IMG/VR virus record: IMGVR_UViG_3300047289_000015
Location: 1-39,487 of that record
From: a virus
Reading direction: 5' to 3' (one strand)
Length of the DNA stretch: 39,487 nucleotides
Both the position numbers and the translations under genes were made by a program. Positions 1 through 39,487 of the stretch are shown in pieces. Under the pieces are notes generated by a model, which saw only the letters and a program-made list of their open reading frames with translations, did not search any database and was not told the origin of the DNA. Within the stretch, counting starts at the first letter, position 1, and every line of letters begins with the position of its first letter.

Positions 1-223
1 CCTTATATGTATTATACATTATTATGTTAATAACTATTACTCTTGTTATGTACTTGTTAGTACTATTATAACAGCTATTGCTTATTTTGTCAAGTGTTTT
101 TTTTTACCACTTAACTTTATCTGTCACTGCTTCACAGATTTCTATAAAGTAGTCCTGAGAAAACTGTTGTTTAGCCATGTTTACATCCTTATGTACAAGC
201 TGAACATTCCCAACAACGTAGCC
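1..223. repeat. Terminal direct repeat, left copy
   Basis: The first 223 bases recur at 39264-39487. The copies are identical by eye except for a poly-T run of 9 here and 10 in the right copy. The repeat covers a promoter and the 3' end of the HNH gene. It is either the overlap of a circular assembly or a true terminal repeat; its position inside the late operon favours an assembly overlap. Confidence 0.9.
65..93 (-). promoter_or_regulatory. Perfect sigma70 promoter for the tail genes (left copy)
   Basis: On the minus strand TTGACA (93-88) and TATAAT (70-65) are separated by exactly 17 bases, and an A-run lies just upstream, as in an UP element. The promoter lies 11 bases past the HNH stop codon. 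In the circular or concatemeric genome it drives the tail adaptor gene starting at 39256. GTAC-N6-GTAC (50-63) sits at the expected start site. Confidence 0.85.
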
Positions 224-607
224 TTTATCAGAATCAATCCTGTCAATCGAAGCTGTGTGGACTGACCCCACTTCTGACCAACCAATAGGCCAGCCTGTTA
301 AAGCACAACGGTAGTCTTGTTCTTTAAACAATTCCCAGAGGTACTCAACTGTAATAGTAAAAGATAGGTTTCTTAACTCAGCCGATGATTGAAACTTGTT
401 AAACCAAGAAAGTCGAATGTCCTCATAGAAACCCCTATGGCAGTTATTCGTCTTCTTGTTTGAGCAAGATTTGCATTCTTTTTGAACTTTTAAAGATTCT
501 TCAGCATAGTTCTTACGTAGATAGCTTTGACTTTCACCACAGCTAGGGCAAGCTTTATACCAACGACCGTCTGAACCTTTAGTCACCATTTGGTTTTGTT
601 GGCCCAA
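104..607 (-). CDS. HNH homing endonuclease
   Basis: This 167-aa protein has two N-terminal CxxC pairs (CPSC near residue 20, CKSC near 45) that probably bind zinc. A C-terminal HNH-type core contains ALTG, then ASIDRIDSDKGYVVGN, then VHKDVNMAK. This order is typical of free-standing phage HNH nucleases that cut DNA and spread as homing elements. The gene overlaps the 85-aa gene upstream by 25 bases and is the last gene before the tail-gene promoter. Target site and activity are not known. It may instead help packaging, as some phage HNH proteins do, although it is far from the terminase genes. Confidence 0.85.
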   Translation of the reverse strand: MGQQNQMVTKGSDGRWYKACPSCGESQSYLRKNYAEESLKVQKECKSCSNKKTNNCHRGFYEDIRLSWFNKFQSSAELRNLSFTITVEYLWELFKEQDYRCALTGWPIGWSEVGSVHTASIDRIDSDKGYVVGNVQLVHKDVNMAKQQFSQDYFIEICEAVTDKVKW

Positions 608-840
608 TAAGCTGCACTCATCTTACCTTTGGCAATATTAGAAGCATGTCTATCCTTGAAAGCTTGGTTTCTTTTGGAGCCATCAGGACTTCCTGACACC
701 CCTTGCTGTCCAAACCTGATGGTCTTAACCTGATCACCAGCCTTAGCTACCACTACGTGACTCTTTGTTGGGTGGCTAGGGGTAGCCTTTGGTTTGTTAT
801 AGCCTGACACCCCTGCTCTTGTTAGTCTTGAGTCTTTCAT
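583..840 (-). CDS. Conserved small phage protein, function unknown
   Basis: This 85-aa basic protein has the Lys/Gly-rich look of a nucleic-acid- or virion-associated protein. Its C-terminus, AKGKMSAAYWANKTKW, and the internal VKTIRFGQQGVSGS are patterns I recall from many environmental phage genomes, where the protein has no assigned role. It starts with an ATG overlapping the end of the M15 peptidase gene (ATGA type) and runs into the HNH gene. No signal peptide or membrane segment is seen. Confidence 0.75.
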   Translation of the reverse strand: MKDSRLTRAGVSGYNKPKATPSHPTKSHVVVAKAGDQVKTIRFGQQGVSGSPDGSKRNQAFKDRHASNIAKGKMSAAYWANKTKW

Positions 841-1304
841 TTGTGCAATCCTTTGAGGTAGACAGTCTTGCCGTCTTGTTTAGTGGCTGTCAAAGCTTCA
901 CACTTCAGGTTGCTTGGGTCATAGGAGACATGAACCCAGCCACTATCAGGGATGCCGGGGGTGTAAAACTCCAAGATGACCTGTGTAAAGGAATAGTTAT
1001 CCACAATGAATTGAGCCAAGTCACCATTAGGAATGCCAGCAATCTCAATGTCAGCTGCTTGGCCCTTGCAATGGTCAGAAGTCTTAGAGCCACCAACAGA
1101 AGCGTTAACTTCTGGAGCACGGTAGCCTGAGTTCACAGTGACAGACTTGCCATAATGGGTACGAATAGGTTGGATGATGTTATCCACAAGCTTCTGCAAA
1201 GAAGCAACCACTTCAGGAGTGGGTGTATTATCAAGGCCTTTACGTACAGCTGTGTCGCTCTTGGTAAATTCTTTTAATGAGAAGTTGGCTGATAGTTGTG
1301 TCAT
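837..1304 (-). CDS. M15-family peptidoglycan peptidase (endolysin)
   Basis: The 155-aa product has the zinc-peptidase M15 pattern: SDHCKGQAAD supplies His78 and Asp85, and WVHVSY supplies His125, with a likely catalytic Glu112 in VILEF. The SGYR motif near residue 59 is also typical. Such enzymes cut peptide cross-links or stem peptides in peptidoglycan and serve as endolysins. I chose the start at 1304 because a strong AAGGTG site lies just upstream; a longer 183-aa frame lacks this. There is no signal peptide, so release needs the holins encoded upstream. Confidence 0.88.
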   Translation of the reverse strand: MTQLSANFSLKEFTKSDTAVRKGLDNTPTPEVVASLQKLVDNIIQPIRTHYGKSVTVNSGYRAPEVNASVGGSKTSDHCKGQAADIEIAGIPNGDLAQFIVDNYSFTQVILEFYTPGIPDSGWVHVSYDPSNLKCEALTATKQDGKTVYLKGLHK

Positions 1305-1305
1305 A

Positions 1306-1593
1306 TTATTCACCTTCTTTATTAACAGTTGCAGGAGAGCTCTTACGTCCAGAGATAGCACCCATAGCACCAACACCCATGAAGGCAATGGCTTTAAGAA
1401 TCTCTAAAAACACAGCATCAATAGGAGCCAAGTCACCTGTCTGCTCTTCAAAGCCAATGAGCCATAGGACACCAAAAGCAATAATCATTACCATACAAGT
1501 GATAGAACGGACAACAAAAGCCCATGTACGAATTTCAATCTCTTGTTCTGTAAGTGGCGGTTTGTTAATCCATTGTTGAATTAGTTCTTTCAT
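1306..1593 (-). CDS. Small two-helix membrane protein, possible holin or antiholin
   Basis: The 95-aa protein has a charged N-terminus and two hydrophobic stretches, about residues 28-48 (VRSITCMVMIIAFGVLWLIG) and 65-82 (FLEILKAIAFMGVGAMGA), then a polar tail. It lies between the 3TM holin and the M15 endolysin, so a role in lysis timing is likely. The start at 1593 follows GGAG with good spacing; a longer 118-aa frame has no such site. I do not recognise a named family. Confidence 0.65.
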   Translation of the reverse strand: MKELIQQWINKPPLTEQEIEIRTWAFVVRSITCMVMIIAFGVLWLIGFEEQTGDLAPIDAVFLEILKAIAFMGVGAMGAISGRKSSPATVNKEGE

Positions 1594-2039
1594 TTCTTTT
1601 TCTCCATAATTTTCTCGGCTGTTCTGCCACCAAAATATGCCAGCATAATCAGCTGACCCCACTCGCCAAGAAGTTTGACGTATGTTTCATTCACGTTAAC
1701 ACCAAAGGCAGAGCATGAAGCAAACAAGAAGTATGCTCCAAGAATAGCCATCAAGGTCATAGGCCTAATGTTCTTAGACAACCAACTGTCGCTAGACATG
1801 TCTGCTTGCCAACGCTCTGTCACTGCTTTAGTCTCTGCTTCAAAAGCACGTGTGTCAATCTCTTTAAGCTTTAAAACTAAGTCTGGATTGGCCTCTAAAG
1901 CCTTTGTCACCTCTGAAACAGAAGGAGAAACACCAAGCTTATCAGCTATAGCCTTCACTGCCCTCCCACCCATAGGGCCCATCACTGCTGTTGCTAGAGC
2001 AGGAGCTGCCCCTTTAAGCAAGTTCATCAAATCATTCAT
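1590..2039 (-). CDS. Holin of the 3TM gene-transfer-release type
   Basis: The 149-aa product has an N-terminal amphipathic half and then SDSWLSKNIRPMTLMAILGA, the hallmark of the 3TM holin family described from gene transfer agents (PF11351-type). Hydrophobic segments lie near residues 92-112 and 126-140. Such proteins permeabilise the inner membrane to release the endolysin. The gene has an AGGAAGAG ribosome site and overlaps its neighbours by a few bases on both sides. The family call rests on motif recall, not on a search. Confidence 0.8.
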   Translation of the reverse strand: MNDLMNLLKGAAPALATAVMGPMGGRAVKAIADKLGVSPSVSEVTKALEANPDLVLKLKEIDTRAFEAETKAVTERWQADMSSDSWLSKNIRPMTLMAILGAYFLFASCSAFGVNVNETYVKLLGEWGQLIMLAYFGGRTAEKIMEKKK

Positions 2040-2265
2040 TACTCTTCCTCTCGCAAATCACCAAAGCTTTATTCACCTTGATATACAAATACAACTCAAA
2101 TGGTAGTATGAGAAACCATAACAATGTCATCAAGACAAGGAAGCTTATGTATTTGCTATCACTATCGCTGCCATTAGTCCCCATGTTTCTGCCACCACTA
2201 GTGCTGCTATTGCTGCTATTGCCATACGTCTGTGACGCTTGGCTGCTCGTTTGTTTCGTAGCCAT
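2032..2265 (-). CDS. Small single-span membrane protein in the lysis cassette
   Basis: The 77-aa protein has a Ser/Asn/Gly-rich N-terminal half and one hydrophobic helix (about residues 40-62, ISFLVLMTLLWFLILPFELY), then a short basic tail. It has its own strong AAGGAAGAG ribosome site and begins 121 bases inside the upstream gene, in another frame. That nested layout recalls spanin pairs, but there is no lipobox, so it is not a classic outer-membrane spanin. It may regulate holin action. The function is not known. Confidence 0.65.
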   Translation of the reverse strand: MATKQTSSQASQTYGNSSNSSTSGGRNMGTNGSDSDSKYISFLVLMTLLWFLILPFELYLYIKVNKALVICERKSNE

Positions 2266-2861
2266 TGCTCTTCCTTCTTTTTACGTAAGGCCACCAGCCT
2301 AGCTGCTTCTTGTTGTTCTTGAATGATGCCCACTCTCTTAACCACCTTGGTGTATAGGTCTCCTAAGTCTCCGCCTATTTGATACACCATTGTCTCTCGG
2401 ATTTGCTTCTGAAGCTTAGCTACTTCAGTTATAGCATATTCAATATCCACTGAGCTGCTTAACAATTCAGCATCGCTCTTAGCATCAAGACTATGAAGCT
2501 CAGCGTCTGCCAGCTTCTGTTTAAGCTGTGTCATGCAGGTAAAGAATATCTTTAGCTGAGTAATGATGTCTAAGGTTATTGACAGCTCATCTTGACTTAT
2601 CGGAGCAGCTTTCTTAGAAGCTTTCTTCTCCTGTACAATCTCCTGCTTAATGACATCTGGTGGTTCTTCCCCGAACAGCTTACCCTTTAGGAAGCTCCAG
2701 AAGCCCCTAGAAGCCCCTGAAACTTCCTTGGCAATACCTACGGCAGTATCTAAGGTTTTCTTAGCTTCTAGGACTGTTCCTTTATATTCCTTATATAAGT
2801 CACATCCTTGCTGAATTGCTTTTACAGCTGCATTAGCGGCAGCAAGAATGGCTAAAGGCAT
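2145..2861 (-). CDS. Late protein with coiled coil and C-terminal hydrophobic helix
   Basis: The 238-aa product has an Ala-rich N-terminus, a Lys/Glu-rich helical middle (about 75-205, probably coiled coil) and a hydrophobic C-terminal segment (MAIAAIAALVVAETWGLMAA) preceded by a very basic stretch. It starts within a TAATG overlap with the class II holin gene and has an AAGGAAGAG site. Position and topology suggest a membrane-associated lysis protein, perhaps a spanin-like bridge, but no named family is recognised. Confidence 0.7.
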   Translation of the reverse strand: MPLAILAAANAAVKAIQQGCDLYKEYKGTVLEAKKTLDTAVGIAKEVSGASRGFWSFLKGKLFGEEPPDVIKQEIVQEKKASKKAAPISQDELSITLDIITQLKIFFTCMTQLKQKLADAELHSLDAKSDAELLSSSVDIEYAITEVAKLQKQIRETMVYQIGGDLGDLYTKVVKRVGIIQEQQEAARLVALRKKKEEQWLRNKRAAKRHRRMAIAAIAALVVAETWGLMAAIVIANT

Positions 2862-3055
2862 TACTCTTCCTTTTTAATATCCTTATAGATTTGAACAATC
2901 TTATGACCAATCATCAGGGCTGTGTATATTAACGTAGCCCATAACACTAGCTCACTCACTTGATAACCAGCCACAGTAGCTAAGCTCACTGTCACTGGAG
3001 GGGCTGCTTTAGTTACCAGAGCTACTCCTGTTTCTGTTGTTAGATGATCGCTCAT
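2861..3055 (-). CDS. T7-type class II holin
   Basis: The 64-aa protein resembles T7 gp17.5 in size and layout: a short N-terminal amphipathic part, then one clear helix beginning at [20 protein letters not shown], then a Lys-rich tail. T7-type holins form the inner-membrane lesion that lets the endolysin reach the wall. The start codon overlaps the stop of the preceding 56-aa gene (ATGA), with GAGGAG upstream. It is the first gene of the lysis cassette. Confidence 0.8.
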
Positions 3056-3222
3056 TGTTGCTCCTCGTCTGCTGGCTCAGGCGTGTTGCCTTCTTCCAGC
3101 CATTTCAAATAGGCTTGGTAGTCTGTGTTGGCGGGGTCGAGGGGGATGCAAGCGTTGTCGCTCAATCGCGTGACTGCTTTTGCTTCTCCAAAGACGAGGT
3201 GCGTTGGTTGGTGTTTATACAT
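3052..3222 (-). CDS. Tail-fibre chaperone-like small protein (second copy)
   Basis: This 56-aa gene starts one base after the stop of the 335-aa fibre and ends in an ATGA overlap with the holin. Its C-terminal half, [18 protein letters not shown] followed by [10 protein letters not shown], is almost identical to the product of 4230-4406, while the N-terminal half differs. The pattern of a short protein after each fibre suggests a dedicated fibre assembly factor, as with XkdW-like or tail-fibre-assembly proteins. The function is inferred from position and similarity only. Confidence 0.7.
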
Positions 3223-4230
3223 TTAAAGCTCCGCTGTGAAAGTTAGCGTTAGAGCGCCTTGAGTATTTTGATAAATAATCGCACCTTCTGGTGTTGAGGC
3301 GCTTGTGGCGAAGCCAGCCCCGCCACCTGCAATAGTTGGCGTAGTTCTCATGGTTACTTTGTAAAAAACAGGCAGCGGAAGAGCGGCTGTCCAGCAGTAC
3401 CAAAGGCCAGTAGTTCCGTAATACCGCTGACACAAAGCCAACTCAGTACCATACGGGCGGTAGTCAAACGATGTGGCTGTGCTGCCTTTTTCTAGTTGAA
3501 CGCCTGTGATGTAGAAGGTTGCTCCGTTTGTTGCAATCCAATCTACACATCCAGACGCATCTGTTACAGCATACACACCTCCACCAGCTCCAGTATTCCA
3601 AGCGTTCACAGAAGGGGCTTGTCTACTTGACCCTCCTCCAAGACCCCAAATCAAATGTATACCATTACCATTTGTCGAGTCCCATGTTCCAGTAGTATCT
3701 CCAGCAACTGTAATTGTTTTTTGCTCCCATGTGTTTGATGCGTTAATCACATAGGTTGCGGAATATGTGCGGTTTACATCGCCATTTGAAAAAGTGACAA
3801 TGTATGTTCCTGTTAGTGATGAACGCACCCAGAAAGATAGTGTGACTGATTGCGCGTTTGACGTACCCCACATCAAATCAGCTACGTTATATCCTTCAAC
3901 CTTCTGTTGAAAACAGTAACCATATAGTGCCGATGGAGATGCATCAGCAGTTGTAACAGTGTTCACTACGCTTTTCGTAAAATCAGCTCCAGTGGGTACT
4001 GTGCTTGATTGCTGCGCACTAATACGTCCTGTACCAGAGCCAAAAACACCAGTTGCAAAACGATCAACTGCAAAAATGTTTCCTGTTGTACCAGCAACAA
4101 GCGTCCCCGCATTACGCTGGTCAATCATCATCGCACCATTGATGATGCGGTTCTTGAAGCCACTCCAGCCGCTTGCTACTGTGCTTCCATCTGCAAAGGT
4201 GATCTTGTCACCACTATATTGAACTGACAT
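3223..4230 (-). CDS. Tail fibre / receptor-binding protein, second paralogue
   Basis: The 335-aa protein opens with a short attachment-like segment (KITFADGSTVASG), followed by FKNRIINGAMMIDQRNAG, a motif common at the start of phage fibre receptor domains. Near the C-terminus it has GATFYITGVQLEKGSTATSF and YGTELALCQRYY, also typical of fibre tips. It is a paralogue of the 390-aa fibre upstream; central and tip regions differ most. Probable role: binding host surface sugars. It starts at an ATG overlapping the stop of the 58-aa chaperone-like gene. Confidence 0.8.
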   Translation of the reverse strand: MSVQYSGDKITFADGSTVASGWSGFKNRIINGAMMIDQRNAGTLVAGTTGNIFAVDRFATGVFGSGTGRISAQQSSTVPTGADFTKSVVNTVTTADASPSALYGYCFQQKVEGYNVADLMWGTSNAQSVTLSFWVRSSLTGTYIVTFSNGDVNRTYSATYVINASNTWEQKTITVAGDTTGTWDSTNGNGIHLIWGLGGGSSRQAPSVNAWNTGAGGGVYAVTDASGCVDWIATNGATFYITGVQLEKGSTATSFDYRPYGTELALCQRYYGTTGLWYCWTAALPLPVFYKVTMRTTPTIAGGGAGFATSASTPEGAIIYQNTQGALTLTFTAEL

Positions 4231-4406
4231 TATTGTTGCTCCTCGGCTGGTTCAGGTGTGTTACCTTCTTCCAGCCACTTCAAATAGGCTTGGTAGTCTG
4301 TGTTGGCAGGGTCGAAGATAAAGCTGGTAATTGAACCATCTTCATTTGTCCTCATAACCGCATCAGGTTCTGTTTTAAATGGACGAATATAAAGTTTGTA
4401 TGTCAT
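4230..4406 (-). CDS. Tail-fibre chaperone-like small protein (first copy)
   Basis: This 58-aa gene overlaps the upstream fibre stop (ATGA) and the downstream fibre start (TAATG), so translation is probably coupled. Its C-terminal [18 protein letters not shown] is shared with the 56-aa protein at 3052-3222, but the N-terminal half (MTYKLYIRPFKTEPDAV) is unlike it. This fits an assembly factor whose N-terminus is matched to its own fibre and whose C-terminus is shared. No membrane segment is seen. Confidence 0.75.
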   Translation of the reverse strand: MTYKLYIRPFKTEPDAVMRTNEDGSITSFIFDPANTDYQAYLKWLEEGNTPEPAEEQQ

Positions 4407-5575
4407 AGTTCACACCCAGTAAATTGAATTTGAGCAGTTGATGCAGTCGCATAAAAATACCCTGCTTGACCAGCAGTTCGCCCAGATTGAGTAATGCTTA
4501 CTGAGCCAGCCACAAGAGAACCATAAGCAAACGCAATAGTGCCTGTTACACCAACTCCAGCAAGATTAACTGTGAAATCGGAACTGTTTGAAACTGTCAC
4601 GCCTGTAGGCGGAACTCTTGGCTGCACCATGAATGGAATAGTAGCTAAAGCACTGTTCGCAGCACTTGCAAAAACAGAGCTAATCGGGGCCACGCCACCA
4701 AAGCTAATGTTTGCATTAAAACAGGGCAAATACCGCTGACACAACTGCAACTCAGTTGTATATGGACGCCAATCAAAGCTCGTTGCTACAGTGCCTTTTT
4801 CTAGCTGAACGCCTGTGATGTAGAAGGTTGCTCCGTTTGTGCCTACTACGCTGGTTGCGCCTGTAACTGTTCGTAAGTTTCCCGCAGCCCAAGTATTAGC
4901 TGTTCCTGAGTAAGTTGCACCAGAACCTAATCCAATAACTAATTGAATACCAATCCCGTTCGTGGTCAACCATGTGCCTGAAGTATCACCAGCCACCGTG
5001 ATTGTTTTTTGCTCCCATGTGTTTGCAGCGCTGATCGTGTAACTGAAAGGGTAAGAACGATCTGCGGCAGAGTTTTGAAATGCGCCGCCAAATGTTCCAG
5101 TCAATGAACTACGTACCCAAAAAGAAAGCGTAACAACAGCAGCGTTAGCAGTTCCCCATGCAATATCTGGAAGGTTCAAGCCTTCAATTCGATGAAACAG
5201 GCCTAAGGTATCACCTGTCACAACAGAGTATGCAGAGGAAGATGTAATTCCAAGGTAGTTGGTGAAGCCAACAGGAGGCGTGACAGAACCTGCATTCTGC
5301 TGCGCAGTCATTTTGCTAGTTTGTGTATAAGCTACAAACCAGCGGTCTGTTATGTATGCAGACGAACCAGACGAAGTGGATACACTAGCCCCCGCATTGC
5401 GCTGGTCAATCATCATCGCACCGTTAATAATACGATTACGAAAGCCATTGAGCTGGCTAGTAAGAGCCATAGTCCCATTAGCAGCAGGGATAGTGATCGT
5501 CTTATCAGTTGCAGTGGAAGCAGCATCTAATGTGACACCACCTCCAGCGGCTGTTAGTAATTTAGCTGCTCCCAT
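4403..5575 (-). CDS. Tail fibre / receptor-binding protein, first paralogue
   Basis: The 390-aa protein begins with a stalk segment (GGGVTLDAASTATDKTITIP) often seen in phage fibres, then FRNRIINGAMMIDQRNAG and, near residue 270, GATFYITGVQLEKGTVATSF, both shared with the 335-aa paralogue. A distinct C-terminal extension of about 100 residues has no match in the paralogue and is the likely specificity tip. The start overlaps the stop of the preceding 58-aa gene (TAATG). Confidence 0.82.
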   Translation of the reverse strand: MGAAKLLTAAGGGVTLDAASTATDKTITIPAANGTMALTSQLNGFRNRIINGAMMIDQRNAGASVSTSSGSSAYITDRWFVAYTQTSKMTAQQNAGSVTPPVGFTNYLGITSSSAYSVVTGDTLGLFHRIEGLNLPDIAWGTANAAVVTLSFWVRSSLTGTFGGAFQNSAADRSYPFSYTISAANTWEQKTITVAGDTSGTWLTTNGIGIQLVIGLGSGATYSGTANTWAAGNLRTVTGATSVVGTNGATFYITGVQLEKGTVATSFDWRPYTTELQLCQRYLPCFNANISFGGVAPISSVFASAANSALATIPFMVQPRVPPTGVTVSNSSDFTVNLAGVGVTGTIAFAYGSLVAGSVSITQSGRTAGQAGYFYATASTAQIQFTGCEL

Positions 5576-5751
5576 TATTCAAGTTCCTCATCTGTAGGTC
5601 GTGCCAATGTTGGGTGTTCCCACTTGGCAATGTAATCGCCTCGACCATCGCTGTCGTTTTGCAAGCGGATGGTGTCCATAAAGTCACGGTCTGTAAGTTC
5701 AGGGTAGATTGCTTTGATTTTTTCGTAGAGTGAAACGGACTGTGTCATCAT
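5575..5751 (-). CDS. XkdW-like small tail protein
   Basis: The 58-aa product reads SLYEKIKAIYPELTDRDF in its first half and YIAKWEHPTLARPTDEELE at its end, a pattern I associate with small XkdW-like proteins encoded beside phage fibres. The start at 5751 (or a second ATG at 5748) follows GAGGGCAGC and overlaps the upstream stop (ATGA). It forms a pair with the C1q-like fibre protein, repeating the fibre-plus-small-protein arrangement downstream. A chaperone role is inferred. Confidence 0.72.
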   Translation of the reverse strand: MMTQSVSLYEKIKAIYPELTDRDFMDTIRLQNDSDGRGDYIAKWEHPTLARPTDEELE

Positions 5752-6266
5752 GCTGCCCTCACCAGTGATGCTTGAAAAGAAGTCCACAAAATGCCAGCAA
5801 AAATTGTGTTTGCAGCCGCAGAAACAAAACCATACATCTCCAAGTAATCGGTAGTTCCGTTCAAGTAAATCAGCGCACTAAGAGCGGCGCTAGTGCCGTA
5901 TGCGTTTGAAATATAAACGTACTTGTGTTGGCTGCCTGTTTTGTTGAAGCCAACACCGCCATAGTTGGCGGAGCTGTTGTTTAAAAGAAGCTGACCATTG
6001 ACTTGGTAATAACCAGCTACCGTAGGCTGGAAACGATAATTTGTAGTGTTGTCGTATGCCGTTGATGTATCAAACTCTTTGGTGTTGATTTGAACCTTAG
6101 TCCATGTACCAGCAGAAATACTTTGATTGGTTCCTAAATAAGCACTAAACGCAGGGCCATTACCAGCCACGTTTGTAGCTAAGTCAGCTTGTTGAACAGT
6201 TGCGTTAGGCAAGCCACCAGCAGACAAACCACTGATTGTTCCATCTCCAGAAAGTACCATTGTCAT
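5748..6266 (-). CDS. Tail fibre protein with C1q-like head
   Basis: From about residue 35 the 172-aa product reads PAFSAYLGTNQSISAGTWTK, then FDTSTAYD and FQPTVAGYYQVNGQLLL, the pattern of the C1q/TNF-like beta-sandwich that trimerises and binds ligands in several phage fibres. The short N-terminus (GTISGLSAGGLPNATVQQAD) looks like a stalk continuing the preceding Ala-rich fibre. The ATG at 6266 overlaps the upstream stop (ATGA); a TTG four codons earlier is possible. The protein probably forms a distal part of the fibre or an alternative receptor-binding tip. Confidence 0.78.
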   Translation of the reverse strand: MTMVLSGDGTISGLSAGGLPNATVQQADLATNVAGNGPAFSAYLGTNQSISAGTWTKVQINTKEFDTSTAYDNTTNYRFQPTVAGYYQVNGQLLLNNSSANYGGVGFNKTGSQHKYVYISNAYGTSAALSALIYLNGTTDYLEMYGFVSAAANTIFAGILWTSFQASLVRAA

Positions 6267-7222
6267 ACGATTGTCCAAACTGAGCCGCTAGGCACTGTTA
6301 CTGTTACACCTGAGTTCACTGTGATAGGCCCAGCAGACAAGGCGTTGTTACCGCTTGTAATAGAATAGTTAGAACTAATCACATTAGCCATCTCATACAA
6401 GCCCTTAGTTGTTACGTTAGGGTCTACGTTAAGGGTTGCCCATGAAGCACCTGTACCATTGGTAGTTAAATATTTACCACTGTTCCCTGTCTGTGAAGGA
6501 AGAGCATCTACGTTAGCCCATGATGTAGCAGTGCCGTTAGTGGTAAGAAACTTACCTGAATTACCTGTCTGTGAGGGAGTGTAGCTTGCTGCTAATGTAG
6601 CTGAGTTTGCTGCATTGGTAGCACTGGTAGCAGCATTACTAGCTGATGTGCTTGCTGCACTGGCACTAGAGGCTGCATTGGTAGCAGAGGTAGAAGCATT
6701 GCTGGCCTGTGTGCTGGCTGTTGTTGCACTGGCAGCTGCGTTAGTAGCTTGTGTAGTAGCAGTTGTGGCTGATGCAGCAGCATTGGTTGCAGAGGTGCTT
6801 GCATTGCTCGCTTGTGTAGTGGCTGTGCTTGCTGATGTAGAAGCAGAAGAAGCAGAACTGGCTGAATTTGTAGCACTGGTGCTCGCTGCTGAAGCCTGTG
6901 TAGAAGCCGTTGTAGCGCTGGCAGCAGCAGCTGTTGCAGAAGACGCTGCATTGGTTGCACTAGAAGCTGCATTGGTTGCGCTTGAAGCAGCGTTAGTAGC
7001 AGAGGTAGAAGCAGCTGTGGCAGAAGAAGAAGCATTGGTAGCCGCTGTCTCTGCGTTAGTTTCTGCTGTTTCTGCATTGGTCTCAGCTGTTTCAGCAGCA
7101 GTTTTAGAAGCAGCAGCAGCCGTTGCAGATGCAGCAGCTTCGTTGCGTAGTGTAGTGGTTATATTAATAGTTGAATCACTGGAGCTCTCACCTGAGCCCC
7201 CATTTCCTCGCCATACAGCCAT
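6263..7222 (-). CDS. Ala/Ser/Thr-rich tail fibre shaft
   Basis: The 319-aa product begins MAVWRGNGGSGESSSDS. Next comes a roughly 180-residue low-complexity shaft with heptad-like units such as SATNAAS, expected to form a trimeric coiled rod. Two copies of a module starting PSQTGNSGKFLTTNGT and PSQTGNSGKYLTTNGT follow, then a beta-rich end (GVTVTVPSGSVWTIV). Such shafts link the virion to receptor-binding domains. A strong AAGGAGAA site precedes the ATG, and a terminator lies between this gene and capsid, so fibre expression is probably set lower than capsid. Confidence 0.85.
   Translation of the reverse strand: MAVWRGNGGSGESSSDSTINITTTLRNEAAASATAAAASKTAAETAETNAETAETNAETAATNASSSATAASTSATNAASSATNAASSATNAASSATAAAASATTASTQASAASTSATNSASSASSASTSASTATTQASNASTSATNAAASATTATTQATNAAASATTASTQASNASTSATNAASSASAASTSASNAATSATNAANSATLAASYTPSQTGNSGKFLTTNGTATSWANVDALPSQTGNSGKYLTTNGTGASWATLNVDPNVTTKGLYEMANVISSNYSITSGNNALSAGPITVNSGVTVTVPSGSVWTIV
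6590..7140 (-). repeat. Low-complexity Ala/Ser/Thr-coding repeat
   Basis: About 550 bases of the shaft gene are degenerate repeats of GCA/GCT/AGC/ACT codons with a seven-codon period. Long antisense open frames here are shadows of the repeat. Copy-number change by slippage would alter shaft length in steps of seven residues. Confidence 0.75.
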
Positions 7223-7270
7223 ATGTTCTCCTTGTTATGAAAAGAGCCTGTTGATTAGAACAAGCCCTTT

Positions 7271-7305
7271 GCAAAACAAGAGAAGCCCCTTGTGAGGGCC
7301 TCTCT
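7271..7305 (-). terminator. Hairpin terminator after capsid gene
   Basis: On the minus strand AGAGAGGCCC pairs with GGGCTTCTCT (one G-U pair) around a 7-base loop, followed by TTGTTTTGC. It starts 7 bases past the capsid stop codon. The T-run is short, so termination may be partial, lowering expression of the fibre genes relative to capsid. Confidence 0.7.
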
Positions 7306-7311
7306 GTGCTA

Positions 7312-8259
7312 TTAAGCGCCTACAGCCATCAACACACCGGCATCAGCACGGAGCACCTTAGTGCCGTACAACATGTCAGATGTGAACAAGTTAGCCAAGA
7401 ACTCTTGCTTGTATTGAGTTTGTGAACGGACAGACATTTGCTCTGCCAACACAGCCCAATCTTTGTGAGCCAACAATGCACCCTTCACACCAGATTCCAG
7501 TGTTGGGCAGTTGCTAGACACAACGACAGGGATGCCATACAAGTTACCCACTTCACCGTTACGGATGGTGTTTTGACCGCCGATCTCGCCAACGAATGCT
7601 TGCTCAGTGTAACGGGCAGTACCGTTCAACTGGTTACGCAATGAAGGAGGAACGATGAACACACGACCGTCCATTGGGTTATCGGTGTCATCCAAATACT
7701 GGATAGCACGGCGGAAGCCAACGTCAGAGAATGCGCCGATGTCAGAAGTACCATCTGCGTCATAGGCTTCCAATGCACCAGTAGAGGTGTTAAATTGGAA
7801 CGAACGGCTGTGAGTGTAGTCAGAACCATCGCCATCACCCAAATATTTCACCAAGGCCCACAATGCGTCATCCACATCTTTAGCCATAGCGTAACCAGCA
7901 TCATCAGTGTAGTGACGGCGCAGGGTGGGCAGGGCTTGGGTCTCAACGATGTCTTCGATCAGGTAAGACACTTCTTTGTGTTGGTTCAACAAAACCACCA
8001 CTTCAGATTGGCTCAAGTTTTGCAGAGTAACAGCAGTGTTCTCAGCCTTAGCAACGGCAGCGAGGCCACGGCTAGGAGCTGGAATGTGGAGAGAATCACC
8101 CTTCTTGCCTTTGAAGCTCATCTTGCGAACGAACTGGCTCAACACCATGTTCTTTTTGTAAGCAGCGATGATCTCATCAGACCAAAGTTCAGGAGTGAAG
8201 TTAGTTGCTTCGGTTGCGCCGACTGCGCCGCCTTGTGCGGGGAATGTAGAAGTTGCCAT
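7312..8259 (-). CDS. Major capsid protein
   Basis: The 315-aa product lies directly after the scaffold gene and has features of an HK97-fold coat protein: an N-terminal arm (FTPELWSDEIIAAYKKNMVL), a central domain with DGRVFIVPPSLRNQL, then GNLYGIPVVVSSNCP and a C-terminal MLYGTKVLRADAGVL. It resembles coat proteins of T7-like and environmental podoviruses. The Shine-Dalgarno site is weak for such a highly expressed gene (GAAAG well upstream). A hairpin terminator follows at once. It assembles the icosahedral shell with the scaffold and the portal. Confidence 0.9.
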   Translation of the reverse strand: MATSTFPAQGGAVGATEATNFTPELWSDEIIAAYKKNMVLSQFVRKMSFKGKKGDSLHIPAPSRGLAAVAKAENTAVTLQNLSQSEVVVLLNQHKEVSYLIEDIVETQALPTLRRHYTDDAGYAMAKDVDDALWALVKYLGDGDGSDYTHSRSFQFNTSTGALEAYDADGTSDIGAFSDVGFRRAIQYLDDTDNPMDGRVFIVPPSLRNQLNGTARYTEQAFVGEIGGQNTIRNGEVGNLYGIPVVVSSNCPTLESGVKGALLAHKDWAVLAEQMSVRSQTQYKQEFLANLFTSDMLYGTKVLRADAGVLMAVGA

Positions 8260-8283
8260 TTTTAAAAGTCTTTCATAAAGTTA

Positions 8284-9063
8284 TTAGATTACACGTTTCT
8301 CTTGGTACGCCAACATGATTTCAGGCTGGAGTGCCATGTAACGGTCTGGATCATTTTGCATGAGTGCCATAATGTCAGCACGTCGATACTTCTTTTTACT
8401 CGATGCCTCGCCAGTTCCTCTTACAGAACCAGTTGAGCCTTGCTTCACCTGTCTAGCTCTCTCTTCTTTTTGCATATTCACTTCACGACTTACCATCTGT
8501 TGACGTTCCTTCCATGTAGAAAGAAGTTCATCAGCAGCATCGAAGTCATAACGCTGATCTGCTCTAGAAAGAAGTTCGCTTCTCACTTTACTTTTACCTA
8601 CCCACTCAGAAAATCCTTCATCATTCAAGACCGCTTGATAATCTGGATGGGCGCTTTGCAGCTGTTGTAAGGCTGCTTGCCTTGCGAGTTGTGCGTTAAG
8701 TGTTTCAGCTTCCTTAATCTTTGGATGCTTAGCTACAGCTTGTTCAATTGCTCGGTGAGGGTCAGAGAAAAAATCAATCTCTTCGTCCTGCGGGGCTTGT
8801 TTTGTAACGGATTGAGTTTTAACAAAATCATCTACGATACGTCTCAGTTCACCAACTTCTTTACTGTGTCTGCCCATAAGCTTCTCAGCCTCTTGGTGCA
8901 TACGAATAATTTCAGCTGGGCTCTTACCCTTATATCGTTCAGGAATTTCTTCCTCTTGTGGTTGGTTGTCAACAACAACTTCATCAGCTGCTTGTTGGTC
9001 TTCTACAATGTTAGAAACTTCCTCAGTTGAGTTGTCTAAACTTTCGTCAATAAAATGTGCCAT
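8284..9063 (-). CDS. Capsid scaffolding protein
   Basis: The 259-aa product has a very acidic N-terminus, then PERYKGKSPAEIIRMHQEAE and a long charged helical middle, and a basic C-terminus (KKKYRRADIMALMQ), the charge layout usual in internal scaffolds whose basic end binds the coat protein. It sits just upstream of the capsid gene, as in most podoviruses. The start follows CGGAGAC. No protease gene is seen nearby, so the scaffold probably leaves intact, as in T7 and P22. Confidence 0.85.
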   Translation of the reverse strand: MAHFIDESLDNSTEEVSNIVEDQQAADEVVVDNQPQEEEIPERYKGKSPAEIIRMHQEAEKLMGRHSKEVGELRRIVDDFVKTQSVTKQAPQDEEIDFFSDPHRAIEQAVAKHPKIKEAETLNAQLARQAALQQLQSAHPDYQAVLNDEGFSEWVGKSKVRSELLSRADQRYDFDAADELLSTWKERQQMVSREVNMQKEERARQVKQGSTGSVRGTGEASSKKKYRRADIMALMQNDPDRYMALQPEIMLAYQEKRVI

Positions 9064-9118
9064 ATAGTCTCCGTGCTTAATAGCATTATGGAAAAATTCT
9101 AAAGGAAGGCTAACTATG

Positions 9119-9352
9119 TTAGCTGTTCCGCTTGTTCTCTATCTTCATCTTCTCTCTTCTGACGAGTTCCCATTTTCTATGTGCCCCGGGGAAATCGCCT
9201 GTACAGCCTTCCAGCTTTACAAACGGAGTGGAGATTTGTCTCGATGATAGAAGGCCACATTCAGGACAAGTTATTCCCTCTTCCATGCTTGAGGTAAAAT
9301 GTTCTGTGATGTGACCCGTGGGACATGCATAATCAAACGCCCTAACCGCCAT
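9119..9352 (-). CDS. Small zinc-ribbon protein
   Basis: The 77-aa product begins MAVRAFDYACPTGHITEHF and later has CPECG, giving a CxxxH/CxxC-like zinc-ribbon similar to FmdB-type small proteins. I chose the ATG at 9352, which overlaps the upstream gene by 11 bases; the longer frame has a poor N-terminus. Such proteins occur between portal and scaffold genes in several environmental phages, but their role is not established. A GCTAAC/GTTAGC hairpin (9109-9123) overlaps the stop codon and lacks a clear T-run. Confidence 0.7.
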   Translation of the reverse strand: MAVRAFDYACPTGHITEHFTSSMEEGITCPECGLLSSRQISTPFVKLEGCTGDFPGAHRKWELVRREKMKIENKRNS

Positions 9353-9569
9353 ACGTAGCCTCGTAGTGTTGTTCAATAAGAGGTTGGTAGCCGATAAGAC
9401 GAGTGAGTAGCTCGACTTGTCCCTTTCTTTGCCAGAATTGTTCTGCACTTGGTATGGTGCTTACATCTTGTAGTCCCTTGAGGTTGTCCTCTAGGTCTTC
9501 TAGATAAAGTTTCCAGCCTTGTGACGCAAACAAGCTGATAAGATGGTCGTAATATTCTCTGTCTGTCAT
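9342..9569 (-). CDS. Small late protein, function unknown
   Basis: The 75-aa acidic, helical product (begins MTDREYYDHLISLFASQGW) has no recognised domain. The ATG at 9569 has a clear TTAGGAGAA site. It is the first gene after the internal late promoter at 9603-9631 and leads the scaffold-capsid group, so it is probably a head-morphogenesis accessory. The last codons overlap the zinc-ribbon gene. Confidence 0.7.
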   Translation of the reverse strand: MTDREYYDHLISLFASQGWKLYLEDLEDNLKGLQDVSTIPSAEQFWQRKGQVELLTRLIGYQPLIEQHYEATYGG

Positions 9570-9602
9570 AACATTTCTCCTAAGTTTGGATGTTATGTAG
9601 TT

Positions 9603-9631
9603 ATTATACCACAAAAAGCCTGACATGTCAA
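9603..9631 (-). promoter_or_regulatory. Perfect sigma70 promoter for head genes
   Basis: On the minus strand TTGACA (9631-9626) and TATAAT (9608-9603) are separated by 17 bases. The predicted start lies about 30 bases before the ATG at 9569. It follows the portal gene and would boost scaffold and capsid transcription. Confidence 0.87.
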
Positions 9632-9651
9632 GCTCTTTGTGTACTTTTTAG

Positions 9652-11607
9652 TTACATTCCCTGCATTTGTTTAGCTACAATAGCTTCTTTGCTGGTAATT
9701 TCACGTTCTTTCAAGACTAGTTCTGCAAGGCGAGCTCTCTTTTCAAACTCTTTGTCGCCTTTGTCGTCTGGTTGTAGGCTACCTGACACAGCTTTGATAC
9801 GATCTGTCTCAAGTTGTGTAGGAATTGCCTGTGCTTCTGTTTGATATTTCATAGCACGGCCTTGGCTCTCAGCTGCCTGAGCTTGTAACAGCTCCACTTG
9901 AGCCTGCACTGTAGCCATTTGCTGTTCCATCTGCATTTGCTGGGCTTGTTGAGCCTGTGGATTAGGCTGGCTGAGCTGTTTAAGCTGAGTAATGAGGTCT
10001 TCTCTGTTAGACAATGACATATTATCCACAACTGCTTCCACCAACATGGGGTACATTGGGGAGTCTTGGCCTAATGTCTGCAACAACTGAACCAATTGTG
10101 TAACTTCATACTCACGGGCAATGACACCCAATGAGCTGCTTGCTACAAACTTGAAGTCTTGAGCAGGGAAGTTCTCTGGGTCATACTGCATGTAGCGATA
10201 GGCACTCTTCTCAATAAGAGGAATGAGGAAACAGTCTTGGAAGTTAATCAATGTACGCTTGTGGCGCTTCATGATGGCTCCAAGAGACATACTAACAGCA
10301 CCAGCAGCAGCTTCGCCATTAACCATACCAGACATGCCACCAGAATCAATAGCACCTGTAGCCATCTGTACCATCTTCTGGAGCTGTTCAGCCTGAGCAA
10401 ATGTAATCTGGTCAATGCTACCAAACTTAAAGGGCATCAACACTTCACTTGGATTGCCATTAGTCAGAATAGTCTTACCGGGCCTGATTTCTAGCTTAGC
10501 ACCTCTAGGCATACGTGTAGCATCCATAGCCATCATAGGATGGACAGTCATAGCCAAGGCATCAATACGAGCACGGAGCTCTGCATCCAAAGCCTTCTGG
10601 CTGTTGTAGCCCTTCTCACAAATGCCACGACCCCAGAAGCGTCCGGGAACCACATCCCAAGGGAAGGCAACCAAAGGACGGTCTTGCATCATATAAGGGT
10701 TGGCTTCAACCTTTAACAATACACCGCCGTTAGCAATGATGATGATGGCTTCTGTATACTCAGGTTCGTTCTTGTCTTCTTCTTCGTCATCAGCTGGTTC
10801 AACATAGTCTTCACCAGACATAGCTTCTTTAAACAAGTCTGTAGGAACCAAGCCATAATACTTAGTCAGTCTCACCTTGTCATCTGTATACATGGTGAGG
10901 TCTTGATCAGGCTCTAAGTCTTGATCAGGAGCTGCTTGCTCGATGTCTACATCAAGATAGATGCCCTTCTCAATGTTCTGTTCCACTTGATGTTTAGGAA
11001 CAAACTCATCAATGGCAACACCCAAAGCTTCTTCAATGGTGGGAGCAGCTGGGTCAATCAAGAAGTTCTGTGGGAGAATAGGTCTCCACTTAACCACTGT
11101 ACGTTCCTTCTGCATAACACCAACAGCCTGCATAGCACCATCAAGCACTGGCTGTGTAGCAGGGACAAGCTCTGTCACTTCATCCAACACAAGCTCCATA
11201 CAACCTGTACCATACACAGCTGCGTTCAACAAGGCTTCAGCAATTTGTCTACGGCCCTTGTTAAACTTAAACTCTTCCTCCAAGCATTGACGCATGTAGG
11301 CAATGTCTGAGTTCTCTTTGTCCTTGTGGTCATCCTTAATATCAAACCACTTACCACGACCAAACGTAGCTTCTTCTACCTCGGCAACGCTGCTCTCAAC
11401 AGCTTGCTGCAAGGCAGGAGCAATAAGCTTACTACGCTCACTCTCACGTGTCTTGTCTTGTGAGTCCCACTGACCACGCCATAGACGATAGTATTCTTCA
11501 TGCTTAGGGGCATAGTTGCTGGTGTAATGGTCACGCCATTTATCAGCCTTCTCAATAACCCAACTAGCAAGTTTGCTGTGTTGTTGTGTGTTTTCTTCCA
11601 TGCTCAT
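9652..11607 (-). CDS. Portal (head-tail connector) protein
   Basis: The 651-aa protein lies right after the large terminase, as portals do. It has an N-terminal helical domain (RLWRGQWDSQDKTRES; SKLIAPALQQAVESSVAEVE), a core with VKWRPILPQNFLIDP and PLVAFPWDVVPGRFWGRG, and a long Gln/Ala-rich C-terminal coiled coil (about 545-640) that may form a barrel into the head. Length and layout fit the P22-like or large podovirus portals rather than the shorter siphovirus type. It forms the dodecameric ring for packaging and ejection. AAAGGAAACC precedes the start. Confidence 0.9.
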   Translation of the reverse strand: MSMEENTQQHSKLASWVIEKADKWRDHYTSNYAPKHEEYYRLWRGQWDSQDKTRESERSKLIAPALQQAVESSVAEVEEATFGRGKWFDIKDDHKDKENSDIAYMRQCLEEEFKFNKGRRQIAEALLNAAVYGTGCMELVLDEVTELVPATQPVLDGAMQAVGVMQKERTVVKWRPILPQNFLIDPAAPTIEEALGVAIDEFVPKHQVEQNIEKGIYLDVDIEQAAPDQDLEPDQDLTMYTDDKVRLTKYYGLVPTDLFKEAMSGEDYVEPADDEEEDKNEPEYTEAIIIIANGGVLLKVEANPYMMQDRPLVAFPWDVVPGRFWGRGICEKGYNSQKALDAELRARIDALAMTVHPMMAMDATRMPRGAKLEIRPGKTILTNGNPSEVLMPFKFGSIDQITFAQAEQLQKMVQMATGAIDSGGMSGMVNGEAAAGAVSMSLGAIMKRHKRTLINFQDCFLIPLIEKSAYRYMQYDPENFPAQDFKFVASSSLGVIAREYEVTQLVQLLQTLGQDSPMYPMLVEAVVDNMSLSNREDLITQLKQLSQPNPQAQQAQQMQMEQQMATVQAQVELLQAQAAESQGRAMKYQTEAQAIPTQLETDRIKAVSGSLQPDDKGDKEFEKRARLAELVLKEREITSKEAIVAKQMQGM

Positions 11608-11616
11608 AGGTTTCCT

Positions 11617-12870
11617 TTAATATCCAGCCCAGCTGTCGATTGGTTCATATTCTTCTTCTTCTTCCCATTCAGACACATAGGCCTGTTTAGAAAGCTGTTC
11701 AATGTAGGAGAGGGAGTCGATCAAGTCATCATGCACCATAGCGTTGGGAAACTGAAACAACTGATCCAAGAAGGTAGCATTCCATTCTCCTTTGTTAAGC
11801 TTAATCTGTCCGTGTTCAAAGCGACCCTGTAATGCCCAGACAATACGATCACTCTTCTTTTTATTTCCGTGTGTAAGTTCTTCCACTCTAAAGAATGTCT
11901 GGTTCTTACGCATGATGTCTGTCAGGTAGGGCATCACTGCTTGTTTAGCAATACCACGCTCAATACCTACAGCCATTGGTTCATACTTCTTAACAGCTTG
12001 GAACAGCTTACGTGCTGTCTCCTCAACTGTCCAACGTCCGTGGATAATGTCTTTCACCCACCAACCATCTTCGTTTGTTTTAACAATGGCAAAGGAACTA
12101 TCATCCAGCTTCTTGCTCTTGCTTCCCTTGCTCTCATCTGCAAAGCCAGCTAAGTCACAAGCAATGTAATAATCACCTTCCTTCGGTTCTTCTTCATCAA
12201 ACTTAATCCACTCATCCTTGAATAGATTACCACCTTGTGCTTCAAATGAAGCCATAAATTCTTGTCTAAACGCAAAGCTAGACATGCTCTTCTTGGCTGC
12301 TTCGATTTCATTAGGGTCTAGAATGGGGTTGTCATATGATGTGAAGTGCCAGCCCTTGAAGGTTGGGTCTTCTCCTTTGCAGGCTTGTTGGTATAGGTCA
12401 TAGAAATGATTACGACCCATAGGGGTTCCAATGAACAAGGCACAACCCTTCTGGTCAGCCAAGGCAGGACGTAAGATTTGCTCCCACACCTCTGGCTTCA
12501 TGTCTGCATATTCATCCATCACCAAATACTTCAGAGACACACCACGCATTGTCTCTGGACGGTCAGCCCCTTTAAGACTGACGGTGGCTCCGTTAACTAG
12601 CTTGATCTGGAGGTTGTTGATGTGACTACCACTAATAACAGAATGGCCCACCTCTAACAAGGTTTGCCACATAATGTCTCGTGCCTGTCCCTGTGTAGGG
12701 GCAACATAGAAGACGTGTCCCTTATTAGCTTGCAGAGCGTTGAATACCAACAAGTAGGCAGCTAAGCGACTCTTCCCTGTTCTTCGTCCAGCAGCAACAA
12801 CCTTGAATCGTACAGGGTCATTCCACACCTCTTGTTGCCAAGGGAGCAGTTCAATCTTTAGTTCGCTCAA
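11617..12870 (-). CDS. terL: Terminase large subunit
   Basis: The 417-aa packaging motor has a Walker A motif AAGRRTGKS (26-34), Walker B YLVMDE (115-120) and the coupling motif IGTP (147-150). The nuclease half has the expected acidic residues: Asp239 in YYIACDLAG, Glu304 in GIERG, and Asp381/382 in HDDLIDSLSY. The ATPase pumps DNA through the portal and the RNase H-like nuclease cuts concatemers. The acidic C-terminal tail (EWEEEEEYEP) may contact the portal. The start overlaps the stop of the transglycosylase gene by 4 bases. Confidence 0.96.
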   Translation of the reverse strand: MSELKIELLPWQQEVWNDPVRFKVVAAGRRTGKSRLAAYLLVFNALQANKGHVFYVAPTQGQARDIMWQTLLEVGHSVISGSHINNLQIKLVNGATVSLKGADRPETMRGVSLKYLVMDEYADMKPEVWEQILRPALADQKGCALFIGTPMGRNHFYDLYQQACKGEDPTFKGWHFTSYDNPILDPNEIEAAKKSMSSFAFRQEFMASFEAQGGNLFKDEWIKFDEEEPKEGDYYIACDLAGFADESKGSKSKKLDDSSFAIVKTNEDGWWVKDIIHGRWTVEETARKLFQAVKKYEPMAVGIERGIAKQAVMPYLTDIMRKNQTFFRVEELTHGNKKKSDRIVWALQGRFEHGQIKLNKGEWNATFLDQLFQFPNAMVHDDLIDSLSYIEQLSKQAYVSEWEEEEEYEPIDSWAGY

Positions 12871-13448
12871 AACAATCCCTTAACATAAGCCTTGCCTGCC
12901 TCTAATGGATTAGACCACCAAGGCTGTTCAGGCTGAACTTGTTGTGGCTCTGTATATGTTACAGGAGGACGCATACGTTCACTGACATGATTAAAATATT
13001 CTGTAGGAGCAACGCCATTAGCATCCCTAATGTCTTGACCAGCTAGGCTTTTCTTATAGCCTTTCTGACCCACTAGGTGAATGCTTGCCATATGACCTGC
13101 TGCATCAAAGGGTTCCATGTCAGCAGAAACAAGACCACTCTTTAAGGCTCTGTTGTAGCTTTTCTCCAACATCATCTTGGCTGCTGTATCTTGTACATCA
13201 GGGTTGCCCATGAAGTTTTTATAATTGGCAACAAGCCAGTTCTTACTATCCAGCAGGCCTTTGTTAGTTGTACCGGGCTTCACCCAGCCAATGTCAGCCA
13301 AAGCCTTAGCTCCCATCTGGTAACGACCAAGGTAGCCTAGCTTGTTACGAGCAGCATAATCACCCTTGCCACGGCTCTCCAACTCACTCAGTGTGTCGAA
13401 GTATTGCTTGGCATCAAACGGTACATTAGTGTTCTCTAAAACTGACAT
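12867..13448 (-). CDS. Lytic transglycosylase-like peptidoglycan hydrolase
   Basis: The 193-aa product has the lysozyme-superfamily signature SELESRGKGDY with likely catalytic Glu24, followed by LGYLGRYQMGAKALADIGW. It probably cuts peptidoglycan glycan strands. I chose the ATG at 13448, which has AGGAAG just upstream and overlaps the upstream gene by 23 bases; the longer frame reads antisense-like sequence. There is no signal peptide. The place between the two terminase genes is unusual. It may be a virion enzyme used during genome entry rather than a second endolysin. Confidence 0.8.
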   Translation of the reverse strand: MSVLENTNVPFDAKQYFDTLSELESRGKGDYAARNKLGYLGRYQMGAKALADIGWVKPGTTNKGLLDSKNWLVANYKNFMGNPDVQDTAAKMMLEKSYNRALKSGLVSADMEPFDAAGHMASIHLVGQKGYKKSLAGQDIRDANGVAPTEYFNHVSERMRPPVTYTEPQQVQPEQPWWSNPLEAGKAYVKGLF

Positions 13449-13809
13449 CTTCAACTTCCTGTTCATCATTGCCAATGATGGTAGTTTCACCACCAACACC
13501 AGTGATAGTGATAGACACAGCAGGCCTACCACCACCATCTTTGTCTTTCTCGAAATGACTGATTGGTAACAACCGTTCCATAAGCAGCTTCCATGCAGCA
13601 CTCTGGTTCTTATGTTCATCATCCAACGCAGCATCATAAATCTTCTCTAACACCAGCTTGCTTTTAGGGGAGGCTAACATCCTAGCCCTATATTCAGCAA
13701 TGACAGAGGCTTCCCCTTTAGGTCTACCCAATGTCCCCGGCTTCTTCTTTTCAACAATCTCACCCTTACGGGGACGGCCTCGGCCTCTTCGTTTAATTTC
13801 TTCTGTCAT
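13426..13809 (-). CDS. Terminase small subunit candidate with AT-hooks
   Basis: This 127-aa first gene of the late operon starts with two AT-hook-like elements, RGRGRPRKG (8-16) and LGRPKG (27-32), which would bind the minor groove of AT-rich DNA. A helical middle follows (KLVLEKIYDAALDDEHKNQS), then WKLLMERLLPISHF. Position ahead of TerL and a DNA-binding N-terminus fit the small terminase that recognises phage DNA. The amino-acid pattern does not match a well-known TerS family, so the call is inferred. AAGGATAAAG precedes the ATG. Confidence 0.65.
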   Translation of the reverse strand: MTEEIKRRGRGRPRKGEIVEKKKPGTLGRPKGEASVIAEYRARMLASPKSKLVLEKIYDAALDDEHKNQSAAWKLLMERLLPISHFEKDKDGGGRPAVSITITGVGGETTIIGNDEQEVEDVSFREH

Positions 13810-13933
13810 CTTTATCCTTAAAGGGGAGATGGACGGTTATTAACATAACCCTCTTTGTTTTATAACATAACAAACAACATATAGCTATTCAGGCTGACTT
13901 CTATGGAAGACAATCAGTCGAGATTCTATGTGA

Positions 13934-14029
13934 ACATACATAGACATTCAGGACAGCTTCCTAAGTTACTTTAATGTCTAACATATTTAGTAATAATTAT
14001 AATATAATACTATCTATGTCTATGTATGT
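13934..14029 (-). repeat. 14-bp inverted repeat in the late leader
   Basis: ACATACATAGACAT (13934-13947) is the exact reverse complement of 14016-14029, with 68 bases between. Both arms fall inside the roughly 240-nt leader of the late transcript and could pair in the RNA. Confidence 0.75.
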
Positions 14030-14055
14030 CATCCTTAGTTCCTTACATAGTTTCT

Positions 14056-14084
14056 ATTATAGCATACTTTAATGCATTTGTCAA
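14056..14084 (-). promoter_or_regulatory. Perfect sigma70 late promoter with extended -10
   Basis: On the minus strand TTGACA (14084-14079) and TATAAT (14061-14056) are spaced by 17 bases, and TGC just before TATAAT adds an extended -10. It drives the late operon (13809 onward) through a leader of about 240 bases. Confidence 0.9.
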
Positions 14085-14116
14085 GCACTATTTAACCTGT
14101 CCCCAATTATTTATAT

Positions 14117-14148
14117 GTTATCCACAGAAAAGCTATAGTTATCAACAG
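14117..14148 (+). promoter_or_regulatory. Pair of DnaA-box-like direct repeats
   Basis: GTTATCCACAG (14117-14127) and GTTATCAACAG (14138-14148) differ at one base and are 21 bases apart, two helical turns. The first contains TTATCCACA, a consensus DnaA box. The same 9-mer also occurs in at least four coding sites of this genome, so spacing and context carry the argument. Confidence 0.5.
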
Positions 14149-14251
14149 GTTAGCTAGTGAGTACTAACTTATTTATTGCTTTCTTTTTTGGTACTTTTTT
14201 GTATCTGGAAGGGTTCCGCTATAGCTTCGTAGCATTTTACCCTCCCCCGGG

Positions 14252-14325
14252 GTACTCATTTAGTACTACCCTTGCATTGGGAAGTAGTACCTATGGTGTA
14301 CTGGATGTGTGTACATGAAAAGTAC
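14252..14325. repeat. Phased GTAC-N7-GTAC array
   Basis: Three copies of two GTAC palindromes separated by 7 bases lie at 14252-14266, 14287-14301 and 14311-14325. Further single GTAC sites occur at 14161, 14191 and 14346. Steps between sites are 11, 24, 11, 13, 11 and 24 bases, so they lie near one helical face. This looks like a protein-binding array (iterons or operators). Confidence 0.6.
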
Positions 14326-14405
14326 CCCATAAAGCTACTACCCAAGTACTACATTCCATCCATAAGTTACTACCTAGTTACTAAGGGAAAACACCTAAGC
14401 TGCCA

Positions 14406-14585
14406 CAATGTGAAACCTTACAGCCATGTAAGCAAATCTGCACCAATGTGGTGAATGTGCGAGAAGCAAGCACCAATGCTGTGCATAGGGCAAGAAACGT
14501 GCCAAGAAATGCACCACAATGGACACCATGCCTTGGAAACAAAAGTATTACAATGCCATGTTATATAACCCATAAGTATACAATG
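14406..14585 (+). repeat. Iterated CAATG motif
   Basis: CAATG occurs at 14406, 14444, 14474, 14517, 14551 and 14581, with steps of 30 to 43 bases. Three copies lie in GCACCAATG or GCACCACAATG contexts and two in TACAATGCCA. The pattern resembles degenerate iterons upstream of the early promoter, but no protein is known to bind it. Confidence 0.4.
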
Positions 14586-14704
14586 CCAACTAAAACTATA
14601 CCTATAAGTGTTACAAAAACCAAGCTGGCATGAGTCCTGCTATATATAATGGAGACAGTGGAAATAATACCCTACTATCTCAAAGGGTTATAGAATGATG
14701 ATAG

Positions 14705-14730
14705 TTGACAGATTAAAATCATGCTATAAT
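14705..14730 (+). promoter_or_regulatory. Early promoter with extended -10
   Basis: TGCTATAAT (14722-14730) is a perfect extended -10. TTGACA lies at 14705-14710 but only 14 bases upstream, shorter than the optimal 17, so the extended -10 may do most of the work. It would start transcription near 14737, about 50 bases before the first early gene. Confidence 0.75.
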
Positions 14731-14751
14731 TCACTCAAGTTAGTAGCACTG

Positions 14752-14769
14752 GGTTACTAGCTAGTTACC
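14752..14769. promoter_or_regulatory. Palindromic leader element, possible operator
   Basis: GGTTACTAGCTAGTTACC is a near-palindrome (two mismatched positions, perfect 10-bp core). It lies between the early promoter and the ribosome site of the first early gene. Similar elements occur at 15451, 17604, 20475 and 22193. Confidence 0.45.
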
Positions 14770-14786
14770 AAGAAAAGGAAACGACA

Positions 14787-15356
14787 ATGACTAAGAAACT
14801 AAAAGAGCCAGTGACACCACGGGCAATCGGTGCGGCCTTCGCCAGTGAACAGGCGGCAATCGGTGCAAAACTGATTGACACTCTCAAGCAAACGATCAGC
14901 GCTTACAGTGTTGATCAACCCGCAGAACTGGCTGAGTTGGTAGAGGGTTACGGTGAACAGGTGAAGGGCTTATACAATGCCAACACTGCCAAGGTGAGAA
15001 AATCAGAATTTAAGAAAGTGGTTGATCATGCTAGCAAAGCAGAGACCCGTAAGGTGTTGTTTAATATTATTGACACCTACGAATCAGTTCAAAGCCTAGT
15101 TAAAGACCTTCGTGCCCTTGAAAGTGGCTCAAAGGTGATTGACGATGAGGGCAAATTGGCAAAGGCTGAAAAGCCCGAAACCGAAAAGAGCGACAATGAC
15201 GAACCAGAGACCGTGACAATCGAAGTTGGCATGAGTCAGCCAAGCATGATAGAGGCCCTTGAATTGATTATGCAAAGTGCATATGATGCTGGGTATATCA
15301 AGGCCGCTGACCTCTTGCAACAGGCAATGGCTAGCATTGGCAAGGGTGAAAAGTGA
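14787..15356 (+). CDS. First early protein, function unknown
   Basis: The 189-aa product is helical and acidic in its C-terminal half, with a Lys/Glu linker (about 117-140, KAEKPETEKSDNDEPETV) between an N-terminal helical domain and a short C-terminal domain (MIEALELIMQSAYDAG). No known family is recognised. AAGGAAACGACA precedes the start. As the first gene behind the early promoter it is a candidate host-takeover or anti-defence factor. Its codons look richer in GC third positions than neighbouring genes. Its own promoter region is shared with no other gene. Confidence 0.8.
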   Translation: MTKKLKEPVTPRAIGAAFASEQAAIGAKLIDTLKQTISAYSVDQPAELAELVEGYGEQVKGLYNANTAKVRKSEFKKVVDHASKAETRKVLFNIIDTYESVQSLVKDLRALESGSKVIDDEGKLAKAEKPETEKSDNDEPETVTIEVGMSQPSMIEALELIMQSAYDAGYIKAADLLQQAMASIGKGEK

Positions 15357-15377
15357 GCAAAGGGAAAACGGGAGAGG

Positions 15378-15407
15378 TTGACAAGCCTCTCTCCCCTGAT
15401 GTATACT
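15378..15407 (+). promoter_or_regulatory. Sigma70-like early promoter
   Basis: TTGACA (15378-15383) and TATACT (15402-15407, one mismatch) are 18 bases apart, shortly after the first early gene. GAGAGG/CCTCTC arms (15373-15390) flank the -35, so a hairpin ending the upstream transcript may overlap the promoter. It would drive the gene at 15486 and those after it. Confidence 0.6.
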
Positions 15408-15450
15408 GGCTTTACCAGTTGGAAGCATGTTGTCAAGCATGTTTCTTCGT

Positions 15451-15468
15451 GGTAACTAGTTAGTAACT
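15451..15468. promoter_or_regulatory. Palindromic leader element, possible operator
   Basis: GGTAACTAGTTAGTAACT sits between the promoter at 15378 and the ribosome site of the gene at 15486. It resembles the element at 14752 and holds the same relative position, downstream of a promoter and upstream of a start codon. Confidence 0.4.
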
Positions 15469-15485
15469 TTTTGAAGGATTTTTAA

Positions 15486-15737
15486 ATGTTTGATTTTGTC
15501 AAGAGTTTTTTTGTGGCTCGTAAAAACACACAAAACACCATTGGTAGGTTTGTCACAGTGTATGCCGCTGGTGTCCCACACAATGGCAAGATTGTTTCAG
15601 CTGGGTTTTTCCGTGTAGGAGTGAAGCTGGCAAAATGTGGTGAAATTGTGTACATCAAGCCCACTTTGGTAGCACGTGTCCATCGTGACAAGAAGCGTTT
15701 GGTTACACGCAAGCAACCAGATGCCATTGCAATTTGA
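15486..15737 (+). CDS. Small basic early protein, function unknown
   Basis: The 83-aa, Lys/Arg-rich protein (MFDFVKSFFVARKNTQNT at its start) looks like a small beta-rich nucleic-acid-binding fold in its middle (VTVYAAGVPHNGKIVSAGFF). No family is recognised. The start follows GAAGGA at good spacing. It comes after a promoter and a palindromic element and before a hairpin (15748-15777, ATGTAAGG pairing with CCTTACGT). Confidence 0.75.
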   Translation: MFDFVKSFFVARKNTQNTIGRFVTVYAAGVPHNGKIVSAGFFRVGVKLAKCGEIVYIKPTLVARVHRDKKRLVTRKQPDAIAI

Positions 15738-15800
15738 TAGGAAACTATGTAAGGGCATTGAGGTGTCCTTACGTGGCAATCCTGCCTGATGGAGCTGTTT

Positions 15801-15881
15801 ATGAATGACAAACAATTTACAATTTGTTGCCTGCTAGTTATAGCAGCTGTTTTGTTAATGCTGTTTTTGGAGAACACATAA
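15801..15881 (+). CDS. 26-aa membrane peptide coupled to the GP88 gene
   Basis: ATG at 15801 has GATGGAG seven bases upstream and encodes a 26-residue peptide that is mostly one hydrophobic helix (FTICCLLVIAAVLLMLFLE). It ends in a TAATG overlap with the GP88-family gene, so the two are probably translated together. It is a likely single-span inner-membrane peptide. Function is unknown; it may act as an accessory or as a translational regulator of the downstream gene. Confidence 0.55.
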   Translation: MNDKQFTICCLLVIAAVLLMLFLENT

Positions 15882-16513
15882 TGTTGTCTCGTACATCTAA
15901 GCTGGGCTGTTATAGCTGGAGCTTACAAGCTGTGGATAAGTGTCCTGCGTCACGTGGTGATGACGGTGAGCTTGTTGAGGTTTGTAAGGGTTGTTATGCC
16001 ACACAAGGCTTCTATCACATGCCTGATGCTGTTTCTTTACGTGAGCGTAATGACATTGAATGGAGGCAGGACAGCTGGGTTGATGACATGGTGAAGGCTT
16101 TGCGTAAGCAGAAGTTCTTCAGATGGTTTGACTCAGGCGACATGTACACTGAGGCTTTGGCATGGAAAATTCATGCTGTTTGTGAAGCCACACCTTGGTG
16201 TCAGCACTGGTTGCCCACACGTATGCACAAGTTCACCAAGTTTTCACGTGTCATTGATGCGTTGAACGACTTAGACAATGTTGTTGTTAGGTTTTCTAGT
16301 GACAATGTAGGACAGCACATTGATGGGCTGTATGTGTCCCTTGTTGTTGATGCATACAAGCACGTAGACAAGACACACGTTTGTCCCTCTAGTTTGCAGG
16401 GAGGTAAGTGCCTTACATGCAGGGCTTGTTGGAGCAAGGACACACAGAGCGTGGCATATGTTGCACATAGCAACAAGATGCACAAGATTATTCGTATGAA
16501 ATTGGAGAGCTGA
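15881..16513 (+). CDS. GP88-family protein
   Basis: The 210-aa product matches the phage GP88 pattern: an N-terminal KLGCYSWSLQAVDKCPA, then VCKGCYATQGFYHMPD, FRWFDSGDMYTEALAWKIH, HWLPTRMHKFTKF, VVVRFSSDNVG and a Cys-rich end (KCLTCRACWSKD). Conserved cysteines suggest a metal or Fe-S cluster site, and the fold may relate to radical-SAM-like TIM barrels, but the reaction is not known. I use the ATG at 15881 because GGAG lies 8 bases upstream; a longer frame from 15824 overlaps the small membrane peptide. Confidence 0.8.
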   Translation: MLSRTSKLGCYSWSLQAVDKCPASRGDDGELVEVCKGCYATQGFYHMPDAVSLRERNDIEWRQDSWVDDMVKALRKQKFFRWFDSGDMYTEALAWKIHAVCEATPWCQHWLPTRMHKFTKFSRVIDALNDLDNVVVRFSSDNVGQHIDGLYVSLVVDAYKHVDKTHVCPSSLQGGKCLTCRACWSKDTQSVAYVAHSNKMHKIIRMKLES

Positions 16514-16514
16514 T

Positions 16515-16778
16515 ATGAATGTTCAGAAAATACTTGATGAAATCAACAGTCGAGGACTTCCTCACCGTGACATTCGTAATGGTGATGATGAATCAGAATG
16601 GGCAATGATTGATTTTGATGACACTATTATTGACGTAGAGTTCTGGACAGAAGAACAGCTTAACGGTGACGTTCTTTACCGCATTACTGCCTACCCTATG
16701 TCAGTAAAAGATGGTGTGTATGTTGGTGACTACTCACAATGGGTAACATTACATAAAGAAACAATTGTGGAGAGCTGA
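16515..16778 (+). CDS. Small acidic early protein, function unknown
   Basis: The 87-aa acidic product (MIDFDDTIIDVEFWTEEQLN near its middle) has no recognised family. It begins one base after the GP88 stop with GGAGAGC as ribosome site. It is part of a run of small early genes probably co-transcribed with GP88. Confidence 0.75.
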   Translation: MNVQKILDEINSRGLPHRDIRNGDDESEWAMIDFDDTIIDVEFWTEEQLNGDVLYRITAYPMSVKDGVYVGDYSQWVTLHKETIVES

Positions 16779-16779
16779 C

Positions 16780-17016
16780 ATGACAAAAGTTTTAGTAGAT
16801 GCTGAGGCATTAAAACGTGTGTTGAACTACATCATTGACGAGGAGGCTGAAGACTATCGACAATGTGAGATTGACGGCTGGTCATATGATGAGCTAAAAC
16901 ACCACATTTATATGTCCATTGAACGACTTGAGATTGACTTTTTGAAGGGTCAAACAATGCCATGTTTTGACCACAACCCACTAGACAGTTTCCCTACAAT
17001 TTGGAGCAAGACATGA
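16780..17016 (+). CDS. Small acidic helical early protein, function unknown
   Basis: The 78-aa product is helical, with WSYDELKHHIYMSIERLEID in its middle. The ATG at 16780 follows GGAGAGC, the same ribosome site used by the gene before it. The stop overlaps the next start (ATGA). No domain is recognised. Confidence 0.72.
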   Translation: MTKVLVDAEALKRVLNYIIDEEAEDYRQCEIDGWSYDELKHHIYMSIERLEIDFLKGQTMPCFDHNPLDSFPTIWSKT

Positions 17017-17387
17017 AAGTGTTTGTATATTTCAACCTACACAAGAAATGTTTTTCTGTGAAGGCATTAGATGGTGAGAAAAAGGGCAAAGTTGTACAAC
17101 ACACAGACAATGTTGTCCTGCTTTTGCCTGAATTCAAGGTGTCAGAGGCTGGCAGGCAACGTGTCATACGTGAGAAGCGTAAGAACGTACATGCTGGTGT
17201 TGCTGGTTGGCTTGATGTTTTTGATTGTCCTATGAACAAAGACTATTACACACAAGTCAGATACAACCCATACAAATATTCGTCTTTTGTTACCAATGAC
17301 GAGACACCTGTGCATAATGGCATGGTTGCCCATTTGACAGTGACAAACAAAGTGCCTAAGATTGAGGCTTATTTACAAGGAGAATGA
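17013..17387 (+). CDS. Conserved phage early protein, function unknown
   Basis: The 124-aa product has the pattern MKVFVYFNLHKKCFSVKALD, then RVIREKRKNVHAGVAGWLD, RYNPYKYSSFV and VHNGMVAHLTV. I recall this layout from small proteins in many enterobacterial and environmental phages, where no role is assigned. The ATG at 17013 has GGAGC upstream; a TTG four codons earlier is less likely. It overlaps the previous stop by 4 bases. Confidence 0.75.
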   Translation: MKVFVYFNLHKKCFSVKALDGEKKGKVVQHTDNVVLLLPEFKVSEAGRQRVIREKRKNVHAGVAGWLDVFDCPMNKDYYTQVRYNPYKYSSFVTNDETPVHNGMVAHLTVTNKVPKIEAYLQGE

Positions 17388-17388
17388 C

Positions 17389-17619
17389 ATGCAGACAATT
17401 TATAACCCAACCTATGAGCTTGTCTCATATCAAGGTATTCCATTCATGGTGGCTATTGACACAATCACTGTCAACAATTATGACTATTACACTGGTGTTG
17501 AGTATGAGGAGGAAGTCCCTTATGTTGAGAGTGTCTTGATGGGTGGACATGAGATGATTGATTTGTTAACAGAAGAAGTTGTTGACGACTTGCTTAAACT
17601 AGCGGTTACTAGCGAGTAA
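17389..17619 (+). CDS. Small acidic early protein, function unknown
   Basis: The 76-aa product is rich in Tyr, Glu and Val (DYYTGVEYEEEVPYVESVLM) and unrecognised. AAGGAGAATGAC precedes the ATG at 17389. Its last codons form the left half of the palindromic element at 17604-17621. Confidence 0.72.
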   Translation: MQTIYNPTYELVSYQGIPFMVAIDTITVNNYDYYTGVEYEEEVPYVESVLMGGHEMIDLLTEEVVDDLLKLAVTSE

Positions 17620-17621
17620 CC
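17604..17621. promoter_or_regulatory. Palindromic element GGTTACT-N4-AGTAACC
   Basis: GGTTACTAGCGAGTAACC has perfect 7-bp inverted arms around 4 bases. It overlaps the end of the upstream gene and lies about 50 bases before the promoter at 17673. It belongs to the same motif group as 14752 and 15451. Confidence 0.45.
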
Positions 17622-17687
17622 ATGAAGATTGTTTTAGCCATCTGTTTATATCTGTTGTTTTATTTGCTCCTGTTGACAAGTCATTGA
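17622..17687 (+). CDS. Possible 21-aa hydrophobic peptide
   Basis: ATG at 17622 opens a 21-residue frame that is nearly all hydrophobic (MKIVLAICLYLLFYLLLLTS). It has no good ribosome site, and the -35 of the next promoter lies inside it, so it may be chance. Confidence 0.25.
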   Translation: MKIVLAICLYLLFYLLLLTSH

Positions 17688-17701
17688 AACATGGATATAA
17701 T
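17673..17701 (+). promoter_or_regulatory. Perfect sigma70 promoter
   Basis: TTGACA (17673-17678) and TATAAT (17696-17701) are 17 bases apart. The start site would be near 17708, about 65 bases before the zinc-binding protein gene. It would drive the replication genes. Confidence 0.87.
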
Positions 17702-17773
17702 AATACATAGATGTATTGATAGTAATTATTAACATAGTATGTAACTTAGACAGTTACTTATAAGGAAGAAGAC

Positions 17774-17965
17774 ATGAGATGTTATTGTTGTAATGATGAA
17801 CTGACTGACTTTGAAGCTACACGTAGAAGTGCCATCACTGGTGGTTTCTTAGATGTTTGTAATGGTTGTTATCATCACATGAAGGAAGATGTTTGTGCTG
17901 TTGAACGTACAGACTTGAGACATGAGGATGATGATGTTAATGAGGAACATGATGAAGACATTTGA
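17774..17965 (+). CDS. Small zinc-finger protein
   Basis: The 63-aa product has CYCC near its start and CNGC near residue 29, four cysteines likely to bind one zinc, then an acidic tail (HEDDDVNEEHDED). Small proteins with CYCCN...LTDFEATR occur in many podovirus early regions without an assigned role. TAAGGAAGAA precedes the ATG. Its tail overlaps the next gene. Confidence 0.75.
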   Translation: MRCYCCNDELTDFEATRRSAITGGFLDVCNGCYHHMKEDVCAVERTDLRHEDDDVNEEHDEDI

Positions 17966-18143
17966 ACACGAGGCACACATGATGTTCACCTTGATGGACA
18001 TACGTGAACTAATTTCACACATAGGGTATGAAGGTTTTCAACAAGCTCTTTCCACTGTGCTTAACGCAAGTAATGAAGCACGAGAATTTACAGCTGACGA
18101 GAAAGCTTTCATGCAAGGTTTGTTAGACAACTGGAAGCATTGA
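17952..18143 (+). CDS. Small helical early protein, function unknown
   Basis: The 63-aa product (MDIRELISHIGYEGFQQALS in its middle) is helical. The ATG at 17952 follows GAGG by 6 bases; an ATG one codon upstream is equally possible. It overlaps the zinc-finger gene by 14 bases. No family is recognised. Confidence 0.65.
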   Translation: MKTFEHEAHMMFTLMDIRELISHIGYEGFQQALSTVLNASNEAREFTADEKAFMQGLLDNWKH

Positions 18144-18144
18144 T

Positions 18145-18522
18145 ATGACACACATTAAAGCAATGAAGCTGGCGCTTGAGGCGTTTCAACGACTCGATTT
18201 GTGGCTAAAAGTAAGATACCAAGTTGGTTTAGTCGGCTTTGAATTGGATGCCATCAAAGCCCTAGAAGAAGCACTAGCCAAGAAAGAGCAGGGTGAGCCT
18301 GTGGCGTGGGCAGATCATGGCGTAGTTAACTGGATTGCAGATAAACAGTTTAAACACGCAGCTTTGCTTTACGAACATCCACAACAACGCACATGGGAGA
18401 GACCGTGGGTCTCTCTGACGGATGATGAGCAAACTAAATTGTTTACCGATTGGGACGAAGACAAAGGTTGGGGGCCGTTTATTGAAGCCGTAGAAGCCAA
18501 ACTCAAGGAGAAGAACACATGA
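18145..18522 (+). CDS. Conserved early protein, function unknown
   Basis: The 125-aa product has AMKLALEAFQRLD at its start, EPVAW in the middle, then PPW-like aromatic residues and a C-terminal FIEAVEAKLKEKNT. I associate this pattern with Burkholderiales genomes and phages, where proteins ending in AIEAKLKEKN recur. The role is not known. Its codons are richer in GC than those of neighbours (for example GCG, CTT GAG GCG), which hints at recent exchange with the host. The end contains the ribosome site of the next gene. Confidence 0.7.
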   Translation: MTHIKAMKLALEAFQRLDLWLKVRYQVGLVGFELDAIKALEEALAKKEQGEPVAWADHGVVNWIADKQFKHAALLYEHPQQRTWERPWVSLTDDEQTKLFTDWDEDKGWGPFIEAVEAKLKEKNT

Positions 18523-18644
18523 CACCAGAAGAAACACTTGACTGGCTGGCGCAACAGCACTATGACCAATGCCGTGAAGTGCGACCCATCCAAGATTGGA
18601 TTCGCAAGATGAAGCCACAACTACCAAAGGAGAAGAACACATGA
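18519..18644 (+). CDS. 41-aa protein, function unknown
   Basis: The short helical product (TPEETLDWLAQQHYDQCREV near its start) overlaps both neighbours by ATGA. Its ribosome site AAGGAG lies inside the previous gene, and its own end carries the same 18-base stretch AAGGAGAAGAACACATGA that forms the next start. No domain is recognised. Confidence 0.65.
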   Translation: MTPEETLDWLAQQHYDQCREVRPIQDWIRKMKPQLPKEKNT

Positions 18645-18823
18645 GCACACATGGTGATGGGGGCAAGGGTAGTGCAAGACGTAATGAAAATGCACAAGCC
18701 ATTCTTAACAATTGGGATTTGATTTTTGGTAAGAAGCCTGCTACAATAGAGCCACAACAAACAGAGGAAGAACATGGCGTTCGTGAAGACACACCAACCA
18801 TGCCCGAGCTGCGAAAGCAGTGA
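18641..18823 (+). CDS. Small conserved protein, function unknown
   Basis: The 60-aa product begins MSTHGDGGKGSARRNENA and has NNWDLIFGKK, a pattern recalled from podovirus early regions just before the primase-helicase. The start at 18641 is ATGA-coupled. Its 3' part overlaps the primase-helicase by 50 bases. No function is known. Confidence 0.72.
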   Translation: MSTHGDGGKGSARRNENAQAILNNWDLIFGKKPATIEPQQTEEEHGVREDTPTMPELRKQ

Positions 18824-20381
18824 CGGCTTATCAATTAACGAAGACGGAAGCACCTATTGCTTTGTCTGTAACACACACACTAAGGCTAACAAAATGATTG
18901 AGGCACCCATGCCATACACCCCGTTGAAAGAGATCAACCAAGAGGCTGTAAATGCCCTTCGTGCCACCTTTCATAGCTTGCCTACCCCTGCCATTGGTAG
19001 CCGCCGTATTAGCAAAGCAACAGTGGAACGCTATGGTGTTGTTGCTGACACTACACACATCTTGTTTCCCTATTACAAAGAAGAGAAGTTGTTTGCTGCA
19101 AAGAAGCGTTCCATTGCAGGCAAAGACTTTCAAACTGTTGGTGAATGGAAAGGCACTGGCTTGTTTGGTCAGCAGCTGTTCACCAAGGGTGGTAAATATT
19201 TAACCATTGTTGAGGGTGAGTTTGATGCATTGGCTGTGTATCAAATGCTTGGCAGCAAGTGGCCTGTTGTTTCCATTCGTAATGGTGCAGGTGGTGCAGC
19301 TAAGGATTGCAAGGAGCAATACGAGTGGCTGTCTTCCTTTGAGAACATTGTCATTTGTTTTGATGGTGATGATGCTGGACAGCAGGCAGCTAAGCAGGTT
19401 GCTTCTTTGTTTGCTGGTAAGGCAAAGACATTCAAGCCTGTCGAGGGATACAAGGATGGATGTGACTTCCTTGTTGCTGGTAAAGAGAAGGAGTTCATTG
19501 ATCGTTGGTGGGCAGCAGAGCGTGTTGTCCCTGATGGTATTGTCCCTGCCTCCACCCTATGGGAGAGCGTGTCTAAGCCGTTGGATAAGGCAGAGGTGTC
19601 CTATCCATACGAAGGCCTTAACAAGCTAACCTATGGCATCCGTAAGGGTGAGCTGGTTACAGTGACAGCAGGCTCAGGCTTAGGCAAGAGTCAGTTTTTA
19701 CGTGAAGTTGTATGGCACATCTTGAACAAGACCAATGACAACATTGGCTTGATGTTCTTAGAAGAGAGTGTTCGTAAGACAGGCCTCTCGTTGATGAGCT
19801 TGGCTGCTAATAAACCTTTGCATCTACCAGACTGTGATGCAACTGAACAGGAAAAACGTGATGCTTTTGACGCAACTCTTGGCAGTGACCGCCTTTATAT
19901 GTTCGACCATTTTGGTAGTACTAACATTGAGAACATCATCAAGCGAGTCGAAGAATTTTCAGTTGCTTTTGGCTGTGGCTATGTATTTCTTGACCATGTA
20001 TCCATTGTTGTGAGCAGTCAAGAGAATGGTGATGAACGTAAAGCATTGGACATGGTGATGACAGAGCTTCGTACCTTGGTTCAGAAGACAGGCATTAGCC
20101 TCATCATTGTGTCCCACTTGAAGCGTCCTTCTGACAAAGGACATGAGGAAGGTGCAGCTACATCACTGGCTCAGCTTCGTGGCTCAGGCTCCATTGCTCA
20201 GCTGTCTGACATGGTGCTTGGCTTGGAGCGTAATGGTCAGGCAGAGGATGAGACAGAACGTAACACCACCAAGGTGAGGGTGTTGAAGAATCGTTTCAGT
20301 GGCATCACTGGCCCAGCATGTAAGCTGTTGTATAATAAACATACAGGAAGGATGACAGAGCGTGACGAAGAAGCCCTTTAA
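18774..20381 (+). CDS. T7-like primase-helicase
   Basis: The 535-aa replicative protein begins with a zinc finger (Cys10, Cys13, Cys29, Cys32) that reads the priming site. A TOPRIM primase core follows, with VEGEFDAL (147-154) and the acidic FDGDD (196-200). A DnaB/RecA-type helicase has Walker A GSGLGKS (300-306), FLEES (328-332) and FLDHVSIVV. It unwinds the fork and makes primers for the phage polymerase, as T7 gp4 does (566 aa). GAGGAAG precedes the ATG. Confidence 0.94.
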   Translation: MAFVKTHQPCPSCESSDGLSINEDGSTYCFVCNTHTKANKMIEAPMPYTPLKEINQEAVNALRATFHSLPTPAIGSRRISKATVERYGVVADTTHILFPYYKEEKLFAAKKRSIAGKDFQTVGEWKGTGLFGQQLFTKGGKYLTIVEGEFDALAVYQMLGSKWPVVSIRNGAGGAAKDCKEQYEWLSSFENIVICFDGDDAGQQAAKQVASLFAGKAKTFKPVEGYKDGCDFLVAGKEKEFIDRWWAAERVVPDGIVPASTLWESVSKPLDKAEVSYPYEGLNKLTYGIRKGELVTVTAGSGLGKSQFLREVVWHILNKTNDNIGLMFLEESVRKTGLSLMSLAANKPLHLPDCDATEQEKRDAFDATLGSDRLYMFDHFGSTNIENIIKRVEEFSVAFGCGYVFLDHVSIVVSSQENGDERKALDMVMTELRTLVQKTGISLIIVSHLKRPSDKGHEEGAATSLAQLRGSGSIAQLSDMVLGLERNGQAEDETERNTTKVRVLKNRFSGITGPACKLLYNKHTGRMTERDEEAL

Positions 20382-20526
20382 AGAAGACACATCATGGCCC
20401 TTCCCTTCCAATCTCCCTGCTAAGACAATGCATGGGGTTGAGAGGACAGACAAGGATGGAAACAAATATGTCAAGGTAACTACCAAGTTACTTGTTCTAC
20501 GAAAGAAGAAGGGAACGGCTTCATGA
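20362..20526 (+). CDS. 54-aa basic protein (GTG start), function unknown
   Basis: The GTG at 20362 opens a 54-codon frame (TKKPFKEDTSWPFPSNLPAK near its start) that overlaps the primase-helicase end by 20 bases and ends in an ATGA overlap with the next gene. The product is Lys-rich at its end. GGAAGG lies upstream at a slightly long spacing. The tight overlaps support it, but the start is uncertain. Confidence 0.6.
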   Translation: MTKKPFKEDTSWPFPSNLPAKTMHGVERTDKDGNKYVKVTTKLLVLRKKKGTAS

Positions 20527-20672
20527 TTGAACAAGCTATTGTTGCAGCAACAGGTATTGGATATGCCCTTGTCGGTGTGTTACAATGGTACAAAGGGGAA
20601 GCCAGTAACGGAATGATTTGGTGTGGCTATGCCTTTGCACAGGTTGGTTTGTATTTAAATTTGAAAGTGTAA
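20523..20672 (+). CDS. 49-aa two-helix membrane protein
   Basis: The product has two hydrophobic stretches, AIVAATGIGYALVGVLQWY and MIWCGYAFAQVGLYLNL, joined by a short KGEASNG turn. It looks like a helical hairpin in the inner membrane. It is coupled to its neighbour by ATGA and ends just before the MazG-like gene. Small membrane proteins of this shape recur in T7-like replication regions. Function is unknown. Confidence 0.6.
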   Translation: MIEQAIVAATGIGYALVGVLQWYKGEASNGMIWCGYAFAQVGLYLNLKV

Positions 20673-20673
20673 T

Positions 20674-21096
20674 ATGCGTAACGTAGAACTATGGCACAAG
20701 CGTGCAAGACCAGAGCCAACAGATGCTGACATGCAGGTGCAGCTAGGCTGTCACATCGAAGAGATTGTTGAGATGTTTGATGCTCTTGATATTCATCATA
20801 GCTGGGCTGCATTAGCTGATGAACTAAGTCTCTTGGCTACACGCTTGAAACAAGGAGAGACAGTTGTTTCTATCAAAGATCGTGAAGCGTTCCTCGACAG
20901 CTTGGCTGATCAGGTTGTTACTGCTATTGGCGTTGGGCATTGTGCTAAGATGCGTACAGCCGAGGCAATTGAGGAAGTAAACCGTAGTAACTGGAGCAAG
21001 TTTGACCAAGAGACAGGCCAACCTATCTTCTCTCCCTATGGTAAGATAACCAAAGGCCCTAACTACCGACCACCATCCCTGAAAGAGTTTGTATGA
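20674..21096 (+). CDS. MazG-like nucleotide pyrophosphohydrolase
   Basis: The 140-aa helical protein has HIEEIVEMFDALDIHHSW, DSLADQVVTAIGVGHCAK and AIEEVNRSNWSKF, the EE...D pattern of MazG-type enzymes (here E/E near residue 30 and D near residue 77). Such enzymes hydrolyse (d)NTPs or alarmones. In phages they may adjust host ppGpp or dUTP pools. The C-terminal GKITKGPNYRPPSLKEFV is shared with many phage relatives. The ribosome site is weak (GAAAGTG). Confidence 0.8.
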   Translation: MRNVELWHKRARPEPTDADMQVQLGCHIEEIVEMFDALDIHHSWAALADELSLLATRLKQGETVVSIKDREAFLDSLADQVVTAIGVGHCAKMRTAEAIEEVNRSNWSKFDQETGQPIFSPYGKITKGPNYRPPSLKEFV

Positions 21097-21536
21097 AGAT
21101 GAAAGATCACCACACAGATGATTGGGGAGACCTTATTGAAGAGCCTCAATACAACAACACACTAGGTAAGATGTTACGTGAACGTCTAGACAGCGGCATC
21201 ATTCCTATTCGTTGCACCACTGACGAGCTTAACAAGAAACCTCCTGTAATGATTACACGAAAGAAAGACATGAACAAAACCATTGATGAAACCCTTGAGC
21301 AACGTGGCAATAACTATGGTGACTATCGTGATGTAGCATACGCCGCACAAGAGCTGAAGAAAACCCTGCGTTATTCGAAGAGCTGGCATAACATGGAACC
21401 ATACATGCAAGAAAGCCTTGACATGATTTGCAATAAGATGGCACGTATTGTTAATGGCAACCCCTATTACGATGATAGCTGGCATGACATCTGTGGTTAT
21501 GCTACACTCGTGGAGAAACAACTGGAGAAAAAGTGA
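21093..21536 (+). CDS. DUF6378-like protein
   Basis: The 147-aa product has a disordered N-terminus, then DETLEQRGNNYGDYRDV and a helical part with YMQESLDMICNKMARIVNGN and DSWHDICGYATLVEKQL, the DUF6378-type pattern of small phage proteins. Biochemical role is not established; the helical bundle and neighbourhood suggest nucleotide handling like MazG. It is coupled by ATGA at its start and overlaps the polymerase start by 4 bases. Confidence 0.75.
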   Translation: MKMKDHHTDDWGDLIEEPQYNNTLGKMLRERLDSGIIPIRCTTDELNKKPPVMITRKKDMNKTIDETLEQRGNNYGDYRDVAYAAQELKKTLRYSKSWHNMEPYMQESLDMICNKMARIVNGNPYYDDSWHDICGYATLVEKQLEKK

Positions 21537-23323
21537 AACTCTATCTAGACATTGAAACAACAACAACTCACGACAAGATTTGGTGTTGCTTCACCTATGA
21601 TGAAACCAATGGATATGTATGTCACACAAAGCCGGATACACTCACACCCTTAATCGCAAACTCCGAAACAGTGATCGCACACAACTTGATAGGCTTCGAT
21701 GGGCCAGTGCTCAAGAAGTGTTGGGGAGTGAAGATACCAGCGAAGAAAGCGAAAGATACCTTGATCTTGTCTCGTCTATACAATCCAAATATAGACGGAG
21801 GCCACAGCTTGAAAGCATGGGGCGAAAGAGTGGGAGAGAAGAAGATTGATTATGAACAACGATGGAAAGAGCTGGGCTTAGAAGGCAACTGCTATGACAA
21901 CCCTTCTCTTCCATTGATGTTTGAGTATTGTGAACAAGACGTAGCTGTTCTTGTTAAGGTGGAGCAGCTCATTGATAAGATGCTAGACCAAGACAAGTTC
22001 TCTCCTGAGTGTCGCAAGCTTGAGCATGATGTTGCAATCATCATACAGAAACAACATGAGCATGGGTTTAAACTTGACATTCAGAAAGCTCAGGGCCTAT
22101 TGGCAACTCTTAGTGGTAAGATGGTGGATATTGAAAATCAATTACAAACTATCTTCCCTCCTGTCATCGAAGAGATGAAGAAGCCAGCCTACTGGTTACT
22201 AGGTAGTTACCAAGCAGAGACAAAGACAGAGCTAAAGACTGTACTCAAGGCTGCTGGTCTCAAGCCTTCTCTTGCTGATGAAGCTGTTGCTGGGCCTATG
22301 AAAACTAAGAGCATCCCTTTCAACCCCGGCTCTCGACAACAGATTGCTGAGCGGTTGCAAGGACTTGGTGTTAAGTTCTCTAAGACAACAGACAAAGGCT
22401 CCATCATTGTTGATGAGAAGGTGTTAGAGAACATTGATCTGCCAGAAGCTAAGGCTCTGCTTGAATATCTGATGTTGCAGAAACGTGTAGCTCAGGTGTC
22501 TAGCTGGCTTGAGGAAGTGGGAGAAGATGGACGTGTACATGGACGAGTGAACACCAATGGTGCTGTCACTGGACGCATGACACACAGCTCTCCTAACATG
22601 GCTCAAGTTCCTAACAGTGGTAGTGTGTATGGCCCTGAGTGTCGTGAGCTTTGGACAGTGGACAAAGACAATGTGTTGGTTGGTGCAGATGCTAGTGGCT
22701 TAGAGCTGCGTATGTTGGCACATTACATGAAGGATGATGGCTATGTCAAAACAGTATGTGAAGGAAGCAGCAAAGACGGTACAGATGTACACACAGTTAA
22801 CCAACGAGCTGCTGGACTTGCTACAAGAGACGCAGCAAAGACATTCATCTATGCCTTCCTCTATGGTGCAGGAGATGCAAAGATTGGAAGCATTGTGGGA
22901 GGAAGCTCTGTTCAAGGTGCAAAACTTAAGGCTAAGTTCCTTGAGCAAACACCAGCCCTGAATGTTCTAATCAAACGTGTTCATGCAGCAGCTGACCAAG
23001 GCTTTGTGCGGGGCTTAGATGGTAGGAAGATATGGGTACGTAGTTCTCATGCTGCCCTTAACAGTCTGCTTCAAGGGGCTGGTGCTATTGTCATGAAGAA
23101 AGCGTTGGTACTTCTTAGCAACCACCTACATAAACAAAAGATTGTGCATGGTTTCTGTGCTAATGTACATGACGAATGGCAGATTGAAACAAAGAAACAA
23201 TATGCTGATGTTGTAGGCAAGCTTGCTGTACAATCTATCGAAGAGGCAGGCAAGGAACTAGGTTTGTTCTGCCCTGTATCTGGTGAATATAATGTTGGCT
23301 CTAACTGGAAGGAAACACATTGA
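21533..23323 (+). CDS. Family A DNA polymerase, T7-like
   Basis: The 596-aa polymerase has a 3'-5' exonuclease domain with Asp6 and Glu8 (YLDIETT), HNLIGFD (50-56) and YCEQD (132-136). The polymerase domain has motif A with Asp386 (GADASGLELR), motif B RDAAKTFIYAFLYGAG (432-447, Lys436 and Tyr440) and motif C VHDEW (545-549). It replicates the phage genome with the primase-helicase. It starts at GTG, overlapping the upstream stop, with GGAG at good spacing. It is shorter than T7 gp5 (704 aa), mainly through reduced thumb or linker regions. Confidence 0.95.
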   Translation: MKLYLDIETTTTHDKIWCCFTYDETNGYVCHTKPDTLTPLIANSETVIAHNLIGFDGPVLKKCWGVKIPAKKAKDTLILSRLYNPNIDGGHSLKAWGERVGEKKIDYEQRWKELGLEGNCYDNPSLPLMFEYCEQDVAVLVKVEQLIDKMLDQDKFSPECRKLEHDVAIIIQKQHEHGFKLDIQKAQGLLATLSGKMVDIENQLQTIFPPVIEEMKKPAYWLLGSYQAETKTELKTVLKAAGLKPSLADEAVAGPMKTKSIPFNPGSRQQIAERLQGLGVKFSKTTDKGSIIVDEKVLENIDLPEAKALLEYLMLQKRVAQVSSWLEEVGEDGRVHGRVNTNGAVTGRMTHSSPNMAQVPNSGSVYGPECRELWTVDKDNVLVGADASGLELRMLAHYMKDDGYVKTVCEGSSKDGTDVHTVNQRAAGLATRDAAKTFIYAFLYGAGDAKIGSIVGGSSVQGAKLKAKFLEQTPALNVLIKRVHAAADQGFVRGLDGRKIWVRSSHAALNSLLQGAGAIVMKKALVLLSNHLHKQKIVHGFCANVHDEWQIETKKQYADVVGKLAVQSIEEAGKELGLFCPVSGEYNVGSNWKETH

Positions 23324-23520
23324 CATACGAAGAACAAATTGAAAAGCTTTATAATGAATCAGATTCAATGGTTCACATCTTTGTTACTGGCAACCAAATC
23401 ACATTGGTACACAGTCCCTTATACAGTGAAGAAGAAGTATTAAACATCCTTAATAGTGCTGCTGCTAACATGGTTATGCGTGGAGCACTTGACAAGGCTA
23501 GTGGAAATCGGTTACAATAA
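23320..23520 (+). CDS. Small protein with TTG start, function unknown
   Basis: The 66-aa product (MVHIFVTGNQITLVHSPLYS in its N-terminal half) has no known family. The likely start is TTG, overlapping the polymerase stop (TTGA) with AAGGAAACACA upstream; an ATG at 23368 is an alternative but has no ribosome site. Layout and coupling support it. Confidence 0.6.
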   Translation: MTYEEQIEKLYNESDSMVHIFVTGNQITLVHSPLYSEEEVLNILNSAAANMVMRGALDKASGNRLQ

Positions 23521-23567
23521 TGTATGACAGGGAGGAAAGACTCTCATAAACTAAACAAAGGAAATAT

Positions 23568-24017
23568 ATGACACAAGTTAAATTGGTTGGCAAACTCTTC
23601 TGGGCTAAGCACATGGACACCCCTAACACAGAGTTCAACCCTGCTGAAACTCGTAACGAAATCTGTATCGGTGGTCTGTCAGACACACTGGTTGCACGTT
23701 TGAAGGACGAGCTTAATGTGAAGGTGAAAGAGAAAGCTGATGACAAGTATGGTCGTGGTAAATACATCATCGTTAAGACAAAGTATGTTATCAAGGCAGT
23801 GGACGAGAATGGTAATGAGGTTGCTCCTTCTGCCATTGGCAATGGTACTGTTGCTGAGCTGACAGTTAGCAGCTACTCACACAAGATGACAGCAATGCAT
23901 GGCAATGCGCCTTCGTTGTTGCATAGTGATAAGTACCCAGCTCTCAAGATTAAGGAGCTTGTAGCCCCTCCTGATGCCTCTGCTGTGGAAGAAGAAGACG
24001 CAGAAGTGGTCTTGTAA
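23568..24017 (+). CDS. Single-stranded DNA-binding protein, gp2.5-like
   Basis: The 149-aa product lies between polymerase and exonuclease and has a beta-rich core with VGKLFWAKHMDTPN, YGRGKYIIVKTKY and TVAELTVSSYSHK. It ends in the acidic tail EEEDAEVVL that T7 gp2.5-type proteins use to contact polymerase and helicase. Position, size and tail support an SSB role. CAAAGGAAATAT precedes the ATG. Confidence 0.8.
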   Translation: MTQVKLVGKLFWAKHMDTPNTEFNPAETRNEICIGGLSDTLVARLKDELNVKVKEKADDKYGRGKYIIVKTKYVIKAVDENGNEVAPSAIGNGTVAELTVSSYSHKMTAMHGNAPSLLHSDKYPALKIKELVAPPDASAVEEEDAEVVL

Positions 24018-24706
24018 TGATTGGCCTTGTAGACGGAGACATGATGTGCTATCGCATCGCCTTTGCCTGCAAGGATGAGACAGAGAAGGTGGCTATCAAA
24101 ACGATGGCTACCTTCTTGGAAGAAGTCTTAATGACACAGCTAGACTTGAATGAATGGGAAGTGTTCCTAACAGGGAAGACAAACTTTCGTAACAAGATAG
24201 CTGTGACTGTTCCTTACAAGGGTAATAGGAAAGATGTTGAGAAACCAGCACACCTAGAAATCTTACGTAACTATCTAGTAACCGCATGGGCTGCTACTAT
24301 CAGTGATGGTGAAGAAGCAGATGATGTTATTGCTATTCGTGCAACAGAACTTGGTGATGAATCAATCATCATTTCCTTAGACAAAGACTTTGATCAGGTA
24401 CAAGGATGGCATTACAATTTTGTGAAACAGAAAAAGTATTATGTATCCGCAGAGGAAGGACTTCGATTCTTTTACAAGCAGATATTGATGGGCGACAAGG
24501 CAGACAACATTGTGGGCATCAAGGGAGTGGGGCCTGTAAAGGCAGAGAAGATGCTTGCAAAAGCTACAACCCCAGAAAGCCTGTATGCAGTGTGCTTGGA
24601 GGCTCTGGGCGCAGAACGAACACTTGAGAATGGACAACTACTATGGCTACGAAGACAACCAAATCAACTGTGGCAGGCCCCTCTTACCTCAGTTGCTTCT
24701 ACTTAG
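24017..24706 (+). CDS. 5'-3' exonuclease, T7 gp6-like
   Basis: The 229-aa protein has the FEN/PIN acidic pattern: VDGD (Asp6, Asp8), EEADD (99-103), LDKDFD (121-126) and GDKAD (159-163), then a helix-hairpin-helix VGIKGVGPVKAEKML. It removes RNA primers and degrades host DNA. The last 64 bases overlap the next gene in another frame. It is shorter than T7 gp6 (300 aa) but has all expected metal ligands. Confidence 0.87.
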   Translation: MIGLVDGDMMCYRIAFACKDETEKVAIKTMATFLEEVLMTQLDLNEWEVFLTGKTNFRNKIAVTVPYKGNRKDVEKPAHLEILRNYLVTAWAATISDGEEADDVIAIRATELGDESIIISLDKDFDQVQGWHYNFVKQKKYYVSAEEGLRFFYKQILMGDKADNIVGIKGVGPVKAEKMLAKATTPESLYAVCLEALGAERTLENGQLLWLRRQPNQLWQAPLTSVAST

Positions 24707-24963
24707 CAGGATGTAAGTGGACAGTGTCTCTTAGCAAGGACATTACAGAGATGGGGACATGTAACCCCATGACGTATGAGATTGTTATTAAAGACAGCAT
24801 GACACCACAAGCAATCGAAGCCACCTTCTTTCATGAGTTGGTACACGCAATTAAATTTACAATGGGAGAAACCAACCACGATGAACGAGAAGTTGAAGCC
24901 TTTGGAAACCTCCTCCACCAAACGTTTGTACAACTGTGGAGAGTGGACACCGGCAAGGTTTAG
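24643..24963 (+). CDS. HExxH metallopeptidase-like protein
   Basis: The 106-aa product carries HELVH (zinc motif) in FFHELVHAIKFTMGE, then DEREVEAFGNLLHQTF, where a downstream Glu may be the third ligand. It resembles small phage zinc peptidases of the SprT/IrrE-like kind. A substrate is not known; such enzymes can cut repressors or host proteins. It overlaps the exonuclease by 64 bases and the HNH gene by 83 bases. Confidence 0.75.
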   Translation: MATKTTKSTVAGPSYLSCFYLAGCKWTVSLSKDITEMGTCNPMTYEIVIKDSMTPQAIEATFFHELVHAIKFTMGETNHDEREVEAFGNLLHQTFVQLWRVDTGKV

Positions 24964-25363
24964 AAGCTTTGTTGTCTCTGCTCTACGTACAGCAACACGT
25001 AGGTGGCCTCCTAAGTACAAGGCTTTGAAAGAAGCGTATGCAGGACGCAAGACCAACAAGAAAACAAATAAGCTGGCTATGCACTACAAGTGTGCATGTT
25101 GCAAGAAAGAGTTTGTAGCAGCTGATGTACAGGTAGATCACATTCTTCCTGTTGTTAACACCAAGACAGGCTTCACAACATGGGAAGAATATATAAACAA
25201 TATGTTCTGTGAGAAAGAAAACCTTCAAGTGTTGTGTAAGCCTTGTCATTCAATCAAGACACAAGAAGAGAAAGAAGAGAGGAAAGAACATGGCAAGACC
25301 AAAGGGCAGCAAGAACAAGCCAAGCCTAGAGCTACAAGAAAGCGAACCAAAGCAGCTAACTAA
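24881..25363 (+). CDS. HNH endonuclease
   Basis: The 160-aa product has GEWTPARFRSFVVSALRTAT, CACCKK, VDHILPV and a second pair VLCKPCHSIKT, the HNH pattern with zinc-binding cysteines. It has a Lys/Arg-rich tail. It resembles HNH proteins in T7-like replication regions that may replace endonuclease I or act in homing. The ATG at 24881 has only a weak, distant GGGAG; start is uncertain. Overlaps both neighbours by dozens of bases. Confidence 0.78.
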   Translation: MNEKLKPLETSSTKRLYNCGEWTPARFRSFVVSALRTATRRWPPKYKALKEAYAGRKTNKKTNKLAMHYKCACCKKEFVAADVQVDHILPVVNTKTGFTTWEEYINNMFCEKENLQVLCKPCHSIKTQEEKEERKEHGKTKGQQEQAKPRATRKRTKAAN

Positions 25364-25607
25364 AACCCTCTATCTGGTAAACTATTGGGTTCCATTCCCA
25401 GCCAGTAAGTATGGTGGGTTACAGGCAGTGCTTGCCCTTGATGATGATGAGTGTTATGAACTGATCAAGAAGTATAGTGATGACATGGGTATCACTCGTT
25501 ATCAGAATGACTACGAGGAACTTATCAAGGCACGTATCAAGAAGGCAACACGCTATGAAATCAAGGGAGACAATCCCTCTGGTATCGTTAGGAGTTTTAC
25601 AACATGA
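25290..25607 (+). CDS. Small protein with AT-hook-like start
   Basis: The 105-aa product begins MARPKGSKNKPSLE, similar to an AT-hook, then a domain with YWVPFPASKYGGLQAVLALD and a helical region ending PSGIVRSF. No family is recognised. AGAGGAAAG precedes the ATG, which lies 74 bases inside the HNH gene. It may bind DNA. Confidence 0.7.
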   Translation: MARPKGSKNKPSLELQESEPKQLTKTLYLVNYWVPFPASKYGGLQAVLALDDDECYELIKKYSDDMGITRYQNDYEELIKARIKKATRYEIKGDNPSGIVRSFTT

Positions 25608-25873
25608 ACCTAAACCTAGTCAAAGAGAATGAGGATGGTAGTGCAGACTTTGATCTAACCATCTCTCCTCTAGAAGTACAGGCCTTGGTTAATCTTGGTC
25701 TAATCACAGTGTTAAACAAAGCAATTGAAGAAGGAAAAGAATATGTCCCAAGTCAGCCTAGTATGGGTGACACCACAAGCGGAGGAGCTAGTTGCTCGTA
25801 TGGCCCGTGTGTCAAATCCGGCAAACCAGAACAACCCTGCATCTGCTCCGAAACTACTAAAATACCTTATTGA
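25604..25873 (+). CDS. Small conserved protein overlapping thyX
   Basis: The N-terminal 47 residues (NLVKENEDGSADFDLTI, then VQALVNLGLITVLNKAIEEG) look like a compact conserved phage domain. The last 42 residues are encoded in the frame overlapping thyX and look atypical (Cys/Pro/Ser-rich). The start is coupled by ATGA with GGAG upstream. The long overlap of 131 bases is notable; the tail may be non-essential. Function is unknown. Confidence 0.65.
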   Translation: MNLNLVKENEDGSADFDLTISPLEVQALVNLGLITVLNKAIEEGKEYVPSQPSMGDTTSGGASCSYGPCVKSGKPEQPCICSETTKIPY

Positions 25874-26381
25874 TAACAAGCATTGGTCTCCATTTGAAAT
25901 GGTGAACATGTGTGTGGAAATCAGGACAACACGTGACATTGCTCGTCAAATCTTACGACACCGCAGCTTCTCCTTCCAAGAGTTTAGTCAACGCTATGCT
26001 GTAGCCCAAGGCTTTGAACTTAGTGAGCCACGCTTACAAGACGAGAAGAACAGGCAGAACAGCTTGGAGACTGATGACCGACAGCTTGCTTATTGGTGGG
26101 AAGGAGCACAACGGCGTGTGTTAACAGAGGCTCAGTTTATGTACGAGAGTGCGTTGGCTAAGGGCATTGCCAAAGAGCAGGCACGTAAGCTGCTACCAGA
26201 AGGCATGACACAGAGCAACATGTACATGAATGGAACTCTACGTAGCTGGTTACATTATGTTGATATTCGTTGTGATAAAGCAACACAGAAAGAACATCGA
26301 GAAGTTGCTGAACAAATTCGTGGTATAATGTATGAACAGTTTCCAACAATCAAAGGTATGTATGCTGATGTATCAGAATGA
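25743..26381 (+). CDS. thyX: Flavin-dependent thymidylate synthase
   Basis: The 212-aa product has the ThyX motif RHRSFSFQEFS (72-82), which fits RHR-X7-S, followed by QRY. It uses FAD, NADPH and methylene-tetrahydrofolate to turn dUMP into dTMP for phage DNA. AAGAAGGAAAAGAAT precedes the ATG. It lies near the reductase and MazG-like genes, forming a nucleotide-supply set. Confidence 0.93.
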   Translation: MSQVSLVWVTPQAEELVARMARVSNPANQNNPASAPKLLKYLIDNKHWSPFEMVNMCVEIRTTRDIARQILRHRSFSFQEFSQRYAVAQGFELSEPRLQDEKNRQNSLETDDRQLAYWWEGAQRRVLTEAQFMYESALAKGIAKEQARKLLPEGMTQSNMYMNGTLRSWLHYVDIRCDKATQKEHREVAEQIRGIMYEQFPTIKGMYADVSE

Positions 26382-26655
26382 AGAACAAATCATCGAAGAC
26401 ATTCTTGACGAGTTTGACTTTCCCAAAGCCCAACAGGTAATGGAGTGTTTGCAATGGGTGTGGCACGATACTGAACACGGAGTACCAACCATAGGACAAA
26501 TGCGTAAAATGGCTCGTTACCTGATGAAATCTTGTATTGGACACCCTGCCTTGGCAACAGCAACAGGCGGCTTCCATGTACGTAAGGAAACATTTGAAGG
26601 ACAACCATACTACCAGCTACAATTTGTAGTGACAGAATGGAATAACTACGATTAA
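26362..26655 (+). CDS. Conserved phage protein, function unknown
   Basis: The 97-aa product has DEFDFPKAQQVMECLQWVWH, VPTIGQMRKMARYL and ATATGGFHVRKE, then FVVTEW at its end. I recall this order from environmental phages, where it has no assigned role. The ATG at 26362 has AAAGG five bases upstream; a longer frame (26332) and an ATG at 26368 are possible. It overlaps the thyX end by 20 bases and precedes the tRNA. Confidence 0.7.
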   Translation: MLMYQNEEQIIEDILDEFDFPKAQQVMECLQWVWHDTEHGVPTIGQMRKMARYLMKSCIGHPALATATGGFHVRKETFEGQPYYQLQFVVTEWNNYD

Positions 26656-26661
26656 CAACAT

Positions 26662-26738
26662 CTGCCCTTAGCTCAAACGGAGAGAGCAACGCCCTTCTAA
26701 GGCGTAGGTTGTTGGTTCGACTCCAACAGGGCAGGCCA
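26662..26738 (+). tRNA. tRNA-Arg (anticodon TCT)
   Basis: A full cloverleaf folds: acceptor CTGCCCT with AGGGCAG, D-stem GCTC/GAGC, anticodon stem ACGCC/GGCGT with loop CTTCTAA, T-stem GTTGG/CCAAC with loop TTCGACT, discriminator G and an encoded CCA. Anticodon TCT reads AGA, a codon common in this AT-rich phage and rarer in GC-rich proteobacterial hosts. Confidence 0.95.
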
Positions 26739-26752
26739 AACAAAGGAAAGAT

Positions 26753-27004
26753 ATGGGAAAGAAAATATTAACATTGTCACTGGGTGAATATGCAGATGAC
26801 TTTGCTATTCGACAACAAACAGAAGTGACAGTACATCTACCTGATGATGTAGCATGGGATAAGATGTTGCCATTCTTCTTGCACTTCCTTGAAGGCGCTG
26901 GTTACATTGGTGTTGTGAATAAGATGTCAGAACTTTTAGGAGGTAGCGTGTATGACTACGAGACATATTTCAATCGCCGAGTTTCGGACTTTAGCCATGA
27001 ATAA
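26753..27004 (+). CDS. Small early protein, function unknown
   Basis: The 83-aa product (TVHLPDDVAWDKMLPFFLHF in its middle) has no recognised family. CAAAGGAAAGAT precedes the ATG, 14 bases after the tRNA. It overlaps the next gene by 53 bases. Confidence 0.7.
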   Translation: MGKKILTLSLGEYADDFAIRQQTEVTVHLPDDVAWDKMLPFFLHFLEGAGYIGVVNKMSELLGGSVYDYETYFNRRVSDFSHE

Positions 27005-27254
27005 GAAATACTATACACGCAAGTGGCTCAACTCAAAAGAAGGAACAGCATACATTGAGTGTGCTGCTTCTAATGATTTGGGCAGCTACAAAGACTTTGG
27101 TTTCAAGCTTGCAGACTGTCATAGGGTTGTATCAATTGACCTAAGCTTTCATGACAACAAAGGCAAGGCTGAACGAATTAAGAAGATTAGTCTTATCATT
27201 GATGAGCTGATCAACTTAAAGCTTGCAATTGAAAAGGTAGAGGTAAACAAATGA
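26952..27254 (+). CDS. Small basic early protein, function unknown
   Basis: The 100-aa product begins MTTRHISIAEFRTLAMNK and has TAYIECAASNDLGSYKDFGF, then a Lys-rich helical end. I chose the start at 26952 because AGGAGGT lies eight bases upstream, the strongest ribosome site in the area; an ATG at 26997 lacks one. It overlaps the previous gene by 53 bases and the next by 4. Confidence 0.65.
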   Translation: MTTRHISIAEFRTLAMNKKYYTRKWLNSKEGTAYIECAASNDLGSYKDFGFKLADCHRVVSIDLSFHDNKGKAERIKKISLIIDELINLKLAIEKVEVNK

Positions 27255-28024
27255 GACACTTAGTTATTCCCGATACGCAATGTAAGCCCGGCAATAGCTT
27301 CAATCATCTGACATGGGTTGGTAAGTATGCAGCAGACAAGAAGCCTGATGTCATCATCCACCTTGGTGATCATTGGGATATGCCTAGCCTGTCCATCTAT
27401 GATGTAGGTAAGAAGAGCTTTGAGGGTCGTACCTACCATGCTGACATTGAGGCTGGTCATGCTGGTATGCAGGCCCTTCTAGCCCCTATTAAAGAAGAGC
27501 AGGCACGACTTAAACGCAACAAGGAGAAGCAATGGAACCCACGTATGGTGTTCTTGCTAGGCAACCATGAAGAACGAATACAACGAGCGATTGAATCAGA
27601 TAGGAAGTTGGATGGGCTCATCGGCTATCATGACTTTAAGCTTGACGAGTATGGTTTTGAATGTTATCCTTTCTTGCAGCCTGTTGTTATTGATGGGGTT
27701 GCTTACTGTCATTACTTTACTAGTGGTGTTATGGGAAGGCCTGTATCAAGCCCTGCGCTCATGCTTTCAAAGAAGCACATGAGCTGTGTGATGGGACACG
27801 TACAAGACCGAGGCATTGCATACGCACGTAGAGCTGATGGTAAACGTATGACAGGGTTGTTTGGTGGCATCTGTTATACACATGACGAAGGCTATCTAAC
27901 CCCTCAAACCAATGGTAGCTGGTCAGGTATCTGGATGTTTAATGAGGTGGAGGATGGTGCATTTGATGAGCTTCCTGTTAGCCTTAGCTACTTGAAGGAA
28001 CGATATGGCCCTCACCATTCATGA
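27251..28024 (+). CDS. Calcineurin-like metallophosphoesterase
   Basis: The 257-aa product has the phosphoesterase motifs PDTQ (Asp8), HLGDHWD (37-43), LLGNHEER (102-109) and MGHVQD (181-186). These bind two metal ions and cut phosphoester bonds. Substrate is not known; phage relatives may act on nucleotides, RNA ends or cyclic signals. The start is ATGA-coupled with GAGG upstream. The end overlaps the next small gene by 20 bases. Confidence 0.87.
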   Translation: MRHLVIPDTQCKPGNSFNHLTWVGKYAADKKPDVIIHLGDHWDMPSLSIYDVGKKSFEGRTYHADIEAGHAGMQALLAPIKEEQARLKRNKEKQWNPRMVFLLGNHEERIQRAIESDRKLDGLIGYHDFKLDEYGFECYPFLQPVVIDGVAYCHYFTSGVMGRPVSSPALMLSKKHMSCVMGHVQDRGIAYARRADGKRMTGLFGGICYTHDEGYLTPQTNGSWSGIWMFNEVEDGAFDELPVSLSYLKERYGPHHS

Positions 28025-28160
28025 CATTGCAGACTTGCTAAAACGTGAAGACTGTGTTACAATATTAGAACTGTTGGACATTACCAGTGAAGAGCTGGTC
28101 AACAGGTTTATGGATGTATTAGAAGACAGAGCAGATAGAATTGAAAAGGAACTGGAATGA
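28005..28160 (+). CDS. 51-aa helical protein, function unknown
   Basis: The product (IHDIADLLKREDCVTILELL at its start) is an acidic helical protein of a kind seen in T7-like phages near the reductase. AAGGAACGAT precedes the ATG at 28005, inside the phosphoesterase gene. It ends in an ATGA overlap with the next gene. Confidence 0.7.
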   Translation: MALTIHDIADLLKREDCVTILELLDITSEELVNRFMDVLEDRADRIEKELE

Positions 28161-28315
28161 CAGATGATGTAACAAAGTTCTGGGATGCTGTTAGGGATAA
28201 GTGGCCCGAGCCTGTACTCCCATTAAACAAGATACCTCTGCATGAACAGTTCATGTTGATAGAAGCTATCAATACAATCTTAACGCTATTAAATAACAAC
28301 AAAGGAAAACAATGA
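28157..28315 (+). CDS. 52-aa protein upstream of the reductase, function unknown
   Basis: The product (VTKFWDAVRDKWPEPVLPLN near its start) is coupled to both neighbours by ATGA overlaps, with AAGGAACTGGA upstream. Its end carries the ribosome site (AAAGGAAAAC) of the reductase. No domain is recognised. Confidence 0.68.
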   Translation: MTDDVTKFWDAVRDKWPEPVLPLNKIPLHEQFMLIEAINTILTLLNNNKGKQ

Positions 28316-30216
28316 CAACATATATGGGTAGTTACGAGGAATACATTGCCAAGAGCCGCTATGCTCGTTACATGGACAGCGAGCAACGCCGAGAAGATTG
28401 GGCAGAGACAGTGGGTCGTTACTTTGATTTCATGACAGCACAGCTGAAGAAGAATCAAGACTACACACTTAGTGACACACTGCGTAAGGAACTGGAGAGT
28501 GCTGTAGTTAACATGGAGGTGATGCCTTCTATGCGTAGTTTGATGACAGCAGGAAAGGCTTTAGAGCGTGATAACACAGCTGGTTACAATTGCAGCTATT
28601 TGCCTATTGATGATGTTAAAGCCTTTGACGAGGCTATGTATATTCTTCTGTGCGGTACTGGTGTTGGTTTCTCTGTTGAGCGTCAGAGCATTCAAAAGCT
28701 GCCCGACATTCCAGAAGAGTTGTTTGAAAGCAACACAACTGTTGTAGTGTCAGATAGTAAAGAAGGCTGGGCTAAGAGCTTACGTCAAGTCATTGCCTTG
28801 CTGTATGCTGGTGAGATTCCTAAGTGGGATGTGTCTAAGGTGAGGCCCAAGGGTGCTCGATTGAAGACCTTTGGTGGTCGTGCTTCTGGCCCTGAGCCAT
28901 TGGTTGAGCTGTTCCAGTTTGTCTCTAACATCTTCAAGGGTGCTAAAGGTCGTAAGCTAAATAGCCTTGAGTGTCACGACATCATGTGTAAGATTGGTGA
29001 GGTTGTTGTGGTAGGTGGTGTACGCCGCAGTGCTATGATTAGCTTATCAAACCTATCAGATGATCGTATGCGTCATGCTAAGAGTGGTGCATGGTGGGAG
29101 AAGAACGGTCAACGTGCCTTGGCTAACAACAGTGCCTGCTATACAGAGCGTCCTGATGTTGGCATCTTCATGCAGGAATGGAACTCTTTGTATGAAAGCA
29201 AGAGTGGTGAGCGTGGTATCTTTAATCGTGAAGCAGCTAAGAAGGTAGTGAAACAAAATGGAAGACGCAATAGTGACTTTGATTTCGGGACTAATCCCTG
29301 TTCTGAAATCATTCTTCGACCATATCAATTCTGTAATCTTTCCGAAATCATTGTTCGTTCTGATGACACAGTGGATAGCTTGAAACGTAAGGCACGTTTA
29401 GCAACCCTCCTTGGTACATTCCAGAGTACATTGACTCACTTCCCATACTTACGTAAGGTGTGGCAGAAGAACACTGAAGAAGAGCGTTTGCTGGGTGTAT
29501 CAATGACAGGTATTCTTGACAATGCTTTGTTGAACAATCCTGATAGTCCTAAACTGGAAGGCATCCTGAATGAACTTAAAGAAGTGTGTGTTGCAACTAA
29601 CGCAATTATGGCTGAACATCTTGGTATTCCTGCCAGTGCTGCCATTACTTGTGTTAAGCCTAGCGGTACTGTCAGTCAGCTCACTGATAGTGCTTCTGGT
29701 ATTCATGCCCGTCATGCTGAGTATTATTTTAGACGAGTTCGTGGAGACAAGAAAGACCCATTGACACAACATCTGATTGATGCAGGCGTAACAGCTGAGC
29801 CATGTGTTATGAAGCCAGAGCAAACTGTGGTGTTCACCTTCCCTAAGAAGGCTCCAGAAGGTGCGTTGCTTCGTAAGGACTTGTCAGCTATGCAACACTT
29901 GAAGCTGTGGCTTGCTTATCAGCGTCACTGGTGTGAGCATAAGCCTTCTGTTACCATCTCTGTCTCTGAGCATGAGTGGCCTGAAGTTGGTGCATGGGTA
30001 TGGAAACACTTCGATGAAATGTCTGGTGTCTCCTTCTTGCCTTATGATGGTGGCAGTTATCGACAAGCCCCCTACGAAGACTGTACGAAAGAACAGTATG
30101 AAGCTTTGTTAGCTACAACACCATCCTCTGTTGATTGGAATAGTCTGATTGAAGTGGATGATAATGTTGAAGGTGTACAGACATTGGCTTGTACTGCTGG
30201 AGGCTGCGAAATCTAA
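28312..30216 (+). CDS. nrdJ: Class II (B12-dependent) ribonucleotide reductase
   Basis: The 634-aa enzyme is of the monomeric RTPR type. Key residues are Cys94 (GYNCSY), NPCSEIILRPYQFCNL with thiyl Cys330, Glu332 and Cys341, and a C-terminal Cys pair five apart (Cys627, Cys632, ACTAGGCEI). It reduces ribonucleotides to deoxyribonucleotides with adenosylcobalamin and works without a NrdB partner, in air or without it. The glutaredoxin-like gene next to it probably restores its active-site thiols. Dependence on host cobalamin is implied. Confidence 0.92.
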   Translation: MTTYMGSYEEYIAKSRYARYMDSEQRREDWAETVGRYFDFMTAQLKKNQDYTLSDTLRKELESAVVNMEVMPSMRSLMTAGKALERDNTAGYNCSYLPIDDVKAFDEAMYILLCGTGVGFSVERQSIQKLPDIPEELFESNTTVVVSDSKEGWAKSLRQVIALLYAGEIPKWDVSKVRPKGARLKTFGGRASGPEPLVELFQFVSNIFKGAKGRKLNSLECHDIMCKIGEVVVVGGVRRSAMISLSNLSDDRMRHAKSGAWWEKNGQRALANNSACYTERPDVGIFMQEWNSLYESKSGERGIFNREAAKKVVKQNGRRNSDFDFGTNPCSEIILRPYQFCNLSEIIVRSDDTVDSLKRKARLATLLGTFQSTLTHFPYLRKVWQKNTEEERLLGVSMTGILDNALLNNPDSPKLEGILNELKEVCVATNAIMAEHLGIPASAAITCVKPSGTVSQLTDSASGIHARHAEYYFRRVRGDKKDPLTQHLIDAGVTAEPCVMKPEQTVVFTFPKKAPEGALLRKDLSAMQHLKLWLAYQRHWCEHKPSVTISVSEHEWPEVGAWVWKHFDEMSGVSFLPYDGGSYRQAPYEDCTKEQYEALLATTPSSVDWNSLIEVDDNVEGVQTLACTAGGCEI

Positions 30217-30404
30217 TGGCATTAGTTGTATACACTAAAGACAATTGTCCAGCGTGTGTGCAACTGAAGACAAGGCTGGTCTTGGAAGGGACTAGCTTTG
30301 TTGAGGTGCACTTAGGCAGAGACATGACAATCGAAGACTTCAAAGCGAAGTTCCCCACTGTTCGTTCAGTGCCACACATGGAGACTATTGATGATAACAA
30401 TTAA
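30216..30404 (+). CDS. Glutaredoxin-like protein
   Basis: The 62-aa product begins MALVVYTKDNCPACVQLKTR, with redox CPAC at residues 11-14, and has VRSVPHM (cis-Pro loop) near the end. It is a short glutaredoxin fold that would pass electrons to the reductase. It starts by TAATG overlap with nrdJ. It is shorter than the usual 75-85 aa and lacks the last helix. Confidence 0.82.
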   Translation: MALVVYTKDNCPACVQLKTRLVLEGTSFVEVHLGRDMTIEDFKAKFPTVRSVPHMETIDDNN

Positions 30405-30567
30405 CCCACGCTTAGGCATTGGCCTTGACATTGAATACAATGATGATGTATGTCACATTGTTGAGTTTGATAACAGTGACAAAGAAGAAGTGGTGGGCTT
30501 TATGGGCATCATCATTAAGCTACCCTTTGTATCAATATACATTGGTGACTTCTTTGAGTTAGACTAA
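30391..30567 (+). CDS. 58-aa protein at the end of the early unit, function unknown
   Basis: The product starts MITINPRLGIGLDIEYN and ends with a hydrophobic stretch (VVGFMGIIIKLPFVSIYIGD). Small proteins of this type occur after reductase genes in T7-like environmental phages. GGAG lies 8 bases upstream of the ATG. It is the last gene before the terminator. Confidence 0.7.
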   Translation: MITINPRLGIGLDIEYNDDVCHIVEFDNSDKEEVVGFMGIIIKLPFVSIYIGDFFELD

Positions 30568-30574
30568 AAAGAAA

Positions 30575-30600
30575 GGGGACTTTGATAGTCCCCTTTTTTT
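30575..30600. terminator. Bidirectional intrinsic terminator
   Basis: GGGGACT (30575-30581) pairs with AGTCCCC (30587-30593) around a 5-base loop, then 7 T. On the minus strand the same stem is followed by TTTCTTTTT. It ends the early unit and, from the other side, the late unit, whose last stop codon (30601-30599) touches the T-run. Confidence 0.92.
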
Positions 30601-32554
30601 ATTGCTTGTAGCCTATGGCTTCTTGTGCTCCATACTTCTCAAGGTAGGCGTTATACCATTGCCTTGCAAAGTCTGGGTTGTCTTTGTATAGTTCCATAGT
30701 GAGCTGCTTAGTAGCTGCACTGCGTGACATACTGACAATCTTCTGCACTGCCACTTCCTTCTGATATTTATCTAGCTTCTCAAACTGTGGATTGTTAAAC
30801 GCTTGGCTTAAGCTGTTAGACAACACGCCACCAGAGATTTGTTTATACCTAGAATATTGTGTACTGTCTAGTTCAACACCACCAATCTTCTTATTAGCAC
30901 CAACAATCTCTACACCAATCTCTTCAAGCTTCTTCTCAATGGCAGTGGGTGTAGTCACCTTAATACCAAGCAAAGCATTAGACAAGCTGGCCTGCTCTGG
31001 TTCACCTGTCTTGGTGTATTTAACTGGAAGCTCTTCACGCATACCGGGGATACGACTCTGTGCCTTCTCAACAAACGTCATAGCTTCACGCTCTGTTGGG
31101 TCTAACACCTTAGCTGTAGTGGCTGCAATGGCTGGTACAAGAGCATTAGCATACTGAGCAAAGAAGCCACCACCGTGTCTCTCTGGGTCATACATAGCAA
31201 ACAAGGCCTTGCTCAAACCTTCCATAAAACTCTTCTCAAGAATGTTATTCTTAACAGCAGCAGCATAAGCCAACAAGAAATCTTGTGCATTCTTATCTGG
31301 GTTCTTATTCTCTTTATATTCCTTGAGAATAGATGAAGCATCAACAGCCATACCAAACACAGTGGCTAATGGTTCAATACGTTGATAGCTCACCCACTGA
31401 TCACCCACCTTCATAGAGAACTTAGGGCGACCATCCTTGGGGTCAGAGCCTGTAATCAGTCCTTGATTAACAGCAGCATCCAAAGCAATGGCAGCACCCA
31501 TACCAAGGGCCTGCTTAGCAATGAGCTTGCCACGTTGCTCAGGCATGTTCATAGCGAAGTCAAACTTCCCTGTATTACCAATCTCTTTCTTACCTGCCAA
31601 GCCAATGCCGGGAATGTAAGACACACCCTCTTTGATAATGTTGTATGGAGTTTTAACGAATGGCATAATGAGGGCAGACAAAGGATGCTTAGACCTAAAC
31701 TGAGCAGCTGCCTGTGCTACACCTGTGAGCTTCTCTTGGAACACAGCTTCCTTAGCAAAGTTTTGTACGTTCCATAGGTTGTTACCACCCAGCTTATCTG
31801 TCAGCTGTTGTTGCCAGTTATCCACAGTGAGTCTGTCTTTGGTAAGCTTTGCATAAATCTCACCAGCATCCTTGCCTGTCTGCTTAGCCATACGTGCAGC
31901 TTCTCTATAAGCAATGGCATTAAATTCCATGCGTCTAAAGACAGCCTTGTTAAACTCGTCAATGAAGATACCAACACGTGTAGGAGTTCTAACAACTTCA
32001 CCAAGCGTACCACCTAGTGCTTTGTTATTAACATCATACAGGTCAGCCTTCAACATCTCTGCTCTTTCTGCTGAGATAAAGTTCTCGTTAATAAACTTCT
32101 GGAACCTAGCATCAGTCATACCCATAGCCTGAGCAGACATGTTAATATCAAGAGGTCTACCATTAATGAAGCCTTGCTTAGCAAAGGCCATAGCCTCGCT
32201 AAAGCCCTGCATTACACCCCTGAGCATAGCTACCCCTTCACCGGTAACTTTATCGCTCTTGCTGAGCGTTCTAGGTAGGGCTGCTTCGATCTCTCTAAGC
32301 AACGGTTGCAAGAACACTTGTGTGCCAGCAGACAAAGCGTTAACAGCCACAGTGCCGGGGCCTGATACATAGCTGTTCACTACATATTCAGAGGCAATAC
32401 GACCAGCAATGTGTGGTTCCTTTGCCATCTTAGTTTGTAGCTCAGCTAATAGGTTGGCTTTCTGTTGTGGAGTGAAGTCTTCAAACTTATCAATGAGTGC
32501 TTTCTTGTCTGCTAGTTCTCTGAACCAAACAGCACATGCTTCTGAGTATGCCAT
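30599..32554 (-). CDS. Large internal virion protein
   Basis: The 651-aa product is helical with Ala-rich and hydrophobic stretches (MGAAIALDAAVNQGLITG near 355; ALVPAIAATTAKVL near 475). It is the last late gene. By place and size it corresponds to the ejection (internal core) proteins of podoviruses such as T7 gp15/gp16, which cross the envelope at infection. I see no lysozyme motif. I use the ATG at 32554 (AAGGATATAC upstream); a longer frame would overlap the previous gene. The protein may form one functional unit with the product of the gene before it. Confidence 0.72.
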   Translation of the reverse strand: MAYSEACAVWFRELADKKALIDKFEDFTPQQKANLLAELQTKMAKEPHIAGRIASEYVVNSYVSGPGTVAVNALSAGTQVFLQPLLREIEAALPRTLSKSDKVTGEGVAMLRGVMQGFSEAMAFAKQGFINGRPLDINMSAQAMGMTDARFQKFINENFISAERAEMLKADLYDVNNKALGGTLGEVVRTPTRVGIFIDEFNKAVFRRMEFNAIAYREAARMAKQTGKDAGEIYAKLTKDRLTVDNWQQQLTDKLGGNNLWNVQNFAKEAVFQEKLTGVAQAAAQFRSKHPLSALIMPFVKTPYNIIKEGVSYIPGIGLAGKKEIGNTGKFDFAMNMPEQRGKLIAKQALGMGAAIALDAAVNQGLITGSDPKDGRPKFSMKVGDQWVSYQRIEPLATVFGMAVDASSILKEYKENKNPDKNAQDFLLAYAAAVKNNILEKSFMEGLSKALFAMYDPERHGGGFFAQYANALVPAIAATTAKVLDPTEREAMTFVEKAQSRIPGMREELPVKYTKTGEPEQASLSNALLGIKVTTPTAIEKKLEEIGVEIVGANKKIGGVELDSTQYSRYKQISGGVLSNSLSQAFNNPQFEKLDKYQKEVAVQKIVSMSRSAATKQLTMELYKDNPDFARQWYNAYLEKYGAQEAIGYKQ

Positions 32555-32562
32555 GTATATCC

Positions 32563-34632
32563 TTATAAACAAGTACGTCCGGGAGTAGCAAAACCTTTTA
32601 CTTCTTTCCCTTGACTAATACTATTATACGCTAATTTAAAAGCATTCAGCTGATCAGATGCTCTAGTTCTTTGTCCTTGGAAGATAGACATAACACCAAG
32701 AGGAACCTGTGAACGATGCATAATGGTTTGTTCTACCTCTGGTGTTAGTTGACCAAGACTTCTCAATCTGTTATACTCATCAATCTGAGCACCAAGGAAA
32801 GCCTGAGCTTCTTTGTATTGAGGCATGAACGCTGCAATCTCTTCTCTGTTCCAGCTCTTGTCAGCATTCTGTAATGCCCAATCAAGAACACCACCTTCGT
32901 CTGCTGTCATACGTGCTGCTTGCTTCTCGCCCAACGCAGCTGTAGCTTCAAGACTACCACCCATTCTGCCTCTACCACGCAGCTCTCTGCCTGTCCTGCC
33001 TGTAGCAGCAACAGCCTTCATGTGCATGTCATTAATAGCCTTATCAACAGACACAGGGTCTGCATCAATACGACCACGGAAAGCTGGGTCAAACACCTTC
33101 TCTGGGTTTGTTTCAAAAGGAACATCACCAGCAAGCTTTAGGTAGGGGTCAGTACGCATAGAGCCTACAGAACCAGCCATGCCTGCTCTGTTTAATGGGT
33201 CAGCAGCAGGTGCTTTACCTAGAGCAGCATTAGCTTCTTCCATTGTTCTAAAGCCATTACGCTCTAAGACAGCCTGCACTTCTGGTGTCACCTGTTGTGT
33301 AGAAACAACACTAGCTCTAGGAGCAGGAGACAAAGCAGCAGGAGGAACTTCACCTTCTCTGGTGATCACTGGTTGCTCAGCAAAGCGAGGAGCTGTTTTT
33401 GTTTCCACCTGTGTTAGAGGCTCAGGTAACTTGCCAGTAACTTGGTTAAGTTTAATCTCTTGGTCTTGAGCAAGTTTAGACTTGAGCATATCAATCTCTG
33501 CCTGCTTAGCCTTGATGTCATTGTCTAATGAATAGCCTTTGAACAGCGAAGCAACTTGAGGAGCTTCCTTAACATCAACAACCTTCTTCCCTTGGAATAG
33601 GGCAGGGGTTTGTTTTGTTTGTTGTGCTTTAGTCGGAGACACCAAGCCTGTCATCTTTGATGGGAGATTATCAGCTGCCTGTGTTGGAGCCTTAGTCTCT
33701 CCTTGCAACAAAGAAGCAACTTGTTTCTCTGCTGTCTCTGTTACATCAACTGTTGTTCTTTCTTCTGACAGCTTTGTAATGTCTCTCTCAAGAGCAGCAA
33801 CACGTTGGTCAATGAGGGTTTTCTCTAAGACAGACAGAGGTTTATAATCATACTGTGCATCTCTGAACACACGCTCATTAGTCATGGGTTCATCAATTGC
33901 TTTAGCAACATCTGACAACGCAGCATCCGTAGCCTGCTTTCCTTGAGGAATGTCAGACAAAGGAACATCAGCCTTCTTTGTTAAATAATTAACAAGAGAC
34001 TCAGCACCCTTACCAAGAATACCTCCCAGAGCAAAGCCAGCAGCAGTGCCTACAGCAGCACCCTTAGCACGATCTGTAGAGAAGAAACCAGTGTCACCTC
34101 CTTCTTTAAGCACAGGCTCTAGGAAGCCACCAAAGGCCCCTTGTGCAGCACCTTGTCTAGCCATTGTTGCAGCCAATGTAGCACCACGTAGAGGAGCCAC
34201 AGCGACAGCAGGAAGGTTGATAGGGTCAGCAATGGCTCCAGCAAACTCAGCTGCACCACCAATGTATGGATTGTTAGCAGAAGCAATTTCAGCAGCCTGT
34301 CTCTCAGCACGTAGACGTTCTGTATCAGCAACACCTGCCATCTGAGCAATGCCCTTGATGCTGCTACCAGCACTCTCAATAAAGCGTTTAACACCAGCAG
34401 AGAATCCTGTGTTGCCTGTCAGGTGTGCTAAGATTTGTTGGTCTGTATAGCCTTCAGCTCTAGCACCAGCAATGTCAAACCCCTTCTTACCTGCAAGGTA
34501 GTCTGCAATTTGAGAAGGAGAATAGCCTTCTTGTAAAGCTCCAGTAAGATCAAAGCCACCAGTAGGAGCCACATCTGTAGCCCCCACTGATGACATCATT
34601 TGCTCTTCTGGACTGAGCATTAGTTCAGCCAT
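32563..34632 (-). CDS. Internal virion / ejection protein with 25-residue repeats
   Basis: The 689-aa product has two adjacent ~25-residue repeats near residues 26-75 (FDLTGALQEGYSPSQIADYL and FDIAGARAEGYTDQQILAHL), seen in some phage virion proteins. Small-residue-rich helices follow (IGGAAEFAGAIADPINLPAV; GTAAGFALGGILGKG), then a Gln/Glu/Lys coiled segment and a helical end. Such layout fits membrane-active core proteins. GGAGGTTAA precedes the ATG, which lies directly after the previous stop. The function is inferred from position. Confidence 0.7.
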   Translation of the reverse strand: MAELMLSPEEQMMSSVGATDVAPTGGFDLTGALQEGYSPSQIADYLAGKKGFDIAGARAEGYTDQQILAHLTGNTGFSAGVKRFIESAGSSIKGIAQMAGVADTERLRAERQAAEIASANNPYIGGAAEFAGAIADPINLPAVAVAPLRGATLAATMARQGAAQGAFGGFLEPVLKEGGDTGFFSTDRAKGAAVGTAAGFALGGILGKGAESLVNYLTKKADVPLSDIPQGKQATDAALSDVAKAIDEPMTNERVFRDAQYDYKPLSVLEKTLIDQRVAALERDITKLSEERTTVDVTETAEKQVASLLQGETKAPTQAADNLPSKMTGLVSPTKAQQTKQTPALFQGKKVVDVKEAPQVASLFKGYSLDNDIKAKQAEIDMLKSKLAQDQEIKLNQVTGKLPEPLTQVETKTAPRFAEQPVITREGEVPPAALSPAPRASVVSTQQVTPEVQAVLERNGFRTMEEANAALGKAPAADPLNRAGMAGSVGSMRTDPYLKLAGDVPFETNPEKVFDPAFRGRIDADPVSVDKAINDMHMKAVAATGRTGRELRGRGRMGGSLEATAALGEKQAARMTADEGGVLDWALQNADKSWNREEIAAFMPQYKEAQAFLGAQIDEYNRLRSLGQLTPEVEQTIMHRSQVPLGVMSIFQGQRTRASDQLNAFKLAYNSISQGKEVKGFATPGRTCL

Positions 34633-35502
34633 TTAACCTCCGAAGTCAGAAATAGGTTTAGTTGGTTTCTTACCTGTTGGTTTAACAATGACACTATCAG
34701 GAAGACCACCGCCTTGACCTCTGCTTGCCATCAATTCATTTACACTGTTATACACTAAGCCATCATTACCCATCACTTGGCCTTGTTTGTTTTGTCTACC
34801 AACAATGTCACCACGTGTTCCGGGGACAATGCCGGGAGCATACACTGGAATGGTGTACTTCTCACTCTCAGCCAATGCTTTAGCTCTGAGCGAGTTGGTG
34901 TTTGCATTAGTAAGAGCAGCTGAAGCTGTTGCTTCTTGTGCTTTAATCTGTGCTTCAACCAAAGCAGAGGCTCTTGCCTTAGCTTCAAGCTGACGTTTCA
35001 AACCAACAACCTTGCTCTCTTCACCTTGAGACATAGCAATAGCAATCTGCTCTTCAAGAGTGAGCATGTCTTCTTTAGCTTTCTGAAGATCAATCTGAGC
35101 TCTCTCAATATCAAAGCCACCCTTCTTGATTGCCATTTCATCACGCATAGCTGTACGTGCTTCTTTGTTAGCCAAGAAAGCATCTTGTGTCAGACCACGT
35201 GCAGATAGTTCTTTAGACAAAGCTGAATACATTTCTGCATCACTAGTAAGACCCATGCTTTGTACCTTAGCCATAGCTTCGTCAATACTCTTAGCTCTAA
35301 TCTGCTCTGGTGTACCACCACCAAACAAACGTCCACCAGCATAGCCCAATGTAGCACCAGCATTGCCGCCTAAAGAAGCAACCTGTTGTAGCAAGCCTTG
35401 ATTACCCATCTGTGCAGGGCTAGTCATTTGACTATCAAGGTAGCGTTGACCCAGCTCTTGTTGAGTGGGCATATTAAATAGTGTCATAACATCGCTTGCC
35501 AT
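34633..35502 (-). CDS. Internal virion protein with coiled coil
   Basis: The 289-aa product has a Gly-rich N-terminal part (GGNAGATLGYAGGRLFGG) and a long helical stretch (about 115-215) rich in Glu, Lys and Ala. It sits between two other late virion proteins and probably is an ejected core component. AAGGAATAAG precedes the ATG. No enzymatic motif is visible. Confidence 0.68.
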   Translation of the reverse strand: MASDVMTLFNMPTQQELGQRYLDSQMTSPAQMGNQGLLQQVASLGGNAGATLGYAGGRLFGGGTPEQIRAKSIDEAMAKVQSMGLTSDAEMYSALSKELSARGLTQDAFLANKEARTAMRDEMAIKKGGFDIERAQIDLQKAKEDMLTLEEQIAIAMSQGEESKVVGLKRQLEAKARASALVEAQIKAQEATASAALTNANTNSLRAKALAESEKYTIPVYAPGIVPGTRGDIVGRQNKQGQVMGNDGLVYNSVNELMASRGQGGGLPDSVIVKPTGKKPTKPISDFGG

Positions 35503-35511
35503 ACTTATTCC

Positions 35512-36342
35512 TTAATAATTAGTGCCGCCAAGTTGCTCAGGGCCAGAGGTAAACATACCACTGAAGGGGTTCTTAAACTTTGTATAATCTAAACCAGCAG
35601 CACCACCAACAGCATTCTGCAAGAACCTAGCTTGTGAAATACCACCAGCTAAGTTAGCATTAGCAGCATTCATACCACCCTGCAACAAAGCTTGACCAGC
35701 TTGAGCACCAGAGACAGAGGCTTTGTTACCAATGTCAGCACCCATTGTCAGAGGTTTCATACCAAGCTCTTCAAGGCCCAAGCCTGTTTGAAGCATACCT
35801 GTACCTCTGGAGATAAGCTTGTCCATAATGTTCTGACCATACTCTGTACCTTGTGCAGCAATCTGAGCATTAGCTCTTTCACGTGCAAGCTGTGTAGCAA
35901 ATTGATCAGGGTTTAACAATCCCTCACCATCACCACCAACATAACCAGCAGAGACACCAAGGCCCATACGACCAGAGCCTAAAGCTTTCATTCTGTTGGT
36001 AACATCTTCCTGTGCTCTTGTAGGAGCAAGCAAGCCCATTTGTTGTTCAACATATTTCTGTGCTTCAGCTTCTGGGTTTGTACTGCCTAGCTGTGCTAGT
36101 GTTTGTGTAGCTTGCCCATACAGCTGGTCTCTAAAGGCTGCTAAGCGTGGGTCAATTTCATAACCAGCTGTGCCTTTCTCTGTATCAAAGAAGCTTTTAC
36201 CAAAGCCTGTTGTAAGGCTGTATGGTTTAAACTTAGCACTCTCTGCTGCAATCTTTGCAGCTTCGATGTTAGCTTGTCCTGCTGTCTCCGCTGCCTTTAC
36301 GCCAGTGAAGCTGTCGAGAAGTCCTGATAAACTCAATCCCAT
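35512..36342 (-). CDS. Internal virion protein, Ala/Gly-rich
   Basis: The 276-aa product has an N-terminal amphipathic start (MGLSLSGLLDSFTG), an Ala-rich helical part, and a Gly/Met-rich second half (SRGTGMLQTGLGLEELGMKP). The order tail fibre, then several such proteins, then the largest, matches podovirus core/ejection genes. AAGGAAACG precedes the ATG. No motif is recognised. Confidence 0.66.
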   Translation of the reverse strand: MGLSLSGLLDSFTGVKAAETAGQANIEAAKIAAESAKFKPYSLTTGFGKSFFDTEKGTAGYEIDPRLAAFRDQLYGQATQTLAQLGSTNPEAEAQKYVEQQMGLLAPTRAQEDVTNRMKALGSGRMGLGVSAGYVGGDGEGLLNPDQFATQLARERANAQIAAQGTEYGQNIMDKLISRGTGMLQTGLGLEELGMKPLTMGADIGNKASVSGAQAGQALLQGGMNAANANLAGGISQARFLQNAVGGAAGLDYTKFKNPFSGMFTSGPEQLGGTNY

Positions 36343-36354
36343 ATCGTTTCCTTA

Positions 36355-37005
36355 TTAAGCTGTACGTTTCCACACGAAGGCAACTACGTATGGTTGTAGG
36401 TTGGCGTTAGTTGCTGAAGAACCTGTTGTAGACACTGAAATTGCTGGCTGTGCTGACGATGTTGTACGAGAAGCAAAGTTCAAAAGTCTATTACCGCCGG
36501 GGCTTAAGTCATAATCTCCGCTTGATCCAGCAGTTGTAACTGTGTGAGTATGAGAGTCTTGCGCTGCTGTATGGGTGTGGCTTACAACAACAGCATCTTT
36601 GCTACCGCCTGTCTCACCTGCTGTATCAAAAGACGGATCACTAGCATCATAACCAACAACAACACGACCTGTAATAGCCACCCATGTACCAAAACCAAAC
36701 AACGTTCCCGGATTGGTAGAGGTTGCAATGTTTGTATAGATTGTGCCTACAGGATAGAGGGCCTGCATTGCTGCAAACACAAGAGCTGTAGTGGCAAGCT
36801 GTGTAGTGTTAGTGCCTACAGAAGCTGTCGGAGCTGTTGGTGTTCCTGTAAAGGAAGGGGAAGCACTGTCTGCTTTTGTAGCAATGGCTGTAGAGATGGC
36901 ATCAAACTCATCATCCAGTTCTGTACCTTTAACACGCTTTAAAGGGTCGCCTGTTGACAAGGCATCTTTAGTATCGTAAGCTGTTAGCTTTGTATAGTTA
37001 CTCAT
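36355..37005 (-). CDS. Tail collar / short fibre protein
   Basis: The 216-aa product has an N-terminal segment (LSTGDPLKRVKGTELDDEFD) found on fibres that bind the tail tube, then YPVGTIYTNIATSTNPGTLF, FGTWVAI, GETGGSK, HTHT pairs (VSHTHT, SHTHT) and NLQPYVVAFVWKRT at its end. This is the phage tail-collar pattern of T4 gp12-like tips, where His pairs bind metal in the trimer. It probably forms a needle or short fibre. It follows the tail nozzle gene. Confidence 0.8.
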   Translation of the reverse strand: MSNYTKLTAYDTKDALSTGDPLKRVKGTELDDEFDAISTAIATKADSASPSFTGTPTAPTASVGTNTTQLATTALVFAAMQALYPVGTIYTNIATSTNPGTLFGFGTWVAITGRVVVGYDASDPSFDTAGETGGSKDAVVVSHTHTAAQDSHTHTVTTAGSSGDYDLSPGGNRLLNFASRTTSSAQPAISVSTTGSSATNANLQPYVVAFVWKRTA

Positions 37006-37007
37006 AT

Positions 37008-38609
37008 TTAATAACTCTTTCCTGTTTTAACAAATACATCTAGTTTCTGAATACTCAAAGGAGCACCATTAACCTCTGCTTCAAATCCAATCTGAACCGT
37101 CTTACCTTGACCACCTACAGGTGTCTTGGAGTTTTCAATGAACACACCAGAGCTATACTCAGCAATGTTATATTCAGCAATGTTATACTCAGCATATCGT
37201 CCCTGTGTTACAATAACAGGATAGGAACTATATGTAGTAGAGAAATCAAAACCAAGCTTGGCAACAAGACGTTGACCACCACCACCAATAAGAACAATAC
37301 CTAAGTTCTTAGCAATCTTAGTGATTGTTGGCATCTCAAAGTTAAAGTGGTTGGTGTAATATGTGAATTGATATTTAACACCGTTGTCTTGATAGCCAAA
37401 GTATTCACCAATACCGTTAGGCTTACCAATGTATAATGTCCCACTTCTGCACGAACACAAGGCTGTAGCTGTATAGCCAAGCCATGATGTGACACGTGCT
37501 GAACCATCTTCAAGAGGCTTACGCAAGTCAATACAATAGACAGCAGGAGAAGCTGTTGAATGGAAGCTAAGCAAGTAGAAGGCATACTTCTCTGAATAGC
37601 AGCTTCTTACATCGTCCATGTTAGTGGCTTCAATGTATGAGAATACATCGTCACGCACGTTAGCTGTGAGGTCTCTCATTGGCATACTCTTCTCTTGAAC
37701 AGTACGACCAAGGCTTCTTACACCAGAGGCAGACAAGAATAAGACATCATTGCCTGTCTTTTGAATAGAGTCTCTAGCAATGCAACCAACACCGGGCAAC
37801 ACGTCTTGCACATACATGGTGGATGGGTCAGAGAAGTTATCATCATTACCACGCAACATAACAATGTTCTGCTTAAAGAACACAATGATGTAGCCGTTAT
37901 GTGCAGCAAGGCCAACAGCTTCGTCCACGTTATTAGGAAGTTTGGCAGACATGTTTATGCTACCAGATGTTCTTCCTGCTCCTGTATTGAATGTAGGGAA
38001 ATTAGTATCAGCAATGTCTGTTGACCAATAGAGCGTTGTCTTATTATTATCTGTACCAATCACCCAGAAACGTCCATAAGCAGCCAATGCTGCATTAGGG
38101 CCATTGCCTGTACCTGTACCAAACACTGGACTACTGAAGGAAGCACCACCATGTCCTGTGTGGCTAACCAGCTTACTAACAACAAGACTGCCTGTCTCTC
38201 TTGTAAAGAGAATTGGTTCATGTGTTTTCTGTACAATGAGACAATGATCATACAGAGAAACCATCTGCCAGTTGTTTGCTGTGATAGTGTAGCCAGAAGG
38301 TGTAATGTCTGTCAATGCACCAGCAACACCAGCTCTAAACAGTTTGTTATTGCCACCACTAATGTAGTCAATAGTGCCATCAGCATTAACATATTCAAAG
38401 ATGCTCTTAATTGAATTACCAGAGAGGACAGAGCTACCACTAGTAGTACGCATAGTCCAGCCCTTACGAGCACCTAAACGTCCATACTTATCAATGACAC
38501 AGTTGTTAGCAACAAGAGCAAATCCGTCAGACAACAAAGCCCCCGAGCTTTGGGTGTTAAGTCCAAAGAAGCCGGGAGCACCTACTGATGCAGATTTAAG
38601 TTCTTTCAT
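37008..38609 (-). CDS. Tail nozzle protein (tail tubular B-like)
   Basis: The 533-aa product lies after the tail adaptor gene, where podoviruses encode the nozzle. It opens with APGFFGLNTQSSGALLSDGF and has beta-rich repeats expected for a propeller-like nozzle (NPNNV-like turns; RFWVIGTDNNKTTLYWSTD). Near residue 480 a 5-residue unit repeats (AEYNIAEYNIAEYSSG), coded by 15-bp tandem repeats. The ATG at 38609 overlaps the upstream stop (ATGA); a TTG four codons earlier is possible. It forms the distal tail tube. Confidence 0.78.
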   Translation of the reverse strand: MKELKSASVGAPGFFGLNTQSSGALLSDGFALVANNCVIDKYGRLGARKGWTMRTTSGSSVLSGNSIKSIFEYVNADGTIDYISGGNNKLFRAGVAGALTDITPSGYTITANNWQMVSLYDHCLIVQKTHEPILFTRETGSLVVSKLVSHTGHGGASFSSPVFGTGTGNGPNAALAAYGRFWVIGTDNNKTTLYWSTDIADTNFPTFNTGAGRTSGSINMSAKLPNNVDEAVGLAAHNGYIIVFFKQNIVMLRGNDDNFSDPSTMYVQDVLPGVGCIARDSIQKTGNDVLFLSASGVRSLGRTVQEKSMPMRDLTANVRDDVFSYIEATNMDDVRSCYSEKYAFYLLSFHSTASPAVYCIDLRKPLEDGSARVTSWLGYTATALCSCRSGTLYIGKPNGIGEYFGYQDNGVKYQFTYYTNHFNFEMPTITKIAKNLGIVLIGGGGQRLVAKLGFDFSTTYSSYPVIVTQGRYAEYNIAEYNIAEYSSGVFIENSKTPVGGQGKTVQIGFEAEVNGAPLSIQKLDVFVKTGKSY

Positions 38610-39256
38610 ACTGGATACCAAATAGTGTCTTCTGGTCTACGTGCAGCATCATAAGCAATCTCATCAGCCAAAGCCTTTGTGCCTGAGCCATATGCATATT
38701 GACTAGTATTGCCACCATCTTCACCACGTTCTTCAACAGCTCTAGCAAAAGCTAACAAGATGATTGGACGATAAGGAACCATGATGTCATCACCGTCATT
38801 GGTTAAGTCTGTGTTTCTAACCAACACGTTAAATCTAATTGTATACACACCATCAGGAATTGGATAGATGTCAACCTGTGTATCACCATCATTAGACACA
38901 CCGTTCCAGTTATAATAGATTGGAGCGCCTGTTGCTGTTGGCTCTTGTGTCAAGAATAGTTTATCAAAAGACTGACCACTCTTATATTCCATGAACATAT
39001 TGGTTGTGTCGTTGATAACATCAATAACATTGAAGTTGTTCTTGCTACCGTTCAGCTCATAGTTAAACACATTGGCTGCTGTAGTCAATGTAAGTGTGGT
39101 ACGTAAAGAAGACCAGTTCCAAGCGTTCTCAACCTCATTACGAGCATCGTTAACAAAATCACCAATCAGTTTGCTGTAAGCAGTTTCTGATACTGATGAT
39201 ACTTCTCTTTCTCTTAGTCTTCTTAGTACACTATTGACAGCTTCTAAGTATGTCAT
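38606..39256 (-). CDS. Tail adaptor protein (tail tubular A-like)
   Basis: The 216-aa product has LRRLREREVSSVSETAYSKL, VNDARNEVENAWNWSSLRTT and VDIYPIPDGVYTIRFNVLVR, then a helical end (ILLAFARAVEERGEDGG). This is the order of T7 gp11-like adaptors that join portal and nozzle. AAGGAACTTAG precedes the ATG. It is the first gene behind the promoter at 39328, with a leader of about 65 bases. Confidence 0.85.
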   Translation of the reverse strand: MTYLEAVNSVLRRLREREVSSVSETAYSKLIGDFVNDARNEVENAWNWSSLRTTLTLTTAANVFNYELNGSKNNFNVIDVINDTTNMFMEYKSGQSFDKLFLTQEPTATGAPIYYNWNGVSNDGDTQVDIYPIPDGVYTIRFNVLVRNTDLTNDGDDIMVPYRPIILLAFARAVEERGEDGGNTSQYAYGSGTKALADEIAYDAARRPEDTIWYPV

Positions 39257-39327
39257 CTAAGTTCCTTATATGTATTATACATTATTATGTTAATAACTAT
39301 TACTCTTGTTATGTACTTGTTAGTACT

Positions 39328-39356
39328 ATTATAACAGCTATTGCTTATTTTGTCAA
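39328..39356 (-). promoter_or_regulatory. Perfect sigma70 promoter for the tail genes (right copy)
   Basis: Same element as at 65-93: TTGACA (39356-39351), 17 bases, TATAAT (39333-39328). Here its target is visible, the tail adaptor gene starting at 39256. Confidence 0.87.
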
Positions 39357-39367
39357 GTGTTTTTTTT

Positions 39368-39487
39368 TTACCACTTAACTTTATCTGTCACTGCTTCACA
39401 GATTTCTATAAAGTAGTCCTGAGAAAACTGTTGTTTAGCCATGTTTACATCCTTATGTACAAGCTGAACATTCCCAACAACGTAGCC
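39368..39487 (-). CDS. HNH endonuclease, 3' part cut by the contig end
   Basis: This is the end of the same gene seen whole at 104-607. About 39 C-terminal residues (VVGNVQLVHKDVNMAKQQF and onward) and the stop codon are present; the 5' part lies beyond the end. It is a duplicate created by the terminal repeat, not a second gene. Confidence 0.85.
   Translation of the reverse strand, partial: GYVVGNVQLVHKDVNMAKQQFSQDYFIEICEAVTDKVKW

Follow-up and report, generated by a model that had tools for sequence, protein, structure and literature searches.

The viral record analysed here, called the window (the whole stretch of 39,487 bp), carries three closely spaced GTAC-N7-GTAC pairs in non-coding DNA, which raises the question of what kind of protein they would serve. 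A sequence-only reading of the window had proposed a binding array for a phage replication or regulatory protein. A regulatory array is still the likeliest reading, but its core element is not GTAC-N7-GTAC: the signal seen across the genome is GTWACT-N4-AGTWAC, which that reading had not mentioned.

The divergent control region and its GTAC pairs

The first 224 bases of the record recur at its end (1–224 and 39264–39487, differing by a single indel in a run of T), and the genome is therefore probably complete, circular or terminally redundant. Its gene set is of podovirus type, i.e., a terminase, an SU10-like portal, a primase/helicase, a family A DNA polymerase and an exonuclease, and further genes encode ThyX, a metallophosphoesterase and a ribonucleotide reductase that has a class II insertion domain. 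Among the phage proteins scanned with Pfam, none was identified as an integrase, a helix-turn-helix protein or a phage RNA polymerase. A tRNA-Arg with the anticodon TCT is located at 26662–26738, and none of 84,980 cellular genomes contains an exact match to its sequence. The early region includes homologues of mycobacteriophage L5 gp88 (PF17338, 15824–16513) and gp82 (PF25735, 17001–17387).

The early genes run rightward from 14,787 and the late genes leftward from 13,809. Between them, as defined by this gene layout, is a non-coding, divergent control region of 977 bp (13810–14786, no strand), which is the only one of its kind in the genome; relatives have a homologous region of ~1 kb, and a comparison of its DNA with phage records returned no match. 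A perfect sigma-70-type promoter, TTGACA-N17-TATAAT, directed toward the late genes, is found at 14056–14084 on the minus strand and is conserved in close relatives. The early promoter region on the plus strand (14705–14730) consists of TTGACA followed by TGCTATAAT with an unusually short spacer (14), and is conserved in the close clade. A second repeat family, comprising GCACCAAT..GGTG / GTGC dyads, is located to the right of the GTAC array at 14440–14453, 14470–14484 and 14511–14524, and is repeated in the wider clade too. Also conserved in relatives is a third repeat, degenerate in sequence (AAGYRYTACA) and in many cases continued by ATGCC, which has several copies at 14344–14610. In one related locus (L011), an apparent tRNA-like sequence was observed on the minus strand inside the control region, close to the first late gene.

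A search for GTAC-N7-GTAC, together with comparison with relatives, gave pair 1 at 14252–14266 (GTACTCATTTAGTAC), pair 2 at 14287–14301 (GTACCTATGGTGTAC) and pair 3 at 14311–14325 (GTACATGAAAAGTAC), none of them assigned a strand. These are the three pairs that had been reported, and the single GTAC reported at 14161, 14191 and 14346 are all present as well. The last of these is contained in a TAC-N8-TAC element (14336–14349, no strand), 24 bp past pair 3. When counted over the whole window, the pairs number three, all in the array and none elsewhere, compared with a mean of 0.39 in shuffled sequence; one of 100 shuffles reached three, and shuffling the 977-bp intergenic region 5000 times never gave more than two. 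The nine GTAC within 189–195 bp are beyond chance, as the sequence-only reading had stated, with a maximum of seven both in 200 whole-genome shuffles and in 5000 shuffles of the intergenic region. The possibility that GTAC is a word enriched throughout the genome was rejected, with 115 found vs. 119.6 expected. A de novo dyad count in the close clade ranked GTA-N8-GTA, which has the 11-bp step, first, at 8.5 copies per region vs. 0.65 expected. The GTAC pairs and their clustering are real and non-random.

The sites had also been suggested to lie mostly on one DNA face. This holds within a pair, in which the step is 11 bp at 10.5 bp per turn, but the same arithmetic fails between pairs: the steps of 24 and 13 bp rotate the next pair by ~100–120 degrees, i.e., about one third of a turn, and a common helix face for the three pairs was therefore rejected.

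Five close relatives, in which the first early protein is 80–92% identical, span the control region wholly or partly. Pair 3 has both GTAC intact in all five, and its spacer is as conserved as its GTAC. Both GTAC of pair 1 are intact in three of the four close relatives that cover it (L198, L199 and L200), the fourth (L202) having GTAC-N7-CTAC, and one GTAC half of pair 2 is retained in the same 11-bp register in each of the four that cover it (L198, L199, L200 and L202). In the wider clade, the position of pair 1 is occupied by GTAC-N7-TTAC or GTAC-N7-CTAC, directly past a strongly conserved box. This box, TTTTTTGTAT..GGGTTCCGC..CCCTCCCCCGG (14194–14251, plus strand), abuts pair 1 in the window and is clade-specific; among the loci compared, it is present only in clade phages that carry the palindrome described below. 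Conservation of the GTAC spacing in related phages, the loss of which the sequence-only reading had named as counting against its array, gives a mixed outcome: the spacing is kept in the close relatives, whereas the wider relatives retain the region with no GTAC-N7-GTAC at their control-region loci, and this pattern was rejected as a clade-wide signature. Taken together, the patterns of close and wider relatives indicate that the conserved feature is the 11-bp spacing of TAC-type half-sites, GTAC being the commonest half-site form in the window genome.

The dispersed palindrome and its candidate binders

The 16-bp palindrome GTWACT-N4-AGTWAC has half-site centres 11 bp apart, the same step as that of the GTAC pairs. 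The window contains eight exact copies vs. ~0.01 expected from base frequencies, and full-length relatives contain 7–13 each, while a reversed control pattern was found in none of the genomes examined. All eight are putative operators with no strand assigned. The one nearest to the array is GTTACTACCTAGTTAC (14366–14381). Two others are located in front of early genes: GTTACTAGCTAGTTAC (14753–14768) is in the leader of E1, 18 bp ahead of the ATG with which this first early gene starts, and GTAACTAGTTAGTAAC (15452–15467) is 18 bp before E2, downstream of a promoter-like TTGACA-N18-TATACT at 15378–15407 (plus strand). Farther along the early region, GTTACTAGCGAGTAAC (17605–17620) precedes the −35 of a promoter at 17673 by ~50 bp, GTAACTACCAAGTTAC (20476–20491) follows the primase/helicase gene, GTTACTAGGTAGTTAC (22195–22210) is inside polA and GTAACTATCTAGTAAC (24267–24282) is inside the exonuclease gene, and the eighth, GTAACTTGCCAGTAAC (33426–33441), is inside a late gene.

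Mapping of the sites onto genes showed that these places recur among relatives, i.e., the leaders of E1 and E2, the vicinity of early promoters, the end of the primase gene, polA and the exonuclease gene. The palindrome is ~12–40 bp ahead of E1 in nearly all relatives checked (139 bp in G008) and 12–18 bp ahead of E2 in most genomes. The positions in the two leaders and in the exonuclease gene are common to nearly all nine palindrome-positive genomes, the exonuclease site being kept in 9/9. At the exonuclease site, every third-base change either coincides with a degenerate position of the motif or lies beyond it. Among 401 comparable six-codon windows, eight are without change at the 12 fixed positions, an event of ~2% in genomes that are related, and the constraint is therefore suggestive, not strong. 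The polA palindromes are in segments that differ between genomes. In the early operon of three genomes (G000, G008 and G009), the palindromes often appear to be ~2 kb apart. The palindrome is restricted to part of the group, with no copy in seven related records whose terminases are 65–94% identical; its absence from the closest of these (L004/L302, 94%) is weak evidence because this fragmentary record covers 16.7 kb and consists chiefly of late genes. In 73 of the 139 distinct sites the two W positions are not complementary to each other, a pattern that speaks for recognition of the DNA by a protein tolerant of A or T there, and against an RNA hairpin. The palindrome is very probably a real protein-binding site.

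A related element is found near the left end of the window. The sequence-only reading had pointed to a GTAC-N6-GTAC over the start site of the tail promoter and had suggested that the same protein might act there. The element exists at 50–63 (no strand), its fuller form being GTACT-N4-AGTAC, and a perfect promoter on the minus strand, TTGACA-N17-TATAAT (TTGACA at 93, TATAAT ending at 65), has its −10 immediately upstream. The element is seen twice in the record only because the ends overlap by 224 bp. Two close relatives (G001 and G002) retain the half-sites and the spacing with an altered centre, and action of the same protein at this promoter is plausible.

The relation between the GTAC pairs and the palindrome was examined by counting TAC/GTA pairs with the 11-bp step. 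Palindrome-positive phages have 3.7 vs. 0.99 expected (7 loci), a count to which the palindromes themselves add, and phages without the palindrome have 0.89 vs. 1.02 expected (38 loci). A homologous site also switches type between relatives, from GTTACTACCTAGTTAC in the window to GTACTACCAAGCTAC in L199. However, wider relatives bear the palindrome without GTAC-N7-GTAC, and one protein for both types of site is thus not proven. Sharing of one protein by the GTAC pairs and the palindrome may be put at slightly below an even call. Both types were also observed in an unrelated 35-kb phage (G020, locus L300), which was chosen from the search for GTAC arrays and hence selected for having them; three GTTACTNNNNAGTAAC and one GTAC-N7-GTAC are located within ~300 bp (19605–19890) upstream of its terminase genes.

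Three proteins, i.e., E1, E2 and the protein encoded at 25209–25607, are present in all nine palindrome-positive genomes and in none of the seven negative records. E1 (14787–15356, plus strand; 189 aa) is a clade-specific protein predicted to be helical, a candidate target or binder. It has 29 loci in viral contigs and no relatives in 84,980 cellular genomes or 50,697 phage records, and a fold search against PDB and BFVD gave nothing significant. E2 (15486–15737, plus strand; 83 aa), also clade-specific, is predicted to combine a helix with a small beta-barrel. Its low-confidence model weakly resembles PWWP, KOW and Sm barrels, which are nucleic-acid-binding folds, making E2 a candidate nucleic-acid-binding protein. 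More distant loci fetched by the E1 and E2 profiles bear the palindrome too. Pfam detected no helix-turn-helix or known repressor domain in the proteins scanned. The gp82-like protein (17001–17387) was rejected as a necessary binder, as it was not found in the site-bearing G002. E1 and E2 are the candidates best linked to the sites for a phage-encoded binder, through co-occurrence, and may be targets rather than binders. These two small clade-specific proteins are directly testable for binding.

Operators, origin iterons or host-regulator sites

The best reading, held at about even odds, is that the array contributes to a cluster of several operators within the divergent control region, belonging to a dispersed-operator system that regulates early transcription. 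The broader statement that its role is transcriptional control rather than replication is somewhat favoured. In such a system, a protein with sequence specificity, probably dimeric or a higher multimer, would bind GT(W)AC half-sites with centres 11 bp apart. Its best sites would be the GTWACT-N4-AGTWAC palindromes, which are spread through the early operon and found at a few late positions, and the GTAC pairs would serve as variants of these, perhaps bound less strongly, through which extra protein is loaded at the control region. The bound protein would throttle the early promoters and, at sites within the operon, halt host RNA polymerase during elongation, and the outcome would be early expression that is damped as infection proceeds. 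While the over-representation of the sites, their restriction to one clade, their conservation and their placement at promoters and start codons are observed, we infer that a single protein may serve both types of site, that it may be phage-encoded and that its effect would be repressive.

The main rival reading is that the GTAC pairs are origin iterons bound by a phage initiator, with the palindromes forming a separate regulatory system. A scan of viral contigs for three close GTAC-N7-GTAC returned 114 stretches, and a CATG control returned 32; such triples are inside lambda-O-like initiator genes of unrelated phages in 29/114 contigs vs. 0/32 for the control, and arrays of this type are therefore probably origin iterons in some phages. 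In the window region itself, a DnaA box is accompanied by a near match (TTATCCACA and TTATCAACA; 14118–14147, plus strand), extra copies occurring in L199 and L202, and the region combines AT-rich DNA with the two further repeat families and with a cumulative GC-skew minimum at ~14 kb. However, this minimum coincides with the change in gene direction, which predicts such a minimum too, and in the wider clade no DnaA-like boxes were observed. Moreover, a profile of five O-like proteins identified no such protein in the window, whose array is non-coding and outside any initiator gene, and among phages the 11-bp pairs go with the palindrome. An origin built on the GTAC pairs is thus regarded as unlikely here, albeit worth keeping in view. 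The recurrent GTAC-N7-GTAC arrays in O-like genes, as likely origin iterons, would constitute a class of phage origins of their own that is easy to check. These arrays consist of GTACCGAATCGGTAC-type palindromes, examples being those at L163:6317-7054, L158:11344-12174, L152:1275-2132, L129:2171-3007 and L106:1614-2753.

The sites could instead bind a host regulator, which the phage uses or soaks up. There is precedent in SrpA, a host protein that acts at palindromes in the phage K5 genome (PMC5945682), and both the same palindrome in the unrelated G020 and the lack of a helix-turn-helix protein among the scanned phage proteins would fit such a reading. However, relatives with terminases 65–78% identical are without the sites, though their hosts may differ, and in the records compared the presence of E1 and E2 coincides without exception with that of the sites, leaving a host regulator improbable. 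The SrpA palindromes themselves, NTATC-N(0,9)-GATAN, were rejected as a match to the present sites. A role at the RNA level, with the palindromes and GTAC elements working as attenuators or as hairpins in leaders, would account for the several sites between a promoter and a start codon, but it is very hard to reconcile with arms that vary independently at the W positions, with sites within coding genes, with an Rfam search that matched only the tRNA and with the lack of any terminator-like site at 13700–15500; it is given hardly any credence.

To return to dispersed operators, a temperate lifestyle is not indicated by any integrase detectable by Pfam in the proteins scanned, among which a gene may have been missed. 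In its fullest form, the operator reading describes an uncultured, apparently lytic podovirus clade, lacking an integrase or a known repressor, with dispersed operators about every 2 kb of the early operon and in essential genes, with a new non-helix-turn-helix binder (E1 or E2) and with the GTAC array as a loading cluster. This complete picture is speculative and rather doubtful as a whole.

Relation to known dispersed-operator systems

A few temperate phages are known to have dispersed operators, which in these phages keep prophages silent. A conserved occurrence of the same layout throughout a clade in which lysogeny is not evident would suggest that it can also set the timing of a lytic cycle dependent on host RNA polymerase. 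The temperate Streptomyces phage phiC31 has repressor isoforms, and its repressor sites are inverted repeats near early promoters, with a sequence unlike that of the sites here. It is among the systems in which 18–30 repressor sites are dispersed over the genome (PMC4557955). The stoperators of L5 and other Cluster A phages are many copies of a short site, with positions that are conserved among relatives and near early promoters, and a roadblock is the model of action of the L5 repressor gp71 (PMC5712189, PMC4557955). The present system is similar to that of L5 in having one short site dispersed over the genome at conserved positions and near early promoters. However, the L5 sites are 13 bp long, asymmetric, oriented and mostly intergenic, number ~24 per genome and serve a known repressor of a temperate phage, whereas those described here are 16-bp palindromes, number 7–13 per genome and are in several cases inside genes, in phages in which no repressor or integrase was found.

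The SPBRE of SP-beta was first computed in several promoter regions and later shown to be bound by the master repressor MrpR (PMC10516654), and it resembles the present sites as a repeated element first recognised by computation in promoter regions. It is, however, a 15-bp element of a temperate phage with a recombinase-fold repressor, and no such protein was seen here. The iterons of the lambda origin, located inside gene O, likewise form an array of short inverted repeats, but they are ~18–19 bp long and differ in sequence from the array here (PMC7466680), which is non-coding and in a genome that encodes no O-like protein. The site sequence, its symmetry, the intragenic sites and the lack of an integrase or recognised repressor are the reasons for which the present system is not filed in the L5, phiC31 or SP-beta families. 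By analogy, its functional layout appears most like the dispersed operators of these three phages, a kind of layout that is already known and of which the present one appears to be a new variant.
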